In this document: in pieces, positions 1 to 47,676 of the stretch | Numbering within the stretch: position 1 is the stretch's first letter | Layout of the letters: each line of letters begins with the position of its first letter | Assembly (NCBI GenBank): GCA_944358455.1 | Contig: CALVRE010000036.1 | Span: 1 to 47,676, forward strand | Direction: 5' to 3' | DNA length: 47,676 nucleotides | Source of the DNA: an uncultured Bacilli bacterium | GTDB lineage: Bacteria > Bacillota_I > Bacilli_A > RF39 > UBA660 | Program-made: the position numbers and the translations under genes | The notes under the pieces: generated by a model | Databases searched by the model: none | What the model saw: the letters and a program-made list of their open reading frames with translations, nothing else | Told to the model about the DNA's origin: nothing

Positions 1-35
1 TATAACAAATCATATCCATTGACAAGAAAAGAGAC

Positions 36-63
36 AAAAAAATACTATACTTGACGTATAGTA
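36..63 (-). terminator. Terminator of the pilin-like gene
   Basis: An 8-bp perfect stem (TACTATAC / GTATAGTA, loop TTGAC) lies just downstream of the pilin-like stop codon. On the minus strand it is followed by seven T residues. Confidence 0.8.
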
Positions 64-69
64 CTTTCA

Positions 70-1677
70 TTATATTTCATATGGAGCACTAAGAGTTCCA
101 TTTCCAGCATTAATAACTAAATCAGATGATACCATTATAACTGGACGAACTCCATAAGTGGCAGTAAAATCAATTAAATCGGCAACTCCATAATTACGTA
201 TATTCCACGCAGTTGTCGTATTACATGGTGTCATAGCCCAATAATTCCATGAATTCGCTGATGTATTCGCTGTGGTATAATTTTTTGATATTAGACTCAG
301 ACTCTGATTTGCTAACATTTCTCCTACTCTAACTAAAGCAACTGTATTGGTAAAAGGATTTTCCGTCGAACTTAAATTATCTTTGTAATTTGATCCAGAA
401 GTGAAATTTGCCCCGCGATACCAAGTTGTATTAATCAAATCAGTTTGTCTTGTAGGCACCAGCCAATTTTTAAAAGATGTGCTTGTTAGGAGCGTTGACA
501 TAGTCTGAAAATCATTTCCGTATGCAACAGTTGTATCATAAAATCCATCTAAAATTAACTTTGTTCCTGTATCAGTATGTTCCATGATACGATAAGTTCT
601 TCCATCAAACTTTACATATTCCCCACTACCAGCACTCTCTTTCAGAGTTTCAGTCTCTACATTTAACGACTGATTTAAAACATATTCAGTATCAGAATTT
701 CCTGTTAAAGTACCATTACCTGCTGTAATAATCATATCTGGTGAAACAGATATTACAACACGAATTCCGCTTAAATATCTTACTTTACCAGAATTAACAC
801 CACCAGTATTATATATGGTCCATACATCCGCATTTGTATTAGGAGTCAACGTCCAATAAAACTGTCCATTTACTAAATAACTTGAGGATCCTCCCGACAA
901 GTTATATTCATCAATCGAAAGAATTCCAGCCATTGCCGTTACTGGTGTTGTACAAGTAGTTCTAGCACTTGAGCTGCTAGTAACTAAGGTTGAATCCTCA
1001 CAAAAACTAGTTTCCACAATATCTTCTCTACTTTTTAATCTTGTCAAAAAATAATTATTTACCCAATCTTTTATATAACTACCATTATAGTCTTGAGCTC
1101 CTGTATCAGTTCCCCATGTAATTGATGAGACATCTTCCTCTGTTATCAATCGAACACTTCCATCACTATTGACACCCATTATTCTCCAAATAAAACCATT
1201 ATACCACGCATAATTATTATCAACTGCACCCTTTAAATAAGTTCCACCCATATACGTATAAATTTCATGACTATCTAACAAAGTTTGTGCAATACTTCCC
1301 ACTGTTTGAAGTTGTGTTGGATATTCATAATAAATCGTTTTATCATCATTCACGTAAAGTCCAACTAATTCTGTTCGATCAACTACTTCATCAGTATCAG
1401 GATTAATCGTATTTTCTTTTAAAAAACCACTATCGATTAAATCACGAATGGGAACTGCACTAACTCCCCCTATACTACTTAATTCGGGGAATTTCTCTCG
1501 ATTCGTTTCCACATATAATTCTGCCGAATCAATAATATTGTTCACAAAACTATCATATTCTTTTTGATCGGCACTTTTTAAACTTGATGTAATCGCTGGA
1601 ACTGTTACAATCAGCATAATTGCTAATACAACAAGAACTCCCAATAGTTCTACTAAGGTAAATCCTTTATTTTTCAT
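70..1677 (-). CDS. Type IV pilin-like protein with duplicated DUF6273-like domain
   Basis: The N-terminus is a prepilin/pseudopilin signal: KNKGFTLVELLGVLVVLAI, with a short positive leader, G|F cleavage site, Glu at +5 and one hydrophobic helix. It is therefore likely processed by a prepilin peptidase and displayed on the cell surface. The rest (535 aa, far longer than a normal pilin) holds two similar halves. Each has an F/Y-x-WRIM/YRIM opening and ends in (G)(I/V)RxVIxVSxDxxI-AGNGTL, resembling DUF6273. The GTG at 1686 gives an ORF 3 codons longer, but that GTG lies inside AGGTGAG, the Shine-Dalgarno for the ATG at 1677, so the ATG is chosen. No other pilus genes are in the window. Ligand and role are unknown. 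Confidence 0.8.
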   Translation of the reverse strand: MKNKGFTLVELLGVLVVLAIMLIVTVPAITSSLKSADQKEYDSFVNNIIDSAELYVETNREKFPELSSIGGVSAVPIRDLIDSGFLKENTINPDTDEVVDRTELVGLYVNDDKTIYYEYPTQLQTVGSIAQTLLDSHEIYTYMGGTYLKGAVDNNYAWYNGFIWRIMGVNSDGSVRLITEEDVSSITWGTDTGAQDYNGSYIKDWVNNYFLTRLKSREDIVETSFCEDSTLVTSSSSARTTCTTPVTAMAGILSIDEYNLSGGSSSYLVNGQFYWTLTPNTNADVWTIYNTGGVNSGKVRYLSGIRVVISVSPDMIITAGNGTLTGNSDTEYVLNQSLNVETETLKESAGSGEYVKFDGRTYRIMEHTDTGTKLILDGFYDTTVAYGNDFQTMSTLLTSTSFKNWLVPTRQTDLINTTWYRGANFTSGSNYKDNLSSTENPFTNTVALVRVGEMLANQSLSLISKNYTTANTSANSWNYWAMTPCNTTTAWNIRNYGVADLIDFTATYGVRPVIMVSSDLVINAGNGTLSAPYEI

Positions 1678-1736
1678 TTTACTCACCTATCTTTAATAAC
1701 ATTTTATAACAAATTACCAAGAATGACAAGTAAAAG

Positions 1737-1757
1737 AAAAAGTAGATTTCTCTACTT
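1737..1757 (-). terminator. gapA terminator
   Basis: Stem AAGTAGA / TCTACTT with a GAAA loop in RNA, followed by TTTTTC on the minus strand. It begins inside the gapA stop codon (TAG), which confirms TAG as a genuine stop in this genome. Confidence 0.8.
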
Positions 1758-2756
1758 ATTCATTAAAGCAATTGCAGTACGAACCATCTGAGCACTATAG
1801 CCCATTTCATTATCATACCATGCAACTACTTTTACCATTTGTTTTCCATCCACATCTAAGATTTCGGTAAGTTGACCATCTACCAATGCTCCTAAATGAG
1901 ACCCGATAATATCACTCGATACTACTGGATCCATCGTAAATCCTAATGTTTCATTCGTATATTTCTGGAATGCTTGGTTAATTGATTCAGGATCAGTATT
2001 TTTCTTCAGCTCTAATGTCAAGTCAATCATAGAACCAGTTGGTACAGGAACACGAACTGCACTTCCTTTCATTCTTCCTTCTAGTTCTGGCAATACTAAA
2101 CCGATTGCTTTCGCAGCTCCAGTACTTGATGGAATAATGTTAGCAGCCCCTGCTCTTCCACGACGAGAGTTAATTCCTTTTTTATGAGCAACATCGAGAA
2201 TTACTTGATCATTCGTATAAGCATGAACCGTTGTCATATAACCTTTTTCGACTCCAAATTCTTTATTCAAAACATCAAGAACAGGCGCTAAACAATTGGT
2301 TGTACAACTTGCGGCACTAATAATTTGCTCACTTCCATCTAAAATATTATCATTGACATTATAGACAACTGTTTTACAATCTCCTTTTGCAGGAGCAGAA
2401 ATAATTACTTTCTTTGCTCCAGCATGAATATGAGCCATAGCTGCATCTACTTTTACAAAGTGACCAGTACATTCAAACACAACATCGATTCCTAATTCCT
2501 TCCAAGGTAAATTACTTGGATCAGTCTCAGAATATACTTTCACCTTTCTTCCTGCAACAATAATTCCTTCTTCATCAAAAGAGATTTCATCATTGCGATA
2601 ATTACGATGATTCGTATCATATTTTAAAAGATACGCTAATTGTTCTGCATCGGTTAAATCGTTGATTGCAACAACTTCCAATTCTGGATTTTCCTCCATA
2701 ATTCTAAATACAAGTCTTCCAATTCTTCCGAATCCATTAATAGCTACTTTAATCAT
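1752..2756 (-). CDS. gapA: Glyceraldehyde-3-phosphate dehydrogenase, type I
   Basis: Cytosolic glycolytic enzyme: glyceraldehyde 3-phosphate + NAD+ + Pi to 1,3-bisphosphoglycerate. The 334-aa length is standard. The N-terminal Rossmann motif INGFGRIGR, the catalytic SCTTNCLAP segment (near residue 150), the HAYTNDQ segment and the C-terminal WYDNEMGYSAQM are all present. A strong AAGGAGG lies just upstream of the ATG. The gene is monocistronic, with its own sigma-A promoter and terminator. NAD versus NADP preference was not judged. Confidence 0.97.
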   Translation of the reverse strand: MIKVAINGFGRIGRLVFRIMEENPELEVVAINDLTDAEQLAYLLKYDTNHRNYRNDEISFDEEGIIVAGRKVKVYSETDPSNLPWKELGIDVVFECTGHFVKVDAAMAHIHAGAKKVIISAPAKGDCKTVVYNVNDNILDGSEQIISAASCTTNCLAPVLDVLNKEFGVEKGYMTTVHAYTNDQVILDVAHKKGINSRRGRAGAANIIPSSTGAAKAIGLVLPELEGRMKGSAVRVPVPTGSMIDLTLELKKNTDPESINQAFQKYTNETLGFTMDPVVSSDIIGSHLGALVDGQLTEILDVDGKQMVKVVAWYDNEMGYSAQMVRTAIALMNK

Positions 2757-2776
2757 TTTCTATCCTCCTTATCTTC

Positions 2777-2805
2777 ATTATATAAAGTTTCTCATTCCTT
2801 TTCAA
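2777..2805 (-). promoter_or_regulatory. sigma-A promoter of gapA
   Basis: On the minus strand, TTGAAA (2805-2800), a 17-bp spacer and TATAAT (2782-2777), about 20 bp upstream of the gapA start. Confidence 0.75.
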
Positions 2806-2842
2806 GAATAATTCCATGATTAGACAAAGATTGACATTTTAA

Positions 2843-3967
2843 TTACAGTCGAAAATGTTGAGCATTTTGCATACCCATCTGTACTAATCGATTCGTCTCA
2901 GATAACAATGTATTATTACAAACTTCCTCCTTACCGTTCCATCTTAAATGTAGCTGAGAATCCAAATCTTGAGGAAAGGAATATATTTCTAAATTAGAAT
3001 AATGATGTTGTAATCTTAAAAAGGTTCGGATGAACTTCTCTGTTAAATTAGACTGTAATTTATTTTGCTTTTCATATTCTTCCGCTTTTTTCTCGGTTGA
3101 CCAATTTTGATATTTTGCCTTAACTTCTAAAGCCATTCTTTTCGCATTCCATCGTTCGATCAGTATAGATGGAGCTATTACTTCATCAATGCCTAACTCT
3201 TTAAAATAAGCAAACGCCATATTCAACGCTACTAAGAAACTAGCTGTTACATCTTTTAAATTTCCCTCTTCATAAAGAGTAAAATTATCTTCTAGGGAAT
3301 TGAATCCCTCCCCTATTTTGTAAAGAAGACGATTCATTTTTTTAGAAAGAGCCGTTTCCCTTTGTTTTTCTCCTTGAATCGCATAAATATATGCTTTGTG
3401 GTCGTCAATTCCAAACTTTACTTTTGGAAAAATATATTCTCCCCCTTTTGTCTTAACAATAAATTGATAGGGTGCTTCATTATAGATTCGATCTTTTTTC
3501 ACTTCTATTTCTAGATCACTTTTTAAAAAGGTACTACTTCCTAACTCATATTTCTTTTCTAAATGCTGATTTAAAAAAGCAATTCTTCTTTTTAAATAGA
3601 GATGAGGATTTTCAAAATCTTCCACTGTCATATTGGCAAATAGAAGTGTCAGAATTATCTTTTCTCTACAAATTTTACTTTCTTCATCATAAACGGAACC
3701 ATTTAATACTTCTTCTTCAAAATTTTGATCATCATAGAACTCAGAAGCCGTTTTGACATATTCTACTAACAGACGATCAAATTCCTGTTTATTTCGAATG
3801 ACTAAAGTAGGAATTAGCAAACCATCGATTTTTAATTCACAATCGTATCGTTGGCTTGTTTCAACTAAAACTGTGGAAAAAGGCATGTTGTAATAAAAGA
3901 AACAATTGATCCTACCTGTTTGTGCCTCTGGAATGATATGATGATAAAAAAGATCTAAAATGTTCAT
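2843..3967 (-). CDS. Hypothetical cytosolic protein, 374 aa
   Basis: No family recognised. There is no signal peptide or membrane segment. The protein is Lys/Glu-rich, with a long predicted helical C-terminal half (from about residue 230) and a basic/aromatic N-terminus (MNILDLFYHHIIPEAQ). The ORF could begin at 4045, but the ATG at 3967 has AGGTGAGAGT directly upstream, and the longer version would run through the terminator of the upstream kinase-like gene. The 62-bp gap with that terminator suggests separate transcription or readthrough from the upstream gene. Confidence 0.7.
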   Translation of the reverse strand: MNILDLFYHHIIPEAQTGRINCFFYYNMPFSTVLVETSQRYDCELKIDGLLIPTLVIRNKQEFDRLLVEYVKTASEFYDDQNFEEEVLNGSVYDEESKICREKIILTLLFANMTVEDFENPHLYLKRRIAFLNQHLEKKYELGSSTFLKSDLEIEVKKDRIYNEAPYQFIVKTKGGEYIFPKVKFGIDDHKAYIYAIQGEKQRETALSKKMNRLLYKIGEGFNSLEDNFTLYEEGNLKDVTASFLVALNMAFAYFKELGIDEVIAPSILIERWNAKRMALEVKAKYQNWSTEKKAEEYEKQNKLQSNLTEKFIRTFLRLQHHYSNLEIYSFPQDLDSQLHLRWNGKEEVCNNTLLSETNRLVQMGMQNAQHFRL

Positions 3968-4006
3968 ACTCTCACCTATCAGAATTATATCATATTTTTT
4001 TATGAC

Positions 4007-4034
4007 AAAAAATAGAATGCAAAAGCATTCTATT
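4007..4034 (-). terminator. Terminator of the TGS/uridine-kinase-like gene
   Basis: A perfect 10-bp stem (AATAGAATGC / GCATTCTATT) with a 4-base loop and a six-T tail on the minus strand. It starts within the TAG stop codon of the upstream gene. Confidence 0.85.
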
Positions 4035-5694
4035 CGTTGAAACAACCTCCACCAATAAATTCACGAAGAATAGAATCTTGTGGAACTCCATCACTAGGAA
4101 TTGGTAAAAAGTTTCTTAAAAAGTTAATGAGACGCAGAGCCTCGGCATAATTGGGATCATCTTCCGTTACAGAAAAGAGAAGTGGTTCTGCATATGTCTT
4201 TAATACTCCAAGTTCATACACTAATGCTGAATTAACGATAAAGTCAGCATCATCTTGATAAGGAAAAATCCACTTTTCTTCCCCTTCTCTTATTTTTTTC
4301 CACATACTTAAAGTGTCACTCGCATTATATCCTCTAAACTTATTATCGCGAACAATTCTTCTTAATCTTCTCGTATCAGACGTATGAATACGATTATGAT
4401 TATCAATATTTAATTGTGTGAGTGGACTAATGTAAATTTTATATTTATTCTTACGTTCGATCGACATCGTTAAATCTTCATTTAGTGCATGTAATCCTTC
4501 GATAATAATAATATCATTTTCTCCTAATTGTAACCATTTCTTCTTATATTCACGTTCACCAGTTGCAAAATTAAATTCTGGCAACAATACACGCTCGCCA
4601 TCCATCAATTTTAACAAATGTTGATTGAATAATTCGATATCGACGGCTTTGATACTTTCAAAATCATATTCTCCGTTTTCATCTTTCACCATATCACGAC
4701 GATTGATAAAATAATCGTCAATAGAAATCGGATGGGTATGAAGTCCTTTACTACGGAGATAAATCTCTAGTTTTTTAGAAGTCGTAGTTTTTCCGCTACT
4801 TGATGGGCCAGCAATTAGAATGATTTTTAAACGATCTTTTAAATCGTAAACATCATCAGCGATACTTGCTAATTGACGATTGTAATAAGCTTCACTGACG
4901 CGAATCAAATCATTATATTTACCAGTTGTGACCACTTCATTTAACTCGGCAGCATTGCAAATGCCAAGTGAACGTCCCCAATTTGTATATTCCAGAAAAG
5001 CATTAAACAACATTTCGTGATGAACATAGTCTAAAGTTCCATGTGGTCCATAGACATCTGGAAAACTTACAACGAATCCATTATCACGAATATAAGTTAA
5101 ACGATATTCATCAATCGCACCAGTACTATACGCCATTTCTCCATAAAAATAATCATACACATTGTCCAAACGATAAAGGTTAATATAAGTATTGCTTATA
5201 TAACGAAGTACTTTTGCTTTATCAATTTGTCCACGTTTTCTAAAAAATTCTATAGCTTCTAAACGAGAAACAGACAATTTAGTATAAACCAAATCTTCAT
5301 CCGTAATCTTTCGCATCTCATCATAAATGTTTGCTACATCATTTTTATTGATGTCTGCTCCTACTATTTCACAATAAAAGCCTTTATCAATCGAATGCTC
5401 GATCATAAGTTCTACTTTATTTCCAAACAAATGTTTAACCGCCACAACCAATAAAAACTGTAAACTGCGACCATAGATACTATTTCCTGTTGGATGACTG
5501 CGATCGTAAAAATCGACATCACAACTTCTTCTTATTTCTTCACAAAGTTCTGTAACATCATTGTTTACTTTTCCAATTACGATAGGAAACGTAAAGTGAT
5601 GTTTAAAACTTTTACTTATTTCTAATAAAGTTGTCCCCGATGGAAACTCTTTCGTCTCGAGTCCGCGAAAATTCACTTTGATCATTCGTTCCAT
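4030..5694 (-). CDS. TGS-domain protein with uridine kinase/phosphoribulokinase-like domain
   Basis: Domain order: an N-terminal TGS domain (about residues 1-60, IKVNFRGLETKEFPSGTTL), a threonyl-tRNA-synthetase second-additional-domain-like region with an HPTGNSIYGRS motif where synthetases have an HSxxH-like site (about 60-200), then a P-loop kinase of the uridine kinase family (GPSSSGKTTTSKK, IDDYF, IIEGLHALN). Family knowledge supports a cytosolic NTP-dependent nucleoside-kinase-like activity, but the physiological substrate of these TGS fusions is not settled. The ATG at 5694 (GAGGGG upstream) is preferred over the ATG at 5730. The length of 554 aa is typical for the fusion family. Confidence 0.85.
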   Translation of the reverse strand: MERMIKVNFRGLETKEFPSGTTLLEISKSFKHHFTFPIVIGKVNNDVTELCEEIRRSCDVDFYDRSHPTGNSIYGRSLQFLLVVAVKHLFGNKVELMIEHSIDKGFYCEIVGADINKNDVANIYDEMRKITDEDLVYTKLSVSRLEAIEFFRKRGQIDKAKVLRYISNTYINLYRLDNVYDYFYGEMAYSTGAIDEYRLTYIRDNGFVVSFPDVYGPHGTLDYVHHEMLFNAFLEYTNWGRSLGICNAAELNEVVTTGKYNDLIRVSEAYYNRQLASIADDVYDLKDRLKIILIAGPSSSGKTTTSKKLEIYLRSKGLHTHPISIDDYFINRRDMVKDENGEYDFESIKAVDIELFNQHLLKLMDGERVLLPEFNFATGEREYKKKWLQLGENDIIIIEGLHALNEDLTMSIERKNKYKIYISPLTQLNIDNHNRIHTSDTRRLRRIVRDNKFRGYNASDTLSMWKKIREGEEKWIFPYQDDADFIVNSALVYELGVLKTYAEPLLFSVTEDDPNYAEALRLINFLRNFLPIPSDGVPQDSILREFIGGGCFNE

Positions 5695-5787
5695 GAAATC
5701 CCCTCTTATTCTATATATGTATTGTATCAAATAATAAGTATTTTGTCACATCTTTTCCTGAATAAAATGGTATCTTTTATCTTATCA

Positions 5788-5793
5788 TATAAT
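5788..5793 (+). promoter_or_regulatory. -10 element upstream of clpP
   Basis: A TATAAT hexamer 17 bp upstream of the clpP start codon. No good -35 at 17 bp, and no recognisable CtsR heptad pair. Confidence 0.4.
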
Positions 5794-5809
5794 TAGAGAG
5801 GGTGATACA

Positions 5810-6391
5810 ATGTCTTTAATACCTACAGTTATCGAAAGAAGTAGTAATGGAGAACGTGCTTATGATATTTATTCTCGTCTTTTAAAAGATCGGATCATTT
5901 TATTAAGTGATGAAATCACTGATAACAGTGCTAATGTTGTCATTGCACAATTATTATATTTAGATTCTTTAAATCATAATGATATTAGTTTGTATATCAA
6001 TTCTCCAGGCGGAAGTATCACTAGTGGTATGGCCATCTACGATACGATGAATATGATCAAAAGTGATGTTTCAACTATTTGTGTTGGAATGGCTGCTAGC
6101 ATGGCCGCTTTTCTCTTAAGTGCAGGAGCGAAAGGAAAACGCATGTGCCTACCGAATAGTGAAGTTATGATTCATCAACCACTTGGTGGTGCGCAAGGGC
6201 AAGCAACCGAAATAAAAATAGCTGCTGAACATATTTTAAAATTAAAAGATAAATTAAATACCATGCTAGCAGAAAATACTGGACAAGATTTGAAAACAAT
6301 TGAAAAAGATACCGATCGCGATAATTTTATGAGTGCCGAAGAAGCATGTAAATATGGTTTAGTTGATAAAGTATTAAAGCCAACCGATTAA
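5810..6391 (+). CDS. clpP: ATP-dependent Clp protease proteolytic subunit
   Basis: Serine peptidase that forms the tetradecameric proteolytic chamber served by ClpX/ClpC ATPases. It degrades unfolded and tagged proteins, including tmRNA-tagged ones (the ssrA and smpB genes lie further along this window). The catalytic triad is visible: Ser97 in GMAASMAA, His122 in IHQPLGG and Asp171 in DRDNFM. The length of 193 aa is normal. RBS GAGAGGGTGATACA precedes the ATG. It is monocistronic and closed by a strong terminator. Confidence 0.97.
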
Positions 6392-6407
6392 GGTTGGCTT
6401 TTTATTT
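6376..6407 (+). terminator. clpP terminator
   Basis: A 10-bp stem AAAGCCAACC / GGTTGGCTTT with loop GATTAA, followed by TTATTT. It overlaps the clpP stop codon and faces the convergent DUF3592 gene, for which it may also act. Confidence 0.85.
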
Positions 6408-7146
6408 AGTCTTCTTTTGCCTTGGTTACTTTTTTCTTTCGAGTCGATTTTCTTTTCGGTTTTTCTTCTGAAGCTACTACTACATCCGAAGTTGAAACAG
6501 ATATCGTTTCCTTCTTCTTTATTGCATGAATTTTCTTTTTACGATCAGCGATCACGATTTTTACTAGCGTATAAATTCCCACTATGACAAAAGCTGCTGG
6601 AACAATTACTAATAAAGGACTATATACCATCAACGTTCCCGGTAAATAATTACCAATTAGATTTCCTGCTAAGCAGTAGAAAGCAATACCTAATGCAATA
6701 ACAAATACCGATTTGGCATCTAAATGAGAATCCCTACGATTATCTCCATAATCCACTACATAAGCAACTAAAGGAGCACAGATCATCATAAGTCCAATTA
6801 CGATCAATAACACATCAGGATTAAACTCTTTGATAATCGCTAACGATGGATTAGCTGGATCATAATAAATTTCTTGTCTCGTTCCAACCTCTTCTCGTAC
6901 TTTTGTCCCATAATCAGATTGAACATAATAAGTTTTACCATCGACACTATATTCATAAGTCGGGCAAAAATACTGTTCATCCATTTCAACATGAGCAATT
7001 AAAGTACCAACTACCAATTCATAATCCTTGATTTGGTTTTGTTCGTTACTATAAATTGCGATTCCAAGTCCTAATACAATAACCCCTAGTACAACTACTG
7101 TTATGATCACAATATTCAATACACAACTCTTTAAAAACGCCTTCAC
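6406..7146 (-). CDS. DUF3592 membrane protein with Lys-rich tail
   Basis: 246 aa. One N-terminal helix (about residues 8-30) is followed by a soluble DUF3592 segment (GTLIAHVEMDEQYFCPTYEY ... QEIYYDPANPSLA), then three more hydrophobic helices (about 115-132, 147-168, 174-196) and a basic KKK/KRK tail. DUF3592 proteins are membrane proteins of unknown function. The start is a GTG with AGAGGTG five bases upstream. It is convergent with clpP. Confidence 0.8.
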   Translation of the reverse strand: MKAFLKSCVLNIVIITVVVLGVIVLGLGIAIYSNEQNQIKDYELVVGTLIAHVEMDEQYFCPTYEYSVDGKTYYVQSDYGTKVREEVGTRQEIYYDPANPSLAIIKEFNPDVLLIVIGLMMICAPLVAYVVDYGDNRRDSHLDAKSVFVIALGIAFYCLAGNLIGNYLPGTLMVYSPLLVIVPAAFVIVGIYTLVKIVIADRKKKIHAIKKKETISVSTSDVVVASEEKPKRKSTRKKKVTKAKED

Positions 7147-7199
7147 AGAAACACCTCTATTCTATTATTATTATATAGGGTTTCGATAAAAAAAACAAG

Positions 7200-7376
7200 C
7201 TAGTTCTTTTTATTTTCTTCGACATTTTTATAATAATCTTTTCCAAGATGATATAGTCTCTCTAAAAGAATTCCTTCATCGATATATCCTAATTGATTGG
7301 CCAACTCGATACGAAACTTTTGTATCGCAGGATGTGGTTCTAATTCTTTTAAATAATGAACATGTTCTTTTTTCAT
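7200..7376 (-). CDS. Small ORF downstream of the SASP genes, 58 aa
   Basis: An unrecognised small protein starting MKKEHVHYLKELEPHPAIQK, charged and helical, ending in NVEENKKN. It has a near-perfect AAAGGAGG seven bases before its ATG and is co-directional with the SASP genes. The stretch KFRIELANQLGY loosely resembles the [10 protein letters not shown] core of SASPs, but the conserved [12 protein letters not shown] half is missing. It lies just beyond the terminator of the upstream SASP gene, so expression by readthrough during sporulation is possible. Function unknown. Confidence 0.6.
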   Translation of the reverse strand: MKKEHVHYLKELEPHPAIQKFRIELANQLGYIDEGILLERLYHLGKDYYKNVEENKKN

Positions 7377-7387
7377 ATATCCTCCTT

Positions 7388-7412
7388 TATAGAAAAAGAC
7401 AGAACGATGCCT
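7388..7412 (-). terminator. Terminator after the first SASP gene
   Basis: On the minus strand, AGGGCAG pairs with CTGTCTT (two G-U pairs) around an 8-nt loop, followed by TTTTTC. Weaker than its neighbour at 7713. Confidence 0.55.
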
Positions 7413-7430
7413 GCCCTATCTCTTTATTGA

Positions 7431-7625
7431 TTAAAAGTTACCTTTATTTCCTAAAGCTTGTTCTCCTAATTTAACAAGTCTTTTAGTCATTTCTCCACCT
7501 ACTGAACCATTCATACGTGAAGTAGTATCAGCACCTAGAGTAACACCAAGCTCTCTAGCGATTTCATATTTCATTTGTTCGATAGCTTGTTTTGCTCCTG
7601 GAACAACTAATTTGTTGTTATTCAT
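7431..7625 (-). CDS. Alpha/beta-type small acid-soluble spore protein
   Basis: 64 aa with the complete alpha/beta SASP signature: [22 protein letters not shown] (containing the E-I-A site cleaved by the GPR protease at germination) and [18 protein letters not shown]. These proteins coat and protect spore DNA in the forespore. RBS AAAGGTGGTGAAAAC. A sigma-G-like promoter precedes it. It is a paralogue of the 69-aa SASP just upstream. Confidence 0.96.
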
Positions 7626-7647
7626 GTTTTCACCACCTTTATACTAT

Positions 7648-7677
7648 TAGAATGGTAAAATATTGTCGAATTATGTA
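7648..7677 (-). promoter_or_regulatory. sigma-G-like promoter of the 64-aa SASP
   Basis: Minus strand: TACATA (7677-7672), 17-bp spacer, CATTCTA (7654-7648). The -10 fits the sigma-G/sigma-F CATnnTA consensus, and the same spacing and -10 occur before the other SASP gene. Confidence 0.65.
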
Positions 7678-7712
7678 TTTTTTCAAAAGGTAATTTATGG
7701 TACCAGACATCA

Positions 7713-7743
7713 CAAAAAAAGACAGTCCTACGTGAGGTCTGTC
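7713..7743 (-). terminator. Terminator after the second SASP gene
   Basis: Stem GACAGACC / GGACTGTC (one mismatch), followed by seven T residues on the minus strand. Confidence 0.75.
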
Positions 7744-7756
7744 CATTCTACAAAAA

Positions 7757-7966
7757 CTATTTAGCGTAATTAGAAGATCCTAAATTTTGTTCTCCCATTT
7801 TTACTAATCTCTTAGTAATTTCACCACCTACTGATCCGTTAGCACGGCTAGTAGCATCAGGTCCCATTTTAACACCTAATTCATTAGCGATTTCATATTT
7901 CATTTGTTCGATAGCTTGTTTTGCTCCTGGAACAACTAATTTACTCATTGAACTTTGGTTATTCAT
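7757..7966 (-). CDS. Alpha/beta-type small acid-soluble spore protein
   Basis: 69 aa, [20 protein letters not shown]..., with [19 protein letters not shown] and [18 protein letters not shown]. It is a DNA-binding spore protein made in the forespore. The ORF extends three codons further to a GTG, but that GTG is part of AGGAGGTG, the Shine-Dalgarno of the ATG at 7966, so the shorter form is annotated. It has its own sigma-G-like promoter and its own terminator, so the two SASP genes are separately transcribed copies. Confidence 0.96.
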
Positions 7967-7989
7967 TTGTTTCACCTCCTGTACACTAA

Positions 7990-8019
7990 TAGAATGTGTA
8001 CATTTGGTTTTTTCATACT
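7990..8019 (-). promoter_or_regulatory. sigma-G-like promoter of the 69-aa SASP
   Basis: Minus strand: AGTATG (8019-8014), 17-bp spacer, CATTCTA (7996-7990), upstream of the AGGAGGTG ribosome binding site. Confidence 0.65.
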
Positions 8020-8046
8020 CTAAAGTTTATGGTAATTTATGGTTTT

Positions 8047-9225
8047 TTAAAGAAGATCAGAATAAGTTTCTCGCTCTAAGTTTTTAATCGTTTCAATATG
8101 TTCGATACAGTCTTCGATTAAACTTTGATAATCAAAATTCTTTTCAAATGTAAGACAACTTTCCAAATCGGGATTGATGACGGGATGTTTTGGTAAAAAG
8201 ATCGTACAGCAATCTTCATACGGTAAAATGCTTGTTTCATAAGTTCCTATTTTTTTAGCAATTGCGATAATTTCTAATTTATCCATACAAGCAACAGGTC
8301 TAATTACTGGTAAATTGGTTACACTATTAATAACTTGCATACTTGATAATGTTTGACTAGCAACTTGACCAATACTTTCCCCATTAATCATGACTTTTAA
8401 ATGATGACGTTTACACACTTCTTCTGCGATTCGATACATCATTCTTCGCATAATCGTAATCACATAGTGATCAGGAACGTTTTTATAAATAGCTTCTTGC
8501 AATTTCGTGAATGGTACGATATGCACTTTGATATTACCAGAGTATTCATCGATAATACGAGCAAGTTCTAATACTTTATTTTTCGCTTCAACACTCGTAT
8601 GAGGAGGAGATTCAAAATAAAGGCACTCTAAATCAACACCTCGTTTGAGTGCTAAATAACCAGCAACAGGACTATCGATACCACCACTTAACATTAATAA
8701 CCCTTTCCCTTGAATTCCTACCGGATAACCACCCAATCCACGAATTTCATTTTCATATAAATAGGTATAATCTTTATGTATCTCCACATGAAACACAAGA
8801 TCTGGCTGATGTACATCTACTTTCACATTGAAATTTTTCAAAATATGTCCACCCAATTTTCGACTTAATTCCATACTAGAAATCGGAAATTGTTTGTAAG
8901 AACGCTTTGTTTCTACTTTAAACGTTTTAAAAGAACGATCTTTTAAAATATCAAGCGTCTTTTCTTGAATATCATCTATATTAGTATTTACTTTATAACA
9001 TATGACTATACCAAAAATACCAAAGACTTTTTGTAAAGCTTCAATACATTGATTTAAGTACTGATTATCGACTTCAATATACATGCGATCATATAAATCA
9101 CGTATTTGAATCGGATATTTTTTCAAAACCTTTTCGATACGATTTTTAAGACTACGAATAAAAGTCTTACGATTTCCTTTTTTAGTCGTCAATTCTCCAT
9201 ATTTAATCAATATTAACTTTTCCAT
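8047..9225 (-). CDS. thiI: tRNA 4-thiouridine synthetase ThiI
   Basis: 392 aa. N-terminal ferredoxin-like/THUMP region (about 1-165), then a PP-loop ATP pyrophosphatase domain with LMLSGGIDSPVAGY (SGGIDS at 180-185) and MINGESIGQVASQTLSSM. Near the end it has EDCCTIFLPKHP. There is no C-terminal rhodanese domain, as is usual in Firmicutes. It adenylates U8 of tRNA for sulfur transfer and may also serve thiazole synthesis. The start is placed at MEKLILIKYGE (ATG 9225) because that is the family N-terminus. The upstream extension to 9306 overlaps the neighbouring gene and its terminator. Confidence 0.93.
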   Translation of the reverse strand: MEKLILIKYGELTTKKGNRKTFIRSLKNRIEKVLKKYPIQIRDLYDRMYIEVDNQYLNQCIEALQKVFGIFGIVICYKVNTNIDDIQEKTLDILKDRSFKTFKVETKRSYKQFPISSMELSRKLGGHILKNFNVKVDVHQPDLVFHVEIHKDYTYLYENEIRGLGGYPVGIQGKGLLMLSGGIDSPVAGYLALKRGVDLECLYFESPPHTSVEAKNKVLELARIIDEYSGNIKVHIVPFTKLQEAIYKNVPDHYVITIMRRMMYRIAEEVCKRHHLKVMINGESIGQVASQTLSSMQVINSVTNLPVIRPVACMDKLEIIAIAKKIGTYETSILPYEDCCTIFLPKHPVINPDLESCLTFEKNFDYQSLIEDCIEHIETIKNLERETYSDLL

Positions 9226-9265
9226 ATTATCATTCCCAACTTTCGATATTATAGCATGTTTTTCA

Positions 9266-9294
9266 AAAAGAAAAAAGCAATTTTGACATTGCCT
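9266..9294 (-). terminator. Terminator of the 80-aa HTH gene
   Basis: Minus strand AGGCAAT / ATTGCTT (one G-U), loop of six, then TTTTCTTTTT. Located between the HTH stop and the thiI start. Confidence 0.65.
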
Positions 9295-9295
9295 C

Positions 9296-9538
9296 TCAGT
9301 TTTCATTTACATATTCAATGATATCCGTAATTCCACAGTGAAAGTAATTACAAAGACGTGCCAACACTTCGATATCGATTCGAACAACATCTCCTTTCAT
9401 GAGTCTTTGTAACACCTTAAAATCAGTATCGGTTTCCCGCATTAAACGATTTTTGCTAATATGTTTTTCAAAAAGCAAATTCTCAAGCTTAAATAAATAG
9501 TAGCCATGTCCGACTTTTACTTTACGAATCCCATCCAC
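9296..9538 (-). CDS. Cro/C1-type HTH regulator, copy 1
   Basis: 80 aa. Compact XRE-family helix-turn-helix of the short HTH_26 kind: KHISKNRLMRETDTDFKVLQRLMKGDVVRIDIEVLARLCNYFHCGITDIIEY. It is a likely DNA-binding repressor without a sensory domain and is strongly similar to the next gene (shared FKVLQRLMKG-VVRIDIEVLARLC). Upstream lies a palindromic element like that of copy 2, suggesting autoregulation. The ATG has AAAGGAAGTGGCC upstream. Confidence 0.88.
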   Translation of the reverse strand: MDGIRKVKVGHGYYLFKLENLLFEKHISKNRLMRETDTDFKVLQRLMKGDVVRIDIEVLARLCNYFHCGITDIIEYVNEN

Positions 9539-9584
9539 ATGGCCACTTCCTTTCTATGGCCATTGTAACATTGCTATACGTCCG

Positions 9585-9613
9585 TCAGCTATTGGCTATA
9601 TACCCACTATACA
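9585..9613. promoter_or_regulatory. Operator-like palindrome upstream of HTH copy 1
   Basis: ATTGGCTATATACCCACT (9591-9608) matches 14 of 18 bases of the palindrome upstream of copy 2. A plus-strand TATACA (9608-9613) sits at the same relative position as the -10 there, while the -35 position (TCAGCT) has degenerated. It looks like a relict of the same divergent promoter/operator. Confidence 0.5.
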
Positions 9614-9655
9614 CTCATAAAAAAAGAATTATTTCCTATTAGGGAAATATTCTAT
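9614..9655 (-). terminator. Terminator of HTH copy 2
   Basis: Minus strand GAATATTTCC / GGAAATAATTC (one bulge) followed by TTTTTTT. The hairpin includes the last codons of the gene. Confidence 0.65.
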
Positions 9656-9874
9656 TAATTCTGTCATTCCACAATCAAAGTAATCACATAGACGAGCAAG
9701 TACCTCTATATCGATACGAACAACATTTCCTTTCATCAAGCGTTGTAAGACTTTAAAGTCCGTATTGGTATCACGCATTAATTGATTTTTACTAACTTTT
9801 CTTTGTTCGAGTAACTCTTCTAATTTAAATAGGTAGTAGCCATGTTCTGTTGCAACTTTATAGATTTTTTTCAT
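9629..9874 (-). CDS. Cro/C1-type HTH regulator, copy 2
   Basis: 81 aa, paralogue of the preceding regulator (GHGYYLFKLENLL versus EHGYYLFKLEELL; FKVLQRLMKGNVVRIDIEVLARLCDYF). Small XRE/HTH_26 DNA-binding protein. The start is at ATG 9874 (MKKIYKV), which has AAAGGTTGGTGGCT upstream. The longer reading to 9955 would cross the promoter/operator. It is divergent from the 64-aa gene at 9967 and shares a control region with it. Confidence 0.88.
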   Translation of the reverse strand: MKKIYKVATEHGYYLFKLEELLEQRKVSKNQLMRDTNTDFKVLQRLMKGNVVRIDIEVLARLCDYFDCGMTELIEYFPNRK

Positions 9875-9919
9875 AGCCACCAACCTTTCTAGGCACATTG
9901 TAGCACTAATAGTTAACGA

Positions 9920-9948
9920 TTGACTATTGGCTATATAACCAATATAAT
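9920..9948 (+). promoter_or_regulatory. sigma-A promoter with palindromic operator in its spacer
   Basis: Plus strand TTGACT (9920-9925), exactly 17 bp, TATAAT (9943-9948), driving the small gene at 9967. The spacer is almost wholly the near-perfect palindrome ATTGGCTATATAACCAAT (9926-9943). A protein bound there would block the promoter. The adjacent divergent HTH regulator is the obvious candidate. Confidence 0.75.
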
Positions 9949-9966
9949 GAAACATAGAGGTGAAAT

Positions 9967-10161
9967 ATGAAATCTATTATTAATTTGTATTGTGAAATGA
10001 TTATTTATACAATCGAAGAAAAGAAAAAAGAACTAATGAAAGAAATTGTCTTGCATCCTTATTTAGAAGAGTGCGGAAAATATTATTTGGAACAATACGA
10101 TCGTCTACTCTTTGAAAAATATTGTGAATTAGAACAATTATTAAAGGAAAATGACTATTAA
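9967..10161 (+). CDS. Small helical protein, 64 aa, divergent from HTH regulator
   Basis: An acidic, fully helical small protein (MKSIINLYCEMIIYTIEEKKKELMKEI..., ending ELEQLLKENDY) with RBS AGAGGTGAAAT. No firm family. The size, the HP...YLEQYDRLLFEKY pattern and the sporulating background faintly recall Spo0E-like phosphatases, but the SQxLD motif is not present, so this stays a weak guess. It has its own strong promoter, overlapped by an operator-like palindrome, and its own terminator. Confidence 0.7.
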   Translation: MKSIINLYCEMIIYTIEEKKKELMKEIVLHPYLEECGKYYLEQYDRLLFEKYCELEQLLKENDY

Positions 10162-10175
10162 ATTTTCCTTTTTTT
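10144..10175 (+). terminator. Terminator of the 64-aa gene
   Basis: Stem AAGGAAAAT / ATTTTCCTT followed by TTTTT. It overlaps the end of the gene. Confidence 0.8.
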
Positions 10176-10216
10176 GATAAAACTATGTTATAATAATGAT
10201 ACTTGGAGGTAAGATT

Positions 10217-10951
10217 ATGGATATAACATTTACATTACAAGATTTTGAAGGTCCACTCGATCTATTACTCCATCTTATTAAACAATCAAATATTGATATT
10301 TTCGATATTAAAATCGAAGATATTACAAAACAATATCTTGAATATATTACGAAAATGGAAGAACTCAATCTCAATATTGCCAGTGAATATCTAATTATGG
10401 CAGCAGAACTAATAGAAATGAAATCTTCCGTTCTTCTACCTCGACCAGTCAAAAATGATAGCGATGATTATGAAGAAGATCCAAGAGAACAATTAATTAA
10501 TCGTCTTTTAGAATATAAACAATACAAAGAAGTTTCTAAAAAGTTAAAAGATATGGAAGAAGAGCGAAAAGAAATTTATACAAAAGTACCAATGAATCAA
10601 AAAAATGTAATAGAAGAAGTAAACGTTAATCTTGGAAATCTCACACTTGATGATTTAATGGCTGCTTTTCAAAAATTCTTACTACGAAAAGAAGCAGAAA
10701 AACCACTGCATACCAAAGTTACGACCAAAGAATATTCTGTCAATTTACGTTCTGAAGAAATCCGTTCCATTTTGCGAAAGAAAAAAAAGGTAGAATTCAC
10801 CGAATTATTTGAGAGTTACCATAAAGATTACATCGTGGTAACGTTTCTTTCCATTCTCGATCTCGCGAAAAAACAAGAACTTAGTATAGAACAAAATCAC
10901 AATTTTGAATCGATTTATTTAACCCATAAAGGAAGTGATCAGAATGAATAA
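10217..10951 (+). CDS. scpA: Segregation and condensation protein A
   Basis: 244 aa kleisin of the SMC-ScpAB condensin. The N-terminal FEGPLDLLLHLIKQSNIDIFDIKI motif is diagnostic, followed by the helical linker and a C-terminal winged-helix-like segment (KKKKVEFTELFESYHKDYIVVTFLSILDLAKK). It bridges SMC heads and acts on nucleoid organisation and origin segregation. The start is at MDITFTLQ (ATG 10217, TTGGAGGTAAGATT upstream), seven codons inside the longest ORF. It overlaps scpB by 8 nt, so translation is coupled. A TATAAT lies at 10189-10194. Confidence 0.95.
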   Translation: MDITFTLQDFEGPLDLLLHLIKQSNIDIFDIKIEDITKQYLEYITKMEELNLNIASEYLIMAAELIEMKSSVLLPRPVKNDSDDYEEDPREQLINRLLEYKQYKEVSKKLKDMEEERKEIYTKVPMNQKNVIEEVNVNLGNLTLDDLMAAFQKFLLRKEAEKPLHTKVTTKEYSVNLRSEEIRSILRKKKKVEFTELFESYHKDYIVVTFLSILDLAKKQELSIEQNHNFESIYLTHKGSDQNE

Positions 10952-11510
10952 AAAAGCTGTATTAGAAGGCCTTCTATTCGTCGTTGGCGATGAAGGTTTG
11001 TCATTAGAACAAGCAAGTAATGTCTTAGGGATTAATGGTGATGAACTTGCGCAATTACTGGTTCAACTTCAAAATGATTATGACTCTCCGAATCGTGGGA
11101 TACAAATTGAAATATTAGGAAATTATCTAAAATTAACAACCAAAAAGGAACATAAGAATTATTATCAAAAATTATTCGATTCAGAAGAAAATGACTTTTT
11201 GAGTCAAGCTGCTTTAGAAACACTAGCAATTGTTGCCTACAATGAGCCTGTTACACGTATTCAAGTCGATGAAATTAGAGGTGTTAGTAGTAGTCATATC
11301 ATAAGAAAATTACTAGCCAAAAATTTAATTCAAGAGATTGGAAGATCGGATTTACCAGGTAGACCAATTCTTTATGGAATTACAAGTGAATTCTTGGATT
11401 ATTTTGGATTGGCAACCAAAGAAGAGTTACCAAAGTTAGAGGAAATGGATGTTCAAGGGACAGATGAAGAAGATCTATTCTCATCAAAATATCAAGAAAT
11501 GGATGAATAA
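10944..11510 (+). CDS. scpB: Segregation and condensation protein B
   Basis: 188 aa with tandem winged helices: KKAVLEGLLFVVGDEGLSLEQ, and ALETLAIVAYNEPVTRIQVDEIRGVSSSHIIRKLLAKNLIQEIGRSDLPGRP. It dimerises and binds the ScpA linker. The GTG at 10935 sits next to the AAAGGAAG Shine-Dalgarno, too close to use it, so the ATG at 10944 is chosen. Second gene of the scpAB operon, closed by a terminator. Confidence 0.95.
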   Translation: MNKKAVLEGLLFVVGDEGLSLEQASNVLGINGDELAQLLVQLQNDYDSPNRGIQIEILGNYLKLTTKKEHKNYYQKLFDSEENDFLSQAALETLAIVAYNEPVTRIQVDEIRGVSSSHIIRKLLAKNLIQEIGRSDLPGRPILYGITSEFLDYFGLATKEELPKLEEMDVQGTDEEDLFSSKYQEMDE

Positions 11511-11546
11511 ATAAAGCATTTTTATTTGAAACATCATCATTTCACA

Positions 11547-11575
11547 AAAAACTTGAACGAATGGTTCAAGTTTTT
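11547..11575 (+). terminator. scpAB terminator
   Basis: A perfect 12-bp stem AAAAACTTGAAC / GTTCAAGTTTTT with loop GAATG. The T-run forms part of the stem. Confidence 0.85.
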
Positions 11576-11716
11576 ATCTCTTCATAGCAATCAAGATAAA
11601 TTTAGAAATGATATTCTTTTTAATAATTATCATTTGATAATCACTTACTCCATACCATTATTATCGTTCTTTTTGATTTAAAATTAGGCAAAATAACAAT
11701 AATTTATAGAATAATC

Positions 11717-11746
11717 TTGGCAAAGAAAGCAAAAATATGATATAAT
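11717..11746 (+). promoter_or_regulatory. Promoter of tRNA-Leu
   Basis: TTGGCA (11717-11722), 18-bp spacer, TATAAT (11741-11746), 15 bp before the tRNA 5' end. Confidence 0.7.
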
Positions 11747-11761
11747 CAATTTGTTCTAGTT

Positions 11762-11847
11762 GCTGGCCTGGCGGAATGGTAGACGCGATGGACTCAAAAT
11801 CCATTGATAGCAATATCATGAGGGTTCAAGTCCCTCGGCCAGCACCA
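11762..11847 (+). tRNA. tRNA-Leu (CAA)
   Basis: 86 nt with encoded CCA. The acceptor GCTGGCC pairs with GGCCAGC. The anticodon arm ATGGA-CTCAAAA-TCCAT gives anticodon CAA (codon TTG). The long variable arm (TGATAGCAATATCA) is as expected for a class II tRNA, and the T-arm GAGGG-TTCAAGT-CCCTC is intact. Confidence 0.96.
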
Positions 11848-11856
11848 TATAAAATC

Positions 11857-11884
11857 AAAACCTCAATTATTTGAGGTTTTCTTT
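11857..11884 (+). terminator. tRNA-Leu terminator
   Basis: Stem AAAACCTCAA / TTGAGGTTTT, loop TTAT, followed by CTTT. Ends just before the RNHCP gene. Confidence 0.7.
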
Positions 11885-11900
11885 GAATAATGAGGTGAAT

Positions 11901-12206
11901 ATGAAACGTTTTACGATGCGTGATGAAGAATTTATTTGTGAACATTGTGGAAAAAAAGTGGCAAAATTAAATTATACGGCACGTGACCATTGCCCTTATT
12001 GTTTATTTTCTAAACATGTCGACATCAATCCTGGCGATCGTGAAAACGAATGCCAAGGTCTATTACAACCAATTGGAATTGAAAAATTTAAACAATCTTA
12101 TAAAATTATTTATCGTTGTCAAAAATGTGGTGAACTTCATAAAAATATTATGGCCACTGATGACGACATGAATCTCATTATTGAATTATCAAAAAACCTC
12201 TCATAA
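11901..12206 (+). CDS. RNHCP domain protein
   Basis: 101 aa zinc-ribbon-like protein. CEHCGKKV, then ARDHCPYCLFSKHVDINPGDRENECQG (the RNHCP signature, here with D for N), then CQKCG. Six cysteines form probable metal-binding knuckles. The family is small and widespread in Firmicutes and has no established function. The start is at MKRFTMRDEEF (ATG 11901, TGAGGTGAAT), after the tRNA terminator; the ORF reading to 11871 lies inside the hairpin. Confidence 0.85.
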   Translation: MKRFTMRDEEFICEHCGKKVAKLNYTARDHCPYCLFSKHVDINPGDRENECQGLLQPIGIEKFKQSYKIIYRCQKCGELHKNIMATDDDMNLIIELSKNLS

Positions 12207-12218
12207 GAGAGGTTTTTT
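12191..12218 (+). terminator. Bidirectional terminator between RNHCP and repeat-protein genes
   Basis: A perfect 12-bp stem AAAAAACCTCTC / GAGAGGTTTTTT with a four-base loop. It has T-runs on both strands and sits between convergent genes. Confidence 0.9.
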
Positions 12219-13276
12219 TATGCAGCTTTTAATACTTGCATCAATTGAGGCAACAATAAAATTAAGATTCCCAATACAACAAAGATAGTAACGACAAAGA
12301 TAATAGCTTTCTTATTTGTTTGAGATTCATCTTTATGTGTCTCCGCTTTGATTTCTTCTTTTAAGTTATTACTTGACAAAGTATCTTCTACTTTTAATAT
12401 TTGATCATTAATATTAGTTGGCGTAGATGCTTCCACTTCTTTTAAAACTTCTTTTTCTTCTGGAGTTGTAGCAACCGGTGCCGGTTCCATCGGTGGTATT
12501 GTTGTCGTATAAGTTGGTACTTGACTCTGTCCATCATCGACATCAAATGCCGAATAATTCAAATCACCAGTATTCATGTTTGAAGGATTTTCATTCATCA
12601 TCTTAGTATAATCTTCTGACACGCCTGTATCAAATCCAGTAAAGGTTGGTACCGCATCAACCTGAGGTTGCGTATTTGGTACTTCAAAACCGCTAAAAGA
12701 AGGCACTTCTACTGTTGACATTGCTGGTTCGATCTCTGGTGTTAGGTCAACATTTGATGTCATCGTTGGCTCTACTGGAGCAGCTTCTACTGTTGGCATC
12801 ACTGGCTCAATCTCCGGTGTTGGATCAACATTTGATATCATCGTTGGCTCTACTGGAGCAGCTTCTACTGTTGGCATCACTGGCTCGATCTCTGGTGTTA
12901 GTTCAACATTTGATGTCATCGTTGGCTCTACTGGAGCAGCTTCTACTGTTGGCATCACTGGCTCGATCTCTGGTGTTGGATCAAAACTTGATGTCATCGT
13001 TGGTTCTACTGGAGCAGCTTCTACTGTTGGCATCACTGGTTCAATCTCCGTTGTTGGATCAACATTTGATATCATCGTTGGTTCTGCTGAATTATTTGAA
13101 ACTTGATTTACATTGTCAATTAACTGTTCTTCTTTACTATTTGTTGACATATTTTCAACAGGTAAAGTTTCTGCTTGTACCACTTGTGTTTCTTGTGAAT
13201 TAGAAATTTCTTCTTCATCATCAAAGAAATCTAACACTTCAATTTCATCATCTAAGATATTGTTTTTATTATCCAT
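12218..13276 (-). CDS. Tail-anchored acidic repeat protein
   Basis: 352 aa. Acidic N-terminus (DDEIEVLDFFDDEEE), then five 26-residue repeats (residues 65-194, core EPTM-SNVDPTPEIEPVMPTVEAAPV), a Ser/Thr/Pro/Asn-rich linker, a KK-flanked hydrophobic helix (about 322-345, KKAIIFVVTIFVVLGILILL) and a short tail. No signal peptide, so the likely topology is a cytosolic stalk anchored in the membrane by its C-terminus. No family recognised. The repeats are low-complexity and near-identical at DNA level, implying recent copy-number change. RBS AGGTATCATT before ATG. Confidence 0.75.
   Translation of the reverse strand: MDNKNNILDDEIEVLDFFDDEEEISNSQETQVVQAETLPVENMSTNSKEEQLIDNVNQVSNNSAEPTMISNVDPTTEIEPVMPTVEAAPVEPTMTSSFDPTPEIEPVMPTVEAAPVEPTMTSNVELTPEIEPVMPTVEAAPVEPTMISNVDPTPEIEPVMPTVEAAPVEPTMTSNVDLTPEIEPAMSTVEVPSFSGFEVPNTQPQVDAVPTFTGFDTGVSEDYTKMMNENPSNMNTGDLNYSAFDVDDGQSQVPTYTTTIPPMEPAPVATTPEEKEVLKEVEASTPTNINDQILKVEDTLSSNNLKEEIKAETHKDESQTNKKAIIFVVTIFVVLGILILLLPQLMQVLKAA
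12695..13084 (-). repeat. Five tandem 78-bp coding repeats
   Basis: Five in-frame 78-bp units (26 codons). The inner units differ by only a few bases; the last one diverges at its end (VEVPSF). No spacers, so it is not a CRISPR array. Confidence 0.85.
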
Positions 13277-13328
13277 AATGATACCTCACTTTATTATTCT
13301 TATTAACATTATAACAGAGAAAAATGTA

Positions 13329-13357
13329 AAATAAAAGAGAAATTTGACAATTTCTCT
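13329..13357 (-). terminator. Terminator of the ABC exporter operon
   Basis: Stem AGAGAAATT / AATTTCTCT with a four-base loop, then TTTATTTT on the minus strand. It overlaps the stop codon of the second exporter gene. Confidence 0.8.
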
Positions 13358-15116
13358 ATTGTTCGAATTGGCTCATGTACAGTTGATAGTAAAATCCTTT
13401 CTGCTTAATTAATTCCTCATGAGTTCCAGATTCGATAATTTCTCCTTGGTTCATAACTAAAATACAATCAGATTCACGGATAGTAGATAGTCGATGGGCA
13501 ATTACAAAACTTGTTCTTCCTTTCATCAACTCTTTCATACCATCTTGAATTGCTACTTCTGTTCTGGTATCGACATTACTCGTGGCTTCATCGAGAATAA
13601 GAATTTCCGGATCTGCTAAGATCGCACGAGCGATCGAAATTAACTGACGTTGCCCTTGTGAAAAATTACTTCCTTCTTCCTCTACTAATGAATCATACCC
13701 GTTTGGCAAGCGATGGATAAAAGAATGCGCCTGAGCTTTTTTACTGGCGGCAATAATTTCTTCGTCAGTAGCAGTACGATTACCATATTTAATATTTTCT
13801 TTTACAGTTCCTTTAAATAAATAAGTATCCTGAAGTACAATACCAATCTTTTTTCTTAGATCACTCTTTTTAACAGTCGTAATATCGACATCATCAATTA
13901 AAATTTTTCCTTTATCAATCTCATAAAAACGAGATAGTAAATTGATAAACGTCGTCTTCCCTGCTCCGGTTGGTCCTACAATCGCCATGTTTTCACCAGC
14001 TTTTACGGAAAGATTGATATCTTTTAAAATTGGCTTCCCTTTCACATAACTAAATGTTACATGATCGAATGTGACATTCCCTTTGATATCATGGAATTCA
14101 CGAGCTTGTGGATCATCGATGATTTCAACTGGTGTATCAATAATTTCAAAAATACGTTCCGCACCAGCTAAGGCTCCTTGAATAGAAGCATAAAGAGAAG
14201 CTAATTGATTAATAGGTCTACGAAACATACTAGAATAAGTTAAAAATGCTAAAATTCCACCGATTGTAGTTCCACCATTTAAAACGAGATATGCTCCTAC
14301 GCCAATCAATAATACTTGTCCTAAATTGGTGATCGCTAAATTAATTGGCATAACCAGATTGGCATATACTTCTGCCTTAATGGAAGTATCACGCAATTGT
14401 TGATTTTTCATTTCAAATTTTTGGGTCGCATCTTCTTCCTTACCATAACTTTTAATGACTTTCATACCACTCATCATCTCTTCAGCGTAGCTGCTGACAT
14501 CTCCCACCGTTTTTTGTTGTCGTTCATAAAACTCACCTGATTTTTTACCAATATAAGCGACTAAGATGAAAAAGAATGGAACGGTTATAATTGTCGTAAT
14601 CGCTAAAATAGGATTCATGATGAACATGATGAGAGTAACGCCAATTAAAGTAATAACACTACTGATAATTTGCGTAACAGCATCACTTAAGGCATCACTG
14701 ATAATGCTGATATCATTGGTGAATCGGCTCATTAAATCGCCTTTTTTATTTTGATCAAAAAAACTTAGGGAAAGAGATTGTAAATGTTCAAACAAATCCT
14801 TACGTAAGTGATAGAGTGATCCCTCACTAACCGTTACCATAACAACATTCATAACCCAAGTAAATACAGAATGCAAAACATAGATCATTCCCAATATCAA
14901 TAGGACCCAAAGTAAGCCATTTAAATTTCCTTTTCCAATAAAATCATCGATTGCAAATGACATGATAAGGGGTGCTAATACACTGGCAATTGTAGAAGCA
15001 ATTACCATAAGAGTGATCAGCCATAATCGCCATTTATACTTTTTTAAATATCCCCACAGACGAACGATAGTCGCTTTAGGATTCATGGCAGTAGATGAAA
15101 TTGTTTTATCATCCAT
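13356..15116 (-). CDS. ABC exporter half-transporter, catalytic-site subunit
   Basis: 586 aa: six-helix exporter membrane domain (about 30-320), then an NBD with Walker A GPTGAGKTT, signature FSQGQRQ, Walker B ILILDEATS (catalytic Glu present) and H-loop VIAHRLST. The signature is a variant of LSGGQ. With the upstream gene it forms a heterodimeric multidrug-type exporter of the LmrCD/BmrCD class. Its start follows the partner's stop directly (TAAATG), so they are translationally coupled. Substrate unknown; drugs, lipids or peptides are possible. Confidence 0.9.
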   Translation of the reverse strand: MDDKTISSTAMNPKATIVRLWGYLKKYKWRLWLITLMVIASTIASVLAPLIMSFAIDDFIGKGNLNGLLWVLLILGMIYVLHSVFTWVMNVVMVTVSEGSLYHLRKDLFEHLQSLSLSFFDQNKKGDLMSRFTNDISIISDALSDAVTQIISSVITLIGVTLIMFIMNPILAITTIITVPFFFILVAYIGKKSGEFYERQQKTVGDVSSYAEEMMSGMKVIKSYGKEEDATQKFEMKNQQLRDTSIKAEVYANLVMPINLAITNLGQVLLIGVGAYLVLNGGTTIGGILAFLTYSSMFRRPINQLASLYASIQGALAGAERIFEIIDTPVEIIDDPQAREFHDIKGNVTFDHVTFSYVKGKPILKDINLSVKAGENMAIVGPTGAGKTTFINLLSRFYEIDKGKILIDDVDITTVKKSDLRKKIGIVLQDTYLFKGTVKENIKYGNRTATDEEIIAASKKAQAHSFIHRLPNGYDSLVEEEGSNFSQGQRQLISIARAILADPEILILDEATSNVDTRTEVAIQDGMKELMKGRTSFVIAHRLSTIRESDCILVMNQGEIIESGTHEELIKQKGFYYQLYMSQFEQ

Positions 15117-16856
15117 TTATTTTCCCCCTTTCTTTTCCATTTGGGAATAATAGATATCTTGGTAGATCGAGCAGTTTTTCATCAATTCTTTATGTGTTCC
15201 CATTCCAACCATTTCTCCATCTTCTAACACGATAATTTTATCAGCATCCATAGCAGATGAAATACGTTGCGCGACAATAAAAGTAGTATGCTTGCCAAAT
15301 TCCTTACGGAGTCCACGACGAATTTCACGTTCTGTTTTCATATCAACAGCCGAGGTAGAATCATCTAAAATCAAAATACTTGGATTAGGTAAAAGTGCTC
15401 TGGCGATAGCGATACGTTGTTTCTGGCCCCCACTTAAATTAGTTCCTCGCTGTTCTAACCAATAGTCATACCCTTCTTTTTTCGCTTCGATAAAGGAAGA
15501 GGCCTGGGCAATCTGAGCTGCCCGTTTTACTTCGTCTAAGGTTGCATCGCTTTTGCCATATGCAATATTATTAAAAATCGTATCGGAAAAAATAAAAGTT
15601 TGTTGAAACGCAATTCCAATATGTTTTCGTAAATAATCGAGACGATAATGATTAACATTGATACCATCGATTAAAATTTGTCCACTTGACACTTCATAAA
15701 AACGAGGAATTAAATTGACAAGTGTACTTTTTCCACTTCCCGTTGCACCTAAAATGGCAATCGTCTCTCCTGGTTCTGCTGTAAAATTAATGTTACGCAA
15801 CACGGCATCCCCTGATCCTTCTGTATAAGAGAAACTGACGTTTTGAAATTCGACACGTCCTTCCATTTTCTCCAAAGCAAGTGGATTATCGACATTTTGA
15901 AAGTCATTCTCTAGTGCTAACACTTCACGAATACGTGTTGCGCTTACTTCACTTCTAGAGAACATGACAATTACCATTGATCCCATCAATAATGAAGTTA
16001 AAATATTCGTCAAATATTGAATAAAAGCCATAATATCTCCTAGTTGCATCGTTCCGTAAGTCACTTCGTATCCACCAATCCAAAGAACCGCTATCGTAGC
16101 TAAATTGACAAATAACATCATAACCGGCATTGCTAAAGAGATAATTCTAACCCCTTTGATCATGATGTTGCGAGCATATTCATTTACCTTATCGAAACGT
16201 TCCATTTCATAACCTTCGGTCACAAATGCTTTTACGACACGAATTCCTCCTAGATTTTCTCTTACCGTCGTGTTTACCGCATCGATACTTTCTTGTGTTA
16301 AATTAAAATATGGATAAGATTTTCGCATAATGATGACGACGACGATTAACAAAATAGGAATAATAATAATTAAGATACTAGATAACTTAAGACTAATCGA
16401 TAAGGCCATAAATAAACTACCAATCATGATGACAGGAACACGAAACAACATACGCATACACATCATAAAAATACGTCCGATCAAAGAAATATCATTCGTT
16501 AAAACCGTAATGAAGTGACCAGTTTTCATTTCTCCTAATTGAAAGAAAGATAACTTACTTACCTTCTCAAAAATCGCGTGTCTTAGATCCGATGCCGCAC
16601 TTTGACTTGCCTTACTAGCATAATAGGCACTCAATAATCCTCCCACTACCCCAACAAAAGTAAGAACTAACATCAATAGGACATTCCACATAATATAAGA
16701 AAAATCTCGATTGCCAATCCCAATATTGACAATATTAGACATAATATTAGGTAAGGTTAAATCCATTACCACTTCTAAAATAACAAAAAGAGGCGCCAAA
16801 AGAGCCCATTTCCAATACTTCTTTAAATACTTTAATAATTTTAACAATGAATTCAT
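15117..16856 (-). CDS. ABC exporter half-transporter, degenerate-site subunit
   Basis: 579 aa: six-helix membrane domain and NBD with Walker A GATGSGKST and canonical LSGGQKQR. However, the Walker B is ILILDDSTS (Asp for the catalytic Glu) and the switch loop is VAQRISS (Gln for the usual His). These substitutions are typical of the degenerate site in heterodimeric exporters, and the partner gene downstream supplies the intact residues. The start MNSLLKLLKYLKKYW (ATG 16856, AAGGATGATCAT) is preferred over the reading from 16907. First gene of a two-gene operon. Confidence 0.9.
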   Translation of the reverse strand: MNSLLKLLKYLKKYWKWALLAPLFVILEVVMDLTLPNIMSNIVNIGIGNRDFSYIMWNVLLMLVLTFVGVVGGLLSAYYASKASQSAASDLRHAIFEKVSKLSFFQLGEMKTGHFITVLTNDISLIGRIFMMCMRMLFRVPVIMIGSLFMALSISLKLSSILIIIIPILLIVVVIIMRKSYPYFNLTQESIDAVNTTVRENLGGIRVVKAFVTEGYEMERFDKVNEYARNIMIKGVRIISLAMPVMMLFVNLATIAVLWIGGYEVTYGTMQLGDIMAFIQYLTNILTSLLMGSMVIVMFSRSEVSATRIREVLALENDFQNVDNPLALEKMEGRVEFQNVSFSYTEGSGDAVLRNINFTAEPGETIAILGATGSGKSTLVNLIPRFYEVSSGQILIDGINVNHYRLDYLRKHIGIAFQQTFIFSDTIFNNIAYGKSDATLDEVKRAAQIAQASSFIEAKKEGYDYWLEQRGTNLSGGQKQRIAIARALLPNPSILILDDSTSAVDMKTEREIRRGLRKEFGKHTTFIVAQRISSAMDADKIIVLEDGEMVGMGTHKELMKNCSIYQDIYYSQMEKKGGK

Positions 16857-16969
16857 ATGATCATCCTTATCTATTATAATCTTATAATAAGTGTTTATGA
16901 AAGTCAATTACTGTACTTATGATCTTTATCTTTTTCATTTTTTTCGTTATAATAACAATAGGTGAGAAT

Positions 16970-18031
16970 ATGAAAAAATTTATGATAGCATTATTAATGA
17001 TTGTAACAGTTGGTGGTATCAGTTATTTAAGCTTTTTCTTATATGAGCAAAACAAACCTAGTAAACTGGAAAGTATGGGATATACAGAAGATGAAATAGA
17101 AATCATTACCTCATATCTTACAGAAGAGCAAATCAAAGAAATCGAACAGAAGAATTACGACGTCATCATTCCAGAATTACTAACAAATGATGCGTTTCAA
17201 TTCCCGTTACTAGATCGTTATCTTGATTATGCAAAAGAAAACGAAGAAGTTGCACCCGATGAAATTATTCTACTAGTCAATCATAATATTGATGAATTAG
17301 AGATTCCTTATCAAAAAGAGATTCGTTCTTTTATCAGTCAAGATTATTTCATCGAAGAAAATCTTGAGCGTTATTTAAACTATCAAAAAAGTCATACCGA
17401 TAAAACATATCGTGATATTGTTCAAGAAGTAAACGTACATATCGACTATCCTTTTTATGAATACGATATCGAAAGCGATTTCAGTAAGGGTAATTTGATT
17501 ATTGCTAATAAATATTACACATTAGGAGCCGATTTCGTGCCCGATGACTTAGTTACTTTAACAGAATGCACGAGGGCAAATCAACAAGTAACGCAAGAAA
17601 CAAAAGAAGCTTATACGAATATGTGCAGGGCAATGAAGACAGAAGGCTTGAATTTGATTGCCACATCCACCTATCGTAGCTATCAAACTCAAGTTGTTTT
17701 ATACAATCGTTACGTCAGTCAACATGGAAGAGAATGGGCTGATAGTTGTTCTTCCCGAGCAGGCCACTCTGAACATCAAACAGGACTTACGATCGATGTG
17801 ATTACTCCAACTACCGATTTTTCTACTTTCGAATCTACAGAAGAATTTGCTTGGTTACAAGAACATGCTCATGAATACGGTTTTATTTTACGTTATCCAG
17901 AAGGAAAAACATACCTGACAGGATATGACTATGAACCTTGGCATTATCGTTATGTAGGAGTTGAAACTGCTACTAAAATCCATGAATTAGGAATTACTTA
18001 CGACGAATACTACGAATATTTTGTCAAATAA
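16970..18031 (+). CDS. M15B D-alanyl-D-alanine carboxypeptidase (VanY-like), long form
   Basis: 353 aa. N-terminal membrane anchor/uncleaved signal (about 4-24), a Glu-rich helical spacer (about 30-170), then a VanY-type peptidase. The zinc/active-site motifs GHSEHQTGLTIDV (SxHxxGxxxD) and EPWHYRYVG (E, WH) are intact, with STYRSYQTQ upstream. It acts outside the membrane, trimming the terminal D-Ala of peptidoglycan stems. The start is ATG 16970 with AGGTGAGAAT. Followed by a paralogue, but a terminator lies between them. Confidence 0.9.
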   Translation: MKKFMIALLMIVTVGGISYLSFFLYEQNKPSKLESMGYTEDEIEIITSYLTEEQIKEIEQKNYDVIIPELLTNDAFQFPLLDRYLDYAKENEEVAPDEIILLVNHNIDELEIPYQKEIRSFISQDYFIEENLERYLNYQKSHTDKTYRDIVQEVNVHIDYPFYEYDIESDFSKGNLIIANKYYTLGADFVPDDLVTLTECTRANQQVTQETKEAYTNMCRAMKTEGLNLIATSTYRSYQTQVVLYNRYVSQHGREWADSCSSRAGHSEHQTGLTIDVITPTTDFSTFESTEEFAWLQEHAHEYGFILRYPEGKTYLTGYDYEPWHYRYVGVETATKIHELGITYDEYYEYFVK

Positions 18032-18055
18032 AAGTATACAAAGTATACTTTTTTT
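18031..18055 (+). terminator. Terminator between the two VanY-like genes
   Basis: Stem AAAGTATAC / GTATACTTT, three-base loop, followed by TTTT. Confidence 0.8.
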
Positions 18056-18120
18056 GTCTCCCTCTTTTTTCGTAATGTCCTATTTTAAAACTTTCATCAT
18101 ATAATATAGTGGTGATCATT

Positions 18121-18795
18121 GTGAAAGACGAAACACTAAAGAAAATTATTTATGTAGGAATTGCTGTTATCATTATCTTTTTTTTCACCAAGGATATTCC
18201 ATTATTAAAAAAGGAGGAAATTATCGTGATCGACCAACCAGAAGATTTATTGGTCCTTGTCAATAAAACGAGAATGCTTCCCTCTGATTACATTCCAAAT
18301 GATCTAGAAGAAATCGATATCAACTATTCTAATCATAATAAATATCTTAGAAAAGATGCGAGAGAAGCTTTTGAGACATTAGCAAAAGATGCGAAAGATC
18401 TTGGCTATTTTATCGTTGCCGTTTCAGCATATCGTGATTATGCTTATCAAGAAGACTTATATCAAGGATACGTAGAAAGCAAAGGTCAAGACTATGCAGA
18501 TAAATGTTGTGCGAAGCCAGGTCATAGTGAACATCAAACAGGGCTTTCCGTCGATGTTATGGGATCTAATTTAGACTATGACGAATTTGAATCTAGTCCA
18601 GAATTTGAATGGATGAGTGAACATGCTCATCTCTATGGCTTTATTATGCGTTACCCCAAAGGAAAAGAGGATATTACAGGCTTTAAATACGAACCTTGGC
18701 ATTATCGTTATGTAGGGATCAGTGAAGCAACGAACATTTATGAACAGCAATTAAGTTTAGAAGAATATATAGAATCAATCGACCAAAAAAAGTAG
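18121..18795 (+). CDS. M15B D-alanyl-D-alanine carboxypeptidase (VanY-like), short form
   Basis: 224 aa. N-terminal anchor helix (about 8-25) and directly the VanY domain: SAYRDYAYQ, GHSEHQTGLSVDV, EPWHYRYVG. All zinc and catalytic residues are visible. Closely related to the preceding gene but without its roughly 140-residue spacer. Only GTG starts are available: the GTG at 18121 has GTGGTGAT just upstream and is preferred to the GTGs at 18109/18112, which would lie inside that SD. A TATAAT-like element (about 18099-18104) gives it its own promoter. Confidence 0.88.
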   Translation: MKDETLKKIIYVGIAVIIIFFFTKDIPLLKKEEIIVIDQPEDLLVLVNKTRMLPSDYIPNDLEEIDINYSNHNKYLRKDAREAFETLAKDAKDLGYFIVAVSAYRDYAYQEDLYQGYVESKGQDYADKCCAKPGHSEHQTGLSVDVMGSNLDYDEFESSPEFEWMSEHAHLYGFIMRYPKGKEDITGFKYEPWHYRYVGISEATNIYEQQLSLEEYIESIDQKK

Positions 18796-18818
18796 CAAAA
18801 GATTGCCACTTTTTAAAA
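18786..18818 (+). terminator. Terminator of short VanY-like gene
   Basis: AAAAAGTAGCAA pairs with TTGCCACTTTTT with one mismatch. Overlaps the gene end. Confidence 0.7.
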
Positions 18819-18853
18819 TAGATGATCGCATAAAGTGTTATATGATAACAGTT

Positions 18854-19195
18854 TTACTCTTCTATACATGCATTTAATAAGGTCATAATACTGATCAAAT
18901 CATTATCACTTAATTTTTCGACAAAAGTTAAATGCCTAGCTTCATAATCAATACTTCTAATATGCTCACACAAAACAGAACCATGAATTTTTTTTGTATC
19001 TTCTAATAAATAATGAGTTGGAAAATACTTTTGATTAGAGGTGACTGGGCACACCATCACCATGTGGGTGTTTTGATTAAACACATTACCACTAACGACT
19101 ATCGCTGGACGAAATCCTGCTTGTTCATGCCCTTTTGTGGGATTAAAATCAAAAAAGACGACATCTCCTTGTTTAGGTACATATTGCTTTACCAT
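18854..19195 (-). CDS. mazF: MazF/PemK-type endoribonuclease toxin
   Basis: 113 aa. Typical MazF fold: QGDVVFFDFNPTKGHEQAGFRPAIVVSGNVFN (dimer/RNA-binding N-terminus), MVMVCPVTSN, and GSVLCEHIRSIDYEARHLTFVEKLS. It cleaves single-stranded mRNA and is neutralised by the upstream antitoxin. Its ATG overlaps the end of mazE by 7 nt, the classical antitoxin-first arrangement with coupled translation. Length is normal and no residue loss is obvious. Confidence 0.93.
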   Translation of the reverse strand: MVKQYVPKQGDVVFFDFNPTKGHEQAGFRPAIVVSGNVFNQNTHMVMVCPVTSNQKYFPTHYLLEDTKKIHGSVLCEHIRSIDYEARHLTFVEKLSDNDLISIMTLLNACIEE

Positions 19196-19431
19196 ATTTC
19201 TCTTCCTATGTGTTCATCCCAAGAAAATTCTTTTGTCAAATTTTTATCATGATATTCTTTAAAACGATCACTTAACGATATCCGCCTCTTCTTAGGAATA
19301 CTAATTATGATTTTATCATCCACTTGTTCGATATTTAAAATATCATTTGCCTTGATGTTTAAAGATTTCAACATACTACTGGGAATTCTAATACCAGATG
19401 AATTCCCCCACTTCTGAATTCTTATTTCCAT
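19189..19431 (-). CDS. mazE: MazE-type antitoxin (AbrB/SpoVT fold)
   Basis: 80 aa. Swapped-hairpin DNA-binding N-terminus RIQKWGNSSGIRIPSSMLKSLNIKANDILNIEQVDDKIIISIPKK, then a charged, probably disordered C-terminus that would bind MazF. It likely represses its own operon. The start is at MEIRIQKWG (ATG 19431, GAGGTGATAAA upstream), not the 13-residue upstream extension. Confidence 0.93.
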   Translation of the reverse strand: MEIRIQKWGNSSGIRIPSSMLKSLNIKANDILNIEQVDDKIIISIPKKRRISLSDRFKEYHDKNLTKEFSWDEHIGREIW

Positions 19432-19561
19432 TTTATCACCTCTATTACAGTATATACAATGTCTATACATATGTCAATCTTTTTTATCTATTCAAAATTG
19501 ATTAAAAAGAAAAAGTAGACATTAATGAAGTTGTCAATAGAAAGTAGACAATAAAAAAGTA

Positions 19562-20446
19562 TTATTTAAACCCTAATTGAGTTCTATACTCAATTGGGGT
19601 TTTATATTGTAATGCATAACTAGGTCTGTAATTGTTATGATCCTCTATAATTACATTAATATAATCTTCAACAGTTTCATAATCATCTTGATTAAAATCT
19701 ATATACATTTCTTTCTTTAACCAACCATTTTTTGATTCAATTATTGGATTATCTGTCGGCGTTCCTATTCTCGACATTGATCTAGTTATGGTATAATCTT
19801 TATGTACTTGTGAAAGTGCAATTGATGAGTATATGATTCCTTGATCGCTGTGCATAATTGTATCTTGGGATTCATATCCTCTTTTTATTTTACTTTCTAA
19901 CATATTTTCTAAAGCTAATTTGTGATTCGTCGGATTACTACAATGTAAAAACGGTTTTACATTTAAGCCTATTATTTCATCATTAAAAACATCTATATAA
20001 TATGTCCAATCATATCTTTGTTTTTTAAACCATATCACTGTTGTATCTGTTACAACCTTTTCTAATGGTCTAGAAGTATTCCAATTACCATTAATTAAAT
20101 TTGGATATTTCATCGATTCTTCTCCTGGCTTTTTATAAGTTGAATAATGTCTAGCTTTACTTCTTATTTTTAATATCTTACATATCTTATGAACTAAATT
20201 ATCGGACACTATCCATCCTGTTTCTCTGCGAATAATCGCATTTATTCTATGATATCCATAACTAGGCTTTCTTTTATGAATATCTCTAATTAATGGTTCT
20301 AAGTTTTTACGATTAATTTCATGCCTATTTAAGATATTCCTTGTTTTTAACCATTTGTAATATCCACTTCTAGATATGTTCATCACTTCACATAAAGATT
20401 TAACTGAATATTCTGCGCTTAATGTTTCTACTATTTCGAAGTCCAA
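19562..20446 (-). CDS. IS3-family transposase OrfB (DDE integrase)
   Basis: 294 aa. N-terminal HTH_21-like part (SVKSLCEVMNISRSGYYKWL, PSYGYHRINAIIRRE), then an rve integrase core with the three acidic residues visible in VTDTTVIW, MHSDQG and IIESKNGWLKKE. The D-D-E triad is intact, so it may be active. The first possible in-frame start is a TTG at 20446. Translation is more likely by -1 frameshifting from OrfA at an AAAAAG run (20454-20449). Confidence 0.93.
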   Translation of the reverse strand: MDFEIVETLSAEYSVKSLCEVMNISRSGYYKWLKTRNILNRHEINRKNLEPLIRDIHKRKPSYGYHRINAIIRRETGWIVSDNLVHKICKILKIRSKARHYSTYKKPGEESMKYPNLINGNWNTSRPLEKVVTDTTVIWFKKQRYDWTYYIDVFNDEIIGLNVKPFLHCSNPTNHKLALENMLESKIKRGYESQDTIMHSDQGIIYSSIALSQVHKDYTITRSMSRIGTPTDNPIIESKNGWLKKEMYIDFNQDDYETVEDYINVIIEDHNNYRPSYALQYKTPIEYRTQLGFK

Positions 20447-20799
20447 AACTTTTTCTCGTCTACTACTACAACTGTACCATCTCCTTTCACGAGGTAACCT
20501 TTTTTTAATCGTTCATTTTCAATTCTTAACTTCATATTCTCATATTGAAGTTTTTCTATATCTGTCAGATTCTTCTTATTTGAATATTTACATAATGGAT
20601 TTCCTGGTCTCTTTTTAGATATTAATCCATCCATCCCTTTTTCACGGTATTTTTTAATCCAATTATTAATCATTCCATTATTTAATCCAGTTTCTCTAGT
20701 AATATCCCATGTGCTTTTTTCCATATTTAATGCGGGTTTAATTATTTGATATTTTTCTTCTGTAGTCCAATATTTAAATTTTTGTCCTTTCCTTGCCAT
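20431..20799 (-). CDS. IS3-family transposase OrfA
   Basis: 122 aa. HTH_Tnp_1-type N-terminus (WTTEEKYQIIKPALNMEKSTWDITRETGLNNGMINNWIKKYREKG), then a leucine-zipper-like coiled coil (DIEKLQYENMKLRIENERLKKG). Ends VVVVDEKKFWTSK and overlaps OrfB by 16 nt in the -1 frame. RBS AAAGGAGTTGAAAAT. It binds the IS ends and regulates or forms the OrfAB fusion. Confidence 0.93.
   Translation of the reverse strand: MARKGQKFKYWTTEEKYQIIKPALNMEKSTWDITRETGLNNGMINNWIKKYREKGMDGLISKKRPGNPLCKYSNKKNLTDIEKLQYENMKLRIENERLKKGYLVKGDGTVVVVDEKKFWTSK
20449..20455 (-). other. Probable -1 frameshift site of the IS3 element
   Basis: Minus strand GAG AAA AAG: an AAAAAG run in the OrfA/OrfB overlap. After AAG, a -1 slip continues as GTT TTG GAC TTC, which is the OrfB frame. 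The run has five A residues, one fewer than the optimal A-AAA-AAG heptamer. Confidence 0.6.
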
Positions 20800-20890
20800 A
20801 TTTTCAACTCCTTTATTTTATTATAACAAAAAAATGCAGACACTTTTTTTATGTCTACATTTATCTTACAACTTCAATGATTCCTACTTT

Positions 20891-21190
20891 TTAAAATTGA
20901 TTATTGTTTCCACAACAACCATGATTATCTAAATTGATAATTTGGTTTTCTTCTGAGCAAGTATATTGTGGAGTGTAAGTATGTTTATAAATGTGACGAT
21001 TAATTACATGAGTATGTACTGGGCATACATGTGGTACTTCATGATAAAATTCTTTTTCCACACATTTATTGATCGTTGGTTCTACAACAGGACATTCCAT
21101 AGCTGGTTGTTGATTACATCCACATCCATCCATCATTGGAGCTTGATTCATTCCCATCATAGGTCTGCAACATTTTTTTCCAAATAACAT
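20891..21190 (-). CDS. CotD-like spore coat protein
   Basis: 99 aa, Cys-, His- and Met-rich. The core EVPHVCPVHTHVINRHIYKHTYTPQYTC matches the CotD-type HxxPHxHPxHTTxxNxxxxxH pattern. Cysteines cluster at both ends (KKCCRPMM, GCGCNQQ, GCCGNNNQF). The expected location is the inner spore coat. Strong AAGGGGGATTAAAA before the ATG. The IS3 element begins about 15 bp after the stop and may have displaced its terminator. Confidence 0.85.
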   Translation of the reverse strand: MLFGKKCCRPMMGMNQAPMMDGCGCNQQPAMECPVVEPTINKCVEKEFYHEVPHVCPVHTHVINRHIYKHTYTPQYTCSEENQIINLDNHGCCGNNNQF

Positions 21191-21212
21191 TTTTAATCCC
21201 CCTTATCTAATG

Positions 21213-21221
21213 TATCATATG
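21213..21221 (-). promoter_or_regulatory. Possible mother-cell (sigma-K/E-like) -10 of the CotD-like gene
   Basis: Minus strand CATATGATA fits the sigma-K -10 pattern CATAnnnTA, about 15 bp upstream of the ribosome binding site. No convincing -35 at the right distance. Confidence 0.35.
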
Positions 21222-21269
21222 AAGTTGGGGATTTAATGAATATGGTATTTGCCTGTAAAATGATATTTT

Positions 21270-22577
21270 TTAGAATGGTAATTTCAGATTACCATTTTTC
21301 ATTTTTTTCATCATCACTTTCATTTGTTCAAATTGTTTGAGTAAACGATTGACTTCACTTACATCGCGACCACATCCTTTGGCAATTCTCTGTTTACGAC
21401 TCGCTTTTATGATTTCAGGATGTCTTCGCTCTTCTGGTGTCATAGAAAGAATAATCGCTTCGATATGAGCCATCTCTTTTGGATCGATTTTCACATTAGT
21501 AAGTCCCATCTTAGAAGCTCCTGGTAACATTTTGATTAAATTTTCTAGTGGACCTAATTTTTTGATTTGTTTCATCGTACTTAAAAAGTCCTCTAAATCA
21601 AATTTCCCACTTTGCATTCTTTTAGCGCTTTTCATTGCTTCATCTTGGTCGATCACTTCTTCTGCATGTTCAACCATCGTTAAAATATCTCCCATGCCTA
21701 AAATACGAGTAGCCATTCGTTCTGGATAAAACTCCTGCAGGCCATCCATTTTTTCACTAACACCGACAAATTTAATTGGTACATTTGTCAAATGACGAAT
21801 TGATAAAGCGGCTCCACCTCTCGTATCACCATCTAATTTCGTTAAAATAGCACCAGTTAAGGGTAGATTATGATTAAATCCTTCGATTACGTTAATGGCA
21901 TCTTGACCAGTCATACTATCGACAACCAATAAAATTTCATCTGGTTTTACTGCCTCGTTGATACGGTCCAGTTCCTCCATCAATGATCCATCGATATGTA
22001 ATCTACCAGCTGTATCGATTAACACATAATCAAATTTATTCTCTTTGGCATATTCCACTGCATGTTGAGCAATTAAAACAGGATCTCCCTCTCCTTCTTC
22101 ATACACTTCGATATTGAGTTCACGTCCCAGTTGTTGTAATTGATCAATAGCAGCTGGACGATAGACATCACAAGCTACTAACAATGGCTTTTTATGATAT
22201 TTTTTTCTTAAAAAATTAGCCAATTTTCCATTACTGGTCGTCTTACCACTACCTTGAAGACCTACCATCATCAAAATAGTTGGTTTCCCATCCATAACCA
22301 AGTCTTTCTTTTCTCCACCTAATAACTCTACTAATTCATCTTTTAAAATTTTAACAAAAACTTCTCCAGGTTTTAATGACTTGGCAACTTCTTCTCCCAA
22401 GGCTTTTTCTTTGACACTTGCAATAAATTCCTTTACGACCTTATAATTGACATCTGCTTCCAACAAAGCTAGTCGCACTTCTCTCGTTATTTCATCAATG
22501 TTACTTTCGGTTATTTTGCCATAACCACGCATTTTATCTATCGCGTTTTGTAAACGCTCACCTAAACTTTCAAACAT
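21270..22577 (-). CDS. ffh: Signal recognition particle protein Ffh (SRP54)
   Basis: 435 aa GTPase: N domain, G domain with GLQGSGKTT (about 106-114), DTAGRLHIDG, TKLDGDTRGGAAL, and a Met-rich C-terminal M domain (GCGRDVSEVNRLLKQFEQMKVMMKKMKNG). It binds signal sequences and 4.5S/scRNA and docks with FtsY at the membrane. The start at MFESLGERLQ (ATG 22577, GGTGATAAC upstream) is the family N-terminus. An intervening hairpin and a TATAAT suggest that ffh also has its own promoter. Confidence 0.96.
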   Translation of the reverse strand: MFESLGERLQNAIDKMRGYGKITESNIDEITREVRLALLEADVNYKVVKEFIASVKEKALGEEVAKSLKPGEVFVKILKDELVELLGGEKKDLVMDGKPTILMMVGLQGSGKTTSNGKLANFLRKKYHKKPLLVACDVYRPAAIDQLQQLGRELNIEVYEEGEGDPVLIAQHAVEYAKENKFDYVLIDTAGRLHIDGSLMEELDRINEAVKPDEILLVVDSMTGQDAINVIEGFNHNLPLTGAILTKLDGDTRGGAALSIRHLTNVPIKFVGVSEKMDGLQEFYPERMATRILGMGDILTMVEHAEEVIDQDEAMKSAKRMQSGKFDLEDFLSTMKQIKKLGPLENLIKMLPGASKMGLTNVKIDPKEMAHIEAIILSMTPEERRHPEIIKASRKQRIAKGCGRDVSEVNRLLKQFEQMKVMMKKMKNGNLKLPF

Positions 22578-22599
22578 GTTATCACCATTATTATTATAT

Positions 22600-22627
22600 A
22601 ATAAAACACTAGAAAATCCTAGTGTTT
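22600..22627 (-). terminator. Hairpin between the HerA-like gene and ffh
   Basis: Stem AAACACTAG / CTAGTGTTT with a six-base loop, followed by TATTATA. The T-tract is short, so it may only attenuate. A TATAAT follows it before ffh. Confidence 0.5.
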
Positions 22628-22648
22628 CATCTGTTTTTATCATGATTA

Positions 22649-24469
22649 TTATGCGGGATTCGCACTTGCTACTGACGTAGGACTTGGAGTAGGCGTTTCA
22701 TTTCTAATAATACCCCATTCATGATATACATCACAGTTATTACTTTCTGGTACTGGGTTTGGTTTTTCCATTTGAATAATCATTGGAATCTTAAATGCTC
22801 GTCCAAATGCAACACAGGTACCTGGTTGTAATGTCTTTTGTTTCTCGACAATTTCTTCACTGATATTAGGAAGCATCTTGGTAATATATTCCAAATCTCT
22901 TGGATGCGTCATTTTAAAGATAATAAAGCTTCCCATTTGCGCCATAACTGTATCCGATAAATCGACTGGTCTTTGTGATATTAAGTCGAGGATAAGACCA
23001 TATTTTCTTCCCTCTTTCGCAATACGTTCAAAAACATTATATCCAAGCAGAAACTTATCTTGGTCTTCTTGTACATAACGATGGGCTTCCTCTAAGAAAA
23101 TATGGAATGGAATCGTTGCCCTTTTGGTTAAACCCTTAGTGAAGTCAAATAACATACGAGCAAATATTTTCACGATATTTTTCGCCATTGAATCATCGAT
23201 ATCCTCCAAGTTAAAGTTGATAATTTGAGCTTTCTTTCCCTGATATGCAACTAGGTTAGATAAATACTGTTCTACTGTCACATAATGTGGATAATAGAAA
23301 AATTTCGCATATTCACCAATGACGATCGAATGAAGACGAACTTTCAATGTGATTGCTTCATTATATAGTTTTTCATTATGTAAAAGGCCTTCACTAATCA
23401 GTGTAAAATTAAAGGCTTTTTCCATATCGTTCAAAGTATAAGCATTCACTGTCTGTGGTTCATACTTATCCAATTCTTCGTCGATAAATTTCGAAATATA
23501 CTCTGTTACGAGAATACTTTCAGTAAAATTTCCTTCTTTATCGATAATAAAACATTCGCGAAATTTTCTCACATAACCAAGACCTTGTACAGGGGCTTCT
23601 AGATTAAATTCATTCGTACTACAAGTTGCTAGGATAGAGAAAATATCATTTCTTTTTGCAGTAGCTGTCTGATTTGTATAAAGAATTGTCATGATCGCTT
23701 TGGCAATCAAATGATTTTTATAACGAAGTGCCTGATCAGTTGTCTCGGCAAAAATTTTTGTTAATGTGAGCATTTTTTCCAAGATTGGTAATTGGGAATG
23801 AGAAGTTGCATTGAGTAATAATGCAATATCATCTAAACTAAGTAACCATAGAGGAATCTGTAATATTTCTCCTTTTCCACCATATTGTGCAGTCTGTAAA
23901 ACATTCGTCGTATAGAATTTAAAATGATAGTTGGGATTAATTTGATTCATATCTTGAAATGCATTGTGATACTCACCATAAGCATCAAATAAAAAGATAT
24001 TTGCTTTATAAGGAATATAATTAGGACTAGCGAATAAGTTTTGAATGAGACGCGCAACACCCCAAGATTTACCACTACCAGTGTTTCCGAAAATAGCCAT
24101 ATGATTACTAAATAAATCATTGACATTGGCATAAATTGGCAAACCATTATATAAAGGTGACATTCCTAATAACATGTTTTCAGGACCTGCTACACCCGTT
24201 AATAATTTCATCTCTTCACTGGTGATTAAACGTATTTGGGAATCCAAATTTGGTTTACGAATAACACCACCTAAAAATCGATCTCCCACAATTTCACCTA
24301 AAAAATGAACTTTCAAGAGTTCTGGACTGACATCCTCTATTTCCCCTAATATTTTTTTATTATGATCTTCAAAGATCACATGCATATTCATAAGATTACT
24401 AGATACCTTAAGCCCTGCCATCGATATATGTGCAACACTATTGCTCATGTAAACAATATTTCCAAACAT
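22649..24469 (-). CDS. HerA/DUF87-like hexameric ATPase
   Basis: 606 aa. N-terminal HerA-ATP-synthase-barrel-like region (about 1-110), Walker A GNTGSGKS (128-135), Walker B region IFLEEAHR (about 457-464), and SQRPVDLSDTVMAQM (RP sensor/arginine region). The C-terminus is Pro/Ser/Thr-rich. HerA-type ATPases translocate on DNA, usually with the NurA nuclease; no NurA is nearby. It lies between ylxM and ffh in the SRP cluster, which is unusual. RBS AGGGTGATGTT before ATG. Confidence 0.85.
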   Translation of the reverse strand: MFGNIVYMSNSVAHISMAGLKVSSNLMNMHVIFEDHNKKILGEIEDVSPELLKVHFLGEIVGDRFLGGVIRKPNLDSQIRLITSEEMKLLTGVAGPENMLLGMSPLYNGLPIYANVNDLFSNHMAIFGNTGSGKSWGVARLIQNLFASPNYIPYKANIFLFDAYGEYHNAFQDMNQINPNYHFKFYTTNVLQTAQYGGKGEILQIPLWLLSLDDIALLLNATSHSQLPILEKMLTLTKIFAETTDQALRYKNHLIAKAIMTILYTNQTATAKRNDIFSILATCSTNEFNLEAPVQGLGYVRKFRECFIIDKEGNFTESILVTEYISKFIDEELDKYEPQTVNAYTLNDMEKAFNFTLISEGLLHNEKLYNEAITLKVRLHSIVIGEYAKFFYYPHYVTVEQYLSNLVAYQGKKAQIINFNLEDIDDSMAKNIVKIFARMLFDFTKGLTKRATIPFHIFLEEAHRYVQEDQDKFLLGYNVFERIAKEGRKYGLILDLISQRPVDLSDTVMAQMGSFIIFKMTHPRDLEYITKMLPNISEEIVEKQKTLQPGTCVAFGRAFKIPMIIQMEKPNPVPESNNCDVYHEWGIIRNETPTPSPTSVASANPA

Positions 24470-24481
24470 AACATCACCCTT

Positions 24482-24775
24482 TTATAATAATTCTTTTATT
24501 CTCTCTTTGATTTCTTGATCTTCTACTTCTTCCAACAATTGGAGGATTTGTTCTTCTTTTCTTTTTAAATGTAATACTTCTTCATAATAGATTAATTTAT
24601 CACAAGCATCTTTTACTTGCTTATGAACAGCATTTCTACTCACATCATAATTTTCAGCCATTTCCGAAAGTGTTAAATTGTTAAAATAATAATCCTCAAA
24701 ATAATGACGTTGTTTTTCCGTTAATAACTCACTATAGATATCGTATAAACTACTTAAATATAATGCATCTTCCAT
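24482..24775 (-). CDS. ylxM: YlxM-like (UPF0122) HTH protein
   Basis: 97 aa sigma-70-region-4-like HTH: LTEKQRHYFEDYYFNNLTLSEMAENYDVSRNAVHKQVKDACDKLIYYE, then a charged coiled coil. The family sits next to ffh/ftsY in Firmicutes and is thought to be an SRP-associated regulator. Its start overlaps the upstream stop by one base (TAATG). Confidence 0.9.
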   Translation of the reverse strand: MEDALYLSSLYDIYSELLTEKQRHYFEDYYFNNLTLSEMAENYDVSRNAVHKQVKDACDKLIYYEEVLHLKRKEEQILQLLEEVEDQEIKERIKELL

Positions 24776-25062
24776 TAGATGAACACCATCACATAATTAT
24801 AAATAACAATTCCAAGAATAATAAGACCTACTACCGTATAGATTAGTGACATATATTTTCTACCATAACTTGTAGAATTGTTATAAGCTACGACAAGTAA
24901 ATCGAGTGCTAGAAAAAACTCGGTAATGAGTAACACAACGGGAGCGAAAAATGACACGATCACCGTTATGATGACAAGTACTGTAAGTAAAGCTTGAACA
25001 AATAATGCATCGTTATTAATATATTGTTTCTTTTTTATTTTTTTATCAGTCTTCTTTTCCAT
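24775..25062 (-). CDS. Small membrane protein, 95 aa
   Basis: A Lys-rich N-terminus (MEKKTDKKIKKKQ) precedes three hydrophobic stretches (about 16-40, 41-58, 70-93). No recognisable family. The longer ORF begins at a GTG inside AGGTGATC, the Shine-Dalgarno of the ATG at 25062, so the ATG is used. That SD and start lie within the 3' end of the full-length ftsY frame, so the gene would normally be coupled to ftsY translation. Confidence 0.65.
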   Translation of the reverse strand: MEKKTDKKIKKKQYINNDALFVQALLTVLVIITVIVSFFAPVVLLITEFFLALDLLVVAYNNSTSYGRKYMSLIYTVVGLIILGIVIYNYVMVFI

Positions 25063-26050
25063 TTTGATCACCTACTAAATCTTTAAAAAGTCCATGAATA
25101 TACTTTTCGATATCGTACGTTCGCAAATCCTCTTTCTTTTCTCCTAAACCAATCTACTTGACAGGAATGCCTACACTTTCTTTGATTGCCAGGACGATTC
25201 CACCTTTCGCAGTACCATCTAATTTCGTGAGTATAATTCCTGTAATATTGGTAATTTCTTGGAAACTTTTCGCTTGACTAATCCCATTTTGTCCAGTCGT
25301 CGCGTCAATTACAAGGAAAGTTTCATGAGGAGCTCCCGGAATCACCTTACCAATCACTTTATTCATCTTATCTAATTCATTCATCAAATTGGTCTTATTC
25401 TGAAGACGTCCTGCCGTATCGATTAGCACCATATCATAATGTTCTCTTTTTGCTTCCTCTAGCCCATCGTAAATGACACTGGAAGGATCCGCATTTTCCT
25501 TGCTGATAACAGGTGAATCCGTTCTATGTCCCCATTCGATCAGTTGCTCGACAGCTCCTGCTCGGAACGTATCACCAGCAATCAAGAGAACTTTTTTTCC
25601 TTGTTCTTTGAACTTGGCAGCTAATTTACCAATCGTTGTTGTCTTTCCAACACCATTCACCCCTACAAATAACATCACGGTTGGGCCATCCGGATTTTCG
25701 TTGATCTTATTCGAAATGACTTCATTATTGACATAAATAATGAACATCTCATCGACGATGATTTCTCTAAGATCATCCACATCGATAATATTTTCTTTTT
25801 TGACACGTTTTTTCAAACGATCGATAAAATCCATAACCGTATTCACTCCGATATCCGCCATAATCAGAATTTCTTCTAGCTCATCAAAATAAGCCTGATC
25901 AATACTATGATGACGTTTTGATAACATCGTGAGTTTCGAATTGAATTCCTTTCTCGTCTTCTCTAATCCATGATCATAAAGATCAACCTCTTTTTGTTCT
26001 TCTACTGTTTTTGTTCCAAATATATTTTTAAATTTATCAAATAATCCCAT
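25046..26050 (-). pseudogene. ftsY: ftsY (SRP receptor) interrupted by an in-frame TAG
   Basis: Acidic A-like start, N domain, and SRP GTPase domain with GVNGVGKTT (about 130-138), DTAGRLQNK, TKLDGTAKGG. The frame reads ...VGIPVK then TAG at 25156-25154. It continues in the same frame with IGLGEKKEDLRTYDIEK, through YIHGLFKDL, to a TGA at 25048-25046: exactly the expected FtsY C-terminus (normally PVK-F/Y-IGLGE). One base change from TAT/TAC would create the TAG. Intact length would be 334 aa; translation to the TAG gives 298 aa. ftsY is normally essential, so readthrough/suppression, a second copy or a sequence error must be considered. RBS AGGGGG. Confidence 0.85.
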
Positions 26051-26058
26051 AAAACCCC

Positions 26059-26640
26059 CTAAAAATAATCAATCGTATCCCCTTTGGTAAGACTGATATC
26101 ATCGCTATTATCCGTCGTATAAATACAAAAATCCAAAATAGCGATAAAAAGAATAAAATAAGCATACAGAGTAACCAAAAGCGATATTAAACTAATTAGC
26201 GATAAGAAATAATAATCATAAAGTGTTCCCATAAAGTAAAAGAAACTAACACCGATTTCGATTAAGTAACATACGATCATCACTAAGATTTTCAAATATT
26301 TCCTAGCATATCTCTTCGTCTTAGGATCGCGAAAAGAAATCCCTAACAAATAATTAGAAAAAACTAAATAAATAAGGGCTAGTAACGTTAATGAAAACCA
26401 ATTCTGACTAATAAAAGTAGGCCATTCACTAAATTCGTGATGAGTAAAAAAAGTACTTCCCATGATCCAAATACAACTAAATAAACGAATGATAAACGTT
26501 AGTAATACTAAATTCGCACCTCGGCTAATCAATTTATGGTTGTCTTGATCGATGATTCCCATACGATTATTGTGAATCATGCGCTTCCATAAAGATGCAT
26601 TCATGCGATATGTCATCAAACGATCAAATACATTCTTCAT
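26059..26640 (-). CDS. Polytopic membrane protein, 193 aa
   Basis: A basic N-terminus (MKNVFDRLMTYRMNASLWKRM) and about four or five hydrophobic helices between residues 35 and 175, ending ...SDDISLTKGDTIDYF. No recognised family. The ATG at 26640 has TTAGGTGAGAAT upstream. It precedes ftsY by 8 bp, so the two are probably in one operon. Confidence 0.65.
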   Translation of the reverse strand: MKNVFDRLMTYRMNASLWKRMIHNNRMGIIDQDNHKLISRGANLVLLTFIIRLFSCIWIMGSTFFTHHEFSEWPTFISQNWFSLTLLALIYLVFSNYLLGISFRDPKTKRYARKYLKILVMIVCYLIEIGVSFFYFMGTLYDYYFLSLISLISLLVTLYAYFILFIAILDFCIYTTDNSDDISLTKGDTIDYF

Positions 26641-26704
26641 ATTCTCACCTAATATCATTTTACACTATTTTTTATGAAAATACTAGCAAATCATCTGAAA
26701 AGAC

Positions 26705-26727
26705 AAAAAAAGCACTATGAAGTACTT
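26705..26727 (-). terminator. Orphan terminator on the minus strand
   Basis: Stem AAGTACT / AGTGCTT (one G-U), loop TCAT, followed by TTTTT on the minus strand. No intact gene ends here, only the decayed frame just upstream. Confidence 0.6.
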
Positions 26728-26740
26728 CTTCTATTTATGA

Positions 26741-26922
26741 TCAATGTTTCTCCATCGATGAAATACCATAATAATCCAAAACTGCCTGTTCTAATTCTGG
26801 GAATTGGGTATGAATACTTTCTTTATATACGCTTCATAAACTTCCTATCTTAAAGCATTACATCTCATATTTAAAAATATCGGTTGGCAATCCTTCTTCT
26901 TTTTTACAAATGAGTGTTAACT
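26741..26922 (-). pseudogene. Probable decayed coding remnant
   Basis: Minus-strand translation shows protein-like stretches broken by stops and frame changes: ICKKEEGLPTDIFKYEM, then (+1 frame) RCNALR-stop-EVYEAY, then KESIHTQFPELEQAVLDYYG...SSMEKH. The last block ends in TGA 14 bp before a good terminator. No parent family was recognised. Together with the promoter of RNase J at its right end, this accounts for the gap between the 193-aa gene and rnj. Confidence 0.4.
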
Positions 26923-26950
26923 GGACAAAACAAAAAAATTAAAGTATAAT
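26922..26950 (+). promoter_or_regulatory. sigma-A promoter of rnj
   Basis: TGGACA (26922-26927), 17-bp spacer, TATAAT (26945-26950), about 33 bp upstream of the start codon. Confidence 0.75.
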
Positions 26951-26983
26951 GGTAACGTTATAACGAAAAAGAAAGGAGTTTTT

Positions 26984-28663
26984 ATGAAATTTTTTAACAA
27001 CGATGACACGAAGGTATTTGCTTTAGGTGGCCTTGGTGAAGTCGGAAAAAATATGTATTGTGTAATGCATAACAATGAAATAATTATTACGGATGCGGGT
27101 ATTATTTTTCCAGAAAGTGAATTAATGGGTGTCGATTATGTGATTCCTGATTTCACTTTTCTAAAGAAAAACGAAAGTAAAATTAAAGCTTTATTTATTA
27201 CACATGGTCATGAAGATCATATTGGTGGAATACCATTTCTATTACAGACGGTTCATATTCCTGTTATTTATGCACCAAATCAAGCAGTCGGGTTAATTCG
27301 AAAAAAATTAGAAGATCGTAATATTAAATATAAGAACTTAATCGCTTATACGGAAAAAACAAAAGTAAAGTTTAAGAATATCGAAGTGGAGTTCTTCCGC
27401 ACTACTCATTCTATTCCCGATTCCCATGGGATTTGTATTACGACACCAAATGGAACAATTGTAACAACAGGAGATTTTAAATTTGATTTAACGCCTGTTG
27501 GGCCAATGGCTAATTTGCATAAAATGGCAAAAATTGGTGAACGTGGTGTTACATTACTTATGAGTGATAGTACAAATGCTTTAAGTGAAGGTATGAGTAT
27601 TAGTGAATCAAAAGTCGACAATGCTCTATCAGAAATTTTTACAACGAAGACAGATGGACGTATCATTATTGCTACTTTCGCTTCTAACATTTATCGTTTA
27701 AAACATATCGTCGATACTTGTAAACGAAATAATCGTAAAATTGCGGTATTTGGTCGTTCGATGGAAAATAACATCGAAATCTCTATTCAAGGTGGATACA
27801 TTAGACATAAAGATATTTTTGTAACGCCAGAAGAGGCCAATCATCTACCAGATAATCGTGTATGTTTACTTTGTACTGGTAGTCAAGGAGAACCTCTTGC
27901 TGCTTTAAGCCGTATTGCGAATGGTACGCATAAACAAATCAAGTTGCGTTCGAACGATGTGGTTGTCTTTTCATCGAATCCGATTCCTGGAAATGCCATT
28001 AGTATTTCGAAGACGATCAATAAACTTTACATGCGTGGTGTAGAAGTATATACCAATACCTCATTAAGTGATATTCATGCTTCTGGACATGCTAGCGAAG
28101 AAGAATTAAAATTGATGTTACGTTTAATTAAGCCAAAGTATTTCATGCCATTTCATGGTGAATATCGTATGTTAAAACGTCATGCTGATATTGGTATTAG
28201 TTGTGGTATTCCAAAAGAAAATACTTTTGTACTGGGGAATGGTGATGTTTTATCGATCTATAAAGGTGAAATAAAACGTGCTGGAACCGTTCCTGCTGGC
28301 GACGTTTACGTCGATGGAAATCGGATTGGAGATATTGGAAATGCCGTTTTAAAAGATCGTAAAATCATGGCTAACGATGGAATCGTCATCGTGATTTCCA
28401 ATCTCGATACAACTCATAACCAGTTACTAGGAAAACCAAATATTACGACCCGTGGTTTTGTTCAAGTAAACGAGAATGAAGAACTGCTTCATACTCTGGA
28501 AGAAATTAGTAAAAAGGCCATTTTATCAAAACTTGGCAACCGTATTAATTATTCGGATATAAAACTAGAAATTTCGAATCAATTATCTAGTTATATCTAT
28601 GAAAAAACAGGAAGAAAACCAATTATTCTTCCCGTTATAATGGATATTAAGCGTAATGCTTAA
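26984..28663 (+). CDS. rnj: Ribonuclease J
   Basis: 559 aa metallo-beta-lactamase/beta-CASP RNase. Zinc motifs HGHEDHIGG, TTHSIPDSHG (metal His and switch) and TGDFKFD are visible; beta-CASP region NRKIAVFGRSMENN; C-terminal HASGHASEEELKLMLRLIKPKYFMPFHGEYRM. It acts as a 5'-3' exonuclease/endonuclease in mRNA decay and rRNA maturation. Only one RNase J is in the window, so J1 versus J2 is not assigned. Strong AAAGGAG RBS, own promoter and own terminator. Confidence 0.95.
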   Translation: MKFFNNDDTKVFALGGLGEVGKNMYCVMHNNEIIITDAGIIFPESELMGVDYVIPDFTFLKKNESKIKALFITHGHEDHIGGIPFLLQTVHIPVIYAPNQAVGLIRKKLEDRNIKYKNLIAYTEKTKVKFKNIEVEFFRTTHSIPDSHGICITTPNGTIVTTGDFKFDLTPVGPMANLHKMAKIGERGVTLLMSDSTNALSEGMSISESKVDNALSEIFTTKTDGRIIIATFASNIYRLKHIVDTCKRNNRKIAVFGRSMENNIEISIQGGYIRHKDIFVTPEEANHLPDNRVCLLCTGSQGEPLAALSRIANGTHKQIKLRSNDVVVFSSNPIPGNAISISKTINKLYMRGVEVYTNTSLSDIHASGHASEEELKLMLRLIKPKYFMPFHGEYRMLKRHADIGISCGIPKENTFVLGNGDVLSIYKGEIKRAGTVPAGDVYVDGNRIGDIGNAVLKDRKIMANDGIVIVISNLDTTHNQLLGKPNITTRGFVQVNENEELLHTLEEISKKAILSKLGNRINYSDIKLEISNQLSSYIYEKTGRKPIILPVIMDIKRNA

Positions 28664-28674
28664 TATCTTTTTTA
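28643..28674 (+). terminator. rnj terminator
   Basis: A perfect 10-bp stem GATATTAAGC / GCTTAATATC with loop GTAAT, followed by TTTTTT. Confidence 0.9.
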
Positions 28675-29073
28675 TATACCCAATTTAATATTGTGTTTCT
28701 TCGTATATTCTTCAATCTTAATCAAATCGTTCTGATCTTGTGATTCATTCCGATCTCGCTTCCATAGAACGATCGACTTTAACGTTTGAAGCGGAAAACC
28801 GGATTCCATCCGTACTTCAAATTTTTTCTTATTTCGAACTGCAACTGCTACCTCATCAGCAATTTGATAAAAGCCTGCCTCATCGACACGATTATGATTG
28901 ATTCTTCCTGCATCTTTCAGTTCCTGAAAAAGATCTTCTGACACATATAAATTGATGCTATCACAATATTTTCTAATATCATAAAGGACTAATGCAGCCT
29001 CTCCCGTAATATAATATTCTCCTTTGGAGAAATTTAAGCTTTCTACTATGTTGATAACTTCTTCTCTATCCAC
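28672..29073 (-). CDS. Nucleotidyltransferase-fold protein (AbiEii-like), 133 aa
   Basis: The pattern YYITGEAALVLYDIRKYCDSINLYVSEDLFQELKD corresponds to the G-G-x-A-L ... D-I-D-L core of minimal/AbiEii-type nucleotidyltransferases. Here the usual acidic DID is SIN, so at least one metal ligand seems replaced. The C-terminus LQTLKSIVLWKRDRNESQDQNDLIKIEEY resembles the family's substrate-recognition helix. Enzymatic activity is doubtful; fold assignment is by motif only. Convergent with rnj. Confidence 0.55.
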   Translation of the reverse strand: MDREEVINIVESLNFSKGEYYITGEAALVLYDIRKYCDSINLYVSEDLFQELKDAGRINHNRVDEAGFYQIADEVAVAVRNKKKFEVRMESGFPLQTLKSIVLWKRDRNESQDQNDLIKIEEYTKKHNIKLGI

Positions 29074-29096
29074 AATATCCCTCCATTGATATTATA

Positions 29097-29124
29097 ACAA
29101 AAAATAATCCATAACGGATTATTT
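29097..29124 (-). terminator. Terminator of the histidine kinase gene
   Basis: Stem AAATAATCC / GGATTATTT with a five-base loop and following TTT on the minus strand. Confidence 0.8.
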
Positions 29125-29144
29125 AGAGGCTAAAAAGTACATTC

Positions 29145-30407
29145 TTAGTGAACTTTCTGTTCTTCCAATAAAGGAAGTAAAATCGTAACCGTCGTTCCCT
29201 TTCCAATCTTTGATTCATAATGGATCGTACCTTCATGAGCAGCAATGATTTCATAAGACAAAGAAACACCTAGTCCAGTACCTCTTAATTTTGTCGTAAA
29301 AAAGGGTTCTGATATTTTTTTTAAGACATCTGGTTCTATTCCCATACCATTATCGTGAATTTGAATCTCAACCAAATGATCTTTCAAAAGAGTCGTAATC
29401 GATAATCTCCCACCATCTTTCTCTTCCAATGCTTCGACACTGTTTTTCAGTAGATTAATAAACACTTGTGTCAGACGATTATAATCACCCGAAATATAAA
29501 TTTCATCATCATATAAATTCGTATCTAACATAACCTTATTTTTCTCCAGAATTGGTTCAAAACTATTGACAACATCTTCTAATAAATAATTAATATCCAA
29601 AATATCTTTCTCGACTTTTATCTTCGTAATCGATAGAAAATCTTGTAATAAAATTAAAGTACGATTAATTTCCTCTTTCATAATAGGAACATATTTTTCA
29701 GCATGTTCCGTATTATGTACATCGAACATGTCTAAGTATCCTTTACAAACGGCAATCGGATTTTTTATTTCATGAGTGATTTTAAATAATGATGTTCGAA
29801 TTTGTTTTTCTTGTTCCAATTCTTTTACATTCATGTGATATTTCATGATTTCTTCACCCTTTTTGATCAAAAATAACACCACGTAAGTAATCACAAAAAA
29901 AAGCAGAATCATAAATGGTAATGAAAAATAAGATCCTTGCAAATAATCCTCTTGTAGTACGGGATTCGTTAGTAAACAACCTATAAAAACCATACTCTTC
30001 ATGATGAGGAAAAAGAAAATATAATGTTCTTCCTTACGTTTTTTTTCTTGCATATAAAGGAAAACAACATAATAACCAAGATATTCTAGCAAAATTAAAG
30101 GAACTTTAAAATAGAGATTTGTCACATAATGATGGATGATGATAATCGACATGACAAGAATGGAAAAATGTCTTTTTTTCACATATGCAACAATCAGAGG
30201 AACATTAAAAATAAGCAAAATAGGACGATTAAATAAACCTACTCCAAATCGTAGCGATAAATAAAGAGAAGTTACTAAGGTCAAATCCAAATAAATATCG
30301 TTCTCTTTTTTTCCAATATTCCGATTGTAAACGATATAAAAAAGATACACTAACAAAGGAAATAAAATAAATAACATGTTCAAGAATAAACTTTCATATA
30401 AATTCAT
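29145..30407 (-). CDS. Membrane sensor histidine kinase (KinB-like topology)
   Basis: 420 aa. Six or seven membrane helices occupy about residues 7-182 with no large extracytoplasmic domain. The H-box is KITHEIKNPIAVCKGYLDMFD (His212), followed by N-box FINLLKNSVEAL, G1 HDNGMGIEPDV, F-box EPFFTTK and G2 RGTGLGVSLSYEIIAAHEG. All catalytic boxes are intact. No response regulator is adjacent, so it is an orphan. In a spore-former, a KinB-like kinase feeding the Spo0 phosphorelay is a plausible inference. RBS AGGTGAGAAA. Confidence 0.9.
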   Translation of the reverse strand: MNLYESLFLNMLFILFPLLVYLFYIVYNRNIGKKENDIYLDLTLVTSLYLSLRFGVGLFNRPILLIFNVPLIVAYVKKRHFSILVMSIIIIHHYVTNLYFKVPLILLEYLGYYVVFLYMQEKKRKEEHYIFFFLIMKSMVFIGCLLTNPVLQEDYLQGSYFSLPFMILLFFVITYVVLFLIKKGEEIMKYHMNVKELEQEKQIRTSLFKITHEIKNPIAVCKGYLDMFDVHNTEHAEKYVPIMKEEINRTLILLQDFLSITKIKVEKDILDINYLLEDVVNSFEPILEKNKVMLDTNLYDDEIYISGDYNRLTQVFINLLKNSVEALEEKDGGRLSITTLLKDHLVEIQIHDNGMGIEPDVLKKISEPFFTTKLRGTGLGVSLSYEIIAAHEGTIHYESKIGKGTTVTILLPLLEEQKVH

Positions 30408-30463
30408 TTTCTCACCTCATGACAGTATTATAGAGGTTTTCCATGTCATAATTTGTCGAAATA

Positions 30464-30492
30464 AAGAAAAAAATGATGAAAAACATCATTTT
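30464..30492 (-). terminator. Terminator of the EIIB-like gene
   Basis: Stem AAAATGATG / CATCATTTT, five-base loop, then TTT on the minus strand. Confidence 0.75.
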
Positions 30493-30800
30493 AAGTCATC
30501 GATATATTTTTTAAATTGTTTTGCATTCTCTCCCAAAATTATCTTCAATTGATTATCGATTTCGACGATTCCTTGGGCACCCAATTTCTGAATTCCTTCT
30601 TTGTTTACTAACCCAACATTGGCTACTTCGACGATAAAACGAGATTTATTAAACTCGTATTTGATAATATTTTTTCGTCCTCCCAAATATTCTACTAATT
30701 TATTGAGTTCTAACTTAAAATCTTTCTTTTTGGAACGCGTAATCGCAATTGCGATAACTAGTGCTATCAAAATAATTAAAATATATTGAATATATTCCAT
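30486..30800 (-). CDS. Membrane-anchored PTS EIIB-like domain lacking the phospho-Cys
   Basis: 104 aa. One N-terminal helix (about 3-22), a KKK linker, then a glucose-type EIIB fold: LNKLVEYLGGRKNIIKYEFNKSRFIVEVANVGLVNKEGIQKLGAQGIVEIDNQLKIILGENAKQFKKYIDDL. The canonical active-site stretch (CxTRLR) reads NKSRFIV here, so the phosphorylated Cys is absent. It is therefore unlikely to transfer phosphate; a regulatory or binding role is inferred. The ATG at 30800 has AAGGTGATGAAA upstream, unlike the ATG at 30821. Confidence 0.8.
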   Translation of the reverse strand: MEYIQYILIILIALVIAIAITRSKKKDFKLELNKLVEYLGGRKNIIKYEFNKSRFIVEVANVGLVNKEGIQKLGAQGIVEIDNQLKIILGENAKQFKKYIDDLK

Positions 30801-31019
30801 TTTCATCACCTTAGTATTCATTATACTATATTTTCGATCATTTTACCATCTTTAATCAAAATTTTCATGCATACTTCTTTCCTATTTGAAAGGATCTATA
30901 TGGATTCTAAGATCAAATGATTCTTAAACGAACATTCTATTATGATTATCAAGTGCGACAAATCTCGTATTCCATCTTTAAAATTCCATTTTCTGCATAT
31001 ATTAATAATGGTGAATTCT

Positions 31020-32150
31020 ATGAAACAAATCTCAAAATATAAAGTCGATTCCGCTTTATTTATTACCTTAGTTATATTGGCCATTATTAGTGTCGCTACG
31101 ATCTCAAGCGCAGAATTATTATTACCTAGTTATATGCATGGTTTAGCCCTTAAACAAATCATGTGGTATGGATTAGGTTTTGTGCTTGCTTATTTTATTA
31201 TGTTTCTTGGAAATGATTATTTATATCGTCATATTTGGTATTTATACGGAATTGGAATTTTATCGTTAATTGCTCTACTATTATTTGCCGAGCCCATCAA
31301 CGATGCTCGTTGTTGGTTTACTATTCCTGGTATTGGTTCCATTCAACCAAGCGAATTTATGAAAGTTATTTTGATTATTACTCTTGGAACGATGATTCAT
31401 CATTTTCACGAAAAATATCAAAATCCATCTCTTAAACAAGAATTTTTCCTTTTAATGAAGGTCGGAATTGTCGTATTCATTCCTAGTTTTCTTACTTTCT
31501 TACAACCAGATACTGGTGTTGTTTTAATTTATTTACTCATTACAATTGTCATGTTGTTCGTATCAGGACTTCGTTATCGTTGGTTCATCCTACTATTCGG
31601 ATTACTTTTTCTTACAATCGGCATCATCCTCGGGGTCTATTTTCTAAACCAAGATCTATTCGTAAAATTATTTGGGACAAGTTTTTTTCTTCGTGTTGAT
31701 CGCCTGTTAGATTGGTCTAACAAGTCAGGCTTTCAATTAGAAAACGGTATCAGTGCGATTGGATCCGGCGGGCTTTTAGGAAACGGACTTCGAAACACCC
31801 CTATTTATTTTCCAGAACCACAAACCGATTTTATCTTTGCTGTTTATGGTAGTAACTTTGGATTTATTGGATCACTTCTTTTAATCGGCCTTATTACGTT
31901 TTTTGATCTTAGACTTATATCGATCGCACTTAAAAATAATTCCCATACCAATCGTTATATCATTGCTGGTATTTTAGGAATGTTAATCTACCAACAACTT
32001 CAAAATATTGGCATGACGATCGGACTTATGCCGATCACGGGAATCACGCTTCCTTTCATCAGTTATGGTGGTTCTAGTCTACTAAGTTACATGCTTATGA
32101 TTGGTGTTATTTTTAATATTTCAAATGAAACGATTCGTTATACCAATTAA
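31020..32150 (+). CDS. rodA: SEDS glycosyltransferase, RodA/FtsW family
   Basis: 376 aa with about ten membrane helices. SEDS motifs: GIGSIQPSEFMKVILII, GAIGSGGLLGNGL-type loop (SAIGSGGLLGNGLRNTPIYFPEPQTDFIFAVYGSNFGFIG) and the C-terminal MPITGITLPFISYGGSSLLSY. It polymerises peptidoglycan with a class B PBP. RodA (elongation) is favoured over FtsW by length and the YFPEPQTDFIFA segment, but this is not certain. The ATG at 31020 has GGTGAATTCT upstream; the ORF start at 30942 is rejected. Confidence 0.88.
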   Translation: MKQISKYKVDSALFITLVILAIISVATISSAELLLPSYMHGLALKQIMWYGLGFVLAYFIMFLGNDYLYRHIWYLYGIGILSLIALLLFAEPINDARCWFTIPGIGSIQPSEFMKVILIITLGTMIHHFHEKYQNPSLKQEFFLLMKVGIVVFIPSFLTFLQPDTGVVLIYLLITIVMLFVSGLRYRWFILLFGLLFLTIGIILGVYFLNQDLFVKLFGTSFFLRVDRLLDWSNKSGFQLENGISAIGSGGLLGNGLRNTPIYFPEPQTDFIFAVYGSNFGFIGSLLLIGLITFFDLRLISIALKNNSHTNRYIIAGILGMLIYQQLQNIGMTIGLMPITGITLPFISYGGSSLLSYMLMIGVIFNISNETIRYTN

Positions 32151-32173
32151 AAAACTATACATTAGTTTTTTTG
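32150..32173. terminator. Bidirectional terminator between rodA and the endopeptidase
   Basis: Stem AAAAAACTA / TAGTTTTTT with loop TACAT. It overlaps both stop codons of the convergent genes. Confidence 0.75.
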
Positions 32174-33231
32174 TATAATTTCAATATTTCATCTTGCTCT
32201 AAATAAAGGTAATAAGTATCACTCTTACCTACCCTATAAGTCAAAATAGCTTCATCCGTACTACTAGAAGTAAGTTCTTTCATCTGTTCATTTAACGATG
32301 TCACCTGATCATTCAACTCTTGAATTTGACTTTCATAATTGGTAATCTTTTCCTTTAATGCTTGTTCTTCTATTTGCCATGCTTCCTTTTCTCTTTTTAG
32401 TGTTGCAAGCTCATCCTCACAAGTGGAAGATACTTTCGGATACAACGTAACCCAATCTTCCTGATATGCGATCCATTTATCTTCTTCAACCTGTAACCAA
32501 TTATAATCTCCATTCTTTTCTTCTTTCAAAATATTATAAATACCTAAATTAATATATCCTAACACTTCCCCATTCGGCGTTTTTCTAGCACGTAATTTTT
32601 CTACTGTGACTTCTGCCTGATCGACACTCGTATTTCGCATCACTGGTGTTCCAATATAAGAGACTTCTTTTGGAACTATTTGAAAATGAAGTCCAGCATC
32701 GCGGTAAATACGTGTAAAAGAAGTATCCACATACATGACTTCTTCTGGCTTTTTCGTATCTCCGGTCATAACCCATTTGCCACTTGTGTTCAAAGTCCAA
32801 TTATCGCTTTTTCCTCTTCCTACGACAATATGAACATGAGGACCCGTCACATTTCCATTCGTTCCTTCATGAACGATCACATCACCACGTTTGAATTTTT
32901 GGCCAACGAATAATTTACTCACTTCTTCATCATCTGAATGTGTAAATGTGATAAAAGCATGATCGGTGAAAGTTGGTGTTACAACTGGACTTGTCGAATA
33001 TAACCAAACAGTATTAGATACGTTAGGATTCCCCAACCCACGAATCGCTACAATTTCTAATTCATCACAATTGCAGTACATCGCACTTATTTTTTCATTT
33101 GGATCTCCAGCTTCGTCGATTGGATAATCTTTTGGTGTTCCTACTGTATGTGTATGATGAGAATAATTCCCTGTATAAGCTTGCGTAATGTTCATCACTT
33201 TACTCGGATATGTAAAATAATTTTTATTCAT
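32155..33231 (-). CDS. M23-like endopeptidase with SH3b domain and coiled coil
   Basis: 358 aa. The N-terminal half is an M23/LytM-like fold: candidate zinc ligands are in SHHTHTVGTPKDYPIDEAG and GPHVHIVVG (HxH). Then an SH3b cell-wall-binding region (about 205-270, VEKLRARKTPNGEVLGYINLGIYNIL...WLQVEEDKWIAYQEDWVTLY) and a coiled coil (about 275-320). There is no signal peptide, as in phage endolysins and some spore or lysis enzymes, so export or release route is unclear. RBS AGAGGGAGTGGT precedes the ATG. A phage-derived origin is possible. Confidence 0.75.
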   Translation of the reverse strand: MNKNYFTYPSKVMNITQAYTGNYSHHTHTVGTPKDYPIDEAGDPNEKISAMYCNCDELEIVAIRGLGNPNVSNTVWLYSTSPVVTPTFTDHAFITFTHSDDEEVSKLFVGQKFKRGDVIVHEGTNGNVTGPHVHIVVGRGKSDNWTLNTSGKWVMTGDTKKPEEVMYVDTSFTRIYRDAGLHFQIVPKEVSYIGTPVMRNTSVDQAEVTVEKLRARKTPNGEVLGYINLGIYNILKEEKNGDYNWLQVEEDKWIAYQEDWVTLYPKVSSTCEDELATLKREKEAWQIEEQALKEKITNYESQIQELNDQVTSLNEQMKELTSSSTDEAILTYRVGKSDTYYLYLEQDEILKLYKKTNV

Positions 33232-33299
33232 ACCACTCCCTCTTTCTATTTTATTGTATGTAAAAATAATAAATGTGTAGAGGATAAGTGAATAGTATA

Positions 33300-33324
33300 G
33301 AAAAAAATAGGTATGAAAACCTAT
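33300..33324 (-). terminator. Orphan minus-strand terminator
   Basis: Stem ATAGGT / ACCTAT with loop TTTCAT, followed by a run of seven T on the minus strand. No intact gene reads into it. The roughly 150 bp upstream hold only short broken frames (for example KKYILVFLNKEIESIRR and a stop). Confidence 0.6.
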
Positions 33325-33487
33325 CTTCTGATGCTTTCTATTTCTTTATTCAAAAAGACTAATATATACTTCTTCTTTCACTTCTCGTATTATATATTTC
33401 TGTATACTCTTCTTTATGCATGTTTTATCAACCAATTATCCTATATACAAAACACAAAAATGATCAATATATTCGGACACTAAAGGT

Positions 33488-33515
33488 ATATAAAAACGAA
33501 CTATTTCTAGTTCGA
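33488..33515. repeat. Left copy of the 28-bp direct repeat (tRNA-Val terminator duplicate)
   Basis: 28 bp, starting ATATAAAAACGAACTA and ending TAGTTCGA, identical to 38459-38486. Read on the minus strand it is a terminator (CGAACTA-GAAA-TAGTTCG-TTTTTATAT), but no RNA gene precedes it here. The pair encloses the accessory operon and may be attachment-site copies. Confidence 0.75.
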
Positions 33516-33852
33516 ATAAACATCGATATGGAACGAATGGTAAAGTTATCTATAACTCTTTCACTTATTGAGATGTAATATTAATTCCTATAACAATAAT
33601 ATTATATTAAAAACAAAATTATTTTCAAGTTATAAAATTCAAAGACTGCGTTAAATTCGATGTAAAGTGTACAACATCTACATTATAGTTAATGATTAAT
33701 TTATGGCATTTTGTTTATCAAAGAAATAATTATAGTTGGTTTCTATAATTTTTTTTATCTTTTAATGAATTTTCTGATAAATTGGATTGTCTAAAAAAGT
33801 GTAGACAATCCATACCATAAGTCTAAATCAGAATGATTCACTTTATAATTAT
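33516..33852. other. Non-coding debris zone
   Basis: No credible coding frame. It contains a plus-strand terminator-like hairpin (33728-33757) and an isolated 11-bp perfect hairpin (TGGATTGTCTA / TAGACAATCCA, 33783-33812) without a T-tract. Very AT-rich. With the flanking orphan terminators and transposase fragment, it looks like remains of earlier insertions and deletions. Confidence 0.6.
33728..33757 (+). terminator. Orphan plus-strand terminator
   Basis: A perfect 8-bp stem AATTATAG / CTATAATT, loop TTGGTTT, followed by TTTTTT. No gene upstream on this strand. Confidence 0.6.
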
Positions 33853-33984
33853 TCAAAGTTGATAGTCAGAAAATTTTTTATTTCTGCCTAATTCTTTAGC
33901 AATTTGGTTCATGGATTTATTTTCATGTAATCCATCTTCAGTATTTTTTCTATTTTCATAAGATAGGTGACAATAATTTGCCAT
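33853..33984 (-). pseudogene. IS30-family transposase N-terminal fragment
   Basis: A 43-residue frame MANYCHLSYENRKNTEDGLHENKSMNQIAKELGRNKK, then KFSDYQL and stop. The pattern H-LSYE-R---E--L-E-KS-NQIAKELGR is the HTH N-terminus of IS30-type transposases (usually continuing S-ISREI), followed by an abrupt break. AAGGAGATATTAAGA precedes the ATG. The DDE domain is absent from the window. Confidence 0.65.
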
Positions 33985-34148
33985 TCTTAATATCTCCTTA
34001 ACGGCAAATAAATTTCTTAGGAAGATATTATATATGTTTTCAAAACTTATCGCAAATTGATTGTGCACTTTGAAAAAAATCTACAAATTCAAAGATTATT
34101 TTGTTTTCTATTTTTTAATTCCTAAAAAATTATCATTTCGTGATATAC

Positions 34149-34171
34149 TATAATAGTAATATGTAAGGAGG
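34149..34171 (+). promoter_or_regulatory. -10 element and strong RBS of the accessory operon
   Basis: TATAAT at 34149-34154 and AAGGAGG at 34165-34171, 10 bp before the first ATG. No good -35 at 16-18 bp, which may mean activator dependence or an extended element. Confidence 0.45.
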
Positions 34172-34181
34172 TATATTTGAA

Positions 34182-34733
34182 ATGAATGAACTTTTCGATG
34201 TTTTAAATGAATTAGGTGAATTTACTGGTAATGTTGCTAGTAGCGATGAATGTCATAAAAATGGATATTGGCATAGAGCCGTTTATGCATTTATAATTGA
34301 TAAAAATTTTAATATATTACTTCAAAAGAGAAGTAAAAATAAAAAATTATGGCCAAATAAATGGGATGTTACCGTTGGTGGTCATGTTAACGCCGGAGAA
34401 TTTGGTAGACAAGCATTGATTCGAGAATGCAAAGAAGAATTAGGAATTGATGTAAAAGACAATGAAATTAAGTATATCGTCGGAACTACATCAGTATATA
34501 ATAAAAATGGATATATAAATAATCATTTTGACGAATGCTATTTAATTTTAAAAGATGTTGATATTAAGACATTAAAATTACAAAAGGGTGAGGTTGAAGA
34601 TGTTAAATATTTTCCTTGTGATGAAATAATTAACAGAATAAATGATAACTATAATGGATTAACTGAAAAAAATGTTTCATGGCATATCTTAAAGAGATTA
34701 TTGGAAAGTGACATTATTAGTCAATTAAAATAA
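34182..34733 (+). CDS. NUDIX hydrolase (IPP-isomerase-like subgroup)
   Basis: 183 aa. The Nudix box GHVNAGEFGRQALIRECKEELG fits Gx5Ex7REUxEExGU (G67, E73, R81 E82, E85 E86), preceded by WHRAVYAFIIDKNFNILLQKRSKNKKLWPNKWDVTVGG, as in IPP-isomerase-like and related NUDIX proteins. Such enzymes hydrolyse nucleoside diphosphate-X compounds; the substrate here is unknown. First gene of a tight operon with two DNA glycosylases, so a nucleotide-pool role is plausible but inferred. Its codon use is more AT-rich than the flanking genes, and none of the five operon genes overlaps the chromosomal core functions around it. Confidence 0.9.
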   Translation: MNELFDVLNELGEFTGNVASSDECHKNGYWHRAVYAFIIDKNFNILLQKRSKNKKLWPNKWDVTVGGHVNAGEFGRQALIRECKEELGIDVKDNEIKYIVGTTSVYNKNGYINNHFDECYLILKDVDIKTLKLQKGEVEDVKYFPCDEIINRINDNYNGLTEKNVSWHILKRLLESDIISQLK

Positions 34734-34750
34734 ATTTATAAAAGAACATT

Positions 34751-35404
34751 ATGAAAACGATTAAATATGATATTAGCAATGAAAAAGTGAAAACATTATT
34801 ATCAACCGATAAGTTTTTAAATCAATTAATAAAATATATCCAATGTTCCGAGTTGATAATAGAACCCGATGGATTTAGTTGTATTATAAAATACATTATA
34901 GGCCAACAAATAAGTGATAAAGCAAGAGAAACAATTTGGAACAGATTTAAGTCTAAATTTACACCTATTGATCCAAGTTATATCTTAACTGTTAACAATA
35001 GCGAGATAAAAGCAATAGGATTATCCGAAAGAAAAGTGGCTACAATAAAAAGAATTGCTTTAGAAATTGTGAATGGTAATTTAGATTTTAATAATTATAT
35101 TTATTGCACAAATGAACAAATAATAGAAGATTTGACAAAAATTAAAGGCATTGGACGTTGGACTGCCGAAATGTATCTTATCTTTTCTTTGGGCCGAGAG
35201 GATATTTTATCAAAATCTGACGGAACAATAAAACGAACTATAAAATGGATGTATAATTTATCAGAATTACCAACTAGTCAAGATATTAAAATATATTTTG
35301 AAAAATGGAAGGGTTATGAAACAATCGTGTCTACATTTTTATGGAAATCTATTGAGTTAGATTTAGTAAAAAATGAATTTAGTAAAACAATACCATTTGA
35401 GTAG
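34751..35404 (+). CDS. HhH-GPD DNA glycosylase (AlkA/3-methyladenine type)
   Basis: 217 aa. IIKYIIGQQISDKARETIWNRF (AlkA-like first helix, QQIS), then helix-hairpin-helix LTKIKGIGRWTAEMYLI (about 128-144) and the downstream Asp in SKSDGTIKR (D157, catalytic candidate). It would excise alkylated or otherwise damaged bases. It lacks the AlkA N-terminal domain and a Fe-S cluster loop. Weak Shine-Dalgarno (AAAAGAAC) 17 bp after the NUDIX stop, so translation is probably coupled. Confidence 0.88.
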   Translation: MKTIKYDISNEKVKTLLSTDKFLNQLIKYIQCSELIIEPDGFSCIIKYIIGQQISDKARETIWNRFKSKFTPIDPSYILTVNNSEIKAIGLSERKVATIKRIALEIVNGNLDFNNYIYCTNEQIIEDLTKIKGIGRWTAEMYLIFSLGREDILSKSDGTIKRTIKWMYNLSELPTSQDIKIYFEKWKGYETIVSTFLWKSIELDLVKNEFSKTIPFE

Positions 35405-35413
35405 GAGTTTAAC

Positions 35414-36649
35414 ATGGAAAAAATTAAATTAGAATTAATGAAAGAAACAATAAATATTGCTATTAAAAATGATGATATTTTTGTGGGTGTAATAGTAGCC
35501 AACAATGGTAAGATACTTTGTTCTAATAAATATCAAAACAATAATGATTGGGCAGAATGTATTTTAGGCGGTTTACAAAAATTAAATATTAATGAAGCTG
35601 AAGAACTTTATTTAACTATAAATACATATAAAGATGGTAATTTTAGTTTAAATAAAATTATACAGAAAATCAAAATACATCAAATTTATATTGGACTACC
35701 TGATCCTAAATTAAATAGATATTTAAAAAATGATCCTGTCTTACAATTTCAAAATATAAATAGATATCCAGAAAATTTACAAAAAATTATAATTTCAAAA
35801 AATTATAATTCATTTTCTAATAGTTTACAAAGTATAAAAAATAATATATATTATTCAGAAAAAAGAATAAGTGAATTTGTAAAAGAACAATTGTCAAAGT
35901 ATGGATTAAATATATCAAAAGAGGAAATAAATAACAACAAAACTACAGATAAGCTGATTACGCTTTTAATCGATAAGTATAATTATTCTATTAAAGATGC
36001 AAATTATATTGTAAATACTTCACTATCTAATGCTTTTAATAAAAAATATGCATTGTATGATTACAAAAATGATGTGCGGAGTATAAATAATCATTGGAGT
36101 GACACTTTTTTTAAAGCATGTAAAGAACTTTCAGGTGATTTATTTAATGAGAATATAATAGATGTTGGAGTTGGTTCTGGAAATGAGGCTTCAAAACTAT
36201 TTAAAAACTGTAAGCGTATTACTTTTGTAGATATTGCGCCTGATGGCCTAAAAAAAATTAAAAAGATAATTCCTCAATCAAAAATAATTGTTTCATCAGC
36301 TGAAAATTTAGAAATGATTAATAATAATGAATATGATATTTATATTTCATTAAGAACATTTAATTCCTCTTTTTTTAATATTGAAAAAACATTAAATGAA
36401 GCAAAAAGAATTTTAAAATCAAATTCTAGAATTATGATTTCTATTGCAAATGGTTTTTTAAGTTCTAATTCTTCAATAATTCCCGGATTAATTATTCCTG
36501 GGACAGATTTTGTTGATATTTATAAAGGTTTAGATAGTATTAAAAATCTTATTAATATTATGTCTAGATTAGGGTTTGAAAAGTTCAAATTACTTACTAC
36601 AAATGAGGAAATTTATTTATTGGCAAAATTAAACAAAGAAGGGAGTTAA
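35414..36649 (+). CDS. Degenerate deaminase-like domain fused to a class I methyltransferase
   Basis: 411 aa. Residues about 1-105 follow the cytidine-deaminase/RibD plan (MKETINIAIKNDDIFVGVIVANNGKILCSNK...DWAECI...ELYLTINT...IYIGLPDPKLN). The zinc-binding HAE is WAE (46-48) and the PCxxC is missing, so it cannot be a normal zinc deaminase. A roughly 130-residue helical middle follows, then a SAM methyltransferase with motif I IIDVGVGSGNEASKL (about 248-262), acidic motif II FVDIAPDG and YDIYISLRTFNSS. The Rossmann part is complete, including a terminal beta pair. RBS TAGGAGTTTAAC. Substrate unknown. Confidence 0.75.
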   Translation: MEKIKLELMKETINIAIKNDDIFVGVIVANNGKILCSNKYQNNNDWAECILGGLQKLNINEAEELYLTINTYKDGNFSLNKIIQKIKIHQIYIGLPDPKLNRYLKNDPVLQFQNINRYPENLQKIIISKNYNSFSNSLQSIKNNIYYSEKRISEFVKEQLSKYGLNISKEEINNNKTTDKLITLLIDKYNYSIKDANYIVNTSLSNAFNKKYALYDYKNDVRSINNHWSDTFFKACKELSGDLFNENIIDVGVGSGNEASKLFKNCKRITFVDIAPDGLKKIKKIIPQSKIIVSSAENLEMINNNEYDIYISLRTFNSSFFNIEKTLNEAKRILKSNSRIMISIANGFLSSNSSIIPGLIIPGTDFVDIYKGLDSIKNLINIMSRLGFEKFKLLTTNEEIYLLAKLNKEGS

Positions 36650-36656
36650 ATAAATT

Positions 36657-37400
36657 ATGAATGATAATCAATTTACTTCACAAAAAATAATTGAATTTGA
36701 TCGTTTTTTGTCAAATATTGAACTTTCCGTACCTGATGGATTTAAAATAATTAATCCATTTTGTGGTGATTCAAAAGAAAAAATTAACCAAATTATAGAA
36801 ATTTTTTACCATAAATTTTATAATGATAATAAAAAAAGAAGGATGATTTTAGGAAGCTCACCAGCTAGAAGAGGAACGGCAATTACAGGAATACCATATG
36901 AAGATGCTCAGCATTTACAAAATCAAACTGGAATTTTTATAGATGATTTTTATGTTAATAAATCATCATCAAATTTTTTATATGATGTCATAGATATGTA
37001 TGGTGGAACTGATAAATTCTATAATGATTTTTATGTGAATTTTATATGTCCGTTGGGAATCGTAAGGATAAATTCAAAAGGTAGAGAAGTTAATTGTAAT
37101 TATTACGAAAATAAGAAATTACAGGAAACTTTATATGACTTTATAATACAAACTTTAAAAATGCAAATGGAATTTAATATTGATAGATCGGTATGCTATT
37201 GTATTGGAAGCGGAGAAAATTATGAATTTTTAAAAAAGATAAATGAAAAATATTGCTTTTTTGATAAAATAATTCCACTAGAGCATCCACGTTTTATAAT
37301 GCAATATAACTCAAAAAACAAAGAATATTATTTAAATAAATATTTAAGTGCACTCACAAAAAACGCAAAGGAGACTAAAAGTTATGGAAGAAAAAAGTAA
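36657..37400 (+). CDS. SMUG2/DUF4918-type uracil-DNA glycosylase
   Basis: 247 aa with the DUF4918 (SMUG2) pattern of the UDG superfamily: ILGSSPARRGTAITGIPYE (residues 64-82), PLGIVRINSKGREVNCNYY (132-150), CIGSGENYEFLKKIN and the C-terminal PLEHPRFIMQYNSK (207-220). Expected to excise uracil or a related base from DNA. RBS AAGGGAG. It starts 7 bp after the methyltransferase fusion and overlaps the next gene by 17 nt. Confidence 0.85.
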   Translation: MNDNQFTSQKIIEFDRFLSNIELSVPDGFKIINPFCGDSKEKINQIIEIFYHKFYNDNKKRRMILGSSPARRGTAITGIPYEDAQHLQNQTGIFIDDFYVNKSSSNFLYDVIDMYGGTDKFYNDFYVNFICPLGIVRINSKGREVNCNYYENKKLQETLYDFIIQTLKMQMEFNIDRSVCYCIGSGENYEFLKKINEKYCFFDKIIPLEHPRFIMQYNSKNKEYYLNKYLSALTKNAKETKSYGRKK

Positions 37401-38163
37401 AAGATTTGTTCACTTTGAAACAAATAGAACAACAATTTACGAAGTACAAAACAAACAAATTATTAAAATTAAAGAAGATGTCCTATATTTTAATGAAACA
37501 TTAGTGAATAATGAGTTGTATGATAAACTAGATCAGTATTTATATAGTTTAAATAATGAAAATATATTTAATACTAAGAATATAAGATTATGTGCAACAG
37601 GAATTTTTCAAGAATTTTCATTAAATGAACAAATTCAATTAATTATTCATATCTTTGTAAAACATGGAATTTATTTTAATATTATTAATAAAGAATTAGA
37701 ACAATTCTATTTAAATCAAGAAATAAATAATAAAAAAGTAAATAATATAATTGAAGGGATGTGGAAACAAGAATTTAGAAAAGTTGTTATATGTGGAAGT
37801 TTTCAAAAAAATATGACGGAAATATGTGAATTAATGGATAAATTAAAACAACATAATGTTGAAATATTAAGTCCATGGACAAAAGATGTTGTTCAGGAAA
37901 CACTAGATACAGACTTTATTTTACTTGAAGGTCAAACTTTAGAAAATGAAAGAGATTCATGGAGACATAAGTATGATCATATGAATAAATTCATAAAAGC
38001 CGACGCCATCATTGTATGTAACCCTAATGGTATTATTGGTAAAGGAACAATGTTTGAATTTGGATTTATTACTGCTTATAATAAGAGAGTTATTTTTACA
38101 AACGAACCAAAAGACATGTCTATTCTGTTCCCATATGAAACTGGATTAAATAACATTAAATGA
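37384..38163 (+). CDS. Nucleoside 2-deoxyribosyltransferase-like protein
   Basis: 259 aa. The C-terminal half matches the NDT/BlsM-like superfamily: VVICGSFQKNMTEICELMDKL (134-154), a DHMNKFIKADAIIVCNPNGIIGKGTMFEFGFI core (about 198-229, Glu225 candidate nucleophile), then NKRVIFTNEP. The N-terminal 130 residues are not recognised. The family cleaves or exchanges N-glycosidic bonds of (deoxy)nucleosides or nucleotides. The start is ATG 37384 with AAAGGAGACTAAAAGTT, not the longer frame from 37348. Last gene of the operon; ends well before the terminator. Confidence 0.8.
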   Translation: MEEKSKRFVHFETNRTTIYEVQNKQIIKIKEDVLYFNETLVNNELYDKLDQYLYSLNNENIFNTKNIRLCATGIFQEFSLNEQIQLIIHIFVKHGIYFNIINKELEQFYLNQEINNKKVNNIIEGMWKQEFRKVVICGSFQKNMTEICELMDKLKQHNVEILSPWTKDVVQETLDTDFILLEGQTLENERDSWRHKYDHMNKFIKADAIIVCNPNGIIGKGTMFEFGFITAYNKRVIFTNEPKDMSILFPYETGLNNIK

Positions 38164-38364
38164 AAAGACGAAATGGATATGAACTTCTCCTCTCCTTTCA
38201 GTCTGCTAATCACTATTTAACTAAATTATATATTCTTCTGTACAAAGTTCCCTTTGTAGGGAGAAAAGCTAGTATTCGATCAATGAATCATCTATTGATG
38301 TATCTTTACTAGCCATAGAAATTTGTATAGCACTTGACTCTCAGATATTTTTATATTCATAAGA
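38164..38364. other. Operon 3' untranslated stretch
   Basis: No credible coding frame or RNA gene. It holds a small TTCCCT/AGGGAG hairpin (about 38249-38264) without a clear T-tract, then ordinary AT-rich sequence up to the operon terminator. Confidence 0.5.
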
Positions 38365-38412
38365 TGTACATGGATTAATCATTTATAGTGATTGGTCCAT
38401 GTGCATTTTTTT
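38365..38412 (+). terminator. Strong terminator of the accessory operon
   Basis: A 17-bp stem (TGTACATGGATTAATCA / TGATTGGTCCATGTGCA, complete with G-U pairs), loop TTTATAG, followed by seven T. Confidence 0.88.
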
Positions 38413-38458
38413 GATATTGCCTCATTCCACGTATGAAATATTTCTAGATTTTTAAAAC

Positions 38459-38486
38459 ATATAAAAACGAACTATTTCTAGTTCGA
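38459..38486 (-). terminator. tRNA-Val/ssrA terminator; right copy of the 28-bp repeat
   Basis: Minus strand CGAACTA-GAAA-TAGTTCG followed by TTTTTATAT, 12 bp past the tRNA 3' end. The 28 bp are identical to 33488-33515. Confidence 0.85.
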
Positions 38487-38498
38487 CCAATTTTCCTA

Positions 38499-38575
38499 TG
38501 GTGGGAGATATAGGACTCGAACCTATGACCTCTTGCACGTCAAGCAAGCGCTCTAACCAACTGAGCTAATCACCC
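38499..38575 (-). tRNA. tRNA-Val (GAC)
   Basis: 77 nt with encoded CCA. The anticodon arm CTTGC-TTGACGT-GCAAG gives GAC. D-arm TAGCTCAGTTGGTTAGAGC and T-arm ATAGG-TTCGAGT-CCTAT are intact. In the acceptor, GGGTGAT faces ATCTCCC: pair 4:69 is T-T, the rest pair. It follows the tmRNA by one base and would be processed from the same transcript. Confidence 0.93.
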
Positions 38576-38576
38576 A

Positions 38577-38953
38577 TGGTGGAGCTGAGGAGAATTGAAC
38601 TCCTGTCCGAAAATACCGCACCATAGATATCTACAAGTTTAGTCGACTATGTTATGTCCTAATAAGTGTTAGTAGTCGACACCCCACTCATTAGTAAGTC
38701 TATCAGATTCGTGACTACTTATAGACATCATAGTCATATATCCCATTCATCGAGCCCTCAGAAATTCTCATGGGAGAAGAATTAAGAGAGCTGCATCCCG
38801 CTAGTTCTATTAAGCGAAAGTAGGAGCGAAAGAAGCCCCTCTGAATGCATTAACTAATTTTTCTTTAGCATTTATATTTAGCTTTTGTACGTAACGTGTA
38901 CCTCCGACTTGCAACCTAAGGCCTAATATTTCCGTCGAAACCAAAGCAGCCCC
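38577..38953 (-). ncRNA. ssrA: tmRNA (transfer-messenger RNA)
   Basis: 377 nt. 5' end GGGGCTG pairs with 3' CAGCTCC-ACCA, including the G3-U70 Ala identity pair; the TTTGGTTTCGACGG and GGAGTTCAATTCTCC T-arm segments are typical. The likely tag frame runs 38869 to 38810, GCT AAA GAA ... GCT TAA TAG, reading AKEKLVNAFRGASFAPTFA. It ends in FA rather than LAA, similar in style to Mollicutes tags. The exact resume codon is inferred. It rescues stalled ribosomes with SmpB (gene at 40216) and directs products to proteases such as ClpXP. Confidence 0.95.
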
Positions 38954-38962
38954 GTGTTTAAG

Positions 38963-38991
38963 ATTATAACACATTTCTTGCTAATTTACAA
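38963..38991 (-). promoter_or_regulatory. Promoter of ssrA / tRNA-Val
   Basis: Minus strand TTGTAA (38991-38986), 17-bp spacer, TATAAT (38968-38963), about 10 bp before the tmRNA 5' end. Confidence 0.8.
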
Positions 38992-39015
38992 TAAGTATAA
39001 TCCATACATACTTTT

Positions 39016-40173
39016 CTATACTTCTTTTATTTTCTGTTTATAATTTTCGACACCGGGTTGACCAAAAGGATTTACTTCTAATAAGTAAGCTCCTATCGTA
39101 GCACTCACTTCCATAAAATAACAAAAAATACCGATCGCTTCTTCATTTAATTCATCTAAGATCATGACAATACTAGGAGTATGTCCTTCATAATGTGCTT
39201 TTAAAACAGCAGTTGATACTTTATCATTTAAATCTTGACTTTTTATCTTGATAACCGTTTCAAATAAAATAGGACTTCCCTCTTGATAATATTGACCTAA
39301 AGAGTGAAGATCTTTGGTATTAGATGTTAAAATAGGTAAAATTCCTTTTCCTTCTTTTCCTTGTGTTTCGGCAAATAATTGTTTTAACCATTCCCCTAGA
39401 TTAGTAAGTTTTGGTTCATAGATTGTAAATGATTCCACCAAACGATGATGATGATAAAAATAATCACGATAACAGGCATAACGATAGGCCTCTTCTAGGT
39501 ATTCTTTCCCCTTTTTTACTCCTTTCAATAGAGCATGAATATCAAATCCTGCTACAGCAATGGGAAGTAGACCTACTACTGTAAATACACTAAAACGTCC
39601 ACCAATTTCTTTGGGAATAGTAAGAAGTGGATATTTATATTCCTTTGCCAGATTGTAGAAATAGCTTTCCTGTTCGCCAGTTGTAATATAAATTCGTTCC
39701 TTTAATTCTCTATCGGAATATTTCTTTTTCATGAGTTCATAAATAGGTTCAAATGTCCGAATCGTCTCTAAGGTATTACCTGATTTGGAAATAACATTTA
39801 AGATGATGTTACGATTTTGAATGTAGGTCATCAAGTCACGTTGATATTCGGTGGATAAATTCGTTCCGACAAACAAAATTTCTGGTTTTCCTGTGGAAAA
39901 ATAAGAAGATAGTGCATCAATGATCGCTTTTCCACCTAAATAAGATCCTCCGATCGCTACAACTAAAAATAAATCACATTTTTTTCGTATTTCAGTGGAA
40001 AACTGTTCGATATTCGAAAGTTCTCCACAGGAAATACAAGTTTCCATATCATACCAATCTAACATCGAATCTTTCGCTTCTAATTTCTTTAATATATGAC
40101 TTTTTTTGTGCTCATACATTTCTATTTGTTTTTGATCAATATAGTTTTTTATATAAGTAGTATCTAATATCAT
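39016..40173 (-). CDS. pgi: Glucose-6-phosphate isomerase
   Basis: 385 aa, shorter than the usual 430-550 but with the family's core: VVAIGGSYLGGKAIIDAL (sugar-phosphate binding), ISKSGNTLET, FAETQGKEGKGILPI (catalytic Glu), HYEGHTPSIVM and the C-terminal EVNPFGQPGVENYKQ (Lys). Interconverts glucose 6-phosphate and fructose 6-phosphate in the cytosol. RBS AAGGTGATACG. A TATAAT about 20 bp upstream and a hairpin after smpB suggest its own promoter. Confidence 0.95.
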   Translation of the reverse strand: MILDTTYIKNYIDQKQIEMYEHKKSHILKKLEAKDSMLDWYDMETCISCGELSNIEQFSTEIRKKCDLFLVVAIGGSYLGGKAIIDALSSYFSTGKPEILFVGTNLSTEYQRDLMTYIQNRNIILNVISKSGNTLETIRTFEPIYELMKKKYSDRELKERIYITTGEQESYFYNLAKEYKYPLLTIPKEIGGRFSVFTVVGLLPIAVAGFDIHALLKGVKKGKEYLEEAYRYACYRDYFYHHHRLVESFTIYEPKLTNLGEWLKQLFAETQGKEGKGILPILTSNTKDLHSLGQYYQEGSPILFETVIKIKSQDLNDKVSTAVLKAHYEGHTPSIVMILDELNEEAIGIFCYFMEVSATIGAYLLEVNPFGQPGVENYKQKIKEV

Positions 40174-40195
40174 CGTATCACCTTATTCATTATAT

Positions 40196-40219
40196 CAAAA
40201 AATGGTGCTTATGCATCAT
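40196..40219 (-). terminator. Hairpin between smpB and pgi
   Basis: ATGATGC / GCACCAT with one mismatch, loop ATAA, followed by TTTTTT on the minus strand. It starts in the smpB stop codon. Confidence 0.55.
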
Positions 40220-40653
40220 TTATATTTCATCATCTTACGTAATTCTCTTTCCGTATCGCGCTTTTTAATAGCTTCTCTTTTATCGTAGTTTTTCTTACCT
40301 TTAGCGACTCCTAACAAAACTTTGGCATAACGTTCTTTCAAATAAATCTTTAAAGGAACTAACGTATAACCTTCCAATGTTATTTTATTTTGTAATTTTT
40401 TAATTTCTTTTTTATGAAGTAAGAGTTTTCTTGTTCTCGTTTCCTCATGATTAAACATATTTCCTTCTTTATAATGGCTAATATGCATATTTAATAAAAA
40501 ACATTCGCCATTTCGAATGATGGCATAACTATCTTTGAGATTGGCTTTTCCTTCACGAAGCGCTTTTATTTCCGTTCCCGTCAACACGATACCTGCTTCG
40601 ATTCGTTCTTCTATTTCATAGTCGTAATTCGCTTTTCGATTATTGATTTCCAC
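40216..40653 (-). CDS. smpB: SsrA-binding protein SmpB
   Basis: 145 aa, standard length. [40 protein letters not shown] at the N-terminus, [13 protein letters not shown], then [36 protein letters not shown], whose basic tail mimics an anticodon arm. Partner of tmRNA, whose gene is 1.3 kb away. It starts 4 bp after the upstream RNase R gene, so they form an operon. Confidence 0.97.
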
Positions 40654-40657
40654 GATA

Positions 40658-42781
40658 TCACCTCAATCTTAATTTTTTCTCTTCTTCCACCGGTTCTAAA
40701 ATCACATTTTTGCCCCATATGTTGGCAATTTTAATCGTAATGGCATCCCCAAGTTCATAGCGTTCCCTCGTGGTATTATGGACCCAGGCACGTTCCATTG
40801 GTTCATAGTGATAATTAGGCATCAGAAAAGAGGGAATTTTACCAACGAGAGCCTTATCAAAATTTACTTGCAAACCACTTCCCGATATGAGACCAATATA
40901 ACCATCATAGATATGATTAATATGTTGCTTCAGATATTGTGCTTGGGCGAGATAATCGATTTTTCTTCCACACTCTCGTACTTGTTTTTCTCGTTTTGAA
41001 ACATGGGATGAGATTTTTTTATTTTCATCTTCCAGTAGATTCATTTTATCACAATCTTGTTCAATCTGCAATAAAGAGTATTTGATTAAACGATGGGTTA
41101 CTAGATCGGGATATCGTCGAATCGGAGAAGTAAAATGAGTATAATAATCAAGTCCTAATCCGTAGTGATCATTTTTGTCGACGGTATAATTAGCTTTATG
41201 CATCGTTGTCAATAAATAGCTAGAAATCAAATTATTAGTATCGTATTTTTTCAATAAATTCAAAAGTAGCTGCAGATGTCTAGATGGGAGAATGGTATCA
41301 TTAGCAAGTAGTTTTATCTCTTCTAAAATAGAAGTGATCAATTCTTGTTCTTCGCATTTGATATCTTTTTTCGATAAAAGGAACTCAACGATAGGAATGA
41401 CACGTTTTAACTCCTTATTATCAGGTGGTCTGTGAGAACGAAGTAACACAGGATAATCTTTTAATATATGAGCAACCGTAGTATTGGCAGCAATCATCGC
41501 TTCCGCAATACCTTTTTCAGCAGACTTTCTTTCGCGAATATCTAGGTGAATAGGATTTCCTAATTTATCGTATTGAAAAATTGGTTCCGGTTCATCGAAC
41601 TCGATCGCACCATGTTCATAACGTTTTTCATGATAAAGGTTGGCCCATTCGTGCAGTAGTTCTAAAGATTCTATAAAATTCTGATATCCAGGAACTTGTT
41701 CGTGATTCTCTAGTATGCGATTTACATCCTCATATGTCATTCTTTTTTGGGAATGAATAACGCTTTTATAAAGCGATGAAGTAACAAAATCACCACTTTT
41801 AGAAAATTCCATTTCACAAGTGAGGGTCAAACGATCAACACCTTCTTTCAAAGAACAAATACCATTTGACAAACGATGAGGAAGCATTGGGATGACACGA
41901 TCTAATATATAAGTACTCATTCCTCTCTTATAAGCTTCTAAATCGAGAATACTACTTTCTTTTACATAATGGTCCACATCAGCAATATGAACTCCTAAAA
42001 GGTAATTTCCATTTTCTAATCGACGAATTGATATCGCATCATCAAAATCCTTTGAATCTTTTCCATCGATCGTAAAAATGAGTTCTGAACGTAAATCGAC
42101 ACGATCTTTTAATTCTTCTTCCGTTACACAAGTAGGAAGTTTTCCTGATGCTTGTATGACTTCATATGGAAACGTCGTATCAATTCCGGATGAATATAGC
42201 ATTTCACTTAAATGCGTATTGGGATTATCGATATGTCCTCTTACCTTTGTCCACTTTGCTCCATATACATTTTTTTTAAGTGGCTTGGTGAATTCAAAAT
42301 CGACAACCATGCCAGGGATTAATCCATCGGGATTTTCGATATCAATTTCAAAATTATGTTTAGCGTAGTTCTTAATGCAAAGTCGTCCATTTTGATCATA
42401 GACCCTTCCAAATACATGGCGTAGTCGTTCTAAAACGACACCTTCTACTGTTTTTAGACCATAATTATGTATCTTTAGTAATACATATTCTCCTTCTTTC
42501 GCACCACGTAAATGCACTTTTGTAAGAGGAAATTGTTCCTCGCCGATATCACCATAAAAATCATCTTCTTTTTTGACAATTTTAGCAATTACAGATATTT
42601 CACGATTAAGAAATATTTTCGAATGACTGTTGTAATGAATCATTCCTTGTTCTTTTAACTCTTTTATTTTCTTTTTGACATCTTTGGCTGGCAATTTTGT
42701 TTGATTCACTAATCCTTTTTCGGTCATACCGTTTTTGTGGTCTTTGATTTCTTTCACAATCTTTTTTGACATTTCATCCAT
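40658..42781 (-). CDS. rnr: Ribonuclease R, paralogue 2 (smpB-linked)
   Basis: 707 aa: N-terminal winged helix (about 1-55), cold-shock/OB regions, RNB domain with [14 protein letters not shown] (metal-binding Asp cluster) and [14 protein letters not shown], and C-terminal S1 domain (about 620-700). It is a 3'-5' exonuclease that degrades structured RNA, including mRNAs released by trans-translation, which fits its operon with smpB. The ATG at 42781 has AGGAGCG upstream. It has its own promoter and is followed by smpB. Confidence 0.92.
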
Positions 42782-42801
42782 ATCTCTACGCTCCTATTTT
42801 T

Positions 42802-42830
42802 ATTATAAGACGAAATGGCTATTTTGTCAT
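42802..42830 (-). promoter_or_regulatory. sigma-A promoter of the rnr-smpB operon
   Basis: Minus strand ATGACA (42830-42825), 17-bp spacer, TATAAT (42807-42802), about 20 bp upstream of the start codon. Confidence 0.75.
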
Positions 42831-42831
42831 C

Positions 42832-42859
42832 AAAAAAAGATTCTATTTTTCAGAATCTT
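42832..42859 (-). terminator. Terminator of RNase R paralogue 1
   Basis: Stem AAGATTCT / AGAATCTT with a seven-base loop and a following T-run on the minus strand. The gene's TAG stop lies inside the hairpin. Confidence 0.8.
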
Positions 42860-44957
42860 CGTTTGTATTAACTAATATAAAATCGACCGTTTTTGCTTCT
42901 TTACTAGCTGCCTTTACCTTTACTTTTACAACGTCACCAAGGCGATAACCTCGTTTGTTTTTATTACCACGAATCGTAAATGTCGTCTCATCGAACGTAT
43001 AATAGTCATCAGTTAAGTCATCGAGGCGTATCAGACCTTCTACTAAATTAGGAAGTTCGACAAACATTCCAAAACTAAGAACACTACTGATGATACCAGT
43101 ATATTCTTCACCGATATGCTTCATCATATATTCCGCCTTTTTCATATCATCTACTTCTCGTTCGCATTCGATCGAATCACGTTCTTTTTGTGAAGCATGT
43201 TCCGTCAAAAATGGTAATTTACGATCCCAATATTCGATCGTATCTTGATCGATATGATGTTCAAATAAATAGGTACGAAGCAGACGATGAACGGTCGTAT
43301 CCGGATATCTTCGAATTGGTGAAGTAAAGTGTGTATAACATTTACTTGCCAATCCAAAATGTCCAATATTATTTTTATCGTATACTGCTTTTTGCATACT
43401 TCTAAGTAATAAACTTGAAAGAATATGAAATTCTTTTTTATCCTTCAATTCATCTAAGATTCGTTGCATTGTCTTTGGATGCATATCCGTAACTTTACCG
43501 TTGATCTTGTATCCAAGTATACTCACAAATCTTAAAAATTGGGTAATTTTCTCTTCGTTTGGCTCACCATGAATACGATATACAAATGGTAATTCCATAT
43601 AGAAAATATGAGTCGCAACGGTTTCATTCGCTGCAATCATAAAGTCTTCGATCAAACGTTCTCCCGTTCCTCGTTCACGTAATACGACATCGATTGCTTC
43701 TCCTTTATCGTTCACGATGATCTTAGCTTCATCAAGGTCAAAATCGATATAGCCTCTCTTTTCTTTCATTTTACGTAAAATAGTGGCAAGTTCTGACATA
43801 GAACGTAAATCTTGGACAAATTCTTCATATCCTTCTGGGATGATGTTCTCTTCCAATATCTTATTGACATTCTTATAAGTCATTTGTTTTCTTGAGCGAA
43901 TCACACTTTCAAAAATATCATAATTCTGGACAATTCCTTTACTATCGATTTCCATTACACAAGAAATGGCCAAACGATCTTCATTCGGGTTCAAAGAACA
44001 AATACCATTCGATAATTTATGTGGAAGCATTGGGATGACACGATCTGCCAAATAGACACTAGTACCACGATCATATGCTTCTTTATCAAGAGGAGTATCT
44101 TCTTTTACATAATAACTGACATCGGCAATATGAACTCCTAATTCATAGTTTCCATTTTCTAATTTTTTAATGGAAATCGCATCATCGATATCTTTGGTAT
44201 CATCACCATCGATGGTAAAGATCTTAAGTTTACGCAAATCACGACGTCCTACCATTTCTTCTTCTTTTACAAAGTTAGGAATCCCCTCTACTTGTTCCAT
44301 TACTTCATCTGGAAAAACATCGTTAATTTCATATTTAGCTACAATCGATAAAATATCTACTCCAGGATCATTTTTATGTCCTAAGATTTTCACTACTTCT
44401 CCTTTATAATGATTATCTTTTAATTTGTTCGTCACTTTGACTAACACTTTATGTCCGGCAATCGCTCCCAATGTTTTATCAGGATCAATTTCGATATCCA
44501 GTTTTACTTTTTCATCATCTAAATCGATATGACCTTTTCCATTTTGATAATAAAATTCTCCGACCATTTGTTTCAATTTACGATCGAAGATTTTCACGAT
44601 TCTTCCTTCTAAATCGAGTCCTTTCTTAGATGTGATTTCCACGATGACACGATCTCCATGAATGGCATGGTTCATATTGGATGGTGCAATGTAAACATCT
44701 TCATCTCCATCGATATCAACAAAGCCAAAGCCTTTTTTATTGGCTATCATTCTTCCTATTTTCAAATGGCTATTGGTAAATAACATGTAATTATCTTTCT
44801 TTGTTCGATATACCTTTAATTCTTCTTCCATCTTATTGAGTACTTTTACTAATTCTTTGAAGTCATCTACTGTCGATAGATGTAAATAGTCATATATTTC
44901 TTGAACACTATATGCTTTATTTTCTTTTTTTAATAATTCTAATATTTGTACTTCCAT
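42843..44957 (-). CDS. rnr: Ribonuclease R, paralogue 1
   Basis: 704 aa with the same architecture as the following gene: winged helix (EVQILELLKKENKAYSVQEIYDYL), two cold-shock/OB domains (KKGFGFVDIDGDEDVYIAPSNM), RNB core with IDGDDTKDIDDAIS and [14 protein letters not shown], and S1 domain (GEEYTGIISSVLSFGMFVELPNLVEGLI). Catalytic aspartates are intact in both paralogues. RBS AGAGGTGGCTT. It has its own terminator, so it is transcribed separately from rnr2-smpB. Which copy is the principal RNase R is not decidable here. Confidence 0.92.
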   Translation of the reverse strand: MEVQILELLKKENKAYSVQEIYDYLHLSTVDDFKELVKVLNKMEEELKVYRTKKDNYMLFTNSHLKIGRMIANKKGFGFVDIDGDEDVYIAPSNMNHAIHGDRVIVEITSKKGLDLEGRIVKIFDRKLKQMVGEFYYQNGKGHIDLDDEKVKLDIEIDPDKTLGAIAGHKVLVKVTNKLKDNHYKGEVVKILGHKNDPGVDILSIVAKYEINDVFPDEVMEQVEGIPNFVKEEEMVGRRDLRKLKIFTIDGDDTKDIDDAISIKKLENGNYELGVHIADVSYYVKEDTPLDKEAYDRGTSVYLADRVIPMLPHKLSNGICSLNPNEDRLAISCVMEIDSKGIVQNYDIFESVIRSRKQMTYKNVNKILEENIIPEGYEEFVQDLRSMSELATILRKMKEKRGYIDFDLDEAKIIVNDKGEAIDVVLRERGTGERLIEDFMIAANETVATHIFYMELPFVYRIHGEPNEEKITQFLRFVSILGYKINGKVTDMHPKTMQRILDELKDKKEFHILSSLLLRSMQKAVYDKNNIGHFGLASKCYTHFTSPIRRYPDTTVHRLLRTYLFEHHIDQDTIEYWDRKLPFLTEHASQKERDSIECEREVDDMKKAEYMMKHIGEEYTGIISSVLSFGMFVELPNLVEGLIRLDDLTDDYYTFDETTFTIRGNKNKRGYRLGDVVKVKVKAASKEAKTVDFILVNTNEDSEK

Positions 44958-45010
44958 AAGCCACCTCTATTTTTATTATAGTGGAAAACAATATAAAAAT
45001 ATAGAGAAAA

Positions 45011-45913
45011 CTAAAAATATTTACTTAATTTGTCACTTTCTCTTATCATGTTTTCTAAAAAGTCATATCCGTTATCCGCTAAACTACTCGTACGATGATT
45101 CGCTCTTTTTTCAAATTGCTTCTTTAATTCTTCCATCGTCTCAAATAAATAGACTTGTTTTCCATGCACAAGATAGTCTTCTAAATAAGCCTGTGCTTCT
45201 AAGAATACCTCTTTACGATTTTGAAAACAAGTAAAAAGCGTATCGTATGTAAATGGAGTAAATATGAGAATGCGATCACTATTTTTGATGTACTGTTCTT
45301 GTATCGATAAATTACTTGTTGGATCAATTTTAATCTCACAATTTAATTTATAGTAAATGTCTTGTTCTTTACGATTCATGTTAAAGCGGGATCGATATCC
45401 GAGAAGTCGTACTTCCAAATCAGGATAAGTAGTGACAAAATCTAATATTTCATTTAAATGCTGATAATATTCGTCATAGATAAGAATTGTTTTCTTACCC
45501 TTTCTTTTCCATTTTCTAACATTATTTAGTTTTACTTGATACGATTTAGGAACGACATAAATTTTCGCACAAGTATGCTTTTCTAATTCTTTTTTCATAT
45601 AAGGGAGAGTTACCAAAATATCGTTTACTTGACTTACAATTTGATAGAGAAGATTTTTATAGATGAGATCTTTTTGATAGTAAGAAAATAGATGAGAAAG
45701 AAATTTTTCTTCTTCTGGTTCCATCCAAAAAGAGACTTTTTTCCCTTGCCTTTGCCACTTCGAAATCTGATCCAACGTATTCTTCTTGACTTCGTAGATT
45801 AAAACATGCTCAAATGAGGCATTTAAATCGTCTGTAACGCTTATATTTCTCTTTTGCATATAACTTATCCAATTACGATTAATTTCTCTATTTTCGCCAT
45901 CTATCAGTGTCAT
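45011..45913 (-). CDS. Glycosyltransferase-like (GT-B fold) protein, 300 aa
   Basis: No exact family. Two Rossmann-like halves can be seen: an N-terminal part with HVLIYEVKKNTLDQISKWQRQGKKVSFWMEPEEE and the switch ILVTLPYMKKELEKHTCAKIYVVPKSY, which resembles the linker of GT4 enzymes. Next comes KTILIYDEYYQHLNEILDFVTTYPDLEVRLLGY and a C-terminal part. The usual donor-binding E-x7-E is not evident, so activity is uncertain. The start MTLIDGENREINR (ATG 45913, AGGTGATATT) is preferred over the reading from 46021. Confidence 0.55.
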   Translation of the reverse strand: MTLIDGENREINRNWISYMQKRNISVTDDLNASFEHVLIYEVKKNTLDQISKWQRQGKKVSFWMEPEEEKFLSHLFSYYQKDLIYKNLLYQIVSQVNDILVTLPYMKKELEKHTCAKIYVVPKSYQVKLNNVRKWKRKGKKTILIYDEYYQHLNEILDFVTTYPDLEVRLLGYRSRFNMNRKEQDIYYKLNCEIKIDPTSNLSIQEQYIKNSDRILIFTPFTYDTLFTCFQNRKEVFLEAQAYLEDYLVHGKQVYLFETMEELKKQFEKRANHRTSSLADNGYDFLENMIRESDKLSKYF

Positions 45914-45977
45914 AATATCACCTATTCTATCATGAAGAAAAACAATTCTTTTTATACGAAAAAAGAGACCGAAGTCT

Positions 45978-46292
45978 CTAACGAAATAAAAAGTAGCTGA
46001 TAAGTAGAAAGAAAGATTCACATAAAAAGGTAATCAGTCCTAACATACACGCATCTGTAAAACCATTCTTACGTTCAAAAACATTGTATGGTGCTTCTTC
46101 CATATAACTACCTTTCCCATTTGTAAGCGTCAATGTTTTCGATGTTGATTTTCCGCTTGCGATATCTCTATCAGATTCTTCATTAGAATTTCTCTTATTA
46201 TTTTGTGATGCTTGTTCAGGAATCACATGATCTTGTAAAAATTCTTTTTGTTTTTTTAAGTGTTCTAACATTTTTTGTCTTTCGATACTCAT
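45978..46292 (-). CDS. Small C-terminally anchored protein, 104 aa
   Basis: Unrecognised. A charged helical N-terminus (MSIERQKMLEHLKKQKEFLQDHVIPEQ), a Ser/Thr/Asn-rich middle, and one hydrophobic helix at the end (about 80-103, ACMLGLITFLCESFFLLISYFLF). Its ATG overlaps the rmuC stop (ATGA), so it is translated with rmuC. Confidence 0.65.
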   Translation of the reverse strand: MSIERQKMLEHLKKQKEFLQDHVIPEQASQNNKRNSNEESDRDIASGKSTSKTLTLTNGKGSYMEEAPYNVFERKNGFTDACMLGLITFLCESFFLLISYFLFR

Positions 46293-47380
46293 GATAACCT
46301 CCCATTATCAAGTGATCTTTCATATTCTAATTTTTCTACTTCTACTTGATTAATCGAATTAAAACGTTTCGTGATCTTATCAGTCGTCGTATGAATTTCT
46401 TTCACATCTCGACTAACCGTCTCGATACTTCGTGATAATTTATCCCAACGTTCTTTATAACGTTTAAACTCTTCGTCTAATAACTTTAATTCCTGATGGA
46501 TCACAGATGCATATTTATCTCGCTCTATATTTTTCATCATAATCTGTAACGTTGTTAACGTACTAATCAAAGTTGTCGGGGATGTAATCCAAACACGTTT
46601 CTTATAAGCATATTCGATAATATCACTGTGATAGGCATTCACTTCTGCGAAAATAGCTTCCGCTGGTAAAAACATGATTGCTTGATCACTCGTAACACCG
46701 GCAATAATATATTTGGAACTAATGGCATCGATATGTTTTTTCATATCAGCTTTAAATAATTTTTCCGCTTGATCTCGCACGGTTTGTGATTCATTACGAT
46801 CAACCATGATTTGATAATGTTCCAGTGGAAACTTCGAATCGATGGCGATGGTTCCTAGTGGTTCTGGCGCAAATAAAACACAATCGGCGATCGTTCCATT
46901 TGGAAACGTATGTTGAAGCTCATAGATTGTTTGGTTTCCTTCTCCAAAAATATTCGCCATAATATGATTAAGATTGACTTCTCCAAAGATCCCTCTCGTT
47001 TTTTTATCTGTAAGAACACTTTGTAAAGAAACGATATCTTTGGACAAGGTATCGATCTTTTTCTGTGCCTCATCGATCTTCGATAAACGTTCTAATACGG
47101 AAGTAAAAGTCTTATTTGTCTTCTCAAAATTTTCATCTAAACGTTCGTTCACTCGATCGTTGATCATACGAAGTCTCATCTCTATTTTTTCATTTAAATT
47201 ATTAAAATCAGTATTGAGATTTTTACTGAGATCTGCTTTGAAGTCGCCAATTTCTTTTACCATACTTGTCTCTAACTTGCCAAGACGTTCCGTTATATTT
47301 GATTCATTAATATTTTTAAATAGTGATACCACCACTAAGATAAGGATGATCACTAATAATCCAATTATGATATAATCCAT
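46289..47380 (-). CDS. rmuC: RmuC-family protein
   Basis: 363 aa. An N-terminal membrane helix (MDYIIIGLLVIILILVVVSLF), a long coiled coil (about 25-125), then the RmuC nuclease-like domain: RGIFGEVNLNHIMANIFGEG, AIDSKFPLEHYQ, SDQAIMFLPAEAIFAEV and AYKKRVWITSPTTLISTL. Linked to limiting DNA inversions and rearrangements, mechanism unproven. The ATG at 47380 has AGGTGAAGTG upstream; the longer ORF from 47410 is rejected. The next gene downstream overlaps by four bases. Confidence 0.9.
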   Translation of the reverse strand: MDYIIIGLLVIILILVVVSLFKNINESNITERLGKLETSMVKEIGDFKADLSKNLNTDFNNLNEKIEMRLRMINDRVNERLDENFEKTNKTFTSVLERLSKIDEAQKKIDTLSKDIVSLQSVLTDKKTRGIFGEVNLNHIMANIFGEGNQTIYELQHTFPNGTIADCVLFAPEPLGTIAIDSKFPLEHYQIMVDRNESQTVRDQAEKLFKADMKKHIDAISSKYIIAGVTSDQAIMFLPAEAIFAEVNAYHSDIIEYAYKKRVWITSPTTLISTLTTLQIMMKNIERDKYASVIHQELKLLDEEFKRYKERWDKLSRSIETVSRDVKEIHTTTDKITKRFNSINQVEVEKLEYERSLDNGRLS

Positions 47381-47427
47381 CACTTCACCTACTTTATTCC
47401 TATGTTTCATTATAATACAATTTAAAG

Positions 47428-47458
47428 AAAAAGAAAAGGATGATTTTGATCATCATCC
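47428..47458 (-). terminator. Terminator of the right-edge gene
   Basis: Stem GGATGAT / ATCATCC with a seven-base loop, followed by TTTTCTTTTT on the minus strand. It sits between the edge gene and rmuC. Confidence 0.75.
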
Positions 47459-47676
47459 TCATTTTTGATAAATATATTTATACTCTACAATGAGTTCTAA
47501 TGTTGGATCATCCAGCACTTCTTGCATTGTTTTTCCACTTGCAGATTCAAATTCTTCTGCTTTTACAAAATCACTCAAAATATGAAATGAATACATATCG
47601 TATTTTAAACGATATCTACTTCTCACTTCGATTTCTTCTTCACGATAACTTTCATTAGAAGAATCTACTCTTGAAG
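47459..47676 (-). CDS. Partial gene at the right edge (C-terminal 72 aa)
   Basis: An open frame enters from the right edge and ends at TGA 47461-47459. The visible part reads SRVDSSNESYREEEIEVRS, continues RYRLKYDMYSFHILSDFVKAEEFES and ends LELIVEYKYIYQK. Acidic/aromatic, no recognised family. The start lies outside the window. Confidence 0.7.
   Translation of the reverse strand, partial: SRVDSSNESYREEEIEVRSRYRLKYDMYSFHILSDFVKAEEFESASGKTMQEVLDDPTLELIVEYKYIYQK

What the first reader, a model, noticed from the sequence alone, without database searches (positions are those of the whole stretch)
34182..38163. Five-gene base-excision/nucleotide-processing operon: candidate undescribed system
Seen: a tight operon (gaps 17, 9, 7 bp, then a 17-nt overlap) of NUDIX hydrolase, AlkA/HhH glycosylase, degenerate-deaminase/methyltransferase fusion, SMUG2/DUF4918 uracil glycosylase and NDT-like protein, in more AT-rich sequence than the flanking chromosome and closed by its own strong terminator. 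Known: each family acts on modified nucleotides, bases in DNA, or N-glycosidic bonds. Inference: two base-removing enzymes plus pool-cleaning (NUDIX), N-glycoside cleavage/transfer (NDT-like) and a methyltransferase could form a pathway that recognises and removes a particular non-canonical base. Possible settings are defence against phages with modified or uracil-containing DNA, self-protection, or metabolism of a modified nucleoside. No defence genes are nearby to decide.
Basis: partly seen in the sequence, partly recalled or inferred. Interest (0 to 1): 0.85.

Follow-up and report, generated by a model that had tools for sequence, protein, structure and literature searches.

The report
Mobile base-excision and nucleotide-sanitising gene cassette
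A small cluster of genes that travels between unrelated bacteria always carries the same three enzymes, and they look built to cut one kind of abnormal building block out of DNA and out of the cell's nucleotide supply; no paper or database that could be searched here describes it, and it may be an immunity device against a DNA poison or a virus.

Summary
The five-gene operon is real (gaps 17, 9 and 7 bp, then a 17-nt overlap; 22-25% GC against about 33%). It lies in a roughly 5-kb island between perfect 28-nt repeats beside tRNA-Val/tmRNA. A fused degenerate deaminase/methyltransferase, a SMUG2-like DNA glycosylase and a DNPH1-like nucleotide N-glycosidase occur in that order in 29 of 29 loci with enough contig, across Bacilli, Clostridia, one alphaproteobacterial MAG and actinomycetes, and were inherited together. 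An AlkA-type glycosylase (12 of 18 non-actinomycete loci) and a NUDIX (4, one a remnant) are optional. The cassette is rare, sits in a different place in almost every lineage, decays in a sister species, and is absent from 2.9 million viral contigs. In 15 of 16 actinomycete loci an acyl-ligase/ketosynthase/thioesterase cluster follows; the copy closest to the actinomycete ones lies in a defence island. Most likely the cassette removes one non-canonical base from DNA and the nucleotide pool. Whether it faces a genotoxic natural product (slightly favoured) or modified-base phages is not settled by sequence, and a biosynthetic role remains possible. No dedicated model in PADLOC, PHROGs or NCBIfam, and no paper found.

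The parts
33488..33515 (.). left copy of a perfect 28-nt direct repeat (candidate attachment site; contains a terminator-like hairpin)
   Evidence: the repeat finder family D3; hairpin 33514-33497
33853..34068 (-). 71-aa remnant with a helix-turn-helix like that of transposases
   Evidence: ORF; Pfam HTH_38 4e-07; the IS30 assignment is a reading only
34085..34181 (+). leader/promoter region that travels with the cassette
   Evidence: homology with L008, where the cassette lies elsewhere, starts at 34085
34182..34733 (+). NUDIX hydrolase (accessory), intact Nudix box GHVNAGEFGRQALIRECKEELGI
   Evidence: homologues in the same place in L008, L010, L024, remnant in L009
34751..35404 (+). AlkA/Mag1-type HhH-GPD DNA glycosylase (accessory), Asp at the catalytic position kept (SDGTIKR)
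   Evidence: (PDB 2h56 3.5e-44)
35414..36649 (+). core 1: RibD/CDA-like deaminase fold without metal ligands (1-110), helical linker, class I SAM methyltransferase (about 200-411)
36657..37400 (+). core 2: SMUG2-subfamily uracil-DNA-glycosylase fold with altered motif 1 (GSSPARRG instead of GINPGRFG)
37384..38163 (+). core 3: Ppx/GppA-like actin lobe (4-129) fused to a DNPH1/NDT-like (deoxy)nucleotide N-glycosidase domain (130-259), nucleophile-position Glu225 invariant
38362..38408 (+). terminator-like hairpin with T run after the operon
38459..38486 (.). right copy of the 28-nt direct repeat, overlapping the terminator-like hairpin of tRNA-Val
38499..38953 (-). tRNA-Val and tmRNA next to which the island sits

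Best explanation
A mobile 'excise and sanitise' immunity cassette aimed at one particular non-canonical base. Proposed flow: the SMUG2-like enzyme (and, where present, the AlkA-type enzyme) cuts the base out of DNA; the DNPH1-like enzyme cuts the same base off its (deoxy)nucleoside 5'-monophosphate so that it cannot re-enter DNA; the NUDIX, where present, turns the triphosphate into the monophosphate that the DNPH1-like enzyme needs; the deaminase-fold/methyltransferase protein binds the freed base or nucleotide and methylates it, which keeps it from being reused. In actinomycetes the core serves as self-protection inside a biosynthetic cluster, and the lone mobile copies in gut Firmicutes are acquired resistance to a base-damaging or base-analogue natural product. 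Shown: the families, the key motifs, the linkage and the mobility. Inferred: every reaction, the order, the substrate and the selecting agent.
For: Core trio in fixed order in all 29 loci with room on the contig; matched divergence, r 0.94-0.96 over 32-33 loci and 0.75-0.84 without actinomycetes, 0 of 2000 shuffles. All base-removing enzymes keep key residues: AlkA Asp, DNPH1/NDT-position Glu, UDG motif-2 His. Fold matches of the third protein's C-terminal half: DNPH1 Z about 10, MilB Z 9.6; DNPH1 clears hmdUMP from the pool and SMUG1 excises hmU from DNA (PMC10603095), so the pairing has a known precedent. Streptomyces: the glycosylase is in 9 of 296 genomes, and the nine closest copies of the cluster ketosynthase (87% identity or more) are in exactly those nine, about 3.5 kb away; the next ones are 73% or less and their fetched neighbourhoods lack the trio. 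DNA glycosylases as self-resistance in biosynthetic clusters are known (PMC9040887, PMC8934636; abstracts). Trio and ligase/KS genes have diverged to similar degrees. The deepest actinomycete copy, L027, lacks the ligase/KS genes, so the cassette need not depend on them.
Against: No substrate is known and nothing was tested biochemically. The residue aligned with the motif-1 Asn of SMUG enzymes is Ser in all copies, so activity or specificity must differ. The methyltransferase step is a guess; its domain resembles small-molecule methyltransferases generally. The product of the Streptomyces cluster is unknown. Most Firmicute copies have no biosynthetic neighbours.
Confidence: 0.4

Rival explanations
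1. Anti-phage system against phages with a modified pyrimidine, most naturally 5-hydroxymethyluracil: NUDIX turns hmdUTP into hmdUMP, the DNPH1-like enzyme destroys hmdUMP, the SMUG-type enzyme makes abasic sites in hmU-DNA, in the manner of Brig1/Brig3.
For: L018, the sister of all actinomycete copies (support 100), lies directly behind a type III restriction-modification system and a DISARM-like helicase, with prophage-like genes on the other side. UDG-superfamily defence enzymes exist (PMC11078745, PMC13160076). DNPH1 and SMUG1 act on hmdUMP and hmU. Patchy, mobile, decaying distribution.
Against: Only 1 of 18 non-actinomycete loci is in an evident defence island; no PADLOC model matches the core beyond general NUDIX and methyltransferase similarity; actinomycete copies are tied to biosynthetic genes; motif 1 differs from SMUG enzymes.
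Confidence: 0.25
2. Biosynthetic module: the core builds or releases a nucleobase-derived metabolite (DNPH1/MilB-like release of a base from a nucleotide, RibD-like binding, methylation), with the glycosylases protecting the maker; in Streptomyces the product is joined to an acyl chain.
For: MilB and BlsM are NDT-fold nucleotide hydrolases of antibiotic pathways (established knowledge) and MilB is among the fold matches; the methyltransferase matches include a toxoflavin-pathway enzyme, 5ufm, Z 16.1; conserved ACP-ligase/KS/KS/ACP-thioesterase neighbours in 15 of 16 actinomycete loci; Roseburia locus L013 sits beside an acyl ligase, ACP, SDR and ABC exporters.
Against: Most Firmicute cassettes stand alone with no ligase, transporter or other biosynthetic gene; two DNA glycosylases are hard to explain as biosynthetic; Saccharothrix L027 lacks the ligase/KS genes.
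Confidence: 0.2
3. Ordinary accessory base-excision repair, a bundle of housekeeping-type repair and pool-cleaning genes without a specific enemy.
For: Nearly every part belongs to a repair or pool-cleaning family; Listeria carries a lone glycosylase of this very subfamily outside any cassette.
Against: Very rare and patchy: 2 of 97 relatives, 1 of 392 phylum members; horizontal spread across phyla; strict co-inheritance; an obligate methyltransferase/deaminase-fold partner; decay in a sister species.
Confidence: 0.1

Closest known systems
Human DNPH1 / SMUG1 handling of 5-hydroxymethyl-dU
   Same: pairs a SMUG-type DNA glycosylase with a DNPH1-fold nucleotide N-glycosidase
   Different: bacterial mobile operon; the DNPH1-like domain carries a Ppx/GppA actin lobe; motif-1 Asn of SMUG is Ser; obligate methyltransferase partner; substrate unknown
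Brig1 and Brig3-BapA anti-phage glycosylases
   Same: UDG-superfamily enzymes encoded in mobile or defence settings
   Different: those act as one or two genes; no DNPH1-like, AlkA-like or methyltransferase partner is mentioned in the passages read; the cassette is mostly outside defence islands
Self-resistance DNA glycosylases of genotoxin clusters (AlkZ, YtkR2/AlkD, TxnU/LldU)
   Same: DNA glycosylase inside a Streptomyces biosynthetic cluster
   Different: here a SMUG2-type enzyme, with a nucleotide N-glycosidase and a methyltransferase as fixed partners
SMUG2 (PDB 5h0j)
   Same: full-length sequence match, E 2e-77, motif-2 LEHPRFIMQY identical
   Different: motif 1 GSSPARRGTAVTG instead of GINPGRFGSGLTG in every cassette copy aligned
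MilB/BlsM CMP hydrolases of nucleoside antibiotics
   Same: NDT-superfamily nucleotide N-glycosidase next to biosynthetic genes in actinomycetes
   Different: fused actin-like lobe; tied to DNA glycosylases

Membership tests
SMUG2 subfamily of UDG | full-length profile similarity to SMUG2 | tested here: met
   E 2e-77 to 5h0j over residues 6-235
SMUG2 subfamily of UDG | motif-1 Asn (GINPG) | tested here: not met
   Ser in all 19 aligned copies including Listeria; GSSPARR invariant. Hence called SMUG2-like
SMUG2 subfamily of UDG | motif-2 His-Pro | tested here: met
   LEHPRF in 34 of 34
AlkA/Mag1 HhH-GPD glycosylases | HhH-GPD fold with catalytic Asp | tested here: met
DNPH1/NDT N-glycosidases | NDT fold | tested here: met
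   PF05014 in 29 of 29; DNPH1 Z about 10
DNPH1/NDT N-glycosidases | nucleophile Glu | tested here: met
   G-x-GT-x-FE-x-G in all 32 copies, aligned with the Glu motif of NDT 1s2d
DNPH1/NDT N-glycosidases | general-acid Asp (DNPH1 D80) | tested here: inconclusive
   no reliable residue alignment to DNPH1 was obtained; the region is strongly conserved
active cytidine/RibD-type deaminase | zinc ligands H/CAE and PCxxC | tested here: not met
   Trp46 at the HAE site, Asn70 and Phe77 invariant, no PCxxC; fold similarity only
base-excision restriction-modification (restriction glycosylase plus DNA MTase) | DNA amino-methyltransferase motif IV [DNS]PP[YFW] | tested here: not met
   the region after strand 4 reads SLRT[YF]NSSFF in all; nearest folds are small-molecule MTases
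Brig-type anti-phage glycosylase | located in defence islands | tested here: inconclusive
   1 of 18 non-actinomycete loci by PADLOC (L018); the other loci were read by eye only
Brig-type anti-phage glycosylase | restricts phages with modified bases | not testable with these tools
   needs plating
biosynthetic-cluster self-resistance glycosylase | fixed linkage to a biosynthetic cluster | tested here: met
   actinomycete copies only: 15 of 16 loci, and 9 of 9 Streptomyces genomes in a sample of 296
biosynthetic-cluster self-resistance glycosylase | removes the adduct of the cluster's product | not testable with these tools
   product unknown

The most novel reading that the evidence does not exclude
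A previously undescribed class of immunity system that attacks one foreign base at three levels at once (triphosphate, monophosphate, and base in DNA), with a methyltransferase built on a dead deaminase that handles the freed base and an actin-like lobe that may control the nucleotide-destroying enzyme.
Probability: 0.3. Interest if true: 0.85.

Novelty: new variant of a known kind. Interest (0 to 1): 0.62.

Why it matters
DNA glycosylases as weapons or shields are a recent theme in phage defence and antibiotic self-resistance, known here as single genes or pairs. A conserved mobile unit that couples DNA base excision to destruction of the same base in the nucleotide pool would be a new architecture. 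The Streptomyces copies point to an uncharacterised biosynthetic cluster whose product should carry or create the target base, so the target can be sought chemically.

Tried and rejected
Viral origin: three scans of 2.9 million viral contigs with MT, NDT and UDG alignments gave no relative, nor did the single UDG protein. The 'Listeria phage' records H9-H12 look like host chromosome in unverified assemblies, because neighbouring genes match the Listeria chromosome-like record. Base-excision restriction-modification: motif IV absent. Synteny of the insertion site in other genera of the family: not conserved at tmRNA, so the empty site could not be shown. S. salivarius plasmid copy: UDG fragment only, interrupted. 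L039: weak methyltransferase-only match, discarded. Distant AMP-ligase match in Roseburia (23%) is family-level only. Small conserved genes in the 76-213 bp gaps of the actinomycete trio: gap lengths vary between loci and no gene was called there in L105; not examined further. Literature: no paper found that pairs these families.

Full report
Observation. The operon sits in a roughly 5-kb island bracketed by a perfect 28-nt direct repeat (33488-33515 and 38459-38486); the right copy overlaps a terminator-like hairpin next to tRNA-Val and tmRNA. That suggests integration at this RNA locus, but no integrase remains; a 71-aa helix-turn-helix remnant lies upstream. Homology to a 91%-identical copy in L008, which has different neighbours, runs from 34085 to 38156 and so gives the limits of the travelling unit. 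A same-genus genome holds the unit at the same site in a decayed state: the AlkA-type gene and the first part of the methyltransferase gene are deleted, the NUDIX gene is reduced to fragments, and the last gene has an internal deletion.

Recurrence. A scan of about 85,000 species genomes with the methyltransferase alignment returned 31 true loci: 18 in Bacilli, Clostridia and other MAGs, including one labelled Alphaproteobacteria and one labelled Rickettsiales, and 13 in actinomycetes. In all 29 loci whose contig extends far enough, the order methyltransferase, UDG, NDT-like is kept; L009 holds only remnants and in L037 the methyltransferase is truncated. The AlkA-type gene precedes the trio in 12 of the 18 non-actinomycete loci, NUDIX in four (one a remnant), both intact only in the window and L008; neither was found in the 16 actinomycete loci examined (13 genomes and 3 plasmid records). 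Distance matrices of the three core proteins agree closely (r 0.94-0.96 in all, 0.75-0.84 without actinomycetes, 0 of 2000 shuffles as high). This is co-inheritance of a unit, the opposite of what would have refuted the finding.

Mobility and rarity. Gene neighbours differ in almost every lineage: in L015/L038, two related genomes, the unit lies with a serine recombinase inside what reads as a penicillin-binding-protein gene; in L037 between relA-like fragments; in L014 in a conjugative-looking element; in L018 behind a type III restriction-modification system and a DISARM-like helicase, with prophage-like genes opposite. PBP, relA, conjugation and prophage labels are readings of sequence, not searches. 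Only 2 of 97 relatives and 1 of 392 phylum members carry it. A lone glycosylase in Listeria falls within the cassette branch (support 0.86, unrooted tree).

Proteins. The UDG is SMUG2-like but has Ser where SMUG2 has the motif-1 Asn (GSSPARRG against GINPGRFG). The AlkA-type enzyme keeps its catalytic-position Asp. The methyltransferase protein begins with a deaminase fold (13 of 19 members match dCMP_cyt_deam_1) that lacks zinc ligands but is strongly conserved, so it probably binds rather than deaminates; the model is confident (pLDDT 90.6) and its C-terminal domain resembles small-molecule methyltransferases. The last protein is a fusion (pLDDT 86.8): an N-terminal lobe like Ppx/GppA (Z up to 12.7) and a C-terminal domain like DNPH1 (Z about 10) and MilB (Z 9.6) with the nucleophile-position Glu invariant. 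L018 additionally encodes a Ppx/GppA-like protein directly upstream.

Actinomycetes. In 15 of 16 loci the trio is followed by an ACP-acyl ligase, a ketosynthase pair and an ACP-thioesterase, with similar divergence. In 296 Streptomyces genomes the glycosylase occurs nine times, and the nine closest copies of the ketosynthase are in the same nine genomes; related ketosynthase clusters (73% identity or less) lack the trio. In a concatenated tree the actinomycete copies form one clade (99) whose sister is the defence-island copy L018 (100), and the deepest actinomycete copy, from Saccharothrix, lacks the ligase/KS genes. So the biosynthetic association looks secondary (the tree was midpoint-rooted).

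Interpretation. All four base-acting enzyme types cleave either N-glycosidic bonds or the nucleotide that feeds them. The closest precedent is DNPH1 plus SMUG1 acting on hydroxymethyl-dU. The best reading is a unit that removes one foreign base from DNA and from the pool. Producer self-resistance and acquired resistance to a natural product is slightly favoured because of the actinomycete context; modified-base phages, especially hmU phages, are the main rival and are suggested by L018. A biosynthetic role for the core remains possible. None of these is shown; the substrate is unknown.

Novelty. PADLOC, PHROGs and NCBIfam have no dedicated model and paper searches found no description; the library lacks most subscription journals and DefenseFinder was not available, so an earlier report elsewhere cannot be excluded.

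Noticed in passing
window 18854-19195 (-): PemK/MazF-type toxin gene (Pfam 6.8e-26); a partner antitoxin was not looked for.
   Followed up: no
window 19562-20799 (-): Two overlapping ORFs that read like an IS3-type transposase pair; not tested.
   Followed up: no
window 12218-13276 (-): Protein with near-identical tandem repeats (PTVEAAPVEPTM...) and a C-terminal hydrophobic segment.
   Followed up: no
L018 8412-9314 (+): A Ppx/GppA-family protein (Pfam 3.1e-09) is encoded a few bases upstream of the cassette, in which the last protein also carries a Ppx/GppA-like lobe.
   Followed up: partly
L038 8408-9193 and L015 3641-4426: A DUF5655-containing protein, with weak matches to PADLOC candidate family PDC-S18, sits between the cassette and the interrupted host gene; a serine recombinase lies on the other side.
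   Followed up: partly
L013 13424-14743 (Roseburia): The cassette is followed by a thymidylate-kinase-like gene and a fragment of S-adenosylmethionine synthetase, both fitting a nucleotide/methylation theme or chance.
   Followed up: partly
Streptomyces loci, e.g. L003 14739-15128 (-): A small protein on the opposite strand after the thioesterase is conserved in 15 of 15 actinomycete clusters with the ligase/KS genes, and distantly in L027; it reads like another nucleoside-deoxyribosyltransferase-like protein but has no Pfam match above cut-off.
   Followed up: partly
window 38239-38440: Parts of the sequence after the operon, including the hairpin region, recur in other contigs of related genomes.
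   Followed up: no
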